A DNA stretch of 64,000 bases from CAVSKL01 sp963728475 [NCBI: Candidatus Eiseniibacteriota bacterium] (GTDB lineage Bacteria > Eisenbacteria > RBG-16-71-46 > JABDJR01), in contig CAVSKL010000002.1 of assembly GCA_963728475.1 (NCBI GenBank), forward strand, positions 124,001-188,000, in the 5' to 3' direction. Of the stretch, positions 1 to 64,000 are shown one piece after another (within the stretch, counting starts at the first letter, position 1; each line of letters begins with the position of its first letter). The translations under genes and the position numbers were made by a program. Under the pieces are notes generated by a model that did no database searches, was not told the origin of the DNA, and saw only the letters and a list, made by a program, of their open reading frames with translations.

Positions 1-1049
1 CCTTCGTGACCCTCTACCACTGGGACCTTCCCCAGGCCCTCCAGGATCGGGGCGGCTGGGCCTCCCGGGACACCGTCGCCGCCTTCGCAGAGTACGCGGC
101 GGTGGTGGCCGGCCGGCTCGGCGACCGGGTGCGCCATTGGGCCACCCACAACGAGCCCTGGTGCGCGGCCACCCTGGGCCACGAGGCGGGGGAGCACGCC
201 CCCGGCCGGCGCGACCCCGCCGAGGCGCTCCGGGTCGCGCATCATCTCCTGTTGTCGCACGGCCGCGCCGTCCCCGCCCTCCGTGCCCACTGTCCCGAGG
301 CCGAGGTGGGGATCGTGCTGAACCTGGTCCCGGTGGAGGCGGTCTCGGCCGAACCCGCCGACGTGGACGCCGCCCGCCGGCTGGACGGCTCGTTCAATCG
401 CTGGTATCTGGACCCCCTCTTCCGGGGGCGCTACCCCGGGGATGCGGTGGCCGACCGGGTGCGGCGCGGGCACCTGGCCGGGGACCGGCTTCCCTTCGTG
501 GAGGCCGGGGACCTGGAGGCGATCGCCGCCCCCCTGGACTTCCTGGGGCTCAATTACTACACCCGGGTGGTGGTGCGGGCGGGGGAGGGGGGCGAGCCGG
601 CGGCGGTGGCCATGGCCCCGTCCCGGGACCTCACCGAGATGGGCTGGGAGGTCTACCCGGCCGGCCTCGCCGATCTCCTGGGCCGGCTCCACCGCGAGTA
701 CGCTCCGCCCGCGATCTACGTCACCGAGAACGGCGCCGCCTTTCCCGACGGCCTCGCCGCCGGAGGGCGGGTCTCCGACGAGCGCCGGGTGGAATACTTC
801 CGGAGCCATCTCGCCGCCGCCCATCGCGCGCTTGCCGCGGGAGTGCCGCTCCGGGGATATTTCGCATGGTCCCTTCTCGACAACTTCGAGTGGGCCCACG
901 GGTACACCAAGCGGTTCGGCCTGTACCAGGTCGACTTCGCCACCCAACGACGATTTCCGAAAGACAGCGCTTTCTGGTATCGCGACGTCGCGGCCGCGAA
1001 CGGGGTCGAGGACGATGCGCGGGAGGATGCAGCAAGGAGGGTTCCGTGA
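1..1049 (+). CDS. GH1 family beta-glucosidase (5' end outside window)
   Basis: Retaining glycoside hydrolase family 1 enzyme that releases glucose from beta-linked di- and oligosaccharides, probably in the cytoplasm. The reading frame is open from the first base, so the N-terminus lies upstream; about 348 of a usual 440-470 residues are visible. The acid/base glutamate is in THNEPW (codon near 152) and the nucleophile is in YVTENG (codon 726-728). The C-terminal aglycone-site signature SLLDNFEWAHGYTKRFGLY is intact. The stop overlaps the GTG of the next gene by four bases (GTGA), so the two are translationally coupled. The neighbouring GH16, ABC importer and ROK regulator suggest that beta-1,3- or mixed-linkage gluco-oligosaccharides are the substrate. 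Family assignment is secure; substrate is inferred. Confidence 0.95.
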   Translation, partial: FVTLYHWDLPQALQDRGGWASRDTVAAFAEYAAVVAGRLGDRVRHWATHNEPWCAATLGHEAGEHAPGRRDPAEALRVAHHLLLSHGRAVPALRAHCPEAEVGIVLNLVPVEAVSAEPADVDAARRLDGSFNRWYLDPLFRGRYPGDAVADRVRRGHLAGDRLPFVEAGDLEAIAAPLDFLGLNYYTRVVVRAGEGGEPAAVAMAPSRDLTEMGWEVYPAGLADLLGRLHREYAPPAIYVTENGAAFPDGLAAGGRVSDERRVEYFRSHLAAAHRALAAGVPLRGYFAWSLLDNFEWAHGYTKRFGLYQVDFATQRRFPKDSAFWYRDVAAANGVEDDAREDAARRVP

Positions 1050-4000
1050 GTTCGATACCGATCGCCCGCTTCCGGCGCGCGCTGGGAACGGCGGCCGCGG
1101 TCCTGGGGATCGCGGCGGCAGCGGCGGCCGCGCCGGCGGCGGCGCAACCGGCCGCGTCCGACGCTCCCGCGGTGGTGCGGGTGCTCCCCGACACCGGCGG
1201 CGTCCACCTGAGCGTGGACGGGCGCGACTTCATGATCCTCGGGATGAACTGGGACTACGTTCCGATCGGCGAGAACTACCTCTACAGCCTGTGGACCCAA
1301 CCCGACGACGTCATCGTCGAGGCGCTTTCGCGCGAGATGCCTCTCCTCAGGAATATGGGGGTGAACGCCATCCGCCAGTACGTGGGGATCCCCCCCCGGT
1401 GGGTGCGCTACATCTACGAGCGCTACGGGATCTACACCGTGCTGAACCATCCCTGCGGCCGGTACGGGTACACCCTGGACGGGGTGTGGATCCCCAACGT
1501 GAACTACGCCGATCCCGCTCTCCGGGCCGCGATCACCGCCGACGTGACCGCCATGGTCCGCGAGTACCGGGGGGTGCCCGGGGTGCTGATGTGGCTCCTG
1601 GGGAACGAGAACAACTACGGCCTGGCCTGGACCTCGTTCGAGACGGAAGCGCTGCCGGAAGGGGAGCGCGACCAAGCCCGCGCCCACGAACTCTACTCGC
1701 TCTTCGGCGCCATCATCGACTCGGTGAAGGCCGCCGACCCGTCGCACCCGGTGGCCATCGCCAACGGCGACGTCCAGTACATCGACGTGGTCGCCCGCGA
1801 CTGTCCCCATCTCGACGTGTTCGGCTGCAACGTCTACCGCGGGATCTCCGCCCGCGACCTGTTCCAGGTGGTCCACGACAAGCTCGGGACCCCGGTGATG
1901 TTCACCGAGTTCGGCTCCGACGCGTTCAACGAGAAGGAGATGCACGAGGACCAGCGGATGCAGGCCCGTTACCTCCTGGGGCAGTGGGAGGAGATCTATG
2001 AACAGTCCGACGGCAAGGGCCGGGTCGGAAACGCCGTGGGCGGTTTCGTCTTCCAGTGGAGCGACGGCTGGTGGAAGTTCGGCCAGGACAGCCGGCTCGA
2101 CATCCACGACACCAACGCCTCCTGGCCGGACGGCGGGTACGTGGAGGACTACGTCCCCGGCGAGAACAACATGAATGAGGAATGGTGGGGAATCTGCGCC
2201 AAGGGGCCCCCTGACTCGCGCGGTCTCTTCGATCTCTACCCGCGCGCCGCCTACTACGCGCTCCAGGACGCCTTCCGCCTGGACCCGTACGCGCGGGGGA
2301 CGGACCTCCGCGCCATCCGGGCCCACTTCGGCGACGTCACCCCCGAGGCCGCGGTGCTCCGGGCCCGGGGCGACCGCGCCGCGCTCATCGCCCAGGCCAC
2401 CGACCGGGTGCGGCTGAGCGGGCTCCGGCTGGAGTTTGAGACCTACAGCACCGGCGGCGACCGGGTGAGCACCCCCGGGGATCCGGTGCCCGGGGGGGGC
2501 TACCCCGCCTTCCGGGGCTTCGACCATAAGGAGTCGTTCTACGCCGACTTCGAGGCGAACCCCACCCCCGCGGTGACCGGGAACCTGTCGCTGAACGTTC
2601 TCGGCAACGTTCCCACCAATCCCATCGACGAGGTCTTTTACGAGAACCGGGGGCGGACCCGCACCGTGACTTCGCCCAACGGCGACTTCGACCTCCAGGG
2701 GATCGAGCGGGTGAAGGTCTACCGCTCCTCGGTCTCGTGGGACGACCGTTGGTTCCGCCTGGACGGCTTCTACCGCACCGGCCATACCCACTGGGGCTAC
2801 GAGGGCGACTTCTTCGGGATCTACCGCGACGCCTTCTACGGCGAGAATCTCGACATCTACAACGGCATCGCTCCGGTCGGGTTCGAGATGGCGGGGAAGA
2901 AGGAGCTTACCGGTGCGAAGTTCGCGTACGGGCCGCAGCTGTGGTGGGGAGCCAATCCCGCGGCGGTGGTGAAGTACACCCGAGGCCTCGGCCCGGTGCT
3001 GGCCACCGGCCTCTTCGAGGACGAGTTCGCGAGCCAGTCCGCCGTTACCAGCTCCTTCGCGGTGCCCACCCCGCGCACCCGGCGGACCACCCTCGCCCTG
3101 GAGACCCATCACGGGCCCTGGGGCGTTCAGGTGGGGGGGATCCGGGCCGGCGCCACCAAGGTGGGGCAGGGCTTCCAGGTCGCCGAGAAGTCCGGGAGCG
3201 GCTACCGGCTGCTCCAGGACCACGTGCGCGACTCGGACACCTTCGGGGCCAAGGCCAAGCTCACCTACGAGCGCGGCCGCTGGCACTGGTACGGCCAGAC
3301 CGCCTACATGGGGATCGTGGCCGACGGCGGACCCACCGCCACCATCACCTATACCGGATGGATGCTCAAGGACACCGGTTCCGGGAACCAGGCCAACGTC
3401 CTGTCCGGGCTGGCGGTCAACAGCGGGAACTTCCAGATCGGCCCGAACTTCCTCTACCAGAAACCCCTGGTGGGGCCGGTGCCGGCGGACGTGCCCTCGC
3501 CGGGACGGCCGCGCAACATCCTCCAGGATCCGTTCGCGGTGCGCGCCAACCGGGAGACGGTGGGGGCGGAATTCCTCGTCGGCTACGACCCCACCCCCGC
3601 CACCTGGATGTGGGCGTGGGATAACGACCTCCGCGAGGACGCGCCGCTGGCGGTGAGCCTCGACCTGGTCTACCGCGACTACAAGACCACCCAGGACGCC
3701 GCCATCGGCATCCTGGGGGACGGCCACACCACCTTCGCGTTCCCGGGGGCGCCCCCCGCCCGCAAGGTCTGGGACGCGAACCTGCGGCTGGTCTCGCGGC
3801 TGGCCGCCGGCCGCCGGTTGGCGGCCCACGTCTACGCCGGCACCGGCGAGCCCAACGGCGACAGCCCCCGCCTCGTCCATCGCTACGGCGCCGACGCCCG
3901 GCTGACCGTGGGCTCGATGGCGTTCGCGGGCTTCGTCAAGCTCAACGACTGGGGCCCCTACGACTACCATCGCGACTTCAACCTGACCTTCCCGGTCCAG

Positions 4001-4225
4001 CTCATGGGCGATCTCTCGCATACCCTCGGCGCTCCCCGGTGGTTCGGCTATCCGCAGACCTCGATCGGAGTGCGGGGGCTCTGGCGCTCCCTCGACCAGT
4101 ACTCGCCGCGCTACTGCCCCGCCCTGGTGCCCGACGCCGCCGGGGTCTCGGTGTGCGAGCCGAGCGCGCCCGGTCCCGACGGGAACGAGTGGGAGATCCG
4201 GACCTACCTGCACCTCTCGATGTAG
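1046..4225 (+). CDS. Secreted GH2/GH5-type TIM-barrel glycosidase fused to a beta-barrel domain
   Basis: About 1059 residues. The GTG start at 1046 is chosen because AAGGAGG lies at 1034-1040, it overlaps the upstream stop, and an alanine-rich signal peptide (residues 1-35) follows directly. Residues about 45-450 look like a clan-A TIM barrel of the GH2 C-terminal type. LLGNENNYG carries the likely acid/base E188, and VMFTEFGSD carries the likely nucleophile E288. From about residue 460 to the end the protein alternates aromatic and polar residues with many short strands, like an outer-membrane porin or transporter barrel, and it ends in an aromatic-rich strand. Such a fusion would place a glycosidase on the outer membrane. 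The catalytic domain is reasonably clear; the barrel interpretation is inference. A non-membrane beta-sandwich array is the alternative. Confidence 0.75.
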   Translation: MSSIPIARFRRALGTAAAVLGIAAAAAAAPAAAQPAASDAPAVVRVLPDTGGVHLSVDGRDFMILGMNWDYVPIGENYLYSLWTQPDDVIVEALSREMPLLRNMGVNAIRQYVGIPPRWVRYIYERYGIYTVLNHPCGRYGYTLDGVWIPNVNYADPALRAAITADVTAMVREYRGVPGVLMWLLGNENNYGLAWTSFETEALPEGERDQARAHELYSLFGAIIDSVKAADPSHPVAIANGDVQYIDVVARDCPHLDVFGCNVYRGISARDLFQVVHDKLGTPVMFTEFGSDAFNEKEMHEDQRMQARYLLGQWEEIYEQSDGKGRVGNAVGGFVFQWSDGWWKFGQDSRLDIHDTNASWPDGGYVEDYVPGENNMNEEWWGICAKGPPDSRGLFDLYPRAAYYALQDAFRLDPYARGTDLRAIRAHFGDVTPEAAVLRARGDRAALIAQATDRVRLSGLRLEFETYSTGGDRVSTPGDPVPGGGYPAFRGFDHKESFYADFEANPTPAVTGNLSLNVLGNVPTNPIDEVFYENRGRTRTVTSPNGDFDLQGIERVKVYRSSVSWDDRWFRLDGFYRTGHTHWGYEGDFFGIYRDAFYGENLDIYNGIAPVGFEMAGKKELTGAKFAYGPQLWWGANPAAVVKYTRGLGPVLATGLFEDEFASQSAVTSSFAVPTPRTRRTTLALETHHGPWGVQVGGIRAGATKVGQGFQVAEKSGSGYRLLQDHVRDSDTFGAKAKLTYERGRWHWYGQTAYMGIVADGGPTATITYTGWMLKDTGSGNQANVLSGLAVNSGNFQIGPNFLYQKPLVGPVPADVPSPGRPRNILQDPFAVRANRETVGAEFLVGYDPTPATWMWAWDNDLREDAPLAVSLDLVYRDYKTTQDAAIGILGDGHTTFAFPGAPPARKVWDANLRLVSRLAAGRRLAAHVYAGTGEPNGDSPRLVHRYGADARLTVGSMAFAGFVKLNDWGPYDYHRDFNLTFPVQLMGDLSHTLGAPRWFGYPQTSIGVRGLWRSLDQYSPRYCPALVPDAAGVSVCEPSAPGPDGNEWEIRTYLHLSM

Positions 4226-4245
4226 CGGGCCTCGGCGGAAGCGGG

Positions 4246-5205
4246 CTATTCGGCCAGGTGGCAGGCCGCGGCGTGGCCCGGCCCGAGGCTCCGGAGCGCC
4301 GGGGCCTCGGTCCGGCAGCGCTCCACCGCCAGGGGGCAGCGCGGGTGGAAGCGGCAGCCGGAAGGCGGGTCCACCAGGCTCGGCGGGGCGCCGGGAATGC
4401 TGGCCGGTTCCGCGCCCCCCCCCCGCACCGAGGGGAAGGCCCGGAGAAGCCCCCGGGTGTAGGGGTGCTTGGGATGCTCGCGGAGCGCCGCCGCCGGGCC
4501 GACCTCGGCCAGGCGGGCGGCGTAGAAGATGGCCACCCGGTCCGAGAACTGCAGCATGCGGGCCAGGTCGTGGGTGATGAACACCACCGAGAACCCCAAC
4601 TCGCGCCGGAGCGCGCCGATCCGGTTCAGGATGTCGCGCTCCACCACCACGTCGAGCGCGGTGGTGGGCTCGTCCAGGATCACCAGCGCCGGGTCGAGCG
4701 CCAGGGCCAGCGCGATCCCCACCCGCTGGCGCATGCCTCCCGAGAGCTGGTGGGCGTAGGAGGCGGTGTGTTCGCCGGGGATTCCCACCATCTCCAGGAG
4801 CGCGGCCGCCCGCTCCCGGGCCTCGCGCCCCTTCGCCGCGCCGTGGGCGGCCAGGGTATCGGTGATCTGTTCGCCCACCGGGATCACCGGGTTCAGCGAG
4901 TCCATGGCGCTCTGGAATACCATGGAGAGCCGCTTCCACCGGATCTCGCGGAGCTGGTTCTCGTCCAGAGCGAGGAGATCGCGCCCCTCGAAGCGCACCT
5001 CGCCTCCGGAAATGACCGCGGGGGGCGGGAGAATGCGCAGGATCGCCTGGGCCAGGGTGGACTTGCCGCTTCCGGACTCACCGGCGATCCCCACGATCTC
5101 GCCCCCGCCGACCGACAGCGACACCCGGTCCACCGCCCGCACCGGGCCGGAGTCGGTCACGTAGTCCACGCAGAAGTCGCGGATCTCGAGCACCGGTTCA
5201 GCCAT
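4246..5205 (-). CDS. Opp/Dpp-type ABC transporter ATP-binding protein
   Basis: ATPase of 319 residues energising import of oligosaccharides or oligopeptides. It has Walker [10 protein letters not shown], the signature LSGGMRQR, Walker [14 protein letters not shown], the switch histidine in [11 protein letters not shown], and the C-terminal oligopeptide/dipeptide extension with its cysteine-bearing motif [14 protein letters not shown], as in DppD/OppD. The start overlaps the upstream permease by eight bases. It is the last gene of the operon, ending 20 bases from the convergent barrel-fusion gene. Opp-type importers usually have two different ATPases; only this one is present here, so it either homodimerises or pairs with a subunit encoded elsewhere. 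Function class is secure; the carbohydrate substrate is inferred from neighbours. Confidence 0.93.
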
Positions 5206-6136
5206 GGCGCACCACCGGGGTGGAACGGGTGGGCTCCACCCCCCGGCGAGCGAGGTGAGCCCGCCAGGCCCGCTCCAGGAGGAGCCTCGGGTTGGTGATC
5301 TCGTCGAATCCGGAGTTGAGCAGAGTGAGCCCGAACCCCACCAGCGCCACGCAGAGGCCGGTGGGAGCGAAGGTCCACCACGCCCCGGTGAGGAGGGCGG
5401 AGTCGTTCTGGGCCCAGTAGAGATTGGTGCCCCAGGTCACCGCGGAGACGTTCCCCAAACCCAGGAACTCAAGGCCGACCTGGGCGCCGATGGCGTAGAT
5501 GGTGCTCCCGATCACCTGGGCCACCAGGAGCGAGGTCATGGTGGGAAGGATCTCGCGGGTCACGATCCGGAAGTTGGATTCGCCCGACACCACCGCCGCG
5601 GCCACGAAGTCGCGCTTCCGCTGCGAGAGGGTCTGGGACCGGAGGACCCGCGCGTTCCAGGCCCACCCCGTCACCACCAGCACCAGGCCCAGGGTGAGGG
5701 GGCCCGACGGCAGGTAGGCCGCGATCACGATGGCCAGCGGGAGCCCCGGCACCACCAGGAACACGTTGAACAGGAGCGAGAGGAGCCCGTCCACCCGGCC
5801 CCCCAGGTAACCGGCGGTCACCCCCACCAGCGCCCCCACCAGGACCACGATGAGCCCCACTCCGAACCCCACCGCGAGCGAGGTCCGGGTGCCCACCACG
5901 AGCTGCGCGAGCACGTCCTGGCCTTGGCCGGTGGTGCCCAGCCAGTGCTGCGGCGAGGGGGGCTGGAGCGGAATGCCGACCAGGGCGTCGGGCGCGCCCA
6001 CCAGGAGCGGTCCGAACAGGGCCACCAGCAGGAACACGGCCAGGATGGCCGCCCCCGCCGTGGCCTTGCGGTCGCGGCGGATCGCTTCCCACCAGAGGGC
6101 GACCCCGGCGGCGCGCGCGGTGGCCGGGGCGCTCAT
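5198..6136 (-). CDS. Opp/Dpp-type ABC transporter permease (DppC-like)
   Basis: Inner-membrane permease of 312 residues. The start MSAPATARAAG is chosen because its ATG overlaps the TGA of the preceding permease (ATGA, 6133-6136). One N-terminal membrane segment (AAILAVFLLVALFGPLLVG) precedes the typical DppC periplasmic stretch WLGTTGQGQDVLAQLVVGTR, which is nearly identical to the family consensus HxLGTDxxGRDxLSR. Several further hydrophobic segments follow, and the EAA-loop region lies around VSGESNFRIVTREILPTM. It forms the channel with the DppB-like partner. The gene overlaps the downstream ATPase start by eight bases. Confidence 0.92.
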   Translation of the reverse strand: MSAPATARAAGVALWWEAIRRDRKATAGAAILAVFLLVALFGPLLVGAPDALVGIPLQPPSPQHWLGTTGQGQDVLAQLVVGTRTSLAVGFGVGLIVVLVGALVGVTAGYLGGRVDGLLSLLFNVFLVVPGLPLAIVIAAYLPSGPLTLGLVLVVTGWAWNARVLRSQTLSQRKRDFVAAAVVSGESNFRIVTREILPTMTSLLVAQVIGSTIYAIGAQVGLEFLGLGNVSAVTWGTNLYWAQNDSALLTGAWWTFAPTGLCVALVGFGLTLLNSGFDEITNPRLLLERAWRAHLARRGVEPTRSTPVVRHG

Positions 6137-7116
6137 GCGTCCGCGTCCCGGGTGCGCGGGTCGAGCCGGAGGTAGACCAGGTCCACCAGCCAGTTCGCGC
6201 CCAGGACCGCGAGGGTGATGACCAGGAAGATGCCCTGCATGAGCGGATAATCCTGGCTCCGCACCGCCTGCACCAGGAGATACCCCTCGCCGGGATACGA
6301 GAACACGATCTCGGTGAGGAGCGAGCCGCCCAGCACGAACCCCAGCGCCATTCCGAACCCGGTGACGTTGGGCAGGAGGGCGTTCCGGGCGGCGTAGCGA
6401 AGCACCACCCTTCCGGGGCGAAGCCCCTTGGCCCGGGCCAGGTTCACGTAGTCCGAGCCCAGGACCGAGATCATGGTGTTTCGCATCGAGAGCAGCCACC
6501 CCCCCACCGTGGCCAGCACCACCGTCCCCACCGGGAGAACCGCGTGCCGGAGCACGTCCCCCAGGAAGGCGGCGCTCAGGGAGGGGGTCATCTCGTCCCC
6601 GTAGGCGTGGCCCAGCGGGAACCAGCCCAGGGTGAATCCCAGGACGTAGAGCGCCACCATGGCCAGCCAGAAGTAGGGAAACGCGGCGAGGAAGGCGAAG
6701 GTGGAGGGAAGCCAGGAGTCGATCCAGCCGTGGCGCCACCAGGCCGAGGCGATCCCGAGCAGGGTGCCGATGGCGAAGCTCACCACCACCGCGCTTCCGG
6801 CCAGGAAGATCGTCCACACCAGCCCGGTGCCGATCACGCTCGAGACCGGCGCCGGGAAGTACGCCACCGAGATTCCCAGGTCTCCCCGGAGCACGTGGGC
6901 CAGGTAGGTGAGGTACTGCTTCAGGAGCGGCGCGTGGGTGAGCCCGAACGTCTCCCGGAGCGCGTCCATCGCCTCCGGACTCAACCGCCCCCGGAACCGG
7001 GCGAAGAGGGCGGTGGCGGGATCGCCCGGCATGAGCCGGGGGAGGAAGAAGTTCAGGGTGAGCGCGGCCCATCCGGCCAGGAGATAGAAGCCGAGGCGTC
7101 GCAGGATGTAGCGCAT
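6133..7116 (-). CDS. Opp/Dpp-type ABC transporter permease (DppB-like)
   Basis: Permease of 327 residues. It begins MRYILRRLGFYLLAGWAALT, the usual DppB N-terminal membrane anchor. The family motif FFLPRLMPGDPATALF and the EAA-like loop near LARAKGLRPGRVVLRYAARN are visible, with about six membrane segments. An AGGAGG ribosome site sits five bases before the ATG and overlaps the stop region of the binding-protein gene nine bases upstream. The stop overlaps the next permease start (ATGA). It pairs with the DppC-like permease to import the ligand delivered by the lipoprotein encoded just upstream. Confidence 0.92.
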   Translation of the reverse strand: MRYILRRLGFYLLAGWAALTLNFFLPRLMPGDPATALFARFRGRLSPEAMDALRETFGLTHAPLLKQYLTYLAHVLRGDLGISVAYFPAPVSSVIGTGLVWTIFLAGSAVVVSFAIGTLLGIASAWWRHGWIDSWLPSTFAFLAAFPYFWLAMVALYVLGFTLGWFPLGHAYGDEMTPSLSAAFLGDVLRHAVLPVGTVVLATVGGWLLSMRNTMISVLGSDYVNLARAKGLRPGRVVLRYAARNALLPNVTGFGMALGFVLGGSLLTEIVFSYPGEGYLLVQAVRSQDYPLMQGIFLVITLAVLGANWLVDLVYLRLDPRTRDADA

Positions 7117-7125
7117 TCCGGCCTC

Positions 7126-8796
7126 CTATCTCGGTTTCAGGGCGGTGAGCACCAGCAGGCACTCCCCCCGGTCGAACTTGTTCGGCGAGGGGTCGGCGTA
7201 GGGATCGTCCCGGGAGGGAAATCCGGTGAACCGTCCGGTGTTGTACTCCGCCCAGGAGGGGTTGGGATAGAGGGGAATCGCCGGGGCCTCGGAGACGAAT
7301 ATCAGTTCCAGCTCGCCGGCGAGGCGGTGCTGCCCCGCCGGATCCGGCTCCCGCTCGAACGCGGCCAGGACCGAGTCGGCGCGGGCGCTCCCGTAGCGCT
7401 GCCAGTTTCCCATGGAGCTCTCGCCCCGGGGCTGGACCGTGGCCGAGGACATGAGCCAGCGGTAGAAGAGGTAGGGGGTGGGGCCCTCGAACGACCAGCC
7501 CAGGCTGAGATCGAAGTTCCCCTCCTGGACCCGCTGGAACCAGGCGCTGAAGTCGTAGGTGCGGACCGAGGCCTCGATCCCGACCTCGCGGAGGCCGCGG
7601 GCGATCACCTGGGACGCCCGCACCCAGTCCGACCACCCCGACACCGTGAGCAGGTCGTAGCGGAAGGGGGAGCCGTCGGGGAGCCGGCGGATGCCGTCGG
7701 GGCCGCGCGGGCACCCCGCCGCGTCCAGGAGCGAGTCGGCGCGGGCCGGATCGTGGAGGACCCAGTTCCCCGCCCGGATCGCGGTGGAGTCGCGCCAGGC
7801 GGAATAGCCGTCGCTCAGCCCGGTGGCGTCGGCGGGGCGGGAGTAGCGGTAGAGGGCAACGTCCACCAGCAGGTCCCGGTCGATGGCCATGCTCAAGGCC
7901 TTCCGCACCCGGACGTCGTCGAAAGGGGGGCGGGTGGCATTGGCGTAGAGGAAGATGGTGCTCCCGGTGAGTGGAAACCAGTACCCGTGGTGGGCGGGGT
8001 CGCGCCCCACGAACACCCGGTCGATGGCGGGGACGAAGTTGCCCGCCCAGTCCACCTCGTCGAAGACCAGGGCCAGGTTGGCGCGGTCGTTGGAGGGATA
8101 GGCGGGGAAGCGCAGGGCCTGAACCCGGGGGAGGCCCTTCTGCCAGTAGTGCGGGTTCCGGCCCAGCTCGTAGACCTGGTTCCGGAAAACCCGCACTTCG
8201 GTGAAGGGTCCGGTGGCCACCGGATTCTCGTTGGCGAAGGTGACCGGGTCCGCCACGTCCTTCCAGGAGTGCTCGGGGACGATCTGCTGCGCCGCCACCT
8301 CGTCGAACCCGGGGATGAACACGCGCCGGAAGCGGAAGTCCACCGTGCGGTCGTCGCGGGCGGCCACCGAGTCCAGGAAACCCCACACTCCGCGCCGGTC
8401 CAGCGCCTTATGACGCTGGAGGAGCGCGAAGGTGAAGGCCACGTCGCGGGCGGTGAAGGGCAGGCCGTCCGACCACAGCACCGAGTCCCGCACCGTCACC
8501 CGGAGCACGGTGTCGCCTTCCCGCCACTCGGACTTCACCCCGAGCCAGGGCACGTACTCGGAGCGGATGCTGTCGAAGACGAAGAGCGGCTCGTAGATTC
8601 CGGCAAGGGTGGGCCAGCGGGCCGAGGTCGCGGTGGTGAGGGGGTTGAAGTTCCTGACCCAGGACGACTGCTGCTCCTGGGAAACGGTCAGCACCCCGGG
8701 GGGGGCCGGACGCACCCCGCGGCCGCACCCCGCCGCCGCCAGGAACAGGACCGGGAGCACGCGCGCAGCCGGCGACCGGCGCGCCCGGGCGATCAC
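7126..8796 (-). CDS. ABC transporter substrate-binding lipoprotein (SBP_bac_5 family)
   Basis: Solute-binding protein of 556 residues in the oligopeptide/oligosaccharide (cluster C) family. The GTG at 8796 is chosen because it overlaps the GH16 stop (GTGA, 8793-8796) and gives a short signal ending in the lipobox LAAAGC. The body shows typical family landmarks: YEPLFVFD near the start of the mature protein, DGLPFTARDVAFTFALL, and the repeated R-K-A-L-S-M-A-I-D-R segment of the second lobe. Cluster C proteins bind either peptides or beta-gluco-oligosaccharides. Position between GH16 and the permeases favours laminari- or cello-oligosaccharides. Family call is secure; ligand is inferred. Confidence 0.9.
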   Translation of the reverse strand: MIARARRSPAARVLPVLFLAAAGCGRGVRPAPPGVLTVSQEQQSSWVRNFNPLTTATSARWPTLAGIYEPLFVFDSIRSEYVPWLGVKSEWREGDTVLRVTVRDSVLWSDGLPFTARDVAFTFALLQRHKALDRRGVWGFLDSVAARDDRTVDFRFRRVFIPGFDEVAAQQIVPEHSWKDVADPVTFANENPVATGPFTEVRVFRNQVYELGRNPHYWQKGLPRVQALRFPAYPSNDRANLALVFDEVDWAGNFVPAIDRVFVGRDPAHHGYWFPLTGSTIFLYANATRPPFDDVRVRKALSMAIDRDLLVDVALYRYSRPADATGLSDGYSAWRDSTAIRAGNWVLHDPARADSLLDAAGCPRGPDGIRRLPDGSPFRYDLLTVSGWSDWVRASQVIARGLREVGIEASVRTYDFSAWFQRVQEGNFDLSLGWSFEGPTPYLFYRWLMSSATVQPRGESSMGNWQRYGSARADSVLAAFEREPDPAGQHRLAGELELIFVSEAPAIPLYPNPSWAEYNTGRFTGFPSRDDPYADPSPNKFDRGECLLVLTALKPR

Positions 8797-9620
8797 GAAC
8801 CGCTCCGGTAGACCCGCACCCAGTCGACCAGCATGGTCTGAGGGAAGACGGTGGACGCGTTGGGCGGCCCCACGAAGTTGCCTCCCACCGCGACGTTCAG
8901 GATGATGAAGAAGGGATGGTCGAACACCCACTGCGTCTCCCGGGGGAGGTCGTCGCGGGTCACCACCTTGTAGATGGTGTCGTCCACGTACCAGGTGATC
9001 CGGTCCTTCTCCCACTCGACCGCGAACACGTGGAAGCCGGCGTCGAAGCCCTCCTCCGGGAGGGTGAACTTCGAGGTGAGCGCCCCCCCTCCGGAGTACC
9101 CCGGCCCATGCAGGCTCCCGTGGACCACCCGCGGCTCCTGCCCCCGGTACTCCATGATGTCGATCTCGCCGCAGTCGGGCCAACCGACCCGGGCGAAGTC
9201 GCCGCCCAGGAGCCAGAACGCGGGCCAGAGCCCTTGGCCGGCGGGGAGCCGGATCCGCGCCTCGAACCGGCCGCGCGCCCGGTCGAATCGCCCCAGGGTG
9301 TTGATGCGGGCCGAGGTGTACCCGCTCCCCGAGTACGACTCCCGGCGGGCGACGACGGCCAGGTGGCCCTGTCCGTCCAGGGCGGCGTTGTCGGTGCGGT
9401 CGGTGTCGTACTCGAGCTGGGAGTTCCCCCAGCCCGTCCCCAGGTCGTACCCCCACTTCGAGGAATCCGGCGGCTGTCCCGCCGGTCCCTCGAAGTCGTC
9501 TTCCCACACCGCCACCCAGTCGTTGGGCTTGGTCCCGCAGTTGGCGCCGCAGGCGGCCAGGGCCAGCGCCATGATCACCAGGTGGCGCCGGCGAAGGGCG
9601 CCGCGGAGCGCCGGTCTCAT
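8793..9620 (-). CDS. GH16 endo-beta-1,3(4)-glucanase (laminarinase-like) lipoprotein
   Basis: Retaining endoglucanase of 275 residues. The catalytic signature GEIDIMEYRG (ExDxxE) is intact: first Glu nucleophile, last Glu acid/base. Other GH16 landmarks are WEDDFEG near the start, the QLEYDTDR and GRFEARIRLPAGQGLWPAFW segments, the HVFAVEWEKDRITWYVDD strand and the C-terminal MLVDWVRVY. The signal LALAACGANC looks like a lipobox, which would place the enzyme on a membrane surface. Start ATG 9620 overlaps the ROK stop (ATGA). Cleaving long glucans into oligosaccharides would feed the importer encoded immediately downstream. Confidence 0.93.
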   Translation of the reverse strand: MRPALRGALRRRHLVIMALALAACGANCGTKPNDWVAVWEDDFEGPAGQPPDSSKWGYDLGTGWGNSQLEYDTDRTDNAALDGQGHLAVVARRESYSGSGYTSARINTLGRFDRARGRFEARIRLPAGQGLWPAFWLLGGDFARVGWPDCGEIDIMEYRGQEPRVVHGSLHGPGYSGGGALTSKFTLPEEGFDAGFHVFAVEWEKDRITWYVDDTIYKVVTRDDLPRETQWVFDHPFFIILNVAVGGNFVGPPNASTVFPQTMLVDWVRVYRSGS

Positions 9621-10918
9621 ACCGCCTCCCGGGCCTGCGGCGCGGGGGGGAAGAGATGCATGTCGGAGAGCGCCGCCTCCAGCACCAGGGTGGCCGCCCC
9701 GATCGCGCTCGCCCGCGGCCCCAGGGCGCTCGCCCGGACCTCGGACCCGATCAGCGAGCTCAACAGGGTCCGGAGGCGGATCGTCTCCCGGAGCGGAGCC
9801 AGGAGAGCGTCCCCCGACCGGGCCAGCTCGCCGCCGAAGATCACCACCGAGGGGTTCATCAGGTTCAGGAGGCCCGCCACCGCGATCCCCAGGTACTCCG
9901 CCGCCTCCTGCACCAGGCGGAGCGCGAGCGGATCCCGGTCCAGCGCCGCGTCCACGATCGCGTCCACCGAGATCGCCCCGGTCGAGAGCCGGCTGACGGG
10001 GTACTCGGCGATCAGCGCGCGTGCCCGCCCCACCAGCGCCGGCCCGCCCACCAGGGTGGCCAGGCATCCCCGGAGGCCGCAGATGCAGGGTCCGCCGTGA
10101 GGGTCGATGGCCATGTGTCCGATTTCCCCCGCGACCCCGCTCGCGCCCCGGTAGATCTTCCCCCCGATCACGTGGCCCGAGCCCACGCCGGTGGCCACCT
10201 TGACGTAGGCGAAGTTGTCCACCCCGCGGCCGGCGCCCCACCAGCGTTCGGCCAGCGCCCCCAAATTGGCATCGTTGTCGATGAACACCGGCACCCCGTA
10301 GGGAGCCAGGATCTCGGTCAGCCCGCTTCGCCCCTGCCACTCCGGCAACACCACCTCGGACAGGAGGTCGGGATGGCGGGGGTCCACCGGGCTCGGCACC
10401 GCGATTCCGATCCCCACCAGGCGGTCCATCCCGTGGGGCCGGGCGGCCAGGCACGCGTCGCAGAGCTTCACGATGAGCGCGCGCGTTCCCTCGGGGTCGG
10501 TGCGGACGGGATGGCTCTCCTGCTGCCAGTCCAGCACCCCTCCCCGGAGGTCCGTGAGCACCGCGGTCACATGGGTCGCCCCCATTTCCACGCCCAGGAT
10601 GGCGAAGGCGTCGTCCTTGAACTCGAGGACGATGGGGGGGCGCCCGCCCGCGGAAGGCCCCACCCCGACCTCCTCCACCAGCCCGGTGGGGAGGAGGAGG
10701 CCCACGATCTCGGATACGGTGGAGCGCGAGAGGCGGGTGCGGCGGGCGATCTCGGCCCGCGAAATGCGTCGTTCCCGCCAGATCAGGCGGAGGATGGATT
10801 CGGCCAGAGGCCGGCGGCGTCTCGGCGGGGCCGGGCGGATGCCCTTGGCCGCCGCGGGCTCCGGTCCCGCGGCCCCCGGTTCCTTCCGGGCGGAGCCCGG
10901 CCTGCGTCGTCCGTTCAT
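9617..10918 (-). CDS. ROK family transcriptional regulator
   Basis: Sugar-responsive regulator of 433 residues. A basic N-terminal tail of about 35 residues precedes a winged helix-turn-helix (about 38-95, with RAEIARRTRLSRSTVSEIVG). A ROK kinase-like fold follows: GVEMGATHVTAVLTDLRGG is the phosphate-1-like loop, and PHGGPCICGLRGC is the zinc-binding CxCGxxGC motif. The residue usually following as Glu is Ala here. The gene is second in the operon with four-base overlaps on both sides, so it is co-transcribed with the genes it presumably controls. A local ROK regulator beside laminarinase, beta-glucosidase and an Opp-type importer is also seen in the Thermotoga maritima beta-glucan locus. 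Confidence 0.93.
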   Translation of the reverse strand: MNGRRRPGSARKEPGAAGPEPAAAKGIRPAPPRRRRPLAESILRLIWRERRISRAEIARRTRLSRSTVSEIVGLLLPTGLVEEVGVGPSAGGRPPIVLEFKDDAFAILGVEMGATHVTAVLTDLRGGVLDWQQESHPVRTDPEGTRALIVKLCDACLAARPHGMDRLVGIGIAVPSPVDPRHPDLLSEVVLPEWQGRSGLTEILAPYGVPVFIDNDANLGALAERWWGAGRGVDNFAYVKVATGVGSGHVIGGKIYRGASGVAGEIGHMAIDPHGGPCICGLRGCLATLVGGPALVGRARALIAEYPVSRLSTGAISVDAIVDAALDRDPLALRLVQEAAEYLGIAVAGLLNLMNPSVVIFGGELARSGDALLAPLRETIRLRTLLSSLIGSEVRASALGPRASAIGAATLVLEAALSDMHLFPPAPQAREAV

Positions 10919-12267
10919 TTGTGGAAGTACACGTTGTCCAGGTAGAGGGTCTTGGAGTCGCTGGAGATGATGAGCTGGGCGAGGTGCCCCCGGCTCGTCA
11001 GCCCGGTGAAGTTCGCGAGCGGGATGTCCAGCCCCACCCACCGGCCGGCCGTCACCGGCGGGGTGGAGCCCGCGTTGAAGGCCAGCTCGTTCTCCTTGTC
11101 GTCGCCGCCCCCGTACGCCCCGTCCGCCCCGAAGTCGACCAGCTTCACCTTCACCAGCTGCCCCTGGGCCAGCCACACGTCCAGGTGGAACCCGTTCATG
11201 GCCCCGGCGTCGATGGGATTGGTGGTGAACTCGATCCCGGCGTAGGTGAGGTTGGTGTAGGCCTTGACGTCGTTGCCGGAGATCTTGAAGTCGCTCACGT
11301 CGGCCAGGTCCCAGCTCGCGGACCAGGTGTCCACCGCCGCGTTGGGGTAGACGTTGCTGAAGAGCGAGATCACGTTGCCGGGGGCCGGAGTGGGGTCGGG
11401 GGCGGGCGCGGCCGGCGCCGCGGTCACGTTCACGGTGAGCGCTCCCGCCGCGGGCACCGTTCCCAGCATTCCGGTGACGTTCGCGGTGCCGGTGCCCACC
11501 GCGCGGATCGTGCCGTTCTGCACCGTGACCACGGAGTCGTTGGACGAGGCGTAGGTGAAATAGCCGGGGGAGTGGTTGACGGTGCGGTCAGTGCCGTCCA
11601 CGTTGAAGGTGGTGCGGGTGCCGTCCACCGCGACTGTGGCCCCCACGAACGCCCCCACCACCTTGGGGGCGATGCCCGGCCGGGGATCGGAGATGCCGGC
11701 GGTGTCCTCGAACCGGACCTCGTCGAACCAGAGGTCGTAGCCCGCGCCCTGCTGGGGGGCCGCGGCGAAGTAGAAGAGCCCCCGCTCGTCATCGAGTCTC
11801 TCCGGGAGGGGTATGGGGAGGACAATCCGGGTCCAGGAGGTGGTGACCTGGATGGCGGAACGGCTCGCCTCGTACTTCGAGGTCCCGGTGTTGTCGTTGC
11901 CCAGCCCGGCCACGTCCAGGGTCACCGCCTTGCTCGCCTTGGCCCAGAGGGTGAGCGCGTTGTACCCGGAGAGGTCGCGGGCGTAGGCGGCGGTGAAGGC
12001 GCCCCCGGCGTATCCGGTCGCGGGCACGCTGATCCGGAGCGAGGCGGTGCCCTGGTAGCGCTCGGTTCCGTCGATGGACACCGCGTCCACCTTGGATCCC
12101 AGAAACGCCTGGTAGTCGACGCCGTTGCCGAAGGTGTCGGTGAACACCGCCGGGTCGGTGTCGGAGGGAACCGGATCCAGGCCGGAGGTGCTGCGGGTGC
12201 AGCCGAAGGCGAGCAGGGCCGCCGGCGCCAGGGTGGTGAGGATGAGGATCCGCTTTCCGAGGGTCAT
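10915..12267 (-). CDS. Glycan-associated lipoprotein with Ig-like and carbohydrate-binding-like domains
   Basis: Exported lipoprotein of 450 residues and first gene of the beta-glucan operon. The ATG at 12267 is preceded by GGAGGCAGGGA. The signal ends in LLAFGC, a lipobox. Residues about 40-200 resemble a CBM-like or CIA30-like beta-sandwich (NALTLWAKASKAVTLDVAGL, LWFDEVRFED). About 225-305 is a bacterial Ig2-like domain (YASSNDSVVTVQNGTIRAVG, GTANVTG). A linker rich in Ala and Pro leads to a second beta-sandwich ending LIISSDSKTLYLDNVYFHK. No catalytic motif is visible. A role in surface capture of glucan chains, analogous to SusE/F-type proteins, is inferred from position and fold class only. 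Confidence 0.75.
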   Translation of the reverse strand: MTLGKRILILTTLAPAALLAFGCTRSTSGLDPVPSDTDPAVFTDTFGNGVDYQAFLGSKVDAVSIDGTERYQGTASLRISVPATGYAGGAFTAAYARDLSGYNALTLWAKASKAVTLDVAGLGNDNTGTSKYEASRSAIQVTTSWTRIVLPIPLPERLDDERGLFYFAAAPQQGAGYDLWFDEVRFEDTAGISDPRPGIAPKVVGAFVGATVAVDGTRTTFNVDGTDRTVNHSPGYFTYASSNDSVVTVQNGTIRAVGTGTANVTGMLGTVPAAGALTVNVTAAPAAPAPDPTPAPGNVISLFSNVYPNAAVDTWSASWDLADVSDFKISGNDVKAYTNLTYAGIEFTTNPIDAGAMNGFHLDVWLAQGQLVKVKLVDFGADGAYGGGDDKENELAFNAGSTPPVTAGRWVGLDIPLANFTGLTSRGHLAQLIISSDSKTLYLDNVYFHK

Positions 12268-12363
12268 TCCCTGCCTCCGGGGGTGCATTATGGGGGGCCG
12301 GAGGTGGGGCCGGAACCCTCGGAACTCCAGGCTCATCCCCATCTTTGTTCGGCGTCCGTGCAA

Positions 12364-12392
12364 ACTATGAGACCCCCGGAGGGCGGTGTCAA
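12364..12392 (-). promoter_or_regulatory. Sigma-70-like promoter of the beta-glucan operon
   Basis: Reading the minus strand, a perfect TTGACA -35 (12387-12392) is followed by a 17-base spacer and CATAGT as -10 (12364-12369). This lies about 97 bases upstream of the lipoprotein start at 12267, so transcripts would carry an untranslated leader of roughly 90 bases. It overlaps the upstream edge of the radical-SAM remnant, so the operon promoter probably lies in replaced DNA. The binding site of the ROK regulator is expected nearby but cannot be assigned by eye. Confidence 0.55.
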
Positions 12393-12506
12393 GCGCGAGT
12401 CGCGGGCTTGCCGGCCGCCGCGCAGTCGCGGGTGGAGACACCCGGCGCTCCCGCCGAAGGTGGTGGCCCGGGGCGGCTGCGGCTGAACGCCGAACTCCGC
12501 CCGCGG

Positions 12507-12896
12507 GAAACCGCCTGCATCATCTACTACCCGTCGCCGGGGACCGCGAGCCACGATCTCTGCCGGGAACACGGAATCCTGACCGGCCGGGCCGCCACCC
12601 ACAACGGGGACCGGGTGATGATCCGCCAACCTTCGGTGAGCGAGGTGGAGATGCTCTTCGCCCACCGCTACTTCCACCGGCTGGTGCGGCTCTATCGCGG
12701 GATCGGCCGGCTGCCTGGACCTCTGTCGCGGGTGATGGGCCGGGGAACGGACGGGGTGCTGGGCTCGCGGTGGCTTCCGCGGCGGGCGCTCCTGGGGTTC
12801 AGGGAGGCGCTGGTGCGGTGCCGGAGCGGAGTTCGGGGTCTGGGAAGCGGGAGGCGGGGGGAATCTGCGGGGCGGCGGAGCGCCCTTCCCGGGTAG
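12507..12896 (+). pseudogene. C-terminal remnant of a B12-binding-type radical SAM protein
   Basis: An open frame ending at 12896 contains TACIIYYPSPGTASHDLCRE followed by HGIL. This resembles the segment just after the radical-SAM barrel in cobalamin-binding radical SAM enzymes, where a YPxPGTxLYxLCxExG pattern is common. It continues with SVSEVEMLFAHRYFHRLVRLY, like the C-terminal helical tail of that family. No cobalamin domain, CxxxCxxC cluster or barrel precedes it. The frame can be extended upstream to 12345, but that part is low-complexity and overlaps the operon promoter. I therefore read it as a decayed 3' fragment. Family assignment is moderate; that it is broken is likely. Confidence 0.45.
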
Positions 12897-12912
12897 CGGG
12901 AGCCGCCGGGGC

Positions 12913-12948
12913 AAAAAAAATGGGAGGGGGCGGATTCCGCCCCCTCCC
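12913..12948 (-). terminator. Rho-independent terminator of the RRM gene
   Basis: On the minus strand a perfect 13-bp stem (arms 12922-12934 and 12936-12948, GGGAGGGGGCGGA and its complement) is followed by an A and then eight T residues (12920-12913). It starts 11 bases after the RRM protein stop codon. Confidence 0.9.
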
Positions 12949-12958
12949 CACCGAGGTC

Positions 12959-13243
12959 TTACCAGCGGGAGGGGCGGGAACCGCCGCCGCCGCCGCCGCT
13001 CTGACGAGGCTTGGCCTCGTTCACCTTGAGGGCGCGCCCTTCGATCTCGTGATTGTCCAGGGCCTTGATGGCCTCCTGGGCGCCGGAGTTCATTTCAACG
13101 AAGCCGAAGCCGCGCGGCCGGCCGGTTTCGCGATCGGTGATGATCGCGGTCGACTCGACCTCTCCGTACTGGGAGAACATGGTGCGGAGGTCTTCTTCGG
13201 TCATGCTGAAGGGCATGTTGCCCACGTAGAGCTTCTGAGACAT
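12959..13243 (-). CDS. RNA recognition motif (RRM) RNA-binding protein
   Basis: Small single-domain protein of 94 residues, like the cold-induced glycine-rich RNA-binding proteins of cyanobacteria and other bacteria. RNP2 is LYVGNMPF (residues 5-12) and RNP1 is RGFGFVEM (about 44-51); both keep the RNA-stacking aromatics. A short Gly-rich tail ending SRPSRW follows. AAGGAA precedes the ATG. It is monocistronic: a strong terminator follows directly, and the stretch upstream is non-coding. Likely role is binding single-stranded mRNA, perhaps during cold or stress. Confidence 0.95.
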   Translation of the reverse strand: MSQKLYVGNMPFSMTEEDLRTMFSQYGEVESTAIITDRETGRPRGFGFVEMNSGAQEAIKALDNHEIEGRALKVNEAKPRQSGGGGGGSRPSRW

Positions 13244-13722
13244 GGTGTTCCTTCTTGGGTGAGTAACGCACGAACCTCACCCGTCATCTGCTAGGGTCGG
13301 GCGGGGCTCACCACCACGGATGGGTGGTGCAGTTCCGTCCGCGTCTTCATTGGAACACCGGATCGGGGAGAGCGCTCGCGAAGGAACTCGGAAAATCATC
13401 CGGATCGCATCAGGAGGTTCTTCGAGAAGGTGCGCCAAGTGCGCGGGAAGAGACTAGCACAGCGCGGCTCGGGGGGAAATGCAAACATTTCGAACCCAGC
13501 GGGCGCCCGGCCCCGGGGCCGGCGGCCGGCTCCGGCCGGCCCGAGGGTCCCGCGGCCTCCTGGAAAACTTGCTAACATCTTGTTGTGGAGTGGAATAGCC
13601 GTGCGGTGCCGCAGATCGGGGCACCCCACCAGCGAGTCTGTCCCCTCTCGATGCGGCGGGAGGAGACCCCCGCCCATGGCGCCGCGGCCCGAAACTCGAT
13701 ACCCTCCGGTCTCCCTGCCCCT
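13244..13722. other. Non-coding stretch between the RRM gene and tRNA-Leu
   Basis: This stretch of 479 bases contains no supportable gene; the short open frames here lack ribosome sites and recognisable protein. It must hold the 5' leader and promoter of the RRM gene (minus strand) and the promoter of tRNA-Leu (plus strand). I cannot place either confidently. Local AT-richer spots lie around 13483-13493 and 13564-13590. Confidence 0.5.
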
Positions 13723-13812
13723 GCCGGGATGGCGAAACTGGTAGACGCAACGGACTTAAAATCCGTTGGGCCTTGACGGCCCGTGGGAGTTCAAGTCTCC
13801 CTCCCGGCACCA
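13723..13812 (+). tRNA. tRNA-Leu (anticodon UAA), CCA encoded
   Basis: The acceptor stem GCCGGGA (13723-13729) pairs with TCCCGGC (13802-13808), followed by A and encoded CCA. The anticodon stem ACGGA/TCCGT encloses the loop CTTAAAA (13755-13761), giving anticodon TAA at 13757-13759. The long variable arm GGGCCTTGACGGCCC is typical of a class II tRNA, and the T arm is GGGAG/CTCCC with loop TTCAAGT. All leucine-tRNA features are intact. A diverged 3' fragment of a tRNA-Leu lies about 240 bases downstream. Confidence 0.97.
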
Positions 13813-13880
13813 TAGTTGGCGCGCTGGTGGTAAGTTAGGGGCAGCCGACGGTTCTTGTGGAGTGGGGGGGCCGAACCGGC

Positions 13881-14010
13881 CTAATCGTACGTGAGCGCGA
13901 ATACGGTGTCGGTCAGCCAGCGCCTGAAGCCCTCGTTATCCATGAACTGCTTGAACAGTTCCGTATCGTCCTGGAGCACTGCCATCATCACGCGCGCCAG
14001 CGCCTTATCT
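13881..14010 (-). pseudogene. C-terminal remnant resembling a type I restriction HsdR subunit
   Basis: Reading the minus strand, a frame ending in TAG at 13881-13883 gives LDKALARVMMAVLQDD, then TELFKQFMDNEGFRRW and LTDTVFALTYD. This matches my recollection of the extreme C-terminus of HsdR-type restriction/helicase subunits, which often end in an FRRWLxDxVF-like helix. Only about 43 residues remain and nothing upstream encodes the rest. It lies between an intact tRNA-Leu and a partial tRNA-Leu copy. Both facts suggest the leftover of an integrated defence-carrying element. The identification rests on memory of the family and is moderate. Confidence 0.4.
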
Positions 14011-14050
14011 AGCAAACAATTGCAAGATGCCTCTCTCTGCGATGCGTTCC

Positions 14051-14111
14051 GGAGTTAGAATCCGTTGGGCCTTGAAGGCCCGTGGGAGTTCGATCCTCCC
14101 TCCCGGCACCA
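14051..14111 (+). repeat. 61-nt 3' fragment of a tRNA-Leu (att-like partial duplication)
   Basis: This segment aligns without gaps to 13752-13812 of the intact tRNA-Leu with six mismatches. It covers the anticodon loop, variable arm, T arm and CCA. The loop reads GTTAGAA, so the anticodon would be TAG (Leu), and the T loop is the canonical TTCGATC. The 5' half (acceptor strand and D arm) is missing, so it cannot form a tRNA. It could be the right-hand attachment site of an element integrated in tRNA-Leu, or the stump of a second leucine tRNA gene destroyed by recombination. Confidence 0.75.
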
Positions 14112-14185
14112 ATGTCGGAAGGGCGGCGGCCGAAGAACGGCCACAGGGATCACCGAGCCCGGCCGATCCTTCCCGGCACGCCGCC

Positions 14186-17100
14186 TCACCGCACCACCAC
14201 CATCCTTCCCGTCGCGGAGAACCCGGCCGCGCGCAATCGGTACAAGTACACGCCGGCGGGGACGGGTTGCCCCTGGCCGTCGCGGCCGTCCCAGGTCACC
14301 TGGTGGTGCCCCGGCGCCTCGTTGCCGGCGGCGAGCACGCGCACCCGGCGGCCCGCCACGTCGAAGATCTCGATCGCCACGGCGGCCGCCCGCGGGAGCG
14401 CGAAGCGGATGGTGGCGCGCCCGGTGGACGGGTTCGGAGCCGCCGCGCTCAGCACGAACGCCGGCGGCGCGTCCGTGGGGTCGCCCACCGCCGTCTGTCC
14501 CGGCTCGATTACCGTGACCGCCTGGTCCACCGCCGGCGCCGGGAGCACGTGCTGCACGATCCCCGAGGGCCAGCGCACGATCAGCGAATCCACCGTCGTC
14601 GCCGCGCCCAGGCCGAAGCTCGCCACCGGCGCGTCCTGCGAGCAGAATCCCGACCCGCCCGAGAGTTCGCGGATCCTCGTCACCCCGCCCGCCGCGACCT
14701 CCACCCGCGCCCCGATCCCCGCCCGGTTCGACACCGTCCCCTGAAGCTTCACCTGCAGCCAGCGGCTGCCGTTCGCCGTCTCGTTGCGGAAGAGCTTGTT
14801 CGCCCCATCGCGGTTGGCGAGGTAAAGGTCGAGATCGCCGTCGTTGTCGTAGTCCCCCCACGCCACCCCCTGGCCGCCTCCCGCGTCGCCCGCCGGCCCA
14901 TCGACGACGTCCACGAATTCGCCGCCCCCCTGGTTGCGGAACAGCCGGTTCGGCGCGGAGTAGTTGTCGGCGACGTAGAGGTCGAGGTCGCCGTCGTTGT
15001 CGTAGTCCCCCCACGCCACCCCCCAGCTCGAGCTGTTGTCGCCCAGCGGTCCGCTGGTGGCGTCCACGAACACCCCTCCGCCGTCGTTGCGAAAGAGCTT
15101 GTTGCCTGGACCGTCGTTGGCGAGGTAGAGGTCGAGGTCGCCGTCGTTGTCGTAGTCCCCCCATGTCACGCCCGTGCCCTGGCCCGTGTCGCCCAGGGGG
15201 CCGCTGGTGGCGTCCACGAACACGCCGCCACCGTCGTTGCGGAACAGCTTGTTGGCCTGCCCATAATTGGCGAGGTAGAGGTCGAGGTCGCCGTCGTTGT
15301 CGTAGTCCGCCCACGCCACGCCGTCACCCTGGCCGGTGTCGCCCAGCGGGCCGCTGGTGGCGTCCACGAACACGCCGCCGCCGTCGTTACGGAGCAGCTT
15401 GTTGGCCTGCCCAAAGTTGGCGAGGTAGAGGTCGAGGTCGCCGTCGTTGTCGTAGTCCCCCCACGCCGCGCCGATGCCGTCGTCCGGGTCGCCCAGGGGG
15501 CCGGCGGTGGCGTCCGTGAACCCACCGCCACCGGCGTTCCGGAACAGCTTGTTCGACCCGGAGACGACGGCATGGTAGAGGTCGAGGTTGCCGTCGTTGT
15601 CGTAGTCCCCCCACGCCGCGCCGAAGCCGGCACCCGCATCGTCCAGGGGGGCGGCGGTGGCATCCGCAAACACTCCGCCGCCGTCGTTGCGCAGCAGCTT
15701 GTTTGACGATCCATTGTTGGCGAGGTAGAGGTCGAGGTCGCCGTCGTTGTCGTAGTCCCCCCACGCCACGCCCGTGCCCTGGCCGGTGTCGCCCAGCGGG
15801 CCGCTGGTGGCGTCCGCGAAGGCCTGCCCGCTCTCCACCACCGTCACCGCCTGGTCCACCGCCGGCGCCGGGCTCACCGTCTGCACGATCCCCGACGGCC
15901 AGCGGATGACCAGAGAGCTCACCGTCGTCGCCGCGCCCAGTCCGAAGCTCGCCGTCAGCGCGTCCTGCGAAAGAAAGCCCGACCCGCCCGAGACCTCGCT
16001 GATCCGTGTCACCCCGCCCGCCACCACGCTCACCCGCGCCCCGATCCCAGCCCGGTTGGACACCGTCCCCTGGAGCTTCACCTGTAACCAGTGGTTGCCG
16101 TTCGCGGTCTCGTTGCGAAACAGCTTGTTCGCCTCGAGGCCGTTGGCAACGTAGAGGTCGAGGTCGCCGTCGTTGTCGTAGTCCCCCCACGCCACGCCCC
16201 AGCTCGAGCCGGGGTCGCCCACCGGGCCGCTGGTGGCGTCCACGAACACCCCTCCGCCGTCGTTGCGGAACAGCTTGTTCGCCGAGCCGTAGTTGGCGAG
16301 GTAGAGGTCGAGGTCGCCGTCGTTGTCGTAGTCGCCCCAGGCGACGCCCTCGCCGTGGCCGGCGTCGCCCAGGGGGCCGCTGGTGGCGTCCACGAACACC
16401 CCACCGCCGTCGTTACGGAACAGTTTGTTGGCTCCATCGAGGGTGGCGAGGTAGAGGTCGAGGTCGCCGTCGTTGTCGTAGTCCCCCCATGCCACGCCGG
16501 AGCCGTGACCCGTGTCGCCCATCGGACCGCTGGTGACGTCCACGAACATGCCGGCACCGTCGTTGCGGAACAGCTTGTTCGCTGAGCCGTAGTTGACGAG
16601 GTAGAGGTCGAGGTCGCCGTCGTTGTCGTAGTCCCCCCACGCCAAGCACCCGCTCGAGCCGGTATCGCCGAGTGGGCCGCTGGTGGCGTCGACGAACACG
16701 CCGGCACCGTCGTTGCGGAGCAGCTTGTTGGCGCCGTTGCTGTCGGCAAGGTAGAGGTCGAGGTCGCCGTCGTTGTCGTAGTCGCCCCACGCCATGCCGA
16801 AGCCGTAGCCCGAGCCGCCGAGCGGACCGCTGGTGACGTCCACGAACCCGCTGCCGCCGTCGTTGCGCAGGAGCTTGCTCGGAGATTCATAGTTGGAGAC
16901 GTAGAGGTCGAGGTCGCCGTCGTTGTCGTAATCCCCCCAGGCCGCAGCAAGGCCGTAGCTCGGGTCGCCCAGCGGTCCATTGGTGACATCCACGAACACT
17001 CCACCGCCGTCGTTGCGGAACAGCTTGTTCGCCGAGCCGTAGTTGACGAGGTAGAGGTCGAGGTCGCCGTCGTTGTCGTAGTCCCCCCACGCCACGCCCC

Positions 17101-19861
17101 GGGCGTCTCCCGTGTCGCCGAGCGGGCCGGCGGTCGCGTCCACAAAGGCCTGGCCGGGCTCCATCACCGTCACCGCCTGGTCCGCCGCCGGAACCGGGCT
17201 CACGACCTGCACAATCCCCGACGGCCAGCGAACGATCAACGAATCCACCGTGGTTACCGCCCCCAGCCCGAAGTTCGCCACCAGCGCGTCCTGCGAGCAG
17301 AAGCCCGATCCCCCCGACACTTCCCGGATCCTCGTCACCCCGCCGGCCACGACTTCCACCCGGGCTCCGATTCCGGCCCGATTCGACAGCGTTCCCTGAA
17401 GCTTCACCTGCAGCCAGTGGTTGCCGTTCACCGCCTCGTTGCGGAACAGCCGGTTGGGCGTTGTTTCGCCCGCGAGGTAGAGATCCAGGTCGCCGTCGTC
17501 ATCGTAATCCCCCCACGCCACGCCGGTCCCATTGCCCGTGTCGCCCAGGGGAACGGTCGTGGCGTCTGAGAACGTCCCGCCGCCGTCATTGCGGAAAAGC
17601 TTGTTGGCGGTGCCGTAGTTGGCGAGGTAGAGGTCGAGATCGCCATCGTTGTCGTAGTCGCCCCAGGCCACGCCCAAGCCCTGGCCGGTGTCGCCCAGCG
17701 GGCTGGTGGTGACGTCTGCGAACACCCCGCCGCCGTCGTTGCGGAAGAGCCGGTTGGCTCCGTCGTTGGAGAGGTAGAGGTCGAGGTCGCCGTCGTTGTC
17801 GTAGTCCCCCCACGCCACCCCCAAGCCCTGGCCCGTGTCGCCGAGCGGTCCGCTCGTCACGTCCACGAACGCGCCGCCGCCGTCGTTGCGGAACAGCTTG
17901 TTCGGCGAGCCGTAGTTGACGAGGTAAAGGTCGAGATCGCCGTCGTTGTCGTAGTCGCCCCACGCCACGCCCTGGCCGGGCCCGGTGTCGCCCAGCGGGC
18001 CGCTGGTGGCGTCGGCGAACACCCCGCCGCCGTCGTTGCGGAGCAGCTTGTTCGCCGAGAGGCTGTTGACGAGGTAGAGGTCGAGGTCGCCGTCGTTGTC
18101 GTAATCCCCCCACGCCGCAGCAAGGCCGTAGTTCGGGTCGCCCAACGGTCCATTGGTGACATCCACGAACACTCCACCGCCGTCGTTGCGGAACAGCGCG
18201 TTAGCCTGGCCGAGATTGGTGAGGTAGAGGTCGAGGTCGCCGTCGTTGTCGTAGTCCCCCCATGCCACCCCGACGCCGCTGCGTGCATCACCCAGCGGGC
18301 CGCTGGTGGCATCCACCCATGTCCCCCCGTCGTTGCGGAAGAGCTTGTTCGCCTGACCATTGTTGGCGAGATAGAGGTCGAGGTCGCCGTCGTTGTCGTA
18401 GTCCCCCCACGCCACGCCCTCGCCACTGCCCGAGTCGCCCAGCGGACCGCCGCCGGTCGCGTTCACGAAGGCAGGCCCGCTCTCCACCACCGTCACCGCC
18501 TGATCCACCGCCGGCGCAGAACTCACCGTCTGCACGACCCCCGACGGCCAGTAGACGATCAGCGAATCCACCGTCGTCGCCGCGCCCAGCCCGAAGCTCG
18601 CGGTGAGGGCGTTCTGCGACCCGTAGCCCAGGCCGCCCGAGACTTCGCGCACCTGGCTCAGGGAGCCCGCCACCACGCGAACCCGGGCGCCGATCCCCGA
18701 GCGGTTCGACAGCGTTCCCTGAAGCTTCACCTCCAGCCAGTGGTTCCCGTTGGCCTGGTCGTTGCGAAGCAGCGTGTTCGCCTGGTTGTCGTTGGCGACG
18801 TAGAGATCCAGGTCGCCGTCGTTGTCGTAGTCCCCCCATGACCCGCCCCGCCCTTGTCCCGGGTCGCCCACCGGGCCGCTGGTCACGTCCACGAACGTCC
18901 CGCCGCCGTCGTTTCGGAACAGCTTGTTCGCGGAGCCGTAGTTGACGAGGTAGAGGTCGAGGTCGCCGTCGTTGTCGTAGTCCGCCCACAGCACGACGCG
19001 CCCGGCGTCGGTGTCGCCGAGCGGTCCGCTGGTCACGTCGACGAACGTGCCGCCGCCGTCATTTCTAAACAGCCGGTTCGCCGCGCTGCCGCCCATGACC
19101 AGATAGAGATCCGGATCCCCGTCGTTGTCGTAGTCGCCCCAGGCCACGCCCTCGCCGTTGCCGGCGTCGCCCAGGGGCCCGCTCGTCACGTCGACGAAGG
19201 TGCCGCCGCCGTCGTTGCGGAACAGCTTGTTGGCCTGCCCCTCGTTGGAGAGATAAAGGTCCGGGTCGCCGTCCAGATCGTAGTCGGCCCAGGCGATGCC
19301 GATCCCGTTGCCGGCGTTGTCGAGCGGCGCGGTGGTGGCGTCCACCCAGACTCCGTTGTCGTTGCGGAACAGTTTGTTGGCGGTGCCGTAGTTGGCGACG
19401 TAGAGGTCGAGGTCGCCGTCGTTGTCGTAGTCCACCCAGGCGACGTCGAGGCCCGAATCGGCGTCCCCGAGCGGGCCGCTGGTGGCGTCGACGAAGGTGC
19501 CGCCGCCGTCGTTTCGGAACAGCCGGTTGGCCCCGATCGCCCCTACGTAGAGGTCTGGATCGCCGTCGTTGTCGTAGTCGCCCCAGGCGACCGCGGCCGT
19601 GCCACCGCCGTCGTCGAGCGGCGCGGTCGCGACGTTGACGAAGCTGCCTCCGTCGTTGCGGAACAGGCGGTTGGGGCCGCCGGCGTTGGAGAGGAAGAGA
19701 TCGAGATCGCCGTCGTTGTCATAGTCGGCCCAGGCGGTGCCCCAGCCGTAGCTCGCATCGTCGAGCGGCGGCAGGGTCACGTCGCTGAACTGGGCATGGG
19801 CGGCGGTCGCGGCGGAGAGCAGGGCACCCAGAATGAGGGCGGTCGTCGCGTAGCGCCTCAT
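14186..19861 (-). CDS. Giant secreted FG-GAP/VCBS repeat protein with four ASPIC/UnbV domains and FlgD-like C-terminus
   Basis: Exported protein of 1891 residues, CRTAC1-like. The start at 19861 gives a signal peptide ending AATAAHAQ, with GGAGG nine bases upstream. The body has 28 blade motifs of the form AWGDYDNDGDLDLYLANYG (Ca-binding DxDxDxDxD loops) about 50 residues apart. An ASPIC/UnbV domain (GNHWLQVKLQGT, SNRAGIGARV, WPSGIVQ) follows every seventh blade, giving four modules of about 444 residues. The last 90 residues are a FlgD-like Ig domain (PNPSTGRATIRFALP, IFDVAGRRVRVL, GVYLYRL) of the kind used as a sorting tag in FCB bacteria. Four tandem seven-bladed propellers would suit cell-surface adhesion or ligand binding. 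No enzyme motif is visible. Confidence 0.93.
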   Translation of the reverse strand: MRRYATTALILGALLSAATAAHAQFSDVTLPPLDDASYGWGTAWADYDNDGDLDLFLSNAGGPNRLFRNDGGSFVNVATAPLDDGGGTAAVAWGDYDNDGDPDLYVGAIGANRLFRNDGGGTFVDATSGPLGDADSGLDVAWVDYDNDGDLDLYVANYGTANKLFRNDNGVWVDATTAPLDNAGNGIGIAWADYDLDGDPDLYLSNEGQANKLFRNDGGGTFVDVTSGPLGDAGNGEGVAWGDYDNDGDPDLYLVMGGSAANRLFRNDGGGTFVDVTSGPLGDTDAGRVVLWADYDNDGDLDLYLVNYGSANKLFRNDGGGTFVDVTSGPVGDPGQGRGGSWGDYDNDGDLDLYVANDNQANTLLRNDQANGNHWLEVKLQGTLSNRSGIGARVRVVAGSLSQVREVSGGLGYGSQNALTASFGLGAATTVDSLIVYWPSGVVQTVSSAPAVDQAVTVVESGPAFVNATGGGPLGDSGSGEGVAWGDYDNDGDLDLYLANNGQANKLFRNDGGTWVDATSGPLGDARSGVGVAWGDYDNDGDLDLYLTNLGQANALFRNDGGGVFVDVTNGPLGDPNYGLAAAWGDYDNDGDLDLYLVNSLSANKLLRNDGGGVFADATSGPLGDTGPGQGVAWGDYDNDGDLDLYLVNYGSPNKLFRNDGGGAFVDVTSGPLGDTGQGLGVAWGDYDNDGDLDLYLSNDGANRLFRNDGGGVFADVTTSPLGDTGQGLGVAWGDYDNDGDLDLYLANYGTANKLFRNDGGGTFSDATTVPLGDTGNGTGVAWGDYDDDGDLDLYLAGETTPNRLFRNEAVNGNHWLQVKLQGTLSNRAGIGARVEVVAGGVTRIREVSGGSGFCSQDALVANFGLGAVTTVDSLIVRWPSGIVQVVSPVPAADQAVTVMEPGQAFVDATAGPLGDTGDARGVAWGDYDNDGDLDLYLVNYGSANKLFRNDGGGVFVDVTNGPLGDPSYGLAAAWGDYDNDGDLDLYVSNYESPSKLLRNDGGSGFVDVTSGPLGGSGYGFGMAWGDYDNDGDLDLYLADSNGANKLLRNDGAGVFVDATSGPLGDTGSSGCLAWGDYDNDGDLDLYLVNYGSANKLFRNDGAGMFVDVTSGPMGDTGHGSGVAWGDYDNDGDLDLYLATLDGANKLFRNDGGGVFVDATSGPLGDAGHGEGVAWGDYDNDGDLDLYLANYGSANKLFRNDGGGVFVDATSGPVGDPGSSWGVAWGDYDNDGDLDLYVANGLEANKLFRNETANGNHWLQVKLQGTVSNRAGIGARVSVVAGGVTRISEVSGGSGFLSQDALTASFGLGAATTVSSLVIRWPSGIVQTVSPAPAVDQAVTVVESGQAFADATSGPLGDTGQGTGVAWGDYDNDGDLDLYLANNGSSNKLLRNDGGGVFADATAAPLDDAGAGFGAAWGDYDNDGNLDLYHAVVSGSNKLFRNAGGGGFTDATAGPLGDPDDGIGAAWGDYDNDGDLDLYLANFGQANKLLRNDGGGVFVDATSGPLGDTGQGDGVAWADYDNDGDLDLYLANYGQANKLFRNDGGGVFVDATSGPLGDTGQGTGVTWGDYDNDGDLDLYLANDGPGNKLFRNDGGGVFVDATSGPLGDNSSSWGVAWGDYDNDGDLDLYVADNYSAPNRLFRNQGGGEFVDVVDGPAGDAGGGQGVAWGDYDNDGDLDLYLANRDGANKLFRNETANGSRWLQVKLQGTVSNRAGIGARVEVAAGGVTRIRELSGGSGFCSQDAPVASFGLGAATTVDSLIVRWPSGIVQHVLPAPAVDQAVTVIEPGQTAVGDPTDAPPAFVLSAAAPNPSTGRATIRFALPRAAAVAIEIFDVAGRRVRVLAAGNEAPGHHQVTWDGRDGQGQPVPAGVYLYRLRAAGFSATGRMVVVR
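14790..19800. repeat. Coding tandem repeat: 28 blades of about 150 bp in four 1.33-kb modules
   Basis: The core GTCGCCGTCGTTGTCGTAGT recurs about every 150 bases (for example near 14993, 15143, 15293, 15443, 15593 and 15743). The ASPIC segments recur about every 1.33 kb (near 14760, 16090, 17425 and 18735). Some blades are almost identical at DNA level: the stretch from 16950 and that from 18124 differ at only a few positions over about 70 bases. This points to recent segmental duplication or gene conversion. Such DNA is prone to copy-number change and assembly collapse. Confidence 0.9.
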
Positions 19862-20293
19862 GAGACATGTCCTCCCGGGCCGTTTCTCCGGCGGTGCTGA
19901 GAACCCGCGTTGCCCGGAGGTCGGTCGATGGCGTCCACGAGGCTCACCGAACCGGACGGGGGCCCTCCGAGGGGAGCGGCCAGGACGAGCATTGGAAAAT
20001 ACGACCAATTTGATCCGATATGATAGCACACACCGATCGGGAGCGAACCGGGGAAGGGGAAGTGCCCGACCGGGAGCGCTTCGGCCCGGCATCGCCGGCC
20101 GGCGGGGAGCGGGGCCCCGGCGCTGCCGGAAACGCCCGGCGCCGCCGCTTGCCAGAGGATCCGGTTCTGAGTAGACTGCGAGGATGTTCCCGGATGGGAG
20201 CGAGGCCGCGCTCGAACACGTATCCGATCCCCCGAGGACCTCGTTTCCCTGTCGTGTCGGTCCTTCATCCCAACCCCCTTGAGGAGGTACCGC
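19862..20293. other. Divergent intergenic region between the FG-GAP gene and the RiPP precursor
   Basis: The 432 bases contain no supported gene. The plus-strand RiPP promoter is annotated separately (20149-20177). For the minus-strand FG-GAP gene, an AT-rich patch near 19995-20035 contains, on the minus strand, TGCTATCAT, which could be an extended -10 element. I see no clear -35 for it. Confidence 0.5.
20149..20177 (+). promoter_or_regulatory. Candidate sigma-70-like promoter of the RiPP locus
   Basis: TTGCCA (20149-20154) and TAGACT (20172-20177) are separated by exactly 17 bases, 117 bases before the precursor ATG. The same -10 hexamer, TAGACT, with the same spacing, occurs at the sigma-kinase-CHAT operon (27769-27797). 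Confidence 0.5.
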
Positions 20294-20425
20294 ATGAAGA
20301 AGCTCACCGGAAAGCTGACCCTGAACAAGGAGACGGTGAAGAAGCTGAACAGCCCGAAGCGGGGACCGGGTCACACCCAGCCCACGACCACGGTTCAGCC
20401 CTCCTATCTCTCCAAGTGCTGCTGA
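20294..20425 (+). CDS. Class I lanthipeptide-like RiPP precursor peptide (43 aa)
   Basis: Precursor peptide of 43 residues. AGGAGG lies eight bases before the ATG. Residues 1-19 (MKKLTGKLTLNKETVKKLN) form a leader with the LxLNKETVxxL pattern seen in precursors of LanB-type lanthipeptides from Bacteroidetes-like bacteria. Residues 20-43 are the likely core: they contain Ser20, Thr28, Thr31-33, Ser37 and Ser40 and end in SYLSKCC. Dehydratable Ser/Thr and C-terminal Cys42-Cys43 are what a dehydratase and thioether chemistry need. A full-length LanB gene begins 89 bases downstream after a hairpin. The leader-core boundary is unclear; no double-Gly site is present, and RGPG at 23-26 could mark it. 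The call rests on composition plus context. Confidence 0.8.
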   Translation: MKKLTGKLTLNKETVKKLNSPKRGPGHTQPTTTVQPSYLSKCC

Positions 20426-20456
20426 CCGCCAGGTAGTCGGCGAGCACCGCTCTTTG

Positions 20457-20491
20457 CGCCACGAGCAGCGCCTGCGCTGCTCGTGGCGTTT
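20457..20491 (+). terminator. Hairpin between precursor and LanB (attenuator or terminator)
   Basis: A perfect 15-bp inverted repeat (20457-20471 and 20474-20488, arms CGCCACGAGCAGCGC and complement) is followed by only three T residues. It starts 31 bases after the precursor stop. The weak T tract suggests partial read-through, which would give more precursor than modifying enzyme, as is common in RiPP operons. Confidence 0.65.
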
Positions 20492-20514
20492 CCGCCGGAC
20501 CCGCCGTCGAGACC

Positions 20515-23500
20515 ATGAAAGGGAAGCCGGGCACCTCCCGCGGGGAACCCCCCATCGCCGCGAGTCCGGGGGGCCGCCGGCGGGCCGCGGTCGCCGGGGG
20601 TCCCGTCGCCGGGCCCCGCCCACCGGACCCCCGCCCCGGGCCTCATTCGTCGGGCCCCGGGTACACCGTCGATTTCTTCGTCCTCCGGACGCCGCTTCTC
20701 CCCTGGGACACCCTGGAGGCGTGGGCCGGAGGACTGGAGGCGCCCGCTTTCGAGGGCCGGGAACTCCAGGCCGCGCTTGAGCGCGACCGCGAGACCCTCT
20801 CTTCCCGGCTCCAGCGGCTCGCGCAGGAGCCGGTCCTCCGCGAGGCGCTCTTCCTCGGCTCCCCCGATCTCGAGTCGAGCCTGGAGGTGTGGTTCGCCGA
20901 TTCCGGGAGCGAGCGGGGGCGGCGGGTGGGCCGGGCGGTGCTCCGCTACGTCACCCGCATGTGCGCCCGGGCCACTCCGTTCGGGCTCTTCGCGGGCCAC
21001 GCTCTCGGCATCACCGGTTCGCGCACCCGCCTCGAGGTGCCCCCGCGCGAAGCGTCCTCGCGCCACACCCGCCTCGACATGGACTATCTCCTCGCTCTGG
21101 CCGAAACGCTCGGCCGGGAAGAGGGCATCCGGGCGGACCTCTCCTATCGCCTGAACTCCAGCCTCTACCGCGCCGCCGGCCGCATCCGCTACGTGGAGTC
21201 GCGACTCCAGGACAAGGCGCGTACCCATCACCTGGTGGCCCTGGAGCCGGCCCCGTACCTGGAGTCCACCCTCGCCCTGGCGGCGGCGGGCGCCACTCCG
21301 TCGGAGCTGGCGCGCCCCCTGGTGGACGGTGAGGTGAGCCTCGAGGAAGCGGAGGCCTTTGTCCGGGAGCTCACCGAGACCCAGATTCTGGTCTCCGGCC
21401 TCTCGCCGGCGGTGACCGGTCCCGAGCCGATTCACGGTCTGGTGGATCTGCTCGAGCGCCTGCCCGCGGGCCGGGCGGCGGCCGGGCGGCTGCGGGAAGC
21501 CGGAGCCGCCCTCCAGGAGCTGGACCGCGAGGGGCTGGGGCACGCTCCCGACCGGTATCGCGGCATCGCGGCGCGGTTGCCGGAGCCCTCGGAGAAGCCC
21601 GACCTGGCCCGGCTCTTCCAGGTGGACCTGGTGAAGGGGCCCAGCGCGCTCACTCTCGCCGAGGAGGTGATCGCGGAGATCGCGCGCGGCGTCGAGACGT
21701 TGCGGAGCGTGTTCGGCGGCCGGGGCGAGGATCCGCTGGCCGCATTCCGGGAGGCGTTCATCCGCCGCTACGAGGGGCGCGAAGTGCCCCTGGCCGAGGC
21801 CCTGGATGAAGAGGTGGGGGTGGGGTTCGCCGCGTCCGACGCTCCCTCCGCCGAGGCCTCTCCGCTCCTCGACGGCCTCCGGTTTCCCGAAGCCTCGGGT
21901 GAGGAGCGCGACCCATGGACCGCCCCGCAGCGGGCGCTCCTCCTGCGAAAGCTGGACGAGGCGGTGCGGACCGGCGCGATCGAGATCGATCTGGAAGCCG
22001 GAGACCTGAGGATCCTGGCCTCTCCGCGGCCGGGCCCGCTGCCCAACGCCTACGCGGCCATGGTCACCCTGGCCGCGCCCTCGGCCGGGGCGGTGGACCG
22101 CGGCGAGTACCGGGTAGTGCTGGAAGGGGTGACCGGACCGTCCGGGGTGCGGTTGCTGGGCCGCTTCTGCCATGCCGATCCGGACCTGCGCCGCCGGGTC
22201 GAGGCGCATCTGCGCGCCGAGGAGGCGCTCACCCCCGGCGCGCTTTTCGCGGAGATCGTGCACCTCCCCGAGGGGCGCATCGGCAACGTGCTCTGCCGGC
22301 CGGTCCTGCGCAAGCACGAAATCCCGTACCTGGGCCGCTCCGGGGCCTCGGAGGAATTCCAGCTTCCGCTGGGGGACCTGCGCGTCCGCGTGGACGGCGG
22401 CCGCGTGGTGCTCCGCTCCGCCCGGCTGGACCGCGAGATCCTCCCCCGCATGTCCACCGCCCACAACTTCACCTGGCAGAGCGTGGGCGTGTACCGGTTC
22501 CTCTGCCTGCTCCAGAACCAGGACGGTCCCGCCGGGCTCGGGTGGCGGTGGGGAACCCTGGGGGAGGCGGCCTTCCTCCCCCGGGTCAGCTGCGGGCGGG
22601 TGGTTCTTGCGCCGGCCCACTGGCGGGTGGAGCGGGAGGAGATGCGGGCGATCCCGGCCGACGGCGGCGCGGACTCCATGCGCGCGGTCCGCCGGTGGCG
22701 CGCGCGGCGGGGGCTTCCGCGCTGGGTCTCCTTGGCCGAGGCCGACCACGTGTTGCCGGTGGACCTGGAGAACGTGCTCGGGGTCGACATGCTGCTCCAC
22801 CTGGTCCGGGAGCGTGACGCCTCGATCCTGCGGGAAATGTTCCCCGGCCCCGGCGACCTCTGCGCCGCCGGCCCCGAGGGACGCTTCGTGCACGAGCTGG
22901 TCGTGCCCTTCGTCCGCCGGCGGGAACCCTCGCCCGCTCCCTCCCGGCCCCGGGACGAGGATGCCCCGGGCGGGGAGCGCCGCCGCGTCTTCTTCCCGGG
23001 GTCGGACTGCCTGTTCGTCGCCCTCCATACCGGGACCTCGACCGCCGACCGGCTCCTCCGCCGCCTGGTGCGCCCCCTGGTGGACGAGGCCCTCGGCTCC
23101 GGCGCGGCCCGGCGCTGGTTCTTCATCCGCTACGCCGATCCCGAATGGCATCTGCGGGTGCGCTTCTTCGGTCCCCCCGCGCGGCTCGCCGCCGAGGTCC
23201 TTCCGAGACTGGAGAGCCTGGCCGCGCCGCTCTTCGAAGAGGGCGGCCTCTCCCGCCTCTCGCTCCTCACCTACGAGCGCGAGGTGGAGCGGTACGGCGG
23301 TCCGGAAGGGGTCGAGTGCGCGGAGGCGATGTTCCAGGAGGACAGCGTGGCCGCGCTGGAGATCGTCGAGACCCTGGCCGGGGACGCGGGGGCCGACGCG
23401 CGCTGGCGGCTCGCCCTGGTGGGCATGGACCGGCTCCTCGAGGACCTGGGGCTCGACCTGGAAGCGAAGCTCGGGGTGGTGCGCGCTTCCCGGGCCGCGC

Positions 23501-23856
23501 TCGGAAGGGAGTTCGAGGTGGACAAGGAGTTCGAGGGCCGGCTGGGAATGCGGTTCCGGGGCGAGCGGGGGTCCCTGGAGGCGCTCCTCGGGGCCTCGGA
23601 CGACGAGGACGGAGAGCTGGGGCCGGGCCTGGCCGCGCTCCGGCGGCGGTCGGATCGCCTGGTCCCCTGGTGCCGGCGCCTGCGGGAACTGGAGCGCGAA
23701 GGGCGGCTCGCCTGCAAGAGGGACGAGCTCGCGGCCAGCCACCTCCACATGCACGCCAACCGGCTCTTGCGCTCCTCCCACCGCGCCCAGGAGCTCGTGA
23801 TCTACGACTTCCTGGTCCGGCTCTACCGCTCGCAGCTCGCCCGTCAAGTTCGCTGA
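20515..23856 (+). CDS. lanB: Full-length lantibiotic dehydratase (LanB) with elimination domain
   Basis: Protein of 1113 residues. Class I LanB enzymes glutamylate Ser/Thr of a precursor using Glu-tRNA and then eliminate glutamate to give dehydroalanine or dehydrobutyrine. Conserved LanB landmarks start at YTVDFFVLRTPLLPWDTLEAW (about residue 49). They include the RMCARATPFGLFAG segment, the HNFTWQSVGVYRFL region and a C-terminal SpaB_C/elimination domain (about 815-1110). That domain carries RRWFFIRYADPEWHLRVRFF, TYEREVERYGGPEG and HLHMHANRLLRSS. Both halves are fused, so the enzyme should be self-sufficient. The ATG at 20515 lacks a clear ribosome site and the first 48 residues are Pro/Gly/Arg-rich. 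No in-frame alternative start lies between. No LanC, protease or exporter is in the window. Confidence 0.93.
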   Translation: MKGKPGTSRGEPPIAASPGGRRRAAVAGGPVAGPRPPDPRPGPHSSGPGYTVDFFVLRTPLLPWDTLEAWAGGLEAPAFEGRELQAALERDRETLSSRLQRLAQEPVLREALFLGSPDLESSLEVWFADSGSERGRRVGRAVLRYVTRMCARATPFGLFAGHALGITGSRTRLEVPPREASSRHTRLDMDYLLALAETLGREEGIRADLSYRLNSSLYRAAGRIRYVESRLQDKARTHHLVALEPAPYLESTLALAAAGATPSELARPLVDGEVSLEEAEAFVRELTETQILVSGLSPAVTGPEPIHGLVDLLERLPAGRAAAGRLREAGAALQELDREGLGHAPDRYRGIAARLPEPSEKPDLARLFQVDLVKGPSALTLAEEVIAEIARGVETLRSVFGGRGEDPLAAFREAFIRRYEGREVPLAEALDEEVGVGFAASDAPSAEASPLLDGLRFPEASGEERDPWTAPQRALLLRKLDEAVRTGAIEIDLEAGDLRILASPRPGPLPNAYAAMVTLAAPSAGAVDRGEYRVVLEGVTGPSGVRLLGRFCHADPDLRRRVEAHLRAEEALTPGALFAEIVHLPEGRIGNVLCRPVLRKHEIPYLGRSGASEEFQLPLGDLRVRVDGGRVVLRSARLDREILPRMSTAHNFTWQSVGVYRFLCLLQNQDGPAGLGWRWGTLGEAAFLPRVSCGRVVLAPAHWRVEREEMRAIPADGGADSMRAVRRWRARRGLPRWVSLAEADHVLPVDLENVLGVDMLLHLVRERDASILREMFPGPGDLCAAGPEGRFVHELVVPFVRRREPSPAPSRPRDEDAPGGERRRVFFPGSDCLFVALHTGTSTADRLLRRLVRPLVDEALGSGAARRWFFIRYADPEWHLRVRFFGPPARLAAEVLPRLESLAAPLFEEGGLSRLSLLTYEREVERYGGPEGVECAEAMFQEDSVAALEIVETLAGDAGADARWRLALVGMDRLLEDLGLDLEAKLGVVRASRAALGREFEVDKEFEGRLGMRFRGERGSLEALLGASDDEDGELGPGLAALRRRSDRLVPWCRRLRELEREGRLACKRDELAASHLHMHANRLLRSSHRAQELVIYDFLVRLYRSQLARQVR

Positions 23857-23953
23857 GGTCGCGCGGGCCGGGGGAGGGAACCCCTTCACCGACCGGCGGC
23901 GAAGGGGCCGGTCCAGGGACTACGGCGCCGCGCGATCCAGGTAGAATCCTCCG

Positions 23954-24931
23954 ATGCCCCACCGCCGGCGTTCGCTCGTCCTGGCCGCGACGGCCCTCGT
24001 TCTCCTCATCGTGGTCCTGGAGGTCTTCGTCCCTCCGGGGAACACCCGGTGGTGGAACACGGTGTTCAACGCCGGCCACGCCCCGCTCTTCGGCGTCTTC
24101 TCCTGGATCGCGCTCTGGGGGGTGCTCCGGGCTTGGCCCGCCGCCGGCCGGAGCCGGGTGGGCCGGTATCTGGCGGTGTTCGCCCTGGCCGCCTCCGCCG
24201 GGGCGGGAAGCGAGATCCTCCAGCACTTCACCGGCCGCGACGCCGAGCTCGGCGACTGGGCCCGCGACCTGGCCGGGATCACCGCCTGCCTGCTCATGGC
24301 CGCCGCCTTCGATCCCCGGCTTCCCGTCCTGCCCCGCCGGCGGGCGCCCGCCCGGGTGGCGTTGCTGGCCCTCGCCTTCATCCCGGTGTGGATCGTGGCC
24401 GAGCCGGTGCTGGAGGTGGGGAACGCCTACCGCGAGCGCGACCTCGCCTTCCCGGTGCTCCTGAGCTTCGACGCCGCCTGGGAGCGCTTCTTCTTCTCCG
24501 TGAGCGACGGGTCGGTGGCGTGGAAACCGCTCCCCGCGCCCTCCCGGGAGCGCGAGGGGAATCTCGCCGGCCGGGTCACCCTGAACGCGCTCCCCGACGG
24601 CTATCCCGGAATCAGCATGAGCGAGCCGGTCGGCGACTGGACGGGTTACCGGACGCTGGCCTTCACCGTGGTGTCGCCCAGCCCGGAGCCGCGCGCGCTC
24701 CAGCTCCGGGTGGACGACGCCTTCGTGAAACAGGACTGGAGCCGCGCCTCCTACGTGGAGTTCACGGTGAGACCGGGGCGGAACCGGATCCGCATCCCCC
24801 TGGAGACGATCCGCGCCCAGCCCTCCGGTCATCCCCTGGACATGAGCCGGATCGCCGTGTTCGAGGTGTTCGCGGCCAAGCCCCGGCTCCCGCTCACCTT
24901 CTTCGTGGACGATTTCCGGCTGGAGCGCTAG
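23954..24931 (+). CDS. VanZ-like membrane protein with C-terminal beta-sandwich domain
   Basis: Protein of 325 residues. The first 140 residues carry about four membrane helices (LVLAATALVLLIVVLEVFV first) with the VanZ pattern: a HAPLFGVFSW segment and SEILQHFTGRDAELGDWARDLAG, close to the E-x-x-Q-x-F-x-x-R-x-x-x-x-D-x-x-x-N/D motif. Residues about 195-325 are soluble and resemble a carbohydrate-binding beta-sandwich (SYVEFTVRPGRNRIRIPLE, ending LTFFVDDFRLER). It follows LanB by 97 bases on the same strand. VanZ of enterococci gives low-level teicoplanin resistance, so an immunity role in the RiPP locus is conceivable but unproven. The stop overlaps the convergent oxidoreductase stop. Confidence 0.75.
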   Translation: MPHRRRSLVLAATALVLLIVVLEVFVPPGNTRWWNTVFNAGHAPLFGVFSWIALWGVLRAWPAAGRSRVGRYLAVFALAASAGAGSEILQHFTGRDAELGDWARDLAGITACLLMAAAFDPRLPVLPRRRAPARVALLALAFIPVWIVAEPVLEVGNAYRERDLAFPVLLSFDAAWERFFFSVSDGSVAWKPLPAPSREREGNLAGRVTLNALPDGYPGISMSEPVGDWTGYRTLAFTVVSPSPEPRALQLRVDDAFVKQDWSRASYVEFTVRPGRNRIRIPLETIRAQPSGHPLDMSRIAVFEVFAAKPRLPLTFFVDDFRLER

Positions 24932-27123
24932 CGCGTGCGCCCGGGACCGTCCGGGGGGGGCAACCCTCCGCGGGCCATGGGAAGCGAGCGCGGCCGCACC
25001 CCGCACGCCTTGAAGATCGCCGCCCCGATCGCCGGGGCCACCGCCGCCATCGGCGTCTCGCCCGCGCCGAACGAGGGCTGGTCCCTGCGGTCGAGCAGCA
25101 CCACCTCGATCGGAGGCACGTCGCTGAACCTCGGCACCCGGTACTCCGACAGGCGGGGGTTGCGGACGCCGCCGCCGTCGAAATCGATCGCCTCGAACAG
25201 CGCCCCCCCGATCCCCTGGATGAACGCGCCCACGATCTGGTTCCTGAGCCCGTCGGGGTTCACCACCGCGCCGCAGTCGTAGGCGGTCAGCGCGCGCACC
25301 AGCTTCACCCCGCCCCCGGCGCGGTCCACCGAGACCTCGGCGCAGGTGGCGACATAGCCTCCCTTCTCGCACCCGCCCGCGATCCCCATCCCGTGCCCCC
25401 CCGGGAGCGCGCCGCCCCACCCGAACCGCTCCGCCGCGGCCTGGAAGACCTCGGCCAGCCGGGGGTCGTCGATGTTGCGGAGGCGCAGTTCCAGGGGATC
25501 CAGGCCGGCGACTTCCGCCAGCTCGTCCACGTGCATCTCCCGGGCGAAGTGGTTGGCGGGGGCGGCCAGCCCGCGATAGGAGCCCTGGCGGAGCGGGGCG
25601 TCGCTGGGGTGGAACTCGACCCGCTGGTGGGGGATCGCGTACCAGGGACGGATCGCCGCCGAGCCCGCGTTGTAGTTGTCGCAGGTCCAGGCGGTGATCC
25701 GCCCTCCCGCGTCCACTCCCGCCTCGAGGTCGATCACCCCCGCCGGCCGGAAGTAGCCCCAGCGGAATTCCTCCTCCCGCGACCACGCCAGCTTCACCGG
25801 CCGCCCCGCCCCGCGGGCCAGCCTCGCCGCCTCCACCGCGCATTCGCCGGTGTGCTTCCCTCCGTAGCCGGAGCCGGTGTCGGGAACGATCACGCGCACC
25901 CGCCCGGGGTCCAGGCCGAACGTCTGGGCGAGCTGGTCCCGCACCGCGAACGGCCGCTGGGTGCCGGTCCATACCGTGAGGGCGGGGGAGCGCTCACCGT
26001 CGTCCGACCACTCCGCCACCGCCGCCCGGGGCTCGAGCGGGACGTGCGCGATGTAGGCCGTGGTATAGGTCCGCGCCAGCCGGTGGGCCGCTCCGGCCAG
26101 GGCCGCCGCCGGGTCGCCGGTCAGGTGGGGCGGCACCTCCATCCACCGCTCGCGGCCGCCCTCGGGGGGGCGGTGGCGCCGCAGGTGGTCGTACACCGTC
26201 CCCGAGTCGGGCTGCCCGCCCGGGGCGGGGGTCCACATCGCCTGCACCGAGGCCAGCGCCCGGGCCGCGGCGGCGAGGCTCGGCCCCACCACCCCCAGGA
26301 AATCGCCGTCCCGCACCACCGTCACCCCGGAATCGGACTCCGCCGCGGAGGCGTCCACCGCCTTCAGCGCCGCCCCCGGAGATGCCGGACGAAGCACCTT
26401 GCCGTAGACCATGCCCGGCCGTCGCAGGTCCGAGACGTAGCGATGCCGCCCGGTGACCAGGTCCCGCGCTCCCGCCCGGGGCGCCGGGGTTCCCGCCACC
26501 GTCCACTCCGCCGCCGGGGTCGGCGCCGCGTCCTCGCGCACGATCTCGGTGTGCGCCCGCCCGGCGGCGAGGTCCCCGTACCCCACCGAACGTCCACTCG
26601 CGCGGTCGGTCACCCGGCCTCCGGCCGCAGAGAGCGAGGCGCGGTCCGCGCCCCAGCGATCCGCCGCCGTCGCGATCAGAATGCCGCGGGCGGCCGCGCC
26701 CAGCCGCCGCAGCCGGGTCCCCGCATCGGGGGTGGAGCGGCTCCCGAAGGTGCCCAGATCGAACGGCGTCCACCGGGTGTCTCCCATGATCAGGGCCACC
26801 GACTCCAGCGGCGCCCCCAGCTCCTCGGCCAGCTCCTGGGCGAGCGAGGTCCGGATGCCTTGGCCGAACTCCACCTTGCCGGTGGCCGCGGTCACCGCGC
26901 CGTCGGGACCGATCCGGAGCCACGCCCCGGCCTCCTCGGGTCCCGGCTCCCCGTCCGAGGCGGCGGCGAAGGGGTTCGCACTCACCAGCACCACCACCAG
27001 CCCCCCCGGCGCGAGCCCCAGGATCTCTCCGCGGGCGGCCGCCTTTCCGCCCGCCCGCAACGTGATCTCGCGCGGCTCCACGCGGTCCGGCTCGAGGCCT
27101 CCGGCCCTCTTCCCCCCGCTCAT
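24928..27123 (-). CDS. Molybdopterin-binding hydroxylase large subunit (isoquinoline 1-oxidoreductase beta-like)
   Basis: Catalytic subunit of 731 residues in the xanthine dehydrogenase superfamily, IorB-like branch, oxidising an N-heterocycle or aldehyde with water as oxygen donor. Landmarks are GKVEFGQGIRTSLAQELAEE for the cofactor-binding start, the internal segment PDTGSGYGGKHTGECAVEAA, PLRQGSYRGLAAPANHFARE with the conserved Arg, and FGAGETPMAAVAPAIGAAI near the C-terminus with the catalytic Glu (GAGE). Its ATG overlaps the small-subunit stop by one base (TGATG). There is no FAD-binding third subunit, as expected for IorAB-type two-subunit enzymes that pass electrons to a cytochrome. No Tat signal is visible. 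Substrate unknown. Confidence 0.9.
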   Translation of the reverse strand: MSGGKRAGGLEPDRVEPREITLRAGGKAAARGEILGLAPGGLVVVLVSANPFAAASDGEPGPEEAGAWLRIGPDGAVTAATGKVEFGQGIRTSLAQELAEELGAPLESVALIMGDTRWTPFDLGTFGSRSTPDAGTRLRRLGAAARGILIATAADRWGADRASLSAAGGRVTDRASGRSVGYGDLAAGRAHTEIVREDAAPTPAAEWTVAGTPAPRAGARDLVTGRHRYVSDLRRPGMVYGKVLRPASPGAALKAVDASAAESDSGVTVVRDGDFLGVVGPSLAAAARALASVQAMWTPAPGGQPDSGTVYDHLRRHRPPEGGRERWMEVPPHLTGDPAAALAGAAHRLARTYTTAYIAHVPLEPRAAVAEWSDDGERSPALTVWTGTQRPFAVRDQLAQTFGLDPGRVRVIVPDTGSGYGGKHTGECAVEAARLARGAGRPVKLAWSREEEFRWGYFRPAGVIDLEAGVDAGGRITAWTCDNYNAGSAAIRPWYAIPHQRVEFHPSDAPLRQGSYRGLAAPANHFAREMHVDELAEVAGLDPLELRLRNIDDPRLAEVFQAAAERFGWGGALPGGHGMGIAGGCEKGGYVATCAEVSVDRAGGGVKLVRALTAYDCGAVVNPDGLRNQIVGAFIQGIGGALFEAIDFDGGGVRNPRLSEYRVPRFSDVPPIEVVLLDRRDQPSFGAGETPMAAVAPAIGAAIFKACGVRPRSLPMARGGLPPPDGPGRTR

Positions 27124-27602
27124 CAACCGCCTCCCGCCGGTCCGGCGGGGACCGCGGCCGCCCGGAGCACCGCGGCCACGATGCGGGGATGGGTGCCGCA
27201 GCGGCAGATGTTCCCCTCCAGGGCGCGGGCGGCCTCCTCCGCGGTGGGGGAGGGGTTGGCGGACAGAAACGCCGCTCCGGCCAGGATCATGCCCGGCGTG
27301 CAGTAGCCGCACTGGGCCGCTCCTTCGTCCAGGAACGCCTGCTGGAGCGGGTGGAGCCGGCCGTGCTCCTCCAGGCCCTCGATGGTGGTGACCGAGGCTC
27401 CCGCCACCGCCGACACCGGGGTCCGGCACGCGTGCACCGCGCGCCCGTCCACCAGCACCGTGCAGGCGCCGCACTCCCCCTCGCCGCATCCGTACTTGGC
27501 CCCGGTGAGATCGAGCTCCTCCCGGAGCACCCCGAGCAGGGTCCGCGCCGGGTCCACGTCCAACGAGTGCCGCCCGCCGTTCACGTTGAGTTCCATGCGC
27601 AC
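27123..27602 (-). CDS. (2Fe-2S)-binding small subunit of the molybdenum hydroxylase
   Basis: Electron-transfer subunit of 159 residues (IorA/CoxS-like). The N-terminal ferredoxin cluster motif is GCGEGECGACTVLVDG with a later Cys in VHACRTP. The C-terminal cluster uses AQCGYCTPGMI and GNICRCGTHPRI. All eight cluster cysteines are present, so both [2Fe-2S] centres should form. It lies directly upstream of, and coupled to, the large subunit. Confidence 0.95.
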   Translation of the reverse strand: MRMELNVNGGRHSLDVDPARTLLGVLREELDLTGAKYGCGEGECGACTVLVDGRAVHACRTPVSAVAGASVTTIEGLEEHGRLHPLQQAFLDEGAAQCGYCTPGMILAGAAFLSANPSPTAEEAARALEGNICRCGTHPRIVAAVLRAAAVPAGPAGGG

Positions 27603-27768
27603 GATCGGATCCTGTTCCGGTTGGGGTGGCCGGCCGGGAGCGGTCGGGCCGGCGTCTGCCGGGCGGTGGGGCCGGGCCCTCCGGGGAAAACGACGCCGGC
27701 CTCGAGGAATTCACGGTAGACCCGGCCGCCGGCCACTGTCCAGGCCGCCCCCCGGAGCGTGTCGGAAG

Positions 27769-27797
27769 TTGAATGGACCCCGGAATCGGACTAGACT
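27769..27797 (+). promoter_or_regulatory. Candidate promoter of the sigma-kinase-CHAT operon
   Basis: TTGAAT (27769-27774), a 17-base spacer and TAGACT (27792-27797) lie 118 bases before the ECF sigma start, in an otherwise empty 312-base gap (27603-27914). The sequence looks like a housekeeping promoter rather than an ECF GAAC/CGTC site. I see no obvious autoregulatory element. Confidence 0.55.
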
Positions 27798-27914
27798 TGT
27801 CTCGATTATTGCCTTCAAGCTCTTACCCCCGTTCGGGGCGCCGGGGCCGCCGGCCGGCTTCCGGGGAGACGTCGTGCAGAATCAGGACGGTTCGTCCAAC
27901 GGCTCTCGACTGCC

Positions 27915-28505
27915 ATGAGCCCGCAACCCGGCCGGCCCGCGGACGGCCTCGTGGTCACCAGCGAGCTTCTCCTCCGGGCCAAGGAAGGGGACCGGGCCTC
28001 GCTGGAGGCCCTCATGTCCCGGTATCTCCCCCGGCTGGAGCGCTGGGCGAGCGGTCGGCTCCCCGCCTATGCCCGGTCGCTCTTCGACACCAGCGACCTC
28101 GTCCAGGAAACCCTTCTCCGGGCTCTGGAGAAGCTCGACGGGATCGAGGTGCGGGGGCCGGGTGGATTCCAGGCCTACGTTCGCCGCGCCGTGCTCAACC
28201 GTATAACGGATCAGGTGCGCTGGGCCCGGCGGCGGCCGGGACCCCAAGGCGTATCCGAACGTCAAGAGGCGCGCGGATCGTCGCCCCTCGAGAACGCCAT
28301 CGGTTCCGAGACCCTGGTGCGGTACGAGCGCGCGCTGGAACGGCTGGACGAGGAGGAACGGCGCCTGCTCCATCTCCGCATCGAGCTGGCGTTCGACTAC
28401 GACGAGATCGCCGCCATGACCGGCCGGCCCAGCCGTGACGCCGCGCGGATGGCGGTGCAGCGTGCGCTGCGCAAGCTGGCGGAGGTGATGGGACATGGGC
28501 GGTGA
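27915..28505 (+). CDS. ECF-type RNA polymerase sigma factor
   Basis: Sigma-70 family protein of 196 residues. Region 2 spans about 25-95, with FDTSDLVQETLLRALEKLD corresponding to the DLVQETFLR core-binding motif. Region 4 spans about 135-192, with EERRLLHLRIELAFDYDEIA and the helix-turn-helix that follows. No anti-sigma gene is adjacent. Instead the last 11 bases overlap a Ser/Thr kinase gene in another frame, and kinase control of the sigma factor is plausible. Sigma factors linked to kinases in this way are common in Planctomycetes and related soil bacteria. Confidence 0.93.
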   Translation: MSPQPGRPADGLVVTSELLLRAKEGDRASLEALMSRYLPRLERWASGRLPAYARSLFDTSDLVQETLLRALEKLDGIEVRGPGGFQAYVRRAVLNRITDQVRWARRRPGPQGVSERQEARGSSPLENAIGSETLVRYERALERLDEEERRLLHLRIELAFDYDEIAAMTGRPSRDAARMAVQRALRKLAEVMGHGR

Positions 28506-30255
28506 CGACCGGCTGAACGACCTGGCGGGGTCGGTCTCCGACGGGCGCTCGGTGGACTGGGACGGGGCGGAGTCACGGGCCGAGAACGCCGAGGAACGGG
28601 CCGAGATCCTCGCGCTTCGGGACGTGGCCCGGATCGCCGAGTTCAACCGGACCTGGCAGGAAGGTGAGTCCGGACCGGGGGGGGAGCCCGGCGCCGTTCC
28701 CAGGGGCGGACCGCTCGAGGCCTGGGGCGCCCTGTCGCTGCTGGAGCGGGTGGGGGCCGGCGCCACCGGAGAGGTTTGGCGCGCCTGGGACGCCGACCTC
28801 CAGCGCGAGGTCGCGCTCAAGTTCCTGCACGCCGGGGAGGACGGGCTCGCCTCCGGAGCCGGGTCCCCGCTGGTGAGGGAGGCGCGGGCACTGGCCAGGA
28901 TCCGCCACCCCGGGGTGGTGACGGTGTACGGCGTTGCCGAACACGGCGGCCGGACCGGCCTCTGGATGGAATTCCTGCACGGGGCCACGCTGGAGGAGGA
29001 GATCGACCGCCGGGGCGCGCTCGATCCGGGCGAGGTCCTGCGCATCGGCCTCCGGCTGAGCGAGGCGCTGGCCGCGGTGGAGGTGGCGGGGCTCGTTCAC
29101 CGCGATCTCAAGCCCGCCAACGTGGTGCTGTCCTCCGACGGGCGCGTGGTGCTCACCGACTTCGGCCTGGGCCGGCGCCGCGGTCTGGCCGATGCCGATC
29201 TCCGGCGCGCTTCGGGAACCCCGATCTTCATGTCGCCGGAAGTCCTGGCGGGGGAGCCCGCCACCCCGCGCTCCGACCTCTACGCCCTCGGCGTCACCCT
29301 GCGGTGGGCGTTGACCGGCCGGCCGCCCTTCGGCGTGCGCACCCTGGAGGAGCTCAAGGCCCGGGCCGCCGCCGGACCGGAGACGGCGCTGGCCGCCGAA
29401 CGCCCCGATGCCCCCGCCTCCCTCGTGGAGGCGGTGGAGCGGGCCATGGCCCCGGATCCCGGAAGGCGCTTCGGGAGCGCGGCCGAGATGGCCTCGGTTC
29501 TGGGCGAGGCGGCCGCCGGATCCTTCTCCCGCCCCTCCCGCCGGTGGCCGTGGGTGGCCGGGCTGGCCGCGCTCCTGGTGGTGGCGGCCGGAGTCCGGTG
29601 GCGCGAGCCCCTCTTCCACCCGCGGCCGGGCGCCCCGGTCGACTACGACGCCCCCCGGGTGGATTTCGTCCCCCCCGCCGGCGCGGACTACCGGGTGGAG
29701 GCGTCCTTGGTGGAGCGGACCGGCGGTTCCTTCCACCCCCTCGCCCCCGGAGACCGGGTCGGGCCCGGCGACGAGCTCTCGCTCCGCTTCCACGCCAGCC
29801 GGCCGCTCTGGGTCTACGTGATGAACGAGGACGAGCAGGGCGAGACCTACCTGCTCTTCCCCCAGCCCCTCTTCGACCTCCGCAACCCGGTCCCCGCCGA
29901 CTCCGTGGCCGTGCTCCCCGGATCCATCGGCGGGCGGGAGAACGCCTGGACGGTGACCAGCCGCGGCGGGCGCGAGCACTTCCTGGTGGTGGCGAGTCCG
30001 CAACCGGTGGCCGAGATCGAGGCCGAACTCGGCAAGCTCCCTGCGGCCGTCCCCGGCCGCCCCGTCCGGTACGCGCCGGTGGCCTCGGGGACGGTGGAGC
30101 GGCTCCGGGGGGTGGGCGGCGTCACCGCGCTCCCCGCGGACGCGTCCGCCCGGGGAACCGATCTCTTCGACCGGTTCGAGAGCCTCGCCGGTTTCGAGAC
30201 GGTGGCCCGGGGAGTGTGGGTGCGTCAGATCACCCTGGAGAACCCGCTCCAATGA
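28495..30255 (+). CDS. Membrane Ser/Thr protein kinase with DUF4384-like extracytoplasmic domain
   Basis: Protein of 586 residues. An acidic N-terminal region of about 75 residues precedes a Hanks-type kinase domain (about 80-335): a Gly-rich loop GAGATGEVW, the VALKF lysine, LVHRDLKPANVV and TDFGLG, so it should be active. A single membrane helix (WVAGLAALLVVAAGVRW, about 347-365) links to an outside domain. Phrases such as LWVYVMNEDEQGETYLLFPQ and REHFLVVASPQP are typical of DUF4384. Its start overlaps the sigma gene by 11 bases and its stop overlaps the CHAT gene start (ATGA), so the three are one translational unit. It probably passes an envelope signal to the sigma factor or the CHAT protein. 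Confidence 0.9.
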   Translation: MGGDDRLNDLAGSVSDGRSVDWDGAESRAENAEERAEILALRDVARIAEFNRTWQEGESGPGGEPGAVPRGGPLEAWGALSLLERVGAGATGEVWRAWDADLQREVALKFLHAGEDGLASGAGSPLVREARALARIRHPGVVTVYGVAEHGGRTGLWMEFLHGATLEEEIDRRGALDPGEVLRIGLRLSEALAAVEVAGLVHRDLKPANVVLSSDGRVVLTDFGLGRRRGLADADLRRASGTPIFMSPEVLAGEPATPRSDLYALGVTLRWALTGRPPFGVRTLEELKARAAAGPETALAAERPDAPASLVEAVERAMAPDPGRRFGSAAEMASVLGEAAAGSFSRPSRRWPWVAGLAALLVVAAGVRWREPLFHPRPGAPVDYDAPRVDFVPPAGADYRVEASLVERTGGSFHPLAPGDRVGPGDELSLRFHASRPLWVYVMNEDEQGETYLLFPQPLFDLRNPVPADSVAVLPGSIGGRENAWTVTSRGGREHFLVVASPQPVAEIEAELGKLPAAVPGRPVRYAPVASGTVERLRGVGGVTALPADASARGTDLFDRFESLAGFETVARGVWVRQITLENPLQ

Positions 30256-33200
30256 CACGACGCCCGGCGGCGGCCCTCCTCGCGGTCCTGGCGCTCTGGC
30301 CCGTTCTCGCCTCCGCCGCGCCCCCGCGCCCCCCCTCCGAGGCCCCGGCCGCCCTTCTGGAACGCGCCCGCGCCGCCGCCGCCGCCCACCGGGGCGCGGA
30401 GGTGGAAAGCCTTGCGGTGGAGGCCAAGACCCTGCTCGAGTCCGAGGCGCACCCGGACACCGTCCTCCTGGCCCGGGCCCTGGGCGAGATCTGCCACGCC
30501 CGGAACCTAGAGCGGATCTTCTCCGACTCGGTCGGAGTCCACGCCGGCGCCCGGAGCATCGAGCTTCTCGACGCTTGCGGTTCCGCCCCCGACACCCTGC
30601 GGTTCGTGGTGCGCAGGAACCTGGGGTGGACTTACTCGCAGGTGGGGCGGTCCGAAGACGGAATCGCGCAGTACCGGGCCGCCCGCGCGCTGGCCCGCCG
30701 CCATCCGGAGTGGGGGGGGACCCCGATCACCGTGGTCCTCTACAACCTGGGCACCGCGTTCGCGAACGTCGGGGCCTGCGACTCCGCGCTGGCCGTGTTC
30801 CGGGAGTCGCTGGCGGGGCGGAAGCGGATCGGCATGCCCCGGGACGTGCTGCCCGGCGAGATCCTGGCCGGGATGGGAATGGTCTTCGAACAGCAGGGGA
30901 GGGACGACGAGGCGGAGCAGGCCTTTCTCGCCTCCATCCGTTCGGACGAGGATCAGCTCGGGCCCGGCAACGGCTACTTGATCGGCCCCCTCACCCGGGC
31001 CGGAGACTTCGAGTTCCGCCGCGGCGACTACGCGTCCTCGATCGACTTCAACCGGCGCGCGCTCCGGCTCTATGCCCCGCTCGTTCCCCCCGGCGACACC
31101 AACCTTCTCCTCATCCGGTGCGCGGTGGCGCAGGCGCTGGAGCAGCTCGGCGAGGCCGGGGGGGCGCGCCTGATCTACGAGGAGGCGCTCCCGACTCTGG
31201 AGACGCGCCTCGGCCGCCGGCACCGGGACTGCCTCGCGGGCTGGCTGAGCCTGGCGTCCGCCTGCCGGAAGCTGGGCGACCGGGGGGCCGCGGACGGGGC
31301 GTACCGCCAAGTCGAGGCGGCGTTCGCGGCGGATACGTCGCTGGAGGAGGCGGGTCCCCTGGCGGTGGCGTTGGCCGGCCGCGCGAGCCTTCAGATGGAA
31401 GAAGGCGATCCGGATTCGGCGCTGGCCCTGGCCGCCCGGGCGCTGGCGGTGAACGACGCCTCCGGGGCGCCGGAAGTCCGGGCCACCCTGGAGGCGCTCT
31501 GTACCGCGCTTTCCGTTCACTCCGGACGCGGGGACTGGGCCGCCGCCGACTCCGATGACGCGCATCTCGGGCGGGTGCTCGCCCGGATCGCTCCTCCCGG
31601 GGACGACGCCGTCGATCAGGTGTGGATCACCCGCAGCGAGTCCGCGGAGCGGCGGGGCCGCCCCGCCGAGGCGGTGGCAGCGGCGGTGGAGGGGGCGCGG
31701 CGGAGCCGGGAACGCCTGGTGCAGAATGTCCGCGCCCTTTCCGACCGGCAGGCGCTGGGCCTGGCCGGTAGCCTCTCGGGCCCCCTCGACCGGCTCCTGG
31801 AGGTGGCAGTGGGCTCCGATTCCACCTCGGTGCGCCGGGCCTGGGACGAGGTGGTCCGGGTCCGGGGCCTGGTGCGGGCGGAGGTCGCCGCGCGCCGCCC
31901 GCCCGAGAGCGCCCGCGCCGACACCAGCCTTGCCCGCGCCTACGCGAACTGGGTGCGGGCGGAACGGAACCTCGCCCGGTTCGAGGTGAGGGCCGCGGTC
32001 TCCGCGCGGGGCGAGGCCGCCGAGTCCACCCTCACCGCGCTTCGCGCCGAGGTGGACGAGACCGGCCGTCTCCTGGGCCGGGACTTGAGCGGCGCGGCAC
32101 TCCCGGACCCCTCCGTGGTGGGGCTCGATTCCGTCCTCACCGGTCTCCGCCCCGGGAGCGCCCTGGTTGCCTTCGTGACGGCGCCGGTCCCCGGAGGCGG
32201 CCGCCACCTGGTGGCGTTCCTCGCCAAAGGCCGCTCCCCCGCGGTCCGTTCCCTGGACCTCGGCGGGGTGGACGAACTGGCGGCGCTGGTAAGACGCTGG
32301 CGGGCCGCGCTCGGCGAGCCGGACCCCGAACGGCGTTCCGAGGAGGCGTGCCGCCGCGCCGGAGAGGCCGTGCGTGCGCGCATCTGGGATCCGGTCGCGC
32401 GCGCGGCGCCGGACGTGCGGGTCGCCTACATCGTTCCCGAGGCCCCGGTCGACGGCCTGCCCTGGGGCGCCCTCCCCACCGCGGGCGGCCGGTACCTGGT
32501 GGAGTCGGGGCCCGAAATCCACGAGTTGGAAGCGGAGCGGGACCTGCTCCCCGCCGCCGGCCCCTCCCTCGGGCGCGGGCTCCTGGCGGTGGGGGACGTG
32601 AACTTCGCGCGCGAGGCCGCCGACTCCCTGGTCGTCTCCGCCGCCTCCCGCTCGTTCCGGGGGGGGCCGTCCGGCTGCGGAGGCGACGCGCTTCGCGACC
32701 TCCCGCCCCTTCCCGGAACCGGCGATGAGATCCGCGGAGTGGCGGCGGTGTGGTCCCGCGACCCCCGCGCCTCCGGCCCCGCCCTCCTCCTCGACGGCGA
32801 TCGCGCCTCCGAGGCCGCGTTCAAACAATTCGCGCCCGGCCGCGAGGTCCTCCACCTGGCCACCCACGGGATCGCTCTCGCCGACACCTGCGAGCCCGAG
32901 GGCGCCGGATCCCGCGGCGTGGGGGGAGTGGCGCCGGTCTCCTCCGCCGGCGCCGCGCCCCCGTCGGCCGCTTCCTCCGAGCCCCGTCCCGCCTCGCCCT
33001 GGCTGGGAAGGTACGTGCTGCTGGCCCTGGCCGGCGCCGACCGGGCGTTCGACCACCCCGGGGACGAGAACGAGGGGCTCCTCACCGCGGAGGAGGTGAC
33101 CACCCTCGATCTCCGCGGGGTGGACTGGGTGGTGCTTTCGGCGTGCCGGTCGGCGGAGGGCGAGGTCTGGAGCCGCGAGGGGGTGCTGGGGATGCAGCGC

Positions 33201-33425
33201 GCGTTCCGGCTGGCCGGGGCGCGGACGGTGATCGCCAGCCGGTGGTCGGTGGACGACGCCTCCACCTCGGAATGGATGCAGGCGCTCTATGCCGCCCGCG
33301 CGGAAGGGCGCGACGCCGCCGGGTCGGTCTCCGAGGCGGAGCGGACGGTGCTGGCGGCGAGGCGGCGCTCCGGCCGCTCCACCCATCCCTTCTACTGGGC
33401 CGCGTTCAACGCGGACGGGGAGTGA
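30252..33425 (+). CDS. Exported TPR-CHAT domain protein (caspase-like fold)
   Basis: Protein of 1057 residues. A signal peptide (MTRRPAAALLAVLALWPVLA, then SAAPP) is followed by about ten TPR-like helical repeats (about 30-500) and a helical linker. A C-terminal CHAT domain spans about 690-1055. The caspase-type dyad is visible: H872 in LHLATHG and C965 in VVLSACRSAEGE. The C-terminus, ARTVIASRWSVDDAST and THPFYWAAFNADG, matches the CHAT consensus. CHAT proteases act in bacterial programmed death and signalling; TPR repeats usually bind the trigger. Secretion plus coupling to a membrane kinase and ECF sigma is unusual for a cytoplasmic death effector. An envelope-stress protease role is inferred. 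Confidence 0.9.
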   Translation: MTRRPAAALLAVLALWPVLASAAPPRPPSEAPAALLERARAAAAAHRGAEVESLAVEAKTLLESEAHPDTVLLARALGEICHARNLERIFSDSVGVHAGARSIELLDACGSAPDTLRFVVRRNLGWTYSQVGRSEDGIAQYRAARALARRHPEWGGTPITVVLYNLGTAFANVGACDSALAVFRESLAGRKRIGMPRDVLPGEILAGMGMVFEQQGRDDEAEQAFLASIRSDEDQLGPGNGYLIGPLTRAGDFEFRRGDYASSIDFNRRALRLYAPLVPPGDTNLLLIRCAVAQALEQLGEAGGARLIYEEALPTLETRLGRRHRDCLAGWLSLASACRKLGDRGAADGAYRQVEAAFAADTSLEEAGPLAVALAGRASLQMEEGDPDSALALAARALAVNDASGAPEVRATLEALCTALSVHSGRGDWAAADSDDAHLGRVLARIAPPGDDAVDQVWITRSESAERRGRPAEAVAAAVEGARRSRERLVQNVRALSDRQALGLAGSLSGPLDRLLEVAVGSDSTSVRRAWDEVVRVRGLVRAEVAARRPPESARADTSLARAYANWVRAERNLARFEVRAAVSARGEAAESTLTALRAEVDETGRLLGRDLSGAALPDPSVVGLDSVLTGLRPGSALVAFVTAPVPGGGRHLVAFLAKGRSPAVRSLDLGGVDELAALVRRWRAALGEPDPERRSEEACRRAGEAVRARIWDPVARAAPDVRVAYIVPEAPVDGLPWGALPTAGGRYLVESGPEIHELEAERDLLPAAGPSLGRGLLAVGDVNFAREAADSLVVSAASRSFRGGPSGCGGDALRDLPPLPGTGDEIRGVAAVWSRDPRASGPALLLDGDRASEAAFKQFAPGREVLHLATHGIALADTCEPEGAGSRGVGGVAPVSSAGAAPPSAASSEPRPASPWLGRYVLLALAGADRAFDHPGDENEGLLTAEEVTTLDLRGVDWVVLSACRSAEGEVWSREGVLGMQRAFRLAGARTVIASRWSVDDASTSEWMQALYAARAEGRDAAGSVSEAERTVLAARRRSGRSTHPFYWAAFNADGE

Positions 33426-33519
33426 CCGCCGCCCCGGACGGCGGCGCCAGGTAGACCCGCGCCTCCCCACCGCGACCGGGCGGCCGAACACCGGGCCTAG
33501 GGAAGTCCCGGTCCCCCGG

Positions 33520-36333
33520 TCAGGGCAGCCAGACGAATTGCCGGGTCACGGCGCGCCCGCCGGCGTCGATCCGCCCGAAGTAGATCCCGGCGGTGGCCTG
33601 GCCGCCCCCCTCCGTCCGTCCGGCCCAGCTGAAATCGTGGGGGCCGGCGCTGCCCGGGACCGGGATCGGCGCGCTCACTCGGCGGCCGCGCACGTCGTAG
33701 ATTTCCAGGGTCGCCGCCTCGTCGAGGGGGAGGGTGTAGTCCAGATGCGCGACGCCGCGCGCCGGGTTCTCGCGCACCGCGAGGGCCAGAGCGCGGCCGG
33801 GTTCATCCCCCGGCGCCACCCCGGTGGTCCCAGTCACGACGAGGGGGACGGCGGAGCTGGTGTCGCTTCCGCAGCCGTTCGAGACCACGCAGTCGTAGCG
33901 GCCGCTGTCGGCGGGTGCGAGGTGCCGGACGGTCAGGGCGGCGGTCGAGGTACCGCTCAGGGTCGAGCCCTGGAAGGTCGTCCCGTCGGTGAGGGGCCTC
34001 GAGTCCCTCCGCCAGGTGAAGCTCACGCCGTCGTATCCCGGAGCCTGCGTCACGCTGAAGCCGGCGTCCTGACCCGCGTCCTTCGTCTGCGACACCGGCT
34101 GGTGCAGGAGCCAGGGCACGCCGGTCTCCAGATAACGGGCCAGGCTCCGCGAGGGATCGGCGCCGGCGGTGGTGAAGATGCCCCCGGCAAGGAGTTCTCC
34201 GTGGAACGGGGTCAGCGCTTCCACCCGGTCGTCGGTGCCCCCGGCCGCGGCCGACCACACGGTGCCGTCCCAGCGCGCCACGTGGTCGGCGGGGACATTG
34301 TCGGCGTAGATGAAATCCCCCGCCGCGTAGAGGTAGTCCCCGTCCGCCTTCAGGGAATAGATCGGGCCGTCGGTCCCTCCGGCGAAGGAGCCGGTCCCGA
34401 CCGGGACCCACGCCGTGCCGTTCCAGGCGGCGATGAAGTCGACCCGGGTGCTTCCGGACAGGGTGAAATCGCCGGCGGCGTACTCCACGTCCTGGAACCG
34501 GGCAATCGCCCGCACGGTGGCGTTGAAACCGTCCCCCATGGGCTGCCAGGGGCCGGCGCCGAAGACCGATTCGGTCCACGAGGCGATGCGGTAGGCCGGG
34601 GCGCCGGAGGTTGCGGTGAAGTCCCCGCCGGCGATGAGATTGTTGAAGCGGAACTTTGAGAGCACGCTGAACGCGTCCAGGGCCCGCACGGTGCCGTTCA
34701 CTCCGGTTCCCATGGCTTGCCACGCGCTGCCGTCCCATCGCGCCACCCCGCTCGTCGGCGTCGCCCCCGACGCCGAGAACTGCCCCCCGGCCACGAGCTG
34801 GCCCTGGTACCAGCCCAGCGCCCGCACCGGCCCGTCGAACCCGTCCCCCAGGGCCGACCACCAATCGAAGGGGTAGATGGTCGACTCCGTCCACCGGGCG
34901 ACGTGGCTGGCCGCCACCCCTCCCGCCACGGTGAACGAGCCGCCCACCACCAGGTGGCTGTCGTGCGGGAACGAGGTGTCCGAGTATCCGGTGAGGGCCG
35001 AGACCGGCCCGTTGGGGCCGCCCCCCAGCGGGGAGAACTGCTCGCCGTTCCAGGCGACCAGGTGGTCGGCCATCCCGGCGGCGGTGGCCTGCGCGAAGGC
35101 GCCCCCCACCACCACCCTCGAACCGAAGGTGGTCAGGGCCGCGACCTCCGAGGGGACGGCGAGGCCCAGCCAGTCGATCCCGCTCCAGAACGCGATCCCG
35201 CTCACCGGTTCGCCGTTCCCGTTGGCCACGAAATCCCCGCCTGCGTAGAGGCGGCTGTTGAATTCGGCCAGCGCCCTCACGTGCGTCCTCGGGCCGGATT
35301 CGTAGATCGAAGGGCCGAGACCGCTGCCCACCCCCACCCAGCTCGAGCCGGAGAGCATGGCCACCCGGCGGGGCTGGGAGGAGTCGTTGTCGGTGACGAA
35401 GTTGCCCCCCGCGTAGAGGTGGCCTCCGGCCACGGCGAGGGAGGTGACGACCTGTCCCGGGTCCAGCTGCTTGGACCAGCTCCAGTTCGCCCCGTCCCAC
35501 TTACGCAGGAAGTAGCCACCCGCGTAGATCGAGCCTTGATACACGCAGAGGCTGCGGACCCAGGCCGGGTAGGGGAAGTCTCCGCCGTTGCAGGGATGGA
35601 CCGAGGTTCCGTCCCACCTCGCCACCGCGCCGCAATTGACCGTCCCCACGGAATTGAATTGCCCGCCCACGTAGAGGTCGCTTCCGGAGAGCGTGAAGCA
35701 GTCCACCTCGGACCCGGAGATGGCCCCCATGAACGGCTGCCAGGACGAGCCGTCCCATTGGGTGAGACCCACGACCCAAGGCCAGATGAAGGACCCGCCC
35801 GCGACGAGGTGGTTGTCGTATACCGCCAGCGCGTTCACCACGTCCAGGCTGGTGTCCTGGTAGGTGGTGGAGAGGATCCCGGTGGAGAAGCCCGACCAGG
35901 CCGATCCGTTCCAGATCGCCACCCGGCGGGCCGCCGAGCCTCCGGCGTGGCTGAACCAGCCTCCCGCCACCAGCTGACCGCCGAAGACGGTCAGGGCCTT
36001 CACCGTGTCGTCCACCCCGGCGCCGAAGGCATGCCAGACCTCGCCGTCCCAGGCGGCGATGTTGTTCACGGGCATTCCACCGACGCTCGAGAAGCGGCCC
36101 CCCACCACCAGCTCGGCGGGAAGCGGGCCGGCGCCGTCGGGGTCCCAGTTCACGGTCACGCAGACCGTCCCGTTCACGCCTTCCCCCGGGGGGGACATGG
36201 GGTCGGCGATCCAGCGCTGGCAGGGCTGGGCGTGCGCCGGCCGGGGGGTGAGAGCAAAGGCGGTGAGGAGGAGAGGGAGGAACGAGAGGAGCGCGAAGGC
36301 GCGCCCGCCGGCACTCGGGTGGGGTGACGACAT
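33520..36333 (-). CDS. Secreted repeat (14-blade propeller-like) protein with Ig-like and FlgD-like domains
   Basis: Exported protein of 937 residues. The start at 36333 places a signal peptide directly (LLSFLPLLLTAFALTPRPAHA). It contains 14 repeats of the form VVGGRFSSVGG followed 10-15 residues later by AAWDGSAW (for example AGGDFVANGNG, then IAFWSG). This would make two seven-bladed propellers or one large one. An immunoglobulin-like domain follows (about 765-850, YDGVSFTWRRDSRPLTDGT, ADSGRYDCVVSNGCGSD). A C-terminal FlgD-like sorting domain closes it (DYTLPLDEAATLEIYDVRGR, ATAGIYFGRID). Function is probably surface display or adhesion; no enzymatic motif is seen. Confidence 0.85.
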   Translation of the reverse strand: MSSPHPSAGGRAFALLSFLPLLLTAFALTPRPAHAQPCQRWIADPMSPPGEGVNGTVCVTVNWDPDGAGPLPAELVVGGRFSSVGGMPVNNIAAWDGEVWHAFGAGVDDTVKALTVFGGQLVAGGWFSHAGGSAARRVAIWNGSAWSGFSTGILSTTYQDTSLDVVNALAVYDNHLVAGGSFIWPWVVGLTQWDGSSWQPFMGAISGSEVDCFTLSGSDLYVGGQFNSVGTVNCGAVARWDGTSVHPCNGGDFPYPAWVRSLCVYQGSIYAGGYFLRKWDGANWSWSKQLDPGQVVTSLAVAGGHLYAGGNFVTDNDSSQPRRVAMLSGSSWVGVGSGLGPSIYESGPRTHVRALAEFNSRLYAGGDFVANGNGEPVSGIAFWSGIDWLGLAVPSEVAALTTFGSRVVVGGAFAQATAAGMADHLVAWNGEQFSPLGGGPNGPVSALTGYSDTSFPHDSHLVVGGSFTVAGGVAASHVARWTESTIYPFDWWSALGDGFDGPVRALGWYQGQLVAGGQFSASGATPTSGVARWDGSAWQAMGTGVNGTVRALDAFSVLSKFRFNNLIAGGDFTATSGAPAYRIASWTESVFGAGPWQPMGDGFNATVRAIARFQDVEYAAGDFTLSGSTRVDFIAAWNGTAWVPVGTGSFAGGTDGPIYSLKADGDYLYAAGDFIYADNVPADHVARWDGTVWSAAAGGTDDRVEALTPFHGELLAGGIFTTAGADPSRSLARYLETGVPWLLHQPVSQTKDAGQDAGFSVTQAPGYDGVSFTWRRDSRPLTDGTTFQGSTLSGTSTAALTVRHLAPADSGRYDCVVSNGCGSDTSSAVPLVVTGTTGVAPGDEPGRALALAVRENPARGVAHLDYTLPLDEAATLEIYDVRGRRVSAPIPVPGSAGPHDFSWAGRTEGGGQATAGIYFGRIDAGGRAVTRQFVWLP

Positions 36334-36414
36334 ACGGACTCCTTGCGACCCTTGGGAGAGGTCGCTTTGCGAGCGGTGCTTCCCGCACCGGAAAGACACC
36401 CCCTCCGGTGCGGC

Positions 36415-38792
36415 TTATCGCAGGACGACCACCTTTCCGGCCTGGCTTTCGCCCGCCCAGGTGATCCGGTAGAAGTAAACGGTGGCTCCCGCCCCGCGAA
36501 GCGCGCCGTCCAACGCCAGGTCGTAGGCGCCGGCCGCCTCGTCCTCGTTCCGCGGCTCGGCCACCAGGCGGCCGGCGACGTCGAACACCCGGACGGTAAC
36601 CCGGCCGCCGGCGGGGAGGGTGTAGCGCAGGCTCGGCGCCCGCGCGCCGGAGCCCAGGACCACTGAGGAGGAGAACTCGGCGGGGAGGCCGCCGTCCCCC
36701 CCGGCGGCACCTCGGGGCCGCCGCACGACATCAGGTACTTGGCGTCGGCGACCAGGACCGAGGCTGCGTCGGAGTCGATGCCCTTCCCCGACTGGGACGA
36801 CACCTGGTTCGCGAACCCCAGGTACATTCCGAACCCGGCCCGGCAACCGCGGGCGTCCACCGCGTCCTTGGCCTGGTCGAGCTTGCGGAGGAGCGGGCTC
36901 ACCTGGTTGGGCGCGATCTTCCCCGCCGCGGCAAGGAGGTTCACGTCCTCCTCGATGCTTTCCGGGGTGACCACGATGTCGAATTGCACCGACGTGGTGT
37001 CCCGGTTGTCCAGGTTGTCGGAAGCGACGACGGTAAAGGTGTGCATCCCCAGGGTGAGCTCGGTGAGAAGGTCGATGGGCTGCCCGCTTCCCAGGCCGTG
37101 CCCGGCCACCAAGGCCGCCCCGTCCAGGGTGGGGTCCACCTCGCTGACCCCGGAGCCGGGGTCGGTCACGGTATAGTCCAGGATCAGCGTCGCGCTGTGG
37201 GGATAGGTGCCGGCGGCGGGGGCGGTGACCGCCACCGCCGGAGCCGAATCGTCGAGCACGAAGCTCGCGCTCTGGGTGTCTTCCACGTTCCCGAGCGCGT
37301 CCACCGCGTAGTGTTCGAAGGTGTAGGCGCCGTCGGCGCCGGTCAGGTGCACCGGCGACGTGTAGGCCTCGAACCGGGGCGGGAGCTGCCCGGTGGGATA
37401 CGCCCGCCAGAAGATCCGAAAATCCCCGTTCTGCTCCGCGATGAGGTTCTGGGAGCCGGAGAGGGTGAAGGCGGTGGCGGTGGTCACCTCGCGAACTCCG
37501 GCTCCGTCGTGAACGGGACCGCTCAGGATGAGGGTGCTGGTGGGAGCCGCCTTCCAGGGGTGCGTGACCACGGCGGCGGGCGCGTCCGAGGCCCCCTGGT
37601 ACCACGACTTGTAGACGCCCCCGTCGTAGCCCTGGAAGACGGGGCCTCGGGGACCGGAGAAGATGAGCCCCACGCTGCCCCAGCGCCCTTCGTACTTCAG
37701 GAACGTCTGGCCGTTGAGCGGCAGGAACTCACCGGCCAGAAGCGGGCTCGCCTGGTGCGCCCCCGGGTTGTACTCGCCCAGGTTCACGATGCCTCCGGTC
37801 ACCCCGGGGTTGGGGGAGAGGTGGTGGGTGACCGGGAAGGGCTCCTGGTCGTCCTGGCGCACCTCGCCCCCGGTCCAGGTCTTCCACACCGTGCCGTAAC
37901 CGGGCTGGTCGGGATCAGCGAACCAGGTGTAGTCCGAGCCGGGCGGGGCGTTGTCGTCGTGGTCCTGGACGTCCTTGAACGCTCCGTGGCCGCCCCGGTC
38001 GACGATCATGAGGGGGTGGGTGCCCCGGTAGGTGTGGACCTCGCTCCAAGGGAACGAAGCCCCCGGATGGTCCTCGGAGTGGCGCGAGTAGATGGCGCGG
38101 ATCGGCTTCAAGTCCGGCCCCAGCACGATGTGGATGGTGGCGTCCCAGTCCCCGCCGTGGTTGCCGAAGCCCACGTAGTCGTAGCCGTTGTAGGCGAAGC
38201 AATGCCAGAACTGGACGGTGACCCCGCCCTCGTCGTTGGGATAGACGTGGACGTAAGACTTCCAGTCGCCGGGGTTCAGGCTTCCCAGCTTGACGTCGTC
38301 GGGGAGATCGGGGAGGACGAAGGTGACCTGGTCGGAGTAGCTCTCCGGGTCGGGCTCGGTGGCGGTGATCCGCCGGTGATCGGGCGCGTCGCCGCAGTGG
38401 CGCTCGGGGTGGCCCGGGCCCCAATCGTCGGGGTGGGCCCAGGGGGAGCCCACGAGCGCGTCCTGGTTCCCAAGCGGGTTGGGAGCGGCCGGATCGGTCT
38501 CGTCCACGTCCGGAAAGCAGTCCTCGAAGTACTCCAGGTGCGCGTGGGCCAGGAACCAGTCCACGTTGACCGGATAGTTGGACTCGTGGGGGTGGATGAA
38601 GATGACCGGGGCGTAGCGCTCGGCCAGCATCTGCTCCAGCCCGTCGTCGATGCCGTCCCCGTCGTGGTCGCCGGAGCCCACCGCCGGCGAGAGCGCCGGA
38701 ACCGGAGGGGACGGGGCCGGCTGGGCGGCCAGGGCGACGGGAAGCAGGAGGGTGAGGAGCGGAAGCAGCCGGATCGGATGCAGGGTCTTCAT
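36415..38792 (-). CDS. Secreted Vps62/DUF946-like protein with FlgD-like C-terminus, frameshifted
   Basis: The start at 38792 gives a clear signal peptide (LLPLLTLLLPVALA) with GGAGG upstream. The N-terminal half has the Vps62-like pattern RYAPVIFIHPHESNYPVNVD and VDRGGHGAFKDVQDHDD. It continues with Ig-like segments (VTAPAAGTYPHSATLILDY) and a helical stretch ending DAKYLMSCGG. In that frame the protein then turns into low-complexity Arg/Pro/Ser sequence as far as 36174. The expected FlgD-like tail (FSSSVVLGSGARAPSLRYTL, VRVFDVAGRLVAEP, TWAGESQAGKVVVLR) lies in another frame ending at 36415. One extra base in the seven-base G run (plus-strand C at 36696-36702) would join them. This is either a sequencing indel, a recent mutation or a phase-variable tract. 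Confidence 0.8.
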
Positions 38793-38916
38793 GGAGGCCT
38801 CCCGTGGCCGGGCAGCGCCCGGCCGTGAACCTGGTCGAGACCCTACCAACGTTTCAGTGGGGAACGACGAACGCGGGGGTGGGGGGGGACGGCCTCTTTC
38901 CGGGCTTCTGGATCGA

Positions 38917-39729
38917 TCAGTCGCTCAGCCTGAGTCCGGGCTTGGGCCATCGGCGGAGGGGGGGAGCCGCGGGAACCTGAAGAGCCGGCCCGTGTTGCGC
39001 GCCCTTTCCTCCCGCCCCGGAGCCGGGTCCCGGGGCGAAGCCGGGCCCGCTCCGTGTCAGCGGCACCGTCGGCGGCGCCGCCAGGTAGACCCGGGCCTCG
39101 CCCTGGACGGCGGTGTCCGTCGCCGCGACCGCGCGGACCTGGATCCAGCGTTCCTCCAGATCGGTGAGGGGCGCACGGTAGAGACCCCCGTCGTCCACGC
39201 TTCCGGGATAGGGGGGAGCGGCCGGCGGAGGGGCGGGCGCGTGAGGCGGGACCCGGTCCCGCACGCTCCAGCGCACCCGGTGGTCGTCCGTCCCCACCAC
39301 CAGGGCGGTGAAGCGGACGGTGTCCCCGAAGGTCACGGTGGCCGCCAGGGGCTCGACCGCCAGCCCGATCCCCATGCCCGGATTCTCGGTGAGGAAGACG
39401 ATCGTGGTGTCGGTGGTGCCGGCCGCGTTTCCGGCCCACAACCGCGCCCGGTGGGGGCCGTTCCGCAAGCCTCGGGTGTCGCAGCGGAGCGCGTAGGGCG
39501 ACGCCGGCGCGCCGTCCGTCCGCCGGTCGTCCACGATCAAGAGCACGCTGTCGGCGCCGGTGGCGGCGACGCGCACGGTGAAGGTCCCGGAGAGAACGCT
39601 CCAGGGCGCGAGATCCACCGAATCGATGCGGGGCCGCGCCTCGGACGCGGGTCGCGTGGGGCCGCCCCCGCCTCCGCAGGCCAGGGCGGTCACCGCAAGC
39701 CCCAGGGCGGGAAGGGCACCGCGGTTCAA
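38917..39729 (-). CDS. Putative lipoprotein with Ig-like domains, co-operonic with a kinase
   Basis: Protein of 270 residues. The start is TTG at 39729, overlapping the kinase stop (TTGA). This gives a short signal with lipobox LTALAC followed by a Gly-rich stretch. The first half looks like an Ig or cadherin-type beta-sandwich (LSGTFTVRVAATGADSVLLI). The second contains a Big-like segment (ATVTFGDTVRFTALVVG, SVDDGGLYRAPLTDLEER), the style found in GEVED/Big_2-type surface proteins. The C-terminal 60 residues are Pro/Gly-rich and low complexity. It is third in the sigma-kinase operon and may be an envelope partner of the kinase. I do not recognise a specific family. Confidence 0.65.
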   Translation of the reverse strand: MNRGALPALGLAVTALACGGGGGPTRPASEARPRIDSVDLAPWSVLSGTFTVRVAATGADSVLLIVDDRRTDGAPASPYALRCDTRGLRNGPHRARLWAGNAAGTTDTTIVFLTENPGMGIGLAVEPLAATVTFGDTVRFTALVVGTDDHRVRWSVRDRVPPHAPAPPPAAPPYPGSVDDGGLYRAPLTDLEERWIQVRAVAATDTAVQGEARVYLAAPPTVPLTRSGPGFAPGPGSGAGGKGAQHGPALQVPAAPPLRRWPKPGLRLSD

Positions 39730-42362
39730 GGAGCGCTCCCCGCCGTCGCCGGCCCGGTTCCGGCCGTCCGGGCCGGAAGGGCTTCGCCCAGACCTCGGCG
39801 CTCCGCGGCGAGATCCGTCCGGGCCGCCGCGAGCCAGCTCGAGCCTGGGTCCTCGGTCTTGGAAAGCGTCTCGAACCCGCCCCGGGTCTCGACCTCCGCC
39901 TCCCGGTACCGCTTCTCCCGCAACAGCGCCCGCCCCAGCTTGAGCCGGGTGATGGCGGCGTCGCGGTGGCCCGGAGGGAGCGTGGCCGCGTACACGTTCA
40001 ATGCCTTGCGATAAAGCGCCTCGGCTCCGGTGAAATCCTTCCGGTCCATGAACACCGCGGCCAGGTTGGAGAGGGTGAGCCCGACCAGGTAGTGCTTCCC
40101 CCGGTAGACCCGGTCGTAGATGTCGAGCATCCGCCGGTAGTCCGCTTCCGCCCGGTCCGGGCGGCCGCTCCGCAATTCCATCCAGGCCAGGTCCGACAGC
40201 ACGCTCGCCACCCGAGGATGCACCTGGCCGTAGGCGCGCTCCTGCACCGCCAGCGCCTCCTGCAGCAACCCTGAGGCCTCGTCGTAGCGCTTCTCCGACG
40301 ACAGGAGCCGGCCCAGCATGGTCATGGCGGACGCGGATTCGGGATGGCCGTCCCCATACCAGGCGCGCAGGATGGCCAGGGCCCGCCGCTCGTCCCGCTC
40401 GGCGTCGGCGTCCTTGCCCGCCGCCGCCTCCAGGGCGCCCAGGTTCAGGAGATCGTCGGCCACGTGGGGATGCTCGTCGCCGTAGAGCCGCCGGTCCACC
40501 GCCAGCACGTACCGGTTGAGCGAGTCCGAGGCCGCCAGCTCCCCCTGGTAGAACCGCACGTTGGCGAGCTCGGTCAGGGTGGCGGTACGGTCGGCGTCGG
40601 ACGCGCCCGCTTCCCCTTGCCGGCGCGCGGCCTCGGTGAGGAGCGCCGCCGCCCGGGGGTAATCGCCGCGGTCCTCCAGCACTTCCCCCAGCACCGCCGC
40701 GGCGCGGGCGATCTCCGGGTGGCCCGGGGGCAATCCGCGCCGGTCCAGGGCCAGGGCCGACGCGGCCAGGCTTTCGGCTTCGGCGTACCGGGCCTCCGCG
40801 GCCCGGAGGAGCGCCATCGCGGTCAACGTTCGCGCCACCTCGGGATGGCCGGGGCCGAAGAGCGCGCGCCGCTCGGCCACCGAGCGCGAGAGCAACGTGT
40901 CGGCCCGGTCCCAGCGCCCGAGGTCCCGGGCGATCGTGCCCAGGGTCTCGTAGAGCTCGGCCTGGGCCCGGGGGTCGGAGTCGAGAGTGCGCGCCTCGGC
41001 CATTCCGCGGTCCACCAGGGTCACCACCCGCAGGCTGTCGGCGGGGCCGGCGGCGGGGTCGCCCCCCCGGAGGAGGTTCAGCATGAAGGCCTGGATGCGC
41101 TCGGTCCGGGCGGCCTCGGCCAGCGCGGCGTCCCGGGCCCGGCCGAGCCGTACGGCGTAGAAGCCGGCCAGGCCCAGCGTGACCGCCAGCGCCGCCGTCC
41201 CGGCCAGAAGCGGCGCGCGGTGGCGGCGGACGAACTTACCCGCCCGGTAGCCGAACGAATCCGGGCGCGCCCGGAGGGGCTCTCCGGCCAGGTAGCGGTC
41301 CACCTCGCGCAGCAGCGCTCCCGCGGTGCGGTAGCGGCGGCCGGGCTCCGCCTGCATGGCGGTGAGGCAAAGCACGTCGAGGTCCGCCCGCTCCCGCCGG
41401 GCCGCCCCGGCCAGGGGCGAATCGGGGCTCGCCGCCGCCGACGGCGGGGGAGGGGGACCGGCCAGGACCAGCTTCTCGGTCCCGGTGGGGGTGCGCCCGG
41501 CGGAGTCGAATGGGGGGCGCTCCGCCAGAAGCTCGTAGAGGAGCGCGCCCAGAGCGTAGACGTCGGTGGTCACTGCCGCCGGCTCTCCCCGGATCTGCTC
41601 CGGCGCCGCGTAGGCCGGGGTGAGCGCGCGCAGCAGGGTCCGGGTCGCCTCCGGGGCCGCGGTCTCCTCCAGCGACTTGGAGATCCCGAAGTCGAGGAGC
41701 TTCACCGTGCCGTCGGCCCGCACCATCACGTTGGGCGGCTTGAGATCGCGGTGGAGGACGAGGTTCCGGTGGGCGTGATCCACCGCCGCGCACACCTCCC
41801 GGAAGAGCCGCAACCGCTCGCGGAGCCCCAGCCCGCGGATCCGGCAGTGCTCGGTGATGGGCAGGCCCTCCACGTACTCCATGGCGAACCAGGGAGTGCC
41901 GTCGGCGAGGGTGCCGGCGTGGTAGAGCCGCGCGATGGAAGGGTGGTCGAGCCGGGCCAGGAGCCGCTCCTCGACCGCGAATCGCTCCCGCCGGGCGGGG
42001 GAGAGCCAGGCGTGGCGGAGGATCTTGACCGCGGCGTCCTGGTCGAGGTCCTCGCGATGCCCCAGCCACACCACCCCCATGCCTCCTTCGCCCAGAAAGC
42101 GCACCAGCCGGTAGGGGCCGAACCGTTCCCGGGGATGATGCGCCCGTTCACCCGGGGCGAGCACCGCCTCCGCCACCTCGGACAGGTCGCGGTCCAGGAC
42201 CGAGGCCCCCCCCGCGTCCTCCGCCAGCATCTCCTCGACCTCGCGGATCAATCCGGGGTCGCCGGCGGCGGCCGACTCCAGGAAATCCCGGCGCTCGGGG
42301 GCCGGGCGCTCGAGCGCTTCGTGGAAGAGGAGCTGGAGCCGTTCCCAGCGCGCGGAATCCAT
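39726..42362 (-). CDS. Ser/Thr protein kinase with TPR sensor domain
   Basis: Protein of 878 residues. The start at 42362 overlaps the sigma stop by one base (TGATG). Domains in order: a helical N-terminus (WERLQLLFHEALERPAPERR) typical of this kinase family; a kinase domain (about 80-360) with GEGGMGVVW, AAVKIL, LHRDLKPPNV and LDFGISKS; a membrane helix (PLLAGTAALAVTLGLAGFYAVR, about 375-395); then about ten TPR repeats to the end. It has the architecture of the many sigma-linked kinases in Gemmatimonadota, Acidobacteria and Planctomycetes. The periplasmic TPR part would be the sensor. Active-site residues are all present. Confidence 0.93.
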   Translation of the reverse strand: MDSARWERLQLLFHEALERPAPERRDFLESAAAGDPGLIREVEEMLAEDAGGASVLDRDLSEVAEAVLAPGERAHHPRERFGPYRLVRFLGEGGMGVVWLGHREDLDQDAAVKILRHAWLSPARRERFAVEERLLARLDHPSIARLYHAGTLADGTPWFAMEYVEGLPITEHCRIRGLGLRERLRLFREVCAAVDHAHRNLVLHRDLKPPNVMVRADGTVKLLDFGISKSLEETAAPEATRTLLRALTPAYAAPEQIRGEPAAVTTDVYALGALLYELLAERPPFDSAGRTPTGTEKLVLAGPPPPPSAAASPDSPLAGAARRERADLDVLCLTAMQAEPGRRYRTAGALLREVDRYLAGEPLRARPDSFGYRAGKFVRRHRAPLLAGTAALAVTLGLAGFYAVRLGRARDAALAEAARTERIQAFMLNLLRGGDPAAGPADSLRVVTLVDRGMAEARTLDSDPRAQAELYETLGTIARDLGRWDRADTLLSRSVAERRALFGPGHPEVARTLTAMALLRAAEARYAEAESLAASALALDRRGLPPGHPEIARAAAVLGEVLEDRGDYPRAAALLTEAARRQGEAGASDADRTATLTELANVRFYQGELAASDSLNRYVLAVDRRLYGDEHPHVADDLLNLGALEAAAGKDADAERDERRALAILRAWYGDGHPESASAMTMLGRLLSSEKRYDEASGLLQEALAVQERAYGQVHPRVASVLSDLAWMELRSGRPDRAEADYRRMLDIYDRVYRGKHYLVGLTLSNLAAVFMDRKDFTGAEALYRKALNVYAATLPPGHRDAAITRLKLGRALLREKRYREAEVETRGGFETLSKTEDPGSSWLAAARTDLAAERRGLGEALPARTAGTGPATAGSAP

Positions 42363-42940
42363 CACGGGCTCTCCCCGCGCACCGCCCGCCCCAGCCACGC
42401 CCGGGCCGCGCGCCAGTCGCGGAGCACGGTGGCCTCGGATACTCCCAGCAGCGTCGCGGTCTCGGCCACGTCCAGGCCGCCGAAGAACCGGCTCTCCACC
42501 ATCGCCGCCTGCCGCGGGTTGAGCCGGGCCAGCTCCCGGAGCGCGGCGTCGAGCCGGAGGATCGTCTCCTCGGTGGCCGGGGTCGCCGCCGATTCCTCGT
42601 CCAGGGTGACCAGGACCGCGGCGCCCCCGCCGCGCTTGGCCGCCTTCTTGCGCCGGGCGGCTTCGACCAGGACCTGGCGCATGGCGCGGGCGGCTATCCG
42701 CTTGAAGTGGAGGGGGCCCAGCTCGGCCAGCTCCGGCGATGCGCGAAGCTTGAGCCAGGCCTCGTTCACCAGGGTGGTCGGGCTCAGCGTGGCCCCCGGG
42801 TCGCTTCGCTTCACGCTCGAGGCCATCCTGCGAAGTTCCTCGTAGGTGGCGCTGAAGAGGCGGTCGAGTCGCCGGCGGTCGCCGCCGGGCGGGGATTCGT
42901 CTCCGGCCCCGGGTCCAGGCCGTTCATCCGAGGGATTCAT
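42362..42940 (-). CDS. ECF-type sigma factor (Sigma70_ECF / TIGR02999-like)
   Basis: Protein of 192 residues. Region 2 includes LFSATYEELRRMASSVKRSD and LSPTTLVNEAWLKLRAS. The HFKRIAARAMRQVLVEAARR segment is diagnostic of the kinase-linked ECF group. Region 4 is LNPRQAAMVESRFFGGLDVA followed by the helix-turn-helix EATVLRDWRAARAWL. The ATG at 42940 is chosen as the last start before region 2 that keeps an upstream leader. It is the first gene of a sigma-kinase-lipoprotein operon, the second such module in the window. Confidence 0.93.
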   Translation of the reverse strand: MNPSDERPGPGAGDESPPGGDRRRLDRLFSATYEELRRMASSVKRSDPGATLSPTTLVNEAWLKLRASPELAELGPLHFKRIAARAMRQVLVEAARRKKAAKRGGGAAVLVTLDEESAATPATEETILRLDAALRELARLNPRQAAMVESRFFGGLDVAETATLLGVSEATVLRDWRAARAWLGRAVRGESP

Positions 42941-43026
42941 GACGGTTTTCGTCCCCGCTTTGCGCATTGCAGGGTGGAGGGGCGGATGCGGGTCTTTCGC
43001 GACTCGTGGGTCCGACCGCCTAACCG

Positions 43027-43035
43027 ATTGTAACA
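43027..43035 (-). promoter_or_regulatory. Extended -10 element upstream of the second ECF sigma operon
   Basis: The minus strand reads TGTTACAAT here: a TGn extension directly before the -10 hexamer TACAAT, 87 bases upstream of the sigma start. No good -35 is seen, as expected for extended -10 promoters. Confidence 0.4.
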
Positions 43036-43063
43036 CAGAAGAATAGCAACCAGGGAGTCGACC

Positions 43064-44005
43064 ATGCAAGCATTCCGCGTCCAGGCCGCGCTGGCGGTGG
43101 TCCTCGGTCTCACCCTCACCGCCTGCGGCGGATCCAACAACCCCACCTCCCCCGGAGGCACCGGGAGCGGGTCGCACTACTTCCGGGCCGTGATCGACGG
43201 GACGTCCTGGACGAGTTCCTCCATCCTGGTGAACCTGGGAGCGGCCCACTCCCAGACCGGCACCTACGTGCTCACCGGAGGCGGCACCACCGGCTACTCG
43301 ATCGTGATCGCGCTCTTCAACCTGGCCGGTCCCGGGACCTATCCCCTGGGGGTCGGCCTCTCGGTGGCCGGGGGCACGGTGACGGTGTCCGATGCCGGCG
43401 GCGCGGGCTGGTCCACGCCGCTCTCCGGGGTGGCGGGGACCATCACCATCACCGATCTCTCCGACACTCACATCGCCGGCACCTTCAGCTTCCAGGCGAC
43501 CCCGATCTCGGGCGGCGCCACCGGCACCCGGTCCGTCACCGAGGGCGCCTTCGACTTGACGGTCAACACCACCGGAAACCCGGGCCAGGTCCCCGACAAC
43601 GCCGCCAGCGTGGTGAACGCGCAGATCGGCGGCAGCTTCTTCAACGCGGCCAACGTGGTCACCAACTACAATGCGACCACCCAAACCCTCAGCTTCGTGG
43701 CCAACAACACCGGCCGGTCGGTGACCTTCACCCTTCTGGGGGTGGCCGGGCCCGGCACCTATGCCCTGACCACCGGCGCCGGCGGCCGCTTCATCACCAT
43801 GACCGGGGACGGGTCGAGCCCCAACGTGTGCTGCTGGGCCTCCAACAACACCGGCGGGAGCGGCAGCGTCGTCGTCGCCTCCATGACCGCGACCCGGATC
43901 CGCGGAACCTTCACCGCGACCCTCACCCCCACCCCGGGGGCGTCGGCCCAGGGGAACGTGGCGGTGGCCGCGGGGAACTTCGACGTCGGCTACGTGACGT
44001 TCTGA
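43064..44005 (+). CDS. Lipoprotein with two copies of a DUF6252-like beta domain
   Basis: Exported lipoprotein of 313 residues. The signal MQAFRVQAALAVVLGLTLTA ends before CGGS (lipobox LTAC). The mature part holds two related beta-domains: one from about 40 (FRAVIDGTSWTSSSILVNLG) to 165 and one from about 180 (VNAQIGGSFFNAANVVTNYN) to 313. Each ends in a strand of the form GAFDLTVN or GNFDVGYVTF after a THIAGTF or TRIRGTF motif. A single-domain relative lies at 46628-47125 (VHVTGTFDF, GEFDIPF). The layout matches DUF6252-type lipoproteins of FCB bacteria as I remember them. Function unknown. GGGAG precedes the ATG. Confidence 0.8.
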   Translation: MQAFRVQAALAVVLGLTLTACGGSNNPTSPGGTGSGSHYFRAVIDGTSWTSSSILVNLGAAHSQTGTYVLTGGGTTGYSIVIALFNLAGPGTYPLGVGLSVAGGTVTVSDAGGAGWSTPLSGVAGTITITDLSDTHIAGTFSFQATPISGGATGTRSVTEGAFDLTVNTTGNPGQVPDNAASVVNAQIGGSFFNAANVVTNYNATTQTLSFVANNTGRSVTFTLLGVAGPGTYALTTGAGGRFITMTGDGSSPNVCCWASNNTGGSGSVVVASMTATRIRGTFTATLTPTPGASAQGNVAVAAGNFDVGYVTF

Positions 44006-44078
44006 CGTTTTCCGCGGGCGCCGGGGCTCGCGACGGGAGGAGCGATCCAACCGGGCGAGTGGGGGACGGGCTCCGGCG

Positions 44079-46463
44079 CTACGCGGTTCCGGTCGTGCTC
44101 GGCTCGGGAAGCCCCGACTCCAGCCGCACCTCGCGGAAGAGCGCGAGCAGCTCCCGGTCGGGCATCGGCGCCTCCAGCGGCCAGGTCAGGGCGACGTCCA
44201 GTTGCCGGGGGGTGAAGGGTGGGGAACCGACCAGGGGCCGTAGCGGCGGGCGGAGCCGGACCGCCACCGGCGCCAGATCGACAACGAACCCTCGCTCCAG
44301 GAAGTGGCGGGCGGCGTCGGGGTCGCCCTCGGCCAGTTCGAACGCGGCAAACTGCAACAGGGATCCGCCTCCGAGCCCCCGGTGGTCCCGCATATCCCGG
44401 ACGATCTTCAGAGCGGCCCCGGGGTCTCCCCCGGCGAACGCGATCGAAGCTTCCATCGCCCTCAGATTGACCTTGTCCGGGAAGTCGGTGGATGCGCGGC
44501 GAAGGAGGTCGCGGGCGGCCTCGAGGTCCCCCCCGGCCAGCGCGTCGAGGACCTGGAAATGATACGAGGCGGTGACGTAGTTCGGGCTGTCGGAAAGGGG
44601 ACGTAACCGGCGGCCGAAGGTGCCGGCCTCCTCCCAGCGGCCGGTGAACGTCATGAGCCAGGCCAGCCACATGGTGGCGAAGGCTTCCTGGGGATCGATC
44701 TCCAGCACCCGCCGGATGCGGCGCTCGGCTCCAGCCACGTCGGCCTGGCAGAACTCCTCCACCGCCAGGTTGATGAGGGCGGGGGTGAAACGCGGATTCA
44801 CCTCGATCGCCCGGGCCAGGGCGGCGTTGGACCCTTCCCGGTTCCCGGAGAACCGGAGCACCAGGGACTTGGCCTTGTAGCCCTCGGCGAGCTTGGGGTT
44901 GATCGCCAGCGCCCGTTCCGCGGCCTCGAGTCCCGCGCGGTACGTCTCGTCCGGATCCTCGCTGATCCCGAACTGCAACATCTGCCCCTGGGCGTCGGCG
45001 ATCCCCGCCCAGGCCAGAGCGTACTTGGGGTCCACCCCGGTCGCCTCCGTGAACAGCTCCAGCGCCTTTCGCATCCCCTCGGGGGTATAGAGGCCGTATT
45101 GCTCGCGCCCCTTCAGGTAAAGGTCGTAGGCCCGCACGTTCTGGGGGCGGTCCTCCACCAGCTTCCGGGACTCGGAGGGGGAGAGCGCCACCCGGAGCGC
45201 CTGGGCGATGGCCGAGGCGATCTCCTCCTGGACCGCGAACACGTCCTCCAGAGTGCGGTCGAAGCGGTCGGCCCACAGGTGGAACCCGTCGGAGCCGCTC
45301 ACGAGCTGGGCGGAGATCCGGACCCGCGAGCCCGCCTTCCGCACGCTGCCTTCCACCACCGCCCGCACCCCCAGCTCCTCCGCCACCTTCCCGATCTCCA
45401 CCGGCTGCCCGCGGTAGCGGGCCACCGCGTTCCGCGACGCCACCCGAAGCCCCCGGATCTTGGAGAGGTCGGTGAGGATGTCCTCGGTGATCCCGGCGCA
45501 GAAGTAGTCGCTCTCGGGGTCCGCCGAGAGGTTTTCGAAGTAGAGCACCGCCACCGAGGGGCGGTCCGGAGCCGCCGGGCGCACCCGGGCGGGGGTGGAG
45601 AGCTCTCCCGCGATCACGCTCAGCTCCCGGCGGATGTCGCCGATGTCCCGCGGCCGCTCCGCCGCCGATTTTGTGAGACAGCGGCGGATGAGCGCCCGCA
45701 CCGGGGCGGGGGTCGCGGGCGGGATCGCGCTCCAGTCCGGCTCCCGCTCCAGGATCCTGGCGATCACGTCGGAGACGGTCTCGCCGGCGAAGGTCTGCCG
45801 CCCCGAGAGCATCTCGAACAGCACGCACCCGAACGCCCACACGTCCGCCCGCTGGTCCACGGGTTTGCCGCGCGCCTGCTCCGGGCTCATGTAGGGGGCG
45901 GTGCCCAGGATCAACCCCTCGCCGGTGGCGTAGACCTGCGCGGTGGGGGTGGCGGAGAGGTTCTCCGCCACCTCCGGCTCCGAGGCGCTCCCTTTGGCCA
46001 GGCCGAAGTCCAGCACCTTGACCGCGCCGGCGGTGGTGATCATGACGTTCCCGGGTTTGAGGTCCCGGTGGACCACGCCCCGCTCGTGGGCCGCTTCCAG
46101 CGCCGAGGCGATCTGAATGGCCACCGCCAGGGCCTCGGGCGGGGGGAACGGGCCGCGGGCCAGCGCCCGGTCCAGCGTCTCGCCTTCCACCAGTTCCAGC
46201 ACCAGGTGGCGCCCTCCCGCGCCCTCCTCCAGGCCGTAGATGGCGGCGATGTTGGGATGGTTGAGCGAGGCCAGCACCTTGGCCTCGCGTTCGAACCGCG
46301 CCAGGTGCTCGGGGCTCTCGGAGAACGCCGCCGGCAGCGACTTGATGGCCACGCTCCGGTCGAGGCGGGTGTCGTGGGCGCGGTAGACCTCGCCCATCCC
46401 GCCCGCGCCGAGGGGAGAGAGGATCTCGTAGGGGCCGAGCCGGGTTCCGGCTTCGAGGCTCAT
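44079..46463 (-). CDS. Ser/Thr protein kinase with TolB/FlgO-like domain and TPR repeats
   Basis: Protein of 794 residues. The kinase domain spans about 12-275, with [31 protein letters not shown] and LDFGLAKG, and is complete and probably active. No membrane helix follows it. Residues about 290-430 carry a domain often fused to adenylate cyclases and kinases ([54 protein letters not shown]). TPR repeats run from about 440 to 720. It is likely a cytoplasmic signalling kinase with a protein-binding superhelix. The gene is transcribed away from the small lipoprotein gene at 46628, with back-to-back -10 elements between them. Confidence 0.92.
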
Positions 46464-46539
46464 GGGGCGGGTCTCCTGGTTCGAGGGAGGGGAGTCCGGC
46501 CGGTCGGGCCCGCCGGGGGGGGCGGTTGAAATCCGACGT

Positions 46540-46570
46540 ATTCTATCACGCCCCCGGTTCCTGATAGAAT
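46540..46570. promoter_or_regulatory. Compact divergent promoter: inverted extended -10 pair
   Basis: A perfect 9-bp inverted repeat (ATTCTATCA at 46540-46548 and TGATAGAAT at 46562-46570, 13-base spacer) places TGATAGAAT on both strands. Each copy reads as a TGn-extended -10 (TAGAAT). The plus-strand copy is 57 bases from the lipoprotein ATG at 46628, and the minus-strand copy is 76 bases from the kinase start at 46463. The two initiation sites would fire back to back from almost the same DNA. Alternatively the palindrome is an operator. Confidence 0.55.
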
Positions 46571-46627
46571 CCGGCGTCTTTGGATCCGTGCGCGGGGCAG
46601 CACATGGAATCGAAGGAGGGATCGACC

Positions 46628-47125
46628 ATGAGTTCTCGCGGAACGCCCCTGGTGCCGGCGGCCGTCGTGCTGGCGGCCGCCCTGCTGGCGGCCGCCGGTT
46701 GCGGCGGAAGCTCCGGTCCCACCGGACCGGGCATCGGCACCGATACCGACCCCATCACCGCGGTGGTCAACGGCGCCGAGTGGAGCGCCTCCTATACCGC
46801 GCACGCCGCGGTCACCCCCGGCGCCCTCACTCTCTCCGGCTCCGACCGGGAACCGGTGACCGTGACCATCGTGCTCCCGGGGGAGGCCAGGGCCGGCACC
46901 TTCGCCCTGGGATTCCTCAACGCGAACGGGGCTTTGGCCACCGTCGCCGATTCCGCCGGAGTCTGGTCGACCGGCTACGCGGGGGGAACCGGAAGCATCA
47001 CCGTGGCGGAGCTGGATTCCGTCCACGTGACCGGAACCTTCGACTTCACCGCCGCCCCCGCCGCGGGGAACGCCTCCGCCGACACCCTCCGGGTGACCGG
47101 AGGGGAGTTCGACATCCCGTTCTGA
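46628..47125 (+). CDS. Small DUF6252-like lipoprotein
   Basis: Lipoprotein of 165 residues. The ATG at 46628 follows GGAGGGATCGACC; an earlier in-frame start at 46580 lacks a ribosome site and would block the signal peptide. The signal ends LLAAAGC (lipobox). The mature domain (AVVNGAEWSASYTAHAAV to GGEFDIPF) parallels each half of the 43064-44005 protein, with the shared ending VHVTGTFDFTAAPAAG. Function unknown; probably outer-membrane or periplasmic. It is flanked by a kinase (divergent) and dodecin (convergent). Confidence 0.8.
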   Translation: MSSRGTPLVPAAVVLAAALLAAAGCGGSSGPTGPGIGTDTDPITAVVNGAEWSASYTAHAAVTPGALTLSGSDREPVTVTIVLPGEARAGTFALGFLNANGALATVADSAGVWSTGYAGGTGSITVAELDSVHVTGTFDFTAAPAAGNASADTLRVTGGEFDIPF

Positions 47126-47132
47126 TCGCGGG

Positions 47133-47342
47133 TCAGTCGTCCAGGGTGAAGCCGATCTTGACCGTGACCTGCCAGTGGGCCACCTTCCCGCCGTCCACCT
47201 GGCCGCGGGTCTCCATCACCTGGAGCCAGCGCATGTTCTTCACCGTCTTGGCCGCCTTGCCCACCGCGTTCTCGATGGCATCCTGGATGGACTTGGGGGA
47301 CGAGCCGGTGAGTTCGATGTGCTTGTAGACGTGATCGCTCAT
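47133..47342 (-). CDS. Dodecin family flavin-binding protein
   Basis: Protein of 69 residues, the usual dodecin length. These proteins form hollow dodecamers that store or buffer flavin (and CoA in some). It matches the family throughout: VYKHIELTGSSPKSIQDAIE, AAKTVKNMRWLQVME with the flavin-stacking Trp39, and VAHWQVTVKIGFTLDD with Gln58 at the isoalloxazine-contact position. AGGAGG precedes the ATG at 47342. It appears monocistronic. Confidence 0.96.
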   Translation of the reverse strand: MSDHVYKHIELTGSSPKSIQDAIENAVGKAAKTVKNMRWLQVMETRGQVDGGKVAHWQVTVKIGFTLDD

Positions 47343-47487
47343 GAAATCCTCCTGTCCGGGGTGAGCGCGCATGGGGACGCTCCCGGTCCCGGACCGTATT
47401 CCGAGGCCCCGCGTTCCGGTCGATCCTGTCCGGGCCGGGCCGCGGGTATCCTCGCCACCGCCGCCCGGCGCGGCCGGGACCGGCCCT

Positions 47488-50136
47488 TCAACCGGCCGCC
47501 AGGTACGCGGCCACCGAGTCCAGTTCGCGTTCCCGCAATCGCACCAGGTCCCGGACCTGGTCCTCGGTGCGATTCAACTCGCGGTCGGTGCCGTCCACCG
47601 AGTGATTCGGCTCGGAGAAGAACGCCCGCGCCGCCTCCAGGCGTTTCAGCGACGCCCCTCCCGCGAACGAGGGGAGAAAGCGCACGAACAGCGGGGGCAC
47701 CCGGCCGGTGATGTCGGCGTAGTGGCCGGTGATCCAGGTGAAGAGGCGCTGGCGCGAACCTTCGTCCTGGGGGAAGCTCCGGAACACCGCGAACACCTCG
47801 TTCGAGCGCAGGGCGCCGCTCACCGCCAGATCCAGCGCCCGCTCCTGCAGCTCCGGGTTCCCGAAGGCCGCCACCGCGTCCAGGTACTGCCGCCGCTGAT
47901 CGGGGGTGGGGGCCGATTCCAGGTGCTCCACGAAGGCTTGGAAGAGATCGGAGCCGCCGGCCGAGGCGGCGATGCGGAGCGCCGCCCCCGCCACCGAGGG
48001 AGGCGCGGCGGAGGGATCCTCGAGCAGCGCGCGGGCCAGCGAGTCGGCCAGGGCCAGGACCTCCGGGTCGTGGCCGTGCTCGCCCAGCCACCGCAGGAGT
48101 TCCGGCCGCTCCAGGGTGACCGCCGGATCCTCGTCGGGGCGGGGGAGCGGGCCGAAGCGGGCCAGCGCCGGGGTCAGCGTCTCCCGCACGTACCGCGCCC
48201 AGGGTTCGGCCAGGGAATCCGCGGCAAAGGCGGCCTCCACGTGGTCCAGGTCCTGGATCACCGCCTGCAGCACGAAGGGATCGGGATCGTCGCCGAACCC
48301 GCGCACCGCGGCCAGGTAGTCGCCGCCGGCGAGCTTGCCCGCGTCCAGGAGGGCGGAGAGGTTCCCCAGGACCTCGAGCCGCTCCCGGGGTTCCAGGCTC
48401 GTGCGCGCAGCGGCCAGCAGCGCGGGAAGGCGTTCCGGAGCCACCGACCACCGGTAGTAACCCCTCGCCCCGCCGTTGGGATAGACCCAGGCCGGGGTGG
48501 AGCCGGAGCCCAGATCCACCGTGGCCTCGGCGGCTTCCAGCAGGAACGTCCGGCGCTCCACCGGACCCGCCGGACCCGGCCAGGCCAAGGTCACCGGGAC
48601 CTTCCAGAGCTGGGGCGCCACCTCCACCCCGTCGTTGTGGTAGCGGGTCTGGCGCAGCCGCACCCGCCCGCCTTCGAGCGGCTCCGCCGTCACCAGGGGA
48701 AGTCCCGGCTGCTCGATGAAGGTGGCCATGGCCTCGGAGACGTTTCGTCCCGAGGCCTCCCGCAGCGCGTCCCACAGGTCCGCCGCCACCGCGTTCTTCC
48801 AGGCGTGGGCGGTGAGGTAGGCGTTCACTCCGTCCCGGAAGCGGTCGGGGCCGATCCACTGCTCGAACATCCCCAGGACCGCCTTGCCCTTGTTGTAATC
48901 CAGCCCCACGTCCTCCAGGAGCTGGTTCGAGTCGTGGATGGGATGGCGGATGGCCATGGTGGAGGGGCGGGCGTCCACCGCCATGATCCGCTGGGCGCTC
49001 GCCGCCGCCTCCATGTTCTGGTGGAGTTCCGGATGCACTTCCTGGGTGATCTTGCCTCCCATCCAGTCCGCGAACGACTCGTTCAGCCACAGGTCGTCCC
49101 ACCACTCCATGGTCACCAGGTCGCCGAACCACATGTGGGCCATCTCGTGGGCGGCCACCTGCACCAGGCCCCGGAGCTGGGCGGGCCCGGTCCGGTCCGG
49201 ATCGGTGAGGAGGAGCCGGTCGGCGAAGGTGATGAGCCCGGCGTTCTCCATCGCTCCCGGCCAGAACTCGGGAACCGCGATCAGGTCGAGCTTGGCGTAG
49301 GGATAGGGGCGGCCGAAATAGCTCTCGAGCGCCTTGATGATGGCGGGCGCCTCCGCCGCCGCGGTCCCGGCCAGGTGCTCCTGGCCTCGCACCGAGATCA
49401 CCTTCCCCTTCATGTCCGGGAAGGGGATGGGGGTCTCCGCGAAGTCGCCCACCGCGATGCACAGGAGATAGCTGGGCAGGGGCCGGGTCTGCTTGAAGGT
49501 GATCCGGGTCCAGGTCCCCTGGCTCTCCCGCGCTTCCACCGGGGTGTTGGTGACCGCAGTCAGGGCCGCGGGCACGGTGAGGACCAGGTGGTACGGGATC
49601 TTGAACCCGGGCTCGTCCCAGCAGGGGAACGCGCGGCGGGCGTCCACCGCCTCGAACTGCGTGAACACGAATCCCTTGCCCTTCACCAACGTCCGGTAGA
49701 GACCGACCGCGGTGGTGTCGAAGGCGTTGGTGAAGTCCAGATCCAGGTGGTAGTCGCCGGGAGGAAGCTCCCGCCCGCCGGTGGCCTCCACCATGCCTTC
49801 CTTGTCCACCGGCTTCACGGTGAGCGAGAGCTGAAGGCCGGGGCCGGTGACCCGGGCCGAGGAGATCGCGATCCCTTGGGCGTGAAAGCGGATGCGGTCG
49901 GTCTTCTCGACCAACCGCAGGTCCACCCGCGCCGACCCGGCGTAGTCGGGCTGGCCCGGATCGATGGTGAGCTGGACGATCTCCGAGAGCGGAACGACGT
50001 TCTGAGGCAGACGGGTGACCATGGCGTGTGCGGCTCCCACGGGTAGCGAAAGGATGGCGATGACGAGGAGGAAGGCGGCGGCTCCGCGACGGGGATGCGC
50101 GCCCGGAACGGACCCGGGGCTCCGGCGCGGGTTCAC
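47488..50136 (-). CDS. M1 family zinc aminopeptidase with HEAT-like C-terminus
   Basis: Aminopeptidase of 882 residues, ERAP/PepN-like in length. The GTG at 50136 is chosen because it overlaps the iminopeptidase stop (GTGA) and gives a signal peptide (AAAFLLVIAILSLPVGAAHA). The exopeptidase motif PGAMENAGL and the zinc site HEMAHMWFGD with the third ligand Glu 18 residues on (WLNESF) are intact. An ERAP1_C/HEAT-like helical half of about 330 residues follows, ending VRLRERELDSVAAYLAAG. It probably trims peptides in the periplasm. It is co-transcribed with proline iminopeptidase, which makes a peptide-degradation pair. Confidence 0.94.
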   Translation of the reverse strand: MNPRRSPGSVPGAHPRRGAAAFLLVIAILSLPVGAAHAMVTRLPQNVVPLSEIVQLTIDPGQPDYAGSARVDLRLVEKTDRIRFHAQGIAISSARVTGPGLQLSLTVKPVDKEGMVEATGGRELPPGDYHLDLDFTNAFDTTAVGLYRTLVKGKGFVFTQFEAVDARRAFPCWDEPGFKIPYHLVLTVPAALTAVTNTPVEARESQGTWTRITFKQTRPLPSYLLCIAVGDFAETPIPFPDMKGKVISVRGQEHLAGTAAAEAPAIIKALESYFGRPYPYAKLDLIAVPEFWPGAMENAGLITFADRLLLTDPDRTGPAQLRGLVQVAAHEMAHMWFGDLVTMEWWDDLWLNESFADWMGGKITQEVHPELHQNMEAAASAQRIMAVDARPSTMAIRHPIHDSNQLLEDVGLDYNKGKAVLGMFEQWIGPDRFRDGVNAYLTAHAWKNAVAADLWDALREASGRNVSEAMATFIEQPGLPLVTAEPLEGGRVRLRQTRYHNDGVEVAPQLWKVPVTLAWPGPAGPVERRTFLLEAAEATVDLGSGSTPAWVYPNGGARGYYRWSVAPERLPALLAAARTSLEPRERLEVLGNLSALLDAGKLAGGDYLAAVRGFGDDPDPFVLQAVIQDLDHVEAAFAADSLAEPWARYVRETLTPALARFGPLPRPDEDPAVTLERPELLRWLGEHGHDPEVLALADSLARALLEDPSAAPPSVAGAALRIAASAGGSDLFQAFVEHLESAPTPDQRRQYLDAVAAFGNPELQERALDLAVSGALRSNEVFAVFRSFPQDEGSRQRLFTWITGHYADITGRVPPLFVRFLPSFAGGASLKRLEAARAFFSEPNHSVDGTDRELNRTEDQVRDLVRLRERELDSVAAYLAAG

Positions 50137-51083
50137 TCGGCGTTCCGGAACCGGTCGGTCGCCTCCACCAGGTGGGAGGCGGTACCGGGCTCGCTGGCGG
50201 CGTGGCCCGCGTCCGGGGTGAGCTGGAACTCGGCCTCGGGCCAGCGGCGATGGAGTTCCCAGGCCGTCACCATGGGGCAGACCACGTCGTAACGCCCCTG
50301 CACGATGACTCCGGGAATGTCGCGGATCCGGTCGACGTTGTCGAGCAGCTGATCCGGGTGCTCGAAAAACCCCTTGTGCACGAAGTAGTGGCACTCGATG
50401 CGGGCGAAGGCGAGCGCGAATTCGTCCCCCCCGAAGTCCTCGATCATCGCGGGATCGGGGATGAGCTTGCTGGTGGAACCCTCCCACACGCTCCAGGCCC
50501 GCGCCGCCCGCACCCGCTCCTCCTTCGACGGCCCGGTGAGCCGCCGGTAGTAGGCGGAGAGAAGGTCGCCGCGCTCGTTTTCGGGGATCGGCTCCAGGTA
50601 CTTCTCCCAGGCGTCGGGGAAGATGAAGCTCGCGCCCTCCTGGTAGAACCAGCGGATTTCCTTGGGCCTGAGCAGGAAAATCCCGCGGAGGACGAGCGCC
50701 TTCACCCGCTCGGGATGGGTCTCGGCGTAGGCCAGGGAGAGCGTGCTTCCCCACGACCCTCCGAACACCACCCACCGGTCGATCCCCAGGTGCTCGCGGA
50801 TCTTCTCGATATCCGCCACCAGGTGCCAGGTGGTGTTCTCCTCCAGGCTCGCGTGGGGGGTGCTCTTGCCCGAGCCGCGCTGGTCGAAGATCACGATCCG
50901 GTAGGCGGTGGGATCGAAGAACTGCCGGTAGAGGGGAACGCTCCCCCCGCCGGGCCCGCCGTGGATGAAGACGACCGGCTGGCCCTTCGGGGTGCCGCTC
51001 TCCTCCACGTGGAGGGTATGAACGTCCGAGACCTTCAGCTCGAAGGCCCGGTAGGGCTCGAGCGGCGGATAGAGGGTGCGCAT
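50133..51083 (-). CDS. pip: Proline iminopeptidase (S33 alpha/beta hydrolase)
   Basis: Peptidase of 316 residues that releases N-terminal proline. The family hallmark HGGPGGGSVPLYRQFFDP forms the oxyanion region. FDQRGSGKSTPHASLEENTT is the classic iminopeptidase stretch, and GGSWGSTLSLAYAETHPERV carries the nucleophile Ser. The Asp in GRYDVVCP and His in DAGHAASEPG complete the triad. The ATG at 51083 has GGGGAGGA upstream. No signal peptide is seen, so it acts in the cytoplasm, while its co-operonic M1 partner appears exported. Confidence 0.94.
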   Translation of the reverse strand: MRTLYPPLEPYRAFELKVSDVHTLHVEESGTPKGQPVVFIHGGPGGGSVPLYRQFFDPTAYRIVIFDQRGSGKSTPHASLEENTTWHLVADIEKIREHLGIDRWVVFGGSWGSTLSLAYAETHPERVKALVLRGIFLLRPKEIRWFYQEGASFIFPDAWEKYLEPIPENERGDLLSAYYRRLTGPSKEERVRAARAWSVWEGSTSKLIPDPAMIEDFGGDEFALAFARIECHYFVHKGFFEHPDQLLDNVDRIRDIPGVIVQGRYDVVCPMVTAWELHRRWPEAEFQLTPDAGHAASEPGTASHLVEATDRFRNAE

Positions 51084-51174
51084 GAAAGTCCTCCCCGATA
51101 GAAGCCGGATTCGAATCATAGGTCAGGGCGGCCGGGGGCGAAAGGGGCGGGCGGCGGGGGTTCCCGGCCCCCCG

Positions 51175-51852
51175 CTAGTGGCGCCCCCGGGCCCGCACCG
51201 AGGCCTCGTGGGCGCGAGCCAGAGGCTCCGGCAGCCGGTGCTTCTCCATGAGGTGCGGCAGCCACTGGAGGATGGAGGGCAGGTCCACGCGATGGCCGGG
51301 GGAGAGGAAGAGGAGGCCGGATTCCGGGTGGGGGCGGTAGGCGAGCCCGACCGGGCGGTCGCCCCACCGGACCTCGGTCCACGCCCCGGCCCGGGCGGGC
51401 GGCTCTTGCCAGAGGCCCCCCAGCGGGGTCTTGGCGCACCCGATGGTGGGGAGGTCGAGGATCACCCCCAGGTGACTGGCCAGGCCCGCCCCGCGGGGGT
51501 GGGCGATCCCGTGCCCCTCCACCAGGATGAGATCGGGAGGCGCGGTGAGGAGCTTGAGCGCCTCCAGGAGGATCGGGAGTTCGCGGAAGGCGAAGAGGCC
51601 GGGCACGTAGGGGAAGGAGCAGACCGCGCGGCCGGTCTTGGTCTCGATGGTGCGGAGGGTCTCGTAGTCCAGCGCCGCCGCCGCTCCGAACCCGAGCACG
51701 CCGTCCCGGGCGTAGGCGGCGTCGCAGCCCACCACCCGGTGCGGGGTACGGGGGAACGGAATCAGCCGGACGGCGTCGCGCACCCGGACCTGGATCGCCT
51801 CCGCCTCGTCCAGGGATGCCGCGTGGGCCAGGTCGGGATGGGTTATGTTCAT
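51175..51852 (-). CDS. nfi: Endonuclease V (deoxyinosine 3' endonuclease) with Asp-to-Glu active-site change
   Basis: Repair nuclease of 225 residues that nicks DNA 3' to deoxyinosine. The strand-separating wedge FPYVPGLFAFRE is present with the metal ligand Glu91, and Asp44 lies in GCDAAY. The third acidic ligand, normally Asp in the motif DGxGxAHPR, is Glu112 here (VEGHGIAHPRGAGLASHLG). The C-terminal His region (EPLARAHEASV) is present. All other family blocks match (LDLPTIGCAKTPLGG, LFLSPGHRVDLPS). It is monocistronic and diverges from the PknK-like gene. Activity may be retained with altered metal use; this is inferred. Confidence 0.92.
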   Translation of the reverse strand: MNITHPDLAHAASLDEAEAIQVRVRDAVRLIPFPRTPHRVVGCDAAYARDGVLGFGAAAALDYETLRTIETKTGRAVCSFPYVPGLFAFRELPILLEALKLLTAPPDLILVEGHGIAHPRGAGLASHLGVILDLPTIGCAKTPLGGLWQEPPARAGAWTEVRWGDRPVGLAYRPHPESGLLFLSPGHRVDLPSILQWLPHLMEKHRLPEPLARAHEASVRARGRH

Positions 51853-51937
51853 GCCTTTGGGACTCCGCTGAGGGCAGGGGGAGTCTCGGGGTCGGGGCCG
51901 AATTCGTCAACGACGACCAGGGAGACGGAGCCGCGCC

Positions 51938-54900
51938 ATGGACGATCGAAACCAATGGGAGCGCCGGTTCGGAGGACGTTTCGAGGTCTGGGAGCCCTTG
52001 GGCGAGGGGGCGGAGGCCCGGCTGTTCCGGGTCCGGGACCGGTGGACGGGCCGGACCTCGGCGCTGAAGGTGTCGTCCGGTTCCCGGGCTCTGGTCCACG
52101 AGTTCCGGCTCCTGTCGCGGTTGCGGCACCCCTGTCTGATCGAGTCGCAGGATCTGGTATGGGACGGGAAGGTGGCCGGGCACCTGCTGGAGTACGTGCC
52201 GGCGGTGGCGCCGGGCAAGTTGTGGGAAGCGGGCGGGGAGGAGGCGGTGTGGTCGGCGGTGACGCAGGCGCTGCGGGGGCTGGCCTACCTGCACCGGCAC
52301 GGGTACGTGCACGGGGACGTGGCGCCGGGAAACGTGCTGGTGTGGCGGGAAGGGGAGCGATGGCGGGCGAAGGTGGCGGACCTGGGGTTGGCGGCGCTGG
52401 AAGGGGAGGCGGCCGGGATCCGGGGGACGGTGGGTTACATGGCGCCGGAGGTGGCCCGGGGGGAGGGGACCGTGCCGGCGAGCGATCTGTTCGGGCTGGC
52501 GTCGACCGCGGTGGCGTGGGTGGACGGGCGGGGGCGCTCTGAGGGGTCGAGCGCGGCGGAGGCCCTGAAGCGGGCGACGTCGGGACGGGCGGTGGCCCCG
52601 CCGGTGCGGCGGGTGTCGGTGGAGCTGGCCGGGCTGATCGAGCGGTTGGGGAGGGCGAAGCCCGGGGAGCGCTCAGGGGGCGAGTGGGATTCGCTTCGGG
52701 AACGTGAGAGCGCGTGGGGGCCGCCGGTGGTGCAGTCGGGGGTGTGGGGACTGGAGGAGCCGATCGCGGGATGGCGTTCGCGGCTGGAGGAGATCCCCTC
52801 CGGCCGGGTGGCGGCGCTGGTGCTGCGGGGCCGGTACGGGACGGGGAGGCGGACGGCGGCGCGGTCGCTGGCGCGGGAGCTGGTGTCGGAGGGATGGTCC
52901 GCGCTGTGGGAGGTGCCGCTGGAGGCGATGCGGGAGTGGTTGGGAGTCCGGGAGGGGAGCCCGGATCCGGTACGGCTGGCCCGGGAGCTGGGACGGCGGT
53001 TCGAGGGCCGGGACGTGGTGGCGGTATGGCCGGAGCGGGCGGGGGAACTGGAGTCGCGGCTACTGCGCGCGTTCACGGTGGAGCGGGAGCGCGAGGGGAC
53101 GGTTGGGCGCACGGTGGTGTTGAAGCCGGCGGGCCTGGGAGGGGACGACGACGCGTCGTGGCTGGAGGGGAACCTGGGGGCGGCGGCGGTCTCCTGGAGC
53201 GGCCCCGATCGCGACGGCCTGGTACGGGTGGCGGCGGACCTGTTTCCCATAGAGGAGCCGGCCACAGAGCTGCCCGCGGACCCGATGGACCTGGCTTCCA
53301 CCCCGGTCGGACTCCTGCGGCTGAAGGAAGTCCGGTCCCGGGCGGAGGAGCCGGGAGCGACGGACGAGGAACTCCTGGCCCGGGACGTGACGCAGCTCTG
53401 GGAAAGGGTCTCGGACCGCGGCCGCGAGGTGCTGGCGCTCCTGGCGTGGAGCGAGAAGGGGTGGCGGTGGTCGTCGCTTCGGGCGGCGCTGGGCGGTCGG
53501 GGGGAGGTTCCGGAGCCGGTCCGGGAAGCACTGGCGACCGCGTCCCTCATCGCCCAGGACTACGGCCGGGGCGAACTCCAGGTGAGGATCGCGGACCAGG
53601 CGGTCCGGCCCCTCCTCCTCCCGCTGGCGCCGGAGGCTCTGACCGCGGAGCGGACCGCCGAGGTGGCGGCGATCCTGGCCGGGGACCCGGACGTGCATCC
53701 CGGAGACCTGGGGCTGGCGGGGTCGGCCGCCCGCCGCGGCGTGGCCATGCCGGAGTACACGGCCCGGGCGCTGGAGAGCGCGGTGGGCGCCGGCGAGTAC
53801 GAATCGGTCCTCCGGTACTGGAATCTCTTGCGGGAGCTGGACCCGGAGGCGCCGGCGCCGGTGTGGCGGGCGGCGGCGACCGCGGCGCGGATGTTGGGCC
53901 GGTTCAAGGAGGAGGTGGCCGCGCTGCGGGGGCTGATCGCGGCGGGACCGGACGAGCAGGACGTGTTCGAGCGGCGGCTGCAGCTGGTGGACGCCCTGGT
54001 GGCGGCGGGGGAGACCGAGGAGGCGGCGCGGGTTGCGATTGCGCTCTCGGAAGAGTCCGCGGCGAGCGAGCGGGTCCGGCTGATGACGCGGCTCAAGCAC
54101 GCGGAGATGCTGTGGCAGAACGGGAAGTACGACGAAGGCCAGGCGATCTACGAGGACATGCGCCGCGAGGTCCCGGCGGTGCCGGACGTGGAGATCCAGT
54201 ATTGGATCAGTCGAGCCCGGTACTCGGGACAGACCCGCAACCCGGCGAAGATGAGGGAGTGTCTGGAGGCCGCGGAGAAGGCGGGAGGGGAGGGGTGCGA
54301 GCGCTTCCCGTTGTACTTCCACGCGAAGGCGGGGCTCTTGCTGGAATTGGATGAACTCGAGGGGGTGAGCCGGCTGGCGGCGCGAGCGATGAAGCTCGCC
54401 GAAGAGCAGGGGCTCTGGAACGAGTACGTCATGATCGCTTTGCGCACGGCGGGCGTTCAGCATCACCTTGGGTCGGCGAGGGAAGCGGGGCGGATCAGCT
54501 CGGGCGCTCTCGCCACCGCCGTTGGATTGCGCAACAAGCGAATGATCGGGATGGCTTCTCTCTTCGCGGCCACCGGGGATCTCGTCCTCGGGAGGATAGG
54601 CCCCGCTCTGCGCCGCTTGCTCTATCAGGAACGGGAAGCGACGGCGGCCGGTGATCAATTCGTGTTGTCCCATTGCCGGCGGCTGTTGCTGCATCTTGCC
54701 GCCCAGACCGGAATGAGGGGGCAGTTGGAGCGGGCCCGCGACGCGCTCAGATCGACGGGAGAGCCGCTGCAGAACCCGGTTTCGGAAGCGGAAGGTCTCT
54801 GGTGCCTGTTCGTGGAGGATTGGGAGGGAGCGAGAGAGCACTTCGACTCCACCCTCGACGAGTATACCCGCCAGGGTATCCTCCGCGGTCAAGGAGCGGC

Positions 54901-55297
54901 GGCGGCCAGGCTGGCCTTGGCGCTGGCGATGCTCGGCGCGCCCGCGGAAGCCGCGGAGCGTCTGAAGGCGGCCGCGTCCACGCTGGGGCGGTGCACCTAT
55001 CCGGTCTTCGAGGCGGAGATGGCCTGCATACGAGCGGTCGTCGAGGATCGGCGGGGGGATGCGGATGTCAGCCGCACGTGCGCCGGTCTCAGCCAGGAGC
55101 GCCGGTACCTGGAGCTGGCCCTGTGGGGCGGGGTCATTCTCGAACGGGCCCGAAAAGAAGACCGCCTCCGGAACCGGGCGATGGTTCTGGAGGCGGTCCA
55201 GTCTCTGGCGAATTCGGTGGACTCCAAGGAGCTTCGTCGAGAGGTTCTTTCGTTTCCCCCGTTCCGCCGCTCGCTCGGGGCGGTCCGGGTCTCCTGA
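51938..55297 (+). CDS. PknK-like protein: non-RD Ser/Thr kinase + degenerate P-loop ATPase + TPR
   Basis: Protein of 1119 residues. The kinase domain (about 12-240) has GEGAEARLF, Lys44 (ALKV), Glu55, VHGDVAPGNVLV (Asp127, Asn132) and VADLGLA (Asp148). Catalytic residues remain, but HRD is HGD and DFG is DLG, so it is a non-RD kinase. Residues about 285-560 look like the AAA/STAND ATPase of PknK/AcoK regulators. However, the P-loop reads LRGRYGTGRRTAARSL, with Arg in place of the usual Lys. Helical repeats fill about 600-1100. It has no membrane helix and no obvious DNA-binding domain. It is likely a cytoplasmic signalling scaffold. Codon use in the first half is strikingly GGG/CGG-rich; later codons are more mixed. 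Confidence 0.85.
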   Translation: MDDRNQWERRFGGRFEVWEPLGEGAEARLFRVRDRWTGRTSALKVSSGSRALVHEFRLLSRLRHPCLIESQDLVWDGKVAGHLLEYVPAVAPGKLWEAGGEEAVWSAVTQALRGLAYLHRHGYVHGDVAPGNVLVWREGERWRAKVADLGLAALEGEAAGIRGTVGYMAPEVARGEGTVPASDLFGLASTAVAWVDGRGRSEGSSAAEALKRATSGRAVAPPVRRVSVELAGLIERLGRAKPGERSGGEWDSLRERESAWGPPVVQSGVWGLEEPIAGWRSRLEEIPSGRVAALVLRGRYGTGRRTAARSLARELVSEGWSALWEVPLEAMREWLGVREGSPDPVRLARELGRRFEGRDVVAVWPERAGELESRLLRAFTVEREREGTVGRTVVLKPAGLGGDDDASWLEGNLGAAAVSWSGPDRDGLVRVAADLFPIEEPATELPADPMDLASTPVGLLRLKEVRSRAEEPGATDEELLARDVTQLWERVSDRGREVLALLAWSEKGWRWSSLRAALGGRGEVPEPVREALATASLIAQDYGRGELQVRIADQAVRPLLLPLAPEALTAERTAEVAAILAGDPDVHPGDLGLAGSAARRGVAMPEYTARALESAVGAGEYESVLRYWNLLRELDPEAPAPVWRAAATAARMLGRFKEEVAALRGLIAAGPDEQDVFERRLQLVDALVAAGETEEAARVAIALSEESAASERVRLMTRLKHAEMLWQNGKYDEGQAIYEDMRREVPAVPDVEIQYWISRARYSGQTRNPAKMRECLEAAEKAGGEGCERFPLYFHAKAGLLLELDELEGVSRLAARAMKLAEEQGLWNEYVMIALRTAGVQHHLGSAREAGRISSGALATAVGLRNKRMIGMASLFAATGDLVLGRIGPALRRLLYQEREATAAGDQFVLSHCRRLLLHLAAQTGMRGQLERARDALRSTGEPLQNPVSEAEGLWCLFVEDWEGAREHFDSTLDEYTRQGILRGQGAAAARLALALAMLGAPAEAAERLKAAASTLGRCTYPVFEAEMACIRAVVEDRRGDADVSRTCAGLSQERRYLELALWGGVILERARKEDRLRNRAMVLEAVQSLANSVDSKELRREVLSFPPFRRSLGAVRVS

Positions 55298-55309
55298 AAT
55301 TCGAGGGGC

Positions 55310-55486
55310 CTAGTGCCAGATCGGGGGTTGCGTGTCCGCCGGCACCTGCCCCGCTTGCTGCTGCTGGATGCTCCCCACGTCTACCCCCGTGGGAGCGGTC
55401 TGCCCGCAACCCCAGGCGAAGACGGGAAGGGCGATGAGGCCGGCGACGGCGAGAAGGCGGCGGATTCCGGTAGCTTGCTTCTTCAT
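55310..55486 (-). CDS. Very small lipoprotein (58 aa)
   Basis: Short gene convergent with the PknK-like gene, with 12 bases between stops. The ATG at 55486 has AAGGAGAG five bases upstream; the longer upstream frame lacks this. The signal MKKQATGIRRLLAVAGLIAL ends in a lipobox (FAWGC). The mature peptide is only about 33 residues, contains four consecutive Gln and ends TQPPIWH. No family is recognised. It could be an envelope small lipoprotein or a peptide signal; nothing proves either. Confidence 0.6.
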   Translation of the reverse strand: MKKQATGIRRLLAVAGLIALPVFAWGCGQTAPTGVDVGSIQQQQAGQVPADTQPPIWH

Positions 55487-56033
55487 GGCGCTCTCCTTGA
55501 TTCCCCCTTCGGACCGCCGGCGGCTCTCGGACCGCCCCGCGGCTGACCGTCGTATCCGCAAGCCGGATGCCAGTCCGGGCCCGCCCGCTCGAATACCCGG
55601 GTATCGTCAAGTGCACCAATAAGTTGAATTCAAGATTCGACCGCCGTTCCGGGGATCCGGCGCCCGGCGCGCGGGGAAATTCCCCCGGGCCGGGGCCTCG
55701 GGACCACCCGCCGGCCCCCTACCCATCTCCGTCGCCCGCCGCAAGCGCCATGAATTCAACGGCTTAGGTGAAGGTGGCTGGCCTCAGCCGCGTTTTGGGG
55801 GAGAAGGCCCCGCTCCGCGAAGCCGGAGCCGCCAACGAGGGGGATTCCCGGGAGCCGGCCCCGGGAGCGGGCCGGGCTCCTCCCGCCGCGGTGGGGCGGT
55901 CCGGCGGAACGCGGCCGCGCGCCCTGCCCCGCGATTCCCCGGGAGGGCGGAGGCCGGTAGACTGGGGCCACCGGCCCGCCGGGGGCGGCGCGGGAACGGG
56001 ATGCAACTCTTTACCGGAAAGGAAATTCGCGGA
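55487..56033. other. Gene-poor stretch before the M1 metallopeptidase
   Basis: I support no gene in these 547 bases. A 10-bp palindrome TTGAATTCAA lies at 55624-55633, in a locally AT-rich patch that probably holds the promoter of the small lipoprotein. A second TGAATTCAAC occurs near 55751. The remainder is GC-rich without clear repeats or RNA structure. Confidence 0.45.
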
Positions 56034-58256
56034 ATGGGGAGGAACGCGGCCGCCGCCATGGTGCTCGTGCTGCCCGCGCTTCTCGTCGTCGGGCCCGCGC
56101 CCCCGGCGGCTTCGGACCCGCCCGGCCTCCCCCGGCGGCCGGCTCCCGCCTCCCTCATCGCTCCGCCCACCCCCGTCCCCGCGCCCCCGGGCTCCCGCAC
56201 CCAGCCGCTCCTGGTGCCGCTCATGGAGCGGGGACTCCTCCCCCCCGAAGCCTGCGACCGCCTCTCCCGCCTGCCCGCCCTCCCCCTCGCCGAGGCCCTC
56301 GCCGCCATCGACCGGGAAGCGGCCGCCCCCGCCTGCCTCCCTCTGGTGGCGCTCGACCGCCCCGCCCGACCCGACTCGATCGACGTCCTCCGCTACGACC
56401 TCCACTTCACCGACGTCGACGAGACGGACCGCACCGTCCGCGCCCGGGCCGTCCTCACCGTGTGCGCGCTGGCCCCGCTCACCGAGTTCCCGCTCGACTT
56501 CGCGGGGTGGCGCGCGACCTCGGTGTCGCTCGCGGCCTCGCCCGCCGACTCGCTCTTTCCCGTCCCCTCCGAGGCCTCGGACAGCACCCTGCGGATCGGC
56601 CCGTTTCCCGCCGCCGCTCCCGGGGACACCCTCATCCTGAGCGTCGACTACACCGGGAACTCACCGAGCTGCGCGGGGTGGGGCGGCGTGCCCGGGGGAT
56701 TCGTCTTCGATCCGCGCGGGGTCCACACCTTCAGCGAGCCGGACTACGCGCGCCGCTGGTTCCCGGCCCACGACGTCCCCTGGGACAAGGCGTACGCCTC
56801 CATCACCGTCGACGCCCCTCCCGGGCGCGTGGCCTCGGCCACCGGCGTGCCCGGTCCCGGCCGCGTGCTCGCCAACGGAGCGGTGCGGCGCACCTGGACC
56901 CTGGACGCGCCCGCCGCCACCTACCTCCTCGCGCTCTACCTGGGCGACTACGTGGTGGTGGACGAGAGCGGCCCCGGCGGGCTGCCGATGGAGTTCCATA
57001 CCTATGCCGAGTACGAGGCGCGCACCCGGGAGACCTTCGCCGGGGTCCCGGACATGATCGCGTTCTTCTCCACCTTCCATCCCTTCCCGTTCGCCCGCTA
57101 CGGCATGAGCCTCGGGAACTTTCCCGGGGGGATGGAGCACCAGACCAACACCCTGATCGGCTACTTCTATCTGTCCGGCACCCGCCAGGTGGAGAGCCTC
57201 TTCGCCCACGAGCTGGCCCACCAGTGGTGGGGGGACATGATCACCCCCGCGAGCTGGCGCGACGTCTGGCTGAACGAGGGCTTCGCCACCTACTTCGACC
57301 TTCTCTACTCCGAGCACCGCTACGGGTGGGCCGTCTTCCGGCAGCGCTCGGCGGTCATGGACAGCGTCTACTTCGCCCATCCCGAGCTCGACGTGCCCCT
57401 CCTCGATCCGGATCCCGGAGACCTCTTCACCTTCATCGTGTACAACAAGGGGGCGCGGGTGCTGGACATGCTCCGCGGGGTGTCGCGGCTCCGCCTCCTC
57501 TCCGGCCCCGCCGCCGGCGGGACCGAGCGCCGGGCCGCCGGGCTGGAGGGCGACCGCCGCTTCTTCGCGATCTTCACCCGGTACGCGGCCGCCCACGCCT
57601 ACGGGAACGCATCGAGTGCGGACTTCCAGCGCGCGGCGGAGGCGGAGCTGGGCGAGAATCTCGACTGGTTCTTCGGACGGTGGCTGCACACGGTGGGCCA
57701 CCCGGAACTCCTCTACGACTGGAAGGTGGAACGGTCGGACGGAGCCGGCGTCCGCCTTCGCGTGGCGGTCCGCCAGGTCCAGACCGGGGCCCCGGTCTTC
57801 CGCATGCCGATCCAGGTGGCCTACTCGAGCCGGGACACCGAGCTGGTCGAGGCGCGCGCCCTGGACCGGGCCGCGGTGGAGTGGACGGTGGACCTCCCGC
57901 CGGGGGACTGGACGGTCGTCCCCGACCCCGACGACTGGCTCCTGGACGAGCACCGGCGGGCGGCCCTCTTTCCCGTGCTCCAGGGTCTCCGGGTCGTGAA
58001 CAACCCTTCCCGGGGGGCGTTCGAGCTCGCCGGGACCCTGGAAGGGGACGTGCCCGTTCCGGGCGTCCTCCGGGTGTTCGACGCATCCGGACGGCTGGTG
58101 CGCGGGGTGAACCTGGGCGAGGTGGGGCCGGGCCCGGTCGCGGTGGCCTGGGACGGCCGAACCGGGGACGGCCGGGCCGCCCCCGCCGGGGTCTACTTCG
58201 CCCGGCTCGACCTGGGGGAGAACCGCGCGATCCGGAAACTCGTCCGGCTTCCTTGA
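56034..58256 (+). CDS. Secreted M1 family metallopeptidase with FlgD-like sorting domain
   Basis: Protein of 740 residues. The ATG at 56034 is preferred over 56001 because AAAGGAAA precedes it and a signal peptide follows at once (AAAAMVLVLPALLVVGPAP). The zinc site is HELAHQWWGD (His392, Glu393, His396) with Glu415 in WLNEGF. The substrate-recognition motif usually reading GAMEN is GGMEHQT, as in several secreted M1 relatives. The last 80 residues form a FlgD-like domain (VLRVFDASGRLVRGVNLGE, AAPAGVYFARLDLGENR). It is probably exported across the outer membrane and anchored or released there. It is distinct from the ERAP-like M1 enzyme at 47.5 kb, which lacks the sorting domain. Confidence 0.92.
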   Translation: MGRNAAAAMVLVLPALLVVGPAPPAASDPPGLPRRPAPASLIAPPTPVPAPPGSRTQPLLVPLMERGLLPPEACDRLSRLPALPLAEALAAIDREAAAPACLPLVALDRPARPDSIDVLRYDLHFTDVDETDRTVRARAVLTVCALAPLTEFPLDFAGWRATSVSLAASPADSLFPVPSEASDSTLRIGPFPAAAPGDTLILSVDYTGNSPSCAGWGGVPGGFVFDPRGVHTFSEPDYARRWFPAHDVPWDKAYASITVDAPPGRVASATGVPGPGRVLANGAVRRTWTLDAPAATYLLALYLGDYVVVDESGPGGLPMEFHTYAEYEARTRETFAGVPDMIAFFSTFHPFPFARYGMSLGNFPGGMEHQTNTLIGYFYLSGTRQVESLFAHELAHQWWGDMITPASWRDVWLNEGFATYFDLLYSEHRYGWAVFRQRSAVMDSVYFAHPELDVPLLDPDPGDLFTFIVYNKGARVLDMLRGVSRLRLLSGPAAGGTERRAAGLEGDRRFFAIFTRYAAAHAYGNASSADFQRAAEAELGENLDWFFGRWLHTVGHPELLYDWKVERSDGAGVRLRVAVRQVQTGAPVFRMPIQVAYSSRDTELVEARALDRAAVEWTVDLPPGDWTVVPDPDDWLLDEHRRAALFPVLQGLRVVNNPSRGAFELAGTLEGDVPVPGVLRVFDASGRLVRGVNLGEVGPGPVAVAWDGRTGDGRAAPAGVYFARLDLGENRAIRKLVRLP

Positions 58257-58436
58257 CCGCTTTCCCTTGCCATTCGCCGCTTGCGGGAAAAGAATTAAAG
58301 CCAGGTTCGGACCGGGCCGATCCCGTTTCGGGAGCGGGAGTTCTCCACCCCACATCATCGACGGTACATCTCCGCGGACGGACTCTTTCCGACTCGTTCT
58401 TTTGGGGGCGGATGCCCCCCGGGCAGATCGAGGTCC

Positions 58437-60236
58437 ATGAACCCCAAGAGCCGTCACATCAGCCCCGCCCTCCAAGCCGCAGGCATGTACCTGGTGGTGG
58501 GTTTCCTGTGGATCCTGTTCTCCGACCGGGTGCTGGGTTCCCTGGTCCATTCCCCGGATCTCCTGGTCCGGCTCGAGATGATCAAGGGCTGGGCGTTCGT
58601 GCTCGTCACCGGGGTCATCGTCTTCGCCGTCCTCTCCCGCTACATCCGGCTGGTGCTGGCCAAGGAGGAGGAGCTGAGCGAGATGAACCGCAAGCTCGCC
58701 ACCCTGTTCAGCAACCTCCCCGGGATGGCCTACCGGTGCGCCAACGACCCCCGCTGGACCATGGAGTTCGCCAGCGAGGGCGCGGCCCGGCTCACCGGCT
58801 ACTCGCCCTCGGACCTGGTGGCCGACCGCCGGGTCTCCTACGGCGATCTCATCCATCCCGACGACCGGAAACGGGTCTGGGACACGGTGCAGGCGGCGGT
58901 GGGCGGGAACCTGCCCTTCGAGCTGGTCTACCGGATCCACGACGCGCGCGGGGAGGAGCGCTGGGTCTGGGAGCAGGGGCGCGGGATCCGGGGGGCCGCC
59001 GGAAATCTCGAGGCGCTGGAGGGCTTCGTTTCCGACATCACCGAGCTCAAACAGCTTGAGGCGCAGTTCCGCCGGGCCCAGAAGCTGGAGGCGATAGGCC
59101 GCCTCGCGGGCGGGGTGGCCCACGACTTCAACAACCTTCTCACCGCGATCTCGGGCTACGCCTCCCTGCTCGCCCGGCGGCTGGATCCCGCCGCCGAAAA
59201 GGCCCATCGCGACCTGGACGAGATCCGGAAGGCGGCCGATCGCGGGGCCGGGCTCACCCGCCAGCTCCTGGCCTTCGGCCGCCGCCAGGCCATGCGCCCG
59301 GAGGTGATCAACCTGAAGAGCGTGGTGGCGGACATGGAAAGCATGGCGGGGCGGCTGGTCGGGGGCGACGTCGTCCTCGTCACCCACTTCGACGACGCCG
59401 ACGCCTGGGTCCATGCCGATCGCGGCCAGCTCGAGCAGGTGTTCATGAACCTGGTGGTCAACGCCCGGGACGCCATGCCCGCGGGCGGCACCCTCGCGGT
59501 ATCGGTGAGCCGCCGCGAGGTACCGCCCGCGTCGGCCGCGGACTGGGAGATCGCCGCGGGCCGGTACCAGGTGCTCGAGGTGAGCGACACCGGCACCGGG
59601 ATCGCCGAAGAGGTGGTCTCGCACATCTTCGAGCCCTTTTTCACCACCAAGGAGGAGGGAAAGGGGACCGGCCTCGGTCTCTCCACCGTTTACGGCATCG
59701 TTCGCCAGAACGGCGGGACCGTCCAGCTGGAGACCGAGGCCGGCCGCGGCACCACCTTCCTGGTCTATCTCCCCGAGGCCGCCGCTCCCGAGCGCGCTCC
59801 CGCCCCCGGGCCGGCGCCGGCGGCGGAGGCGCCGGGAGGCACCGAATTGGTGGCGGTGGCGGAGCCGGACGCGGGAATACGGGCCCTGTTGGAGCGCACC
59901 CTCGCCGAAGCCGGGTACGGCGTTCTGGACCTGTCCGAGGTCCGGGAGGGGTACGCCGCGGACGAAGGGCCGGCGCCGTCGCTCCTCATCGTGGACGGCG
60001 ACCGCGCTCCCCGGGGGCCCGAGGCCCTTGGGGCCGCTCTCGGGTCGCGCCCCGCCGGCACCCGGGTGCTTTTCATCGGGAGCCTCCCCCCCCACGGCGG
60101 CCTCCCGGATCTGGGCGGCGCCGGCCCGGTCTTCCTCCGGAAGCCCTTTACCTCCGAGGAGTTCCGGCTCAAGGTGCGCGAGGCCCTCGACTCCGGGGCC
60201 TCGGTCCGCGGCTCCGAGCCGCCCGATCGCCGGTAG
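58437..60236 (+). CDS. PAS sensor histidine kinase with C-terminal receiver-like domain
   Basis: Protein of 599 residues. Two membrane helices (about 12-30 and 50-70) enclose a very short outside loop. A PAS fold follows (about 85-205, ending GFVSDITELKQLE). HisKA (GRLAGGVAHDFNNLLTAISG, phospho-acceptor His229) and HATPase_c (MNLVVNARDAMPAGG, VSDTGTGIAEEV, GTGLGLSTVYGIVRQNGG) complete the kinase core. After a Pro/Ala linker, about 460-590 resemble a receiver domain with acidic EPD, a possible phospho-acceptor in LLIVDGD and Lys in LRKPFTSEEF. The match is weaker than for a standard receiver. No response regulator gene is adjacent. With so little sensor outside, the PAS domain probably senses an internal cue. 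Confidence 0.92.
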   Translation: MNPKSRHISPALQAAGMYLVVGFLWILFSDRVLGSLVHSPDLLVRLEMIKGWAFVLVTGVIVFAVLSRYIRLVLAKEEELSEMNRKLATLFSNLPGMAYRCANDPRWTMEFASEGAARLTGYSPSDLVADRRVSYGDLIHPDDRKRVWDTVQAAVGGNLPFELVYRIHDARGEERWVWEQGRGIRGAAGNLEALEGFVSDITELKQLEAQFRRAQKLEAIGRLAGGVAHDFNNLLTAISGYASLLARRLDPAAEKAHRDLDEIRKAADRGAGLTRQLLAFGRRQAMRPEVINLKSVVADMESMAGRLVGGDVVLVTHFDDADAWVHADRGQLEQVFMNLVVNARDAMPAGGTLAVSVSRREVPPASAADWEIAAGRYQVLEVSDTGTGIAEEVVSHIFEPFFTTKEEGKGTGLGLSTVYGIVRQNGGTVQLETEAGRGTTFLVYLPEAAAPERAPAPGPAPAAEAPGGTELVAVAEPDAGIRALLERTLAEAGYGVLDLSEVREGYAADEGPAPSLLIVDGDRAPRGPEALGAALGSRPAGTRVLFIGSLPPHGGLPDLGGAGPVFLRKPFTSEEFRLKVREALDSGASVRGSEPPDRR

Positions 60237-60370
60237 CGGCCCGTCCAGAAGGCGGCCGCGGGCCGATCCGCTCGTTCAACCGGCCCCCCGGCCCCCTCCT
60301 TTTCCCGCCCGTCCGCGCTCCGGTATCATCGTCGCTCGCTTCGTGACGCCGTCTCTTTCCCGGAGCCCGC

Positions 60371-62392
60371 ATGCTCATCGCCCAGCTCACCGAGATCCAG
60401 AAGTCCTACGGCGCGCACACCGTGCTGGAGGGCGTCCACTGGCAGATCGCCGACGGCGCCCGGGCCGCCCTGGTGGGACGGAACGGAGCGGGCAAGACCA
60501 CCCTCTTCCGGCTCCTACTCGGGGACCTCGAGCCCGACCGGGGCACGGTGTGGTTCCGCAAGGGCGCGGTGGTGGCGGCCATGGAGCAGGAGGTGCGGAT
60601 CGAGGACCGCCGCACCCTGCGCGAGGAGGCGGCCCGCGGGCTTCGCCACCTGGAGGAGCTGCACGAGGAGTTCGGCGAAGTCACCGCCCGCCTCGGCGCG
60701 GTCACCGAGGGCGATCCCGGCACGCAGGACCTCCTCGACCGCTACGCCCACCTGCAGGAGCGCCTGGAGCGCGAAGGGGGCTATTCGTTCGAGGCGCGGG
60801 TGCAGGCGGTGCTGACCGGCCTCCACTTCGCCGAGGAGGATCTCGACCGCCCCCTCGCCGAGTTCAGCGGCGGCCAGAAGTCGCGCGCGATCCTCGCCCG
60901 GGTGCTGTTGCGCGACCCCGATCTGCTCCTTCTCGACGAGCCCACCAACCATCTCGACCTGGACGCCATCGAGTGGCTGGAGAACTTCCTCCAGAACTAC
61001 CAGGGCGCGTTCGTGGTGGTGAGCCACGACCGCATGTTCCTGAACCGGGTGACCGACCGGACCGCCGAGCTCCGCCACCGCAAGCTCCACCACTTCCACG
61101 GCAACTACGACGGCTTTCTGGTCGAGCGGGAGCGGCGGCTGGAGGAGCAGGCCCGGCACTACGAGCTTCAGCGGGCCGAGATCTCCCGGCAGGAGGACTT
61201 CATCCGCCGCAACATCGCCGGGCAGAAGACCAAGCAGGCCCAGGCCCGCAGGAAGATGCTGGAGAAGCTGGAGCGGGTGGAGCCGCCGGAGTGGCCGGCC
61301 TCGAGCATCCGCATGGAGATCCCCGAGCCCGAGCGGAGCGCGCGGAACGTGGTCGAGGCCCGCCGCGCCGCCAAACGATACGGCGAGACCACCATCTTTT
61401 CCGAGGCCTCGTTCCTGATCCTCCGCGGCCAGAAGGTCGGCCTGGTGGGTCCGAACGGCGTGGGCAAGAGCACCCTGGTGCGACTCCTGGTGGGGGAGGA
61501 GAGCCCCACCTCCGGGCGGCTCAAGATCGGCCCCGGAGTGCGGATCGGCTACTACGAGCAGGAGCAGACCGGGATCCGCGGGCCCCAGAGCGTGCTCGAC
61601 GAGGTCTGGAAGGTCACCCCCCAGGTTACCGAGAACGAGATCCGCAACTTCCTGGGTTCGTTCCTCTTTCGCGGCGACGAGGTGTTCAAGGCGCTGAATC
61701 AGCTCTCGGGCGGGGAGAAGAGCCGGGTCGCGCTGGCCATGCTGGTGCGCGAGGGCGCCAACTTCCTCGTCCTCGACGAGCCCACCAACCACCTCGACAT
61801 CGAGTCCCGCGAGGTGTTCGAGGCCGCGCTTCGGGCCTTCGGCGGCACCGTGCTGGTGGTGAGCCACGACCGCTACTTCCTCGACCGGGTGGTGGATCAC
61901 GTGATGGAACTCCGCGCGGACGGGTGCCACCTGTGGGAGGGGGGGTATAGCGCCTACGCCCGCGCCCGGGTCCGCGCGCCGGTCCCCGAGGCCCCTGCGC
62001 CGGCGGCGCCCCCGGCCGCTGCCGAGAGCCGGCTTCCCGAAACACGCCCGGCCGGGCGGCAGCGCGCCGGCCGGGATCCGGTGCCTCCTCCGGCGCCGCC
62101 GGCCGCGAAGGAGGAACGCCGGCGTGGCTACGAAGCGGAGCGCCGGCGCAAGCGCGACGAGGCGGCGCTCCGCCGCCGGGTGGCCGACGCCGAGGCGCGG
62201 GTGGAGGAGTTGGAAGGGCGCCGCGAGAGCCTCGTCCTGTCCATGTCCGACCCCGAGGTCGCGGTGGATCCCGGCCGGCTGGCCCGTCTCTCGGGCGACC
62301 TTCGCGAGCTGGAGGCGGGGATTCGCGCCGCCATCGCGGAATGGGAGCGCCTTTCGGTCCGGCTCGAGGGTTTTCTCGACCTCGATAACTGA
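60371..62392 (+). CDS. ABC-F family ATPase (Uup/EttA-like translation factor)
   Basis: Protein of 673 residues with two ABC domains and no membrane segments. Domain 1 has GRNGAGKTTLF, FSGGQKSRAILA and LLLLDEPTNHLDLDA; domain 2 has GPNGVGKSTLV, LSGGEKSRVALA and FLVLDEPTNHLDIES. The interdomain linker (about 235-320) is charged and helical, as in the P-site tRNA interaction motif. A Pro/Ala-rich spacer and a C-terminal coiled coil (about 585-670, rich in Arg/Glu) match the Uup-type DNA- or ribosome-binding tail. It acts on ribosomes, relieving stalled or hibernating states; antibiotic resistance is another ABC-F role. It is monocistronic. Confidence 0.94.
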   Translation: MLIAQLTEIQKSYGAHTVLEGVHWQIADGARAALVGRNGAGKTTLFRLLLGDLEPDRGTVWFRKGAVVAAMEQEVRIEDRRTLREEAARGLRHLEELHEEFGEVTARLGAVTEGDPGTQDLLDRYAHLQERLEREGGYSFEARVQAVLTGLHFAEEDLDRPLAEFSGGQKSRAILARVLLRDPDLLLLDEPTNHLDLDAIEWLENFLQNYQGAFVVVSHDRMFLNRVTDRTAELRHRKLHHFHGNYDGFLVERERRLEEQARHYELQRAEISRQEDFIRRNIAGQKTKQAQARRKMLEKLERVEPPEWPASSIRMEIPEPERSARNVVEARRAAKRYGETTIFSEASFLILRGQKVGLVGPNGVGKSTLVRLLVGEESPTSGRLKIGPGVRIGYYEQEQTGIRGPQSVLDEVWKVTPQVTENEIRNFLGSFLFRGDEVFKALNQLSGGEKSRVALAMLVREGANFLVLDEPTNHLDIESREVFEAALRAFGGTVLVVSHDRYFLDRVVDHVMELRADGCHLWEGGYSAYARARVRAPVPEAPAPAAPPAAAESRLPETRPAGRQRAGRDPVPPPAPPAAKEERRRGYEAERRRKRDEAALRRRVADAEARVEELEGRRESLVLSMSDPEVAVDPGRLARLSGDLRELEAGIRAAIAEWERLSVRLEGFLDLDN

Positions 62393-62441
62393 TTATCCTC
62401 CGGTCGCTTACCCACTATTTTCACCGGGGGACACTTTGTGC

Positions 62442-62472
62442 TTGCTCGGGATGCGTATGCGTAGTATACATA
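62442..62472 (+). promoter_or_regulatory. Candidate promoter and operator of the lexA operon
   Basis: TTGCTC (62442-62447), a 17-base spacer and TATACA (62465-62470) form a plausible promoter in the 287-base gap before the unknown gene. An imperfect palindrome, TATGCGTA-G-TATACATA (62456-62472, six of eight pairs), overlaps the -10, where an autoregulatory LexA operator would be expected. A perfect GAACGTTC also occurs at about 62504-62511. Which, if either, is the SOS box cannot be told by eye. Confidence 0.4.
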
Positions 62473-62679
62473 TGGACAGCAAACGAATTGAGCCCGGCGG
62501 GGGAACGTTCTCCTCATGAAGACGGGGGAAGTCGGGTGAGGCGGGCGTAGCCGGCCCTGGCCGGGCACTTCTTCGGGGATGAAGGGAAGCGGGGTGGATT
62601 TCACGAACGACGGGACTCCGGGCCGGCGTCGCGACCGGCGTCGCGCGGCCCGGACAACCCGTTTCGCTGGAGGGCGATC

Positions 62680-63135
62680 ATGATCGCGGAATCTCAGGCA
62701 ACCGGAGCAACCCTTGCTCGCGAAGAAACTTATGAAATCCGCCGGGCGCTGGTGGCCCGGCTCCAGTCCGCCGCCCGGGGGGTGACACGTCGCCGCCGGG
62801 TGGAGCATCACCGCGCCTTCGCCCGGGACTGGGAGCGCTTCCGTGACGAGGGGAGGCTCGGCCTGCTCCGGCGGGCGCTGGAAATCGGGCCGGCGGTGGC
62901 GTCCGAAGCCGGTTCCGACTGGCGGGTCAGCTTCCTTCTCGGCCTGGCCGCAGGCCTGGTTCCGGAGGGCCCCCTGGTGGGGACTCCCTGGGAATCGGCC
63001 CCCGAGCCCATCTCCGTCCAACGGACGGATGCATCCAACCCGGGTTCTGGATTAGATTCTCAGGGCCGGGGCGAGGGCCGGCGGACCCCACAGGCGGAAC
63101 TATTCTTCCCGGAACTGGTGGCCCGTCCGATCTAG
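62680..63135 (+). CDS. Unknown 151-aa protein upstream of lexA
   Basis: Hypothetical gene whose ATG has GGAGGG five bases upstream and whose stop lies nine bases before lexA; lexA's own ribosome site overlaps this junction. The N-terminal 80 residues are helical and basic (EIRRALVARLQSAARGVTRR, RAFARDWERFRDEGRLGLLR). A short hydrophobic stretch follows (VSFLLGLAAGLVP). The last 50 residues are polar and low complexity. No family is recognised. If real, it is probably co-expressed with lexA and so damage-inducible. Strong codon bias in competing frames makes the call less than certain. Confidence 0.55.
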   Translation: MIAESQATGATLAREETYEIRRALVARLQSAARGVTRRRRVEHHRAFARDWERFRDEGRLGLLRRALEIGPAVASEAGSDWRVSFLLGLAAGLVPEGPLVGTPWESAPEPISVQRTDASNPGSGLDSQGRGEGRRTPQAELFFPELVARPI

Positions 63136-63144
63136 GAGATCCTC

Positions 63145-63753
63145 ATGCAGAGACTGACCTCGCGGCAGCAGCAGATCTACAACTTCCTCGCCCGTCATCT
63201 GGAGGACCGGGGATATCCGCCCACCCTGCGGGAGATCTGTTCCGAGTTCGGCATGAAGAGCACGCGCGCCGCCTCGGACCATCTTCTGGCCCTGGAGCGC
63301 AAAGGGTACATCATCCGGGCGCGCGATCGCTCCCGGGGGATCGAGCTGGTGGGGCCGCGTCCCACCGCCACCGGGCAGAGCATCCCGGTGGTGGGACGGA
63401 TCGCCGCCGGGGAACCCCTGCTGGCCCAGGAGAACATCACCGAACGCCTGACCCTCGATCCGACCCTGCTCCGTGGGGACGGCAACTTCCTCCTGGAGGT
63501 CCAGGGTGAGAGCATGATCGAGGCCCACATCTGTCCGGCGGACCAGATCCTCGTCCGCCCCCAGGCCACCGCCCTCAACGGGGACATCGTGGTGGCCATG
63601 ATCGGGGACGAGGCGACGGTGAAACGCTTTGAAAAGAAAGGGGATAGGGTCCGTCTCATCCCGGAGAACTCGAGCATGGAGCCGATCGAGGTCCGCGACC
63701 CCCGGGAACTGCGGATCGTGGGCAAGGTGGTCGGGCTCATTCGGCGGCTCTGA
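63145..63753 (+). CDS. lexA: LexA SOS repressor
   Basis: Repressor protease of 202 residues. The N-terminal winged helix-turn-helix reads LTSRQQQIYNFLARHLEDRG and YPPTLREICSEFGMKSTRAA. The self-cleavage site is Ala88-Gly89 (VVGRIAAGEPL). The S24 catalytic dyad is Ser123 (VQGESMIEAHI) and Lys160 (EATVKRFEKKG). Every functional element is intact, so RecA-stimulated autoproteolysis should work. AGGAGA sits seven bases before the ATG. It is preceded by a tightly spaced unknown gene and followed by a separately transcribed structured RNA. Confidence 0.97.
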   Translation: MQRLTSRQQQIYNFLARHLEDRGYPPTLREICSEFGMKSTRAASDHLLALERKGYIIRARDRSRGIELVGPRPTATGQSIPVVGRIAAGEPLLAQENITERLTLDPTLLRGDGNFLLEVQGESMIEAHICPADQILVRPQATALNGDIVVAMIGDEATVKRFEKKGDRVRLIPENSSMEPIEVRDPRELRIVGKVVGLIRRL

Positions 63754-63766
63754 AGCCGATTTTTGG

Positions 63767-63794
63767 ATGACGCGGGCTGGTCGGCTGGTATAAT
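63767..63794 (+). promoter_or_regulatory. Promoter of the structured RNA after lexA
   Basis: A perfect TATAAT -10 (63789-63794) is 16 bases after ATGACG (63767-63772, four of six matches to TTGACA). A start near 63800 is predicted. The promoter begins 13 bases after the lexA stop. Confidence 0.65.
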
Positions 63795-63799
63795 GGCGA

Positions 63800-64000
63800 C
63801 CGGTAACTTGGGATAGTATCCACGTAGCCGGCTACTCACCCTGTAGCCCTTGCTCATCCCGCGTGGATCGCCCGGTTGCCCTTGCCAAGAGGTCGTGCGA
63901 TAAGCACGAATCAGTCTTCAGGCTGGTTGCCCTCCAGCCGGGTGCCTACGCCCGGTTCCAGTCTGAAGCGGGGCCGGGGATCACCCCCCGGCCTTTTTTT
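63800..64000 (+). ncRNA. Structured small RNA of about 200 nt, class not recognised
   Basis: There is no open frame with a ribosome site here, but the stretch is dense in helices. ATCCACG (63818-63824) pairs with CGTGGAT (63862-63868) and encloses the hairpin GGCTAC/GTAGCC (63830-63835, 63843-63848). TCGTGC/GCACGA (63893-63898, 63904-63909) closes a GATAA loop. CTTCAGGCTGG (63916-63926) pairs over 11 bp with 63958-63968 and encloses CCGGG/CCCGG (63938-63942, 63951-63955). The same GGCTGG can instead form a local hairpin with CCAGCC (63934-63939). A terminator ends the RNA. I find no hallmark of tmRNA, SRP RNA, RNase P, T-box or common riboswitches. A 6S-like RNA or a leader for a gene beyond the window remain possible. 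Confidence 0.6.
63972..64000 (+). terminator. Rho-independent terminator of the structured RNA
   Basis: GGCCGGGG (63972-63979) and CCCCGGCC (63986-63993) form an 8-bp stem around a six-base loop, followed by at least seven T residues that run to the window edge. Confidence 0.92.

What the first reader, a model, noticed from the sequence alone, without database searches (positions are those of the whole stretch)
20294..24931. Minimal RiPP locus: uncalled 43-aa lanthipeptide-like precursor, full LanB, VanZ-like protein, no cyclase
Seen: a 43-codon gene with AGGAGG, an LxLNKETVxxL leader and a Ser/Thr-rich core ending Cys-Cys, 89 bases before a fused two-domain LanB, then a VanZ-like membrane protein, with a promoter 117 bases upstream. 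Known: full-length LanB installs dehydro-residues and normally works with a LanC cyclase, a protease and an exporter. None of these is within 30 kb on the right or 20 kb on the left. Inference: the product may be cyclised by a distant LanC, cyclise spontaneously, or stay a linear dehydropeptide. VanZ could give self-protection if the target is lipid II.
Basis: partly seen in the sequence, partly recalled or inferred. Interest (0 to 1): 0.88.

Follow-up and report, generated by a model that had tools for sequence, protein, structure and literature searches.

The report
Two-gene lanthipeptide locus without local cyclase
A tiny 43-residue peptide gene sits beside a large enzyme that dehydrates such peptides, the core of a known antibiotic-like peptide pathway; the ring-forming enzyme is missing nearby, and comparison with relatives suggests, without proving it, that it is encoded elsewhere in the genome rather than dispensed with.

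Summary
The 43-codon frame (20294-20425) has AGGAGG, scores above the curated cut-off of the class I lanthipeptide leader model NF038153 (23.1 vs 22 bits), ranks first of 839 window frames against a profile built from relatives only, and is followed by a 15-bp stem-loop. LanB is complete with conserved motifs intact. No LanC was found in the 64 kb. The 'VanZ' score is below the model's cut-off, and no significant relative lies beside other LanBs examined.

Conservation test: of 27 Acidobacteriota LanB regions fetched, 13 have a short gene with this leader, all with Cys, and 12 of these 13 also hold LanC. Eight others lack LanC in the whole genome, and there LanB faces a cysteine-FREE peptide gene, 8 of 8. 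The window's peptide has two cysteines, so a LanC elsewhere in its genome is the likeliest reading. No whole genome is held, so this stays open. A stripped-down variant of a known kind; the LanC-free, cysteine-free set is the more unusual find.

The parts
20149..20177 (+). sigma-70-like promoter TTGCCA-17-TAGACT
   Evidence: consensus scan, 1 found vs 0.1 expected; not proof of function
20282..20287 (+). ribosome-binding site AGGAGG
   Evidence: sequence
20294..20425 (+). lanA-like precursor gene, 43 aa; leader MKKLTGKLTLNKETVKKL, then 7 Ser/Thr and a C-terminal Cys-Cys, no GG motif
   Evidence: NF038153 above cut-off; rank 1 of 839 frames
20456..20489 (+). 15-bp stem-loop between lanA and lanB, terminator/attenuator-like with a short U run
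   Evidence: -32.2 kcal/mol, z -4.9, 0 of 200 shuffles as good; the terminator scan did not list it (needs 5 T); stem-loops also follow the stop of 17 relatives' genes, without a shuffle control
20515..23856 (+). full-length LanB dehydratase (glutamylation and elimination domains)
   Evidence: PF04738 + PF14028 full length; motifs aligned with relatives; PDB relatives 5ehk, 9g04, NisB
23954..24931 (+). membrane protein with weak VanZ similarity and a C-terminal CBM_11-like stretch; neighbour, probably not part of the system
   Evidence: 18.8 bits vs cut-off 20, CBM_11 15.9 vs 27; no significant relative beside other LanBs

Best explanation
A genuine class I lanthipeptide precursor-dehydratase pair. 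One transcript starts about 117 nt upstream; the stem-loop after lanA lets much precursor and little LanB be made (inferred). LanB binds the KLTLNKETVKKL leader, glutamylates Ser/Thr of the core with Glu-tRNA and eliminates glutamate to give Dha/Dhb (inferred from family and intact motifs). The two C-terminal cysteines are then closed into thioether rings by a LanC encoded elsewhere in the genome, and a protease and exporter also act in trans; with no GG motif, a protease other than the usual double-glycine type is expected (all inferred).
For: Leader model NF038153 above cut-off and rank 1 of 839; full LanB; RBS and stem-loop. LanB relatives (40-53% identity) in the class of G002 carry precursors with the same leader within 6 kb of LanB in 11 of 14 regions, with LanC in 10 of those 11; 8 of the 25 relatives' precursors end in CC like this one. 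Cysteines are retained here; in the 8-genome clade without LanC the peptides have none. LanC away from LanB occurs: 14 kb on the same contig in G016; outside the ~20-kb stretch held but in the genome for L028, L031, L063 and L067.
Against: No LanC in 20 kb left and 40 kb right, whereas it lies in the stretch held (about 10 kb each side) in 35 of 44 well-flanked loci. No whole genome is held, so a distant LanC is not shown. LanC-free LanB genomes are not rare in what I tested: 19 of 50 had no match (chosen sets, completeness not told). The peptide is shorter than all 25 compared, has only two Cys (23 of 25 have three or more) and no GG (23 of 25 have it). For the distant LanCs it is not shown that they serve that LanB.
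Confidence: 0.55

Rival explanations
1. LanC-free system: LanB alone makes a dehydropeptide that stays linear, or whose two C-terminal cysteines add spontaneously to nearby Dha/Dhb.
For: No LanC found in the 64 kb. LanC-free LanB genomes exist: 8 genomes of one Acidobacteriota clade and G005, whose LanB is a neighbour of the window's in the tree, with weak support (0.2-0.5). Ring closure can occur above pH 7.5 without LanC, but LanC is needed for the correct ring pattern (PMC9889658, passage seen).
Against: All 8 clade peptides and the L005 candidate lack Cys; the window has two. Absence of LanC is shown for 64 kb only.
Confidence: 0.28
2. A decaying or relic locus: lanC, exporter, protease and most cysteines lost, precursor eroding.
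For: Shortest precursor, two Cys where 23 of 25 have three or more, GG absent; neighbours are unrelated genes.
Against: LanB is open over 1113 codons with the inspected motifs kept; RBS, promoter-like site and stem-loop are intact.
Confidence: 0.12
3. The short frame is chance and LanB acts on another substrate.
For: Only 43 codons; no close relative of the whole peptide was found; LanBs without a precursor recognisable by my pattern are common in the 80 loci.
Against: Curated leader model above cut-off, rank 1 of 839, same leader near LanB in 13 of 27 Acidobacteriota regions.
Confidence: 0.05

Closest known systems
Class I lanthipeptides with NF038153 (lant_leader_L1a) leaders, as in Thermoanaerobaculia and Archangium
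   Same: Leader KLxLxKET[LV]xxL, full-length LanB nearby, CC ending in 8 of 25, stem-loop after lanA
   Different: No local LanC, no GG motif, 43 aa and only two Cys
LanC-less LanB + Cys-free peptide clade in Acidobacteriota (loci L112-L119, this work)
   Same: Full LanB, no LanC nearby, short Ser/Thr-rich peptide
   Different: There the peptide gene is divergent from LanB, Cys-free and matched by no NCBIfam model; here co-directional with Cys-Cys
Pearlins (short LanB / PEARL) and pyritides
   Same: LanB superfamily without a lanthionine cyclase, precursors without Cys (PMC11002830, passages seen)
   Different: Those use truncated LanBs; here both domains are complete and fused and the peptide has Cys
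Cyanotins / prochlorosins (class II)
   Same: Some lanthipeptide-synthetase substrates lack Cys (PMC7268733 and PMC11251773, passages seen)
   Different: Their synthetase is LanM with its own cyclase domain, not LanB
Nisin-type NisABTCIP (gene order recalled)
   Same: lanA-lanB order and LanB chemistry
   Different: None of T, C, I, P found in the 64 kb; NisB only distantly similar (E 2.8e-23)

Membership tests
Class I lanthipeptide locus | precursor with a recognised leader | tested here: met
   NF038153 23.1 bits, cut-off 22
Class I lanthipeptide locus | core with Ser/Thr and Cys | tested here: met
   7 Ser/Thr and 2 Cys after the leader (sequence)
Class I lanthipeptide locus | full-length LanB with both domains and catalytic-type motifs | tested here: met
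   which residues are catalytic is recalled from NisB work
Class I lanthipeptide locus | LanC cyclase in the producer | tested here: inconclusive
   not found in 64 kb; no whole genome held
Class I lanthipeptide locus | lanthionine rings in the product | not testable with these tools
   needs mass spectrometry
LanC-less, Cys-free LanB clade | precursor without Cys | tested here: not met
   window ends Cys-Cys; clade 0 Cys in 8 of 8
LanC-less, Cys-free LanB clade | no LanC in the genome | tested here: inconclusive
   only 64 kb seen
Short-LanB systems (pearlins) and split-LanB systems (thiopeptides, pyritides) | truncated or split LanB | tested here: not met
   both domains in one protein
VanZ-type self-protection | VanZ family membership by the curated cut-off | tested here: not met
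   18.8 bits, cut-off 20
VanZ-type self-protection | conserved link to LanB | tested here: inconclusive
   one weak hit (E 0.40) among the 124 loci, none in 19 regions; 0 of 145 genomes, which has no positive control

The most novel reading that the evidence does not exclude
Full-length LanBs have more than once become independent of LanC; the window is a transitional case in which LanB alone makes a dehydropeptide with a reactive C-terminal Cys-Cys, related to a clade that went on to cysteine-free, Thr-rich linear dehydropeptides.
Probability: 0.22. Interest if true: 0.78.

Novelty: new variant of a known kind. Interest (0 to 1): 0.5.

Why it matters
Surveys anchored on the cyclase cannot see such loci (PMC7268733 started from LANC_like hits, passages seen; PMC11251773 is also cyclase-based by its title and passages). 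The comparison suggests a simple, testable rule, cysteines in the peptide only where the genome has LanC, and points to genomes where complete LanBs may make linear dehydropeptides.

Tried and rejected
Rejected: VanZ as immunity (one search has no positive control). Rejected: other RiPP genes among the window frames scanned. Not achieved: a taxonomic placement; the ABC-F protein at 60371-62392 is best matched by genomes from the Acidobacteriota searches (44% G016, 42% G002, 41% G150, among 25 genomes), too low to name the organism. Looked for a precursor beside solitary LanBs of Arcicella-type Bacteroidota: none found with my pattern. No precursor was found for the LanC-free L004 and L014 either, so they do not test the Cys rule. 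Literature searches: none of the listed titles and abstract beginnings reports a complete LanB with a Cys-free precursor and no LanC. Of the papers I opened only passages of PMC7268733, PMC11002830, PMC9889658, PMC8960859 and PMC11251773; most subscription journals are not held. Structure prediction was not run: the family of LanB is clear without it, and leader binding needs a complex.

Rows dropped: four pattern hits (L043, L045, L064, L073) were judged spurious by eye; I used 25 hand-picked precursors and left out L124's, a fourth L158 frame (one Cys), the L059 frame and the Bacteroidota ones, 26 loci whose LanB frame was under 850 aa (many look split into two frames) were left out of the tree; for I chose 46 loci and one more (L024) was dropped for length. 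PF05147 was searched in chosen sets: 20 genomes, 17, 17, 50 different ones in all. One search also held a wrong stretch (L112 with turned coordinates); one search repeats that scan for all eight peptides.

Full report
What is there. The 43-codon frame at 20294-20425 has AGGAGG six bases before its ATG and lies 89 bases before a 1113-codon LanB. The leader matches NCBIfam NF038153 lant_leader_L1a at 23.1 bits, above the curated cut-off of 22; no Pfam family matched it. LanB covers PF04738 and PF14028 from end to end and is related to 5ehk (MibB, name recalled), 9g04 and NisB in the PDB. Four motifs, RxxxR-x-TPFGLF, F[IV]RYxDPxxHLRxR, ERYGG and HMHxNR, are kept in the window and in all eight LanBs of the LanC-free clade; other relatives show single deviations (for example DRYGG in L007, GRYGG in L162, TPYGLF in L005, HMF or HMS in some). 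That these residues are catalytic is recalled from NisB work. Between lanA and lanB lies a 15-bp stem-loop at 20456-20489, -32.2 kcal/mol, z -4.9. Stem-loops of -17 to -36 kcal/mol also follow the stop codons of the 17 relatives' genes folded, but these GC-rich sequences were not compared with shuffles.

Is the short gene real? I built a profile from 25 precursors of relatives, without the window. Among 839 stop-to-stop frames of at least 28 codons in the window, this frame is first (E 1.8e-4; second 0.016). A scan with LanB gave 80 loci; a strict leader pattern found plausible precursors within 6 kb at 13 of 80, with four more hits judged spurious; many of these loci are distant or on short contigs. 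Nearer LanBs, up to 53% identical, came from the class of G002, whose locus L002 is titled Thermoanaerobaculia: 19 of 148 genomes matched, some only in part. In all I fetched 27 Acidobacteriota regions (13, 14). Nineteen were examined: 13 have a short gene with this leader within 6 kb of LanB, all with Cys; the six others (L128, L154, L165, L120, L121, L122) do not, three of them on contigs that end close to LanB. The remaining eight regions are the LanC-free clade below. Eight of the 25 precursors end in CC, for example ...LLSRCC in L161 against ...YLSKCC here. No close orthologue of the whole window peptide was found, so coding constraint on it could not be measured.

The missing LanC. None was found in the 64 kb. 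Among the 80 loci, 54 have LanC in the stretch held; of 44 with at least 9 kb on both sides, 35 have it and 9 do not. Of those 9: for L055 the LanC is 14 kb from LanB on the same contig, outside the stretch; L005 and L014 have no match in the genome, nor L040 and L066; L028, L031, L063 and L067 have LanC in the genome outside the stretch. Over all chosen genomes, 19 of 50 had no PF05147 match; completeness is not told and some are metagenome-assembled. LanC is present in 18 of the 19 regions; the exception, L155, carries a Cys-bearing precursor and is cut by a contig end on one side; its whole genome was not searched for LanC.

LanC-free relatives. Of 17 genomes tested, 11 lack LanC; eight of these form one LanB clade (support 1.0) in Acidobacteriota with genomes of 3.2-3.4 Mb, four of the eight LanBs on contigs over 1 Mb. 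In all eight a gene for 50-54 residues faces away from LanB, with LSFRKESIQ in its leader and a Ser/Thr-rich end; none of the eight peptides has a Cys. Codon-position differences were 0.25, 0.28 and 0.38, a modest third-position excess, with more amino-acid-changing than silent codon differences (609 vs 215), so constraint outside the leader is weak. No NCBIfam family matches any of the eight. Their LanBs keep the motifs, and the one scanned, L114, keeps both domains in full. L005, LanC-free and near the window's LanB in the tree with weak support, has a Cys-free candidate (16.4 bits to NF038153, below cut-off) with a weak start. So where both could be seen, Cys goes with LanC. The eight genomes are one clade, so with L005 this is at most two independent events, not nine.

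Reading for the window. Its core keeps two cysteines, as the LanC-bearing relatives do. I therefore favour a LanC in trans, with LanC-free action as the main rival. The lack of a protease is common (about one third of lanthipeptide clusters, PMC8960859, passage seen). 23 of the 25 compared precursors have GG at the leader end; the window has GPG near the aligned place, so leader removal probably differs (inference).

The neighbour at 23954-24931 scores below the VanZ cut-off; the only hit to it near other LanBs was E 0.40. Its link to the system is only adjacency.

Known work. The survey PMC7268733 started from LANC_like proteins (passages seen), so LanC-free loci were outside it. The review PMC11002830 describes LanC-less, Cys-less clusters with short LanBs (passages seen), and Cys-free substrates are known for class II synthetases (PMC7268733, PMC11251773, passages seen); the clade here has full-length LanBs. 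None of the titles and abstract beginnings listed by searches reports that arrangement.

Noticed in passing
L112:11622-11780 (+) and the like in L113-L119: Eight LanC-free Acidobacteriota genomes with full LanB and a divergent Cys-free LSFRKESIQ peptide gene; a 58-aa gene follows LanB in seven of the eight loci, DUF3606 where scanned (L114).
   Followed up: partly
L022, L028, L030, L031, L034, L040, L066: Solitary LanBs among unrelated genes in Arcicella-type Bacteroidota, no leader-type precursor found by my pattern; genomes of L030, L034, L040 and L066 have no LanC match.
   Followed up: partly
L121:14726-15420: Three tandem frames with shared RKLVKDDIS stretch and RGCTT..CC cores, a different leader, LanC about 14 kb from LanB.
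   Followed up: no
window 14186-19870 (minus): Very long repetitive protein with many WGDYDNDGDLDLY repeats (FG-GAP-like, recalled), divergent from the lanA promoter region.
   Followed up: no
L161:4019-5517: Six tandem precursor paralogues with near-identical leaders and CC-ending cores.
   Followed up: no
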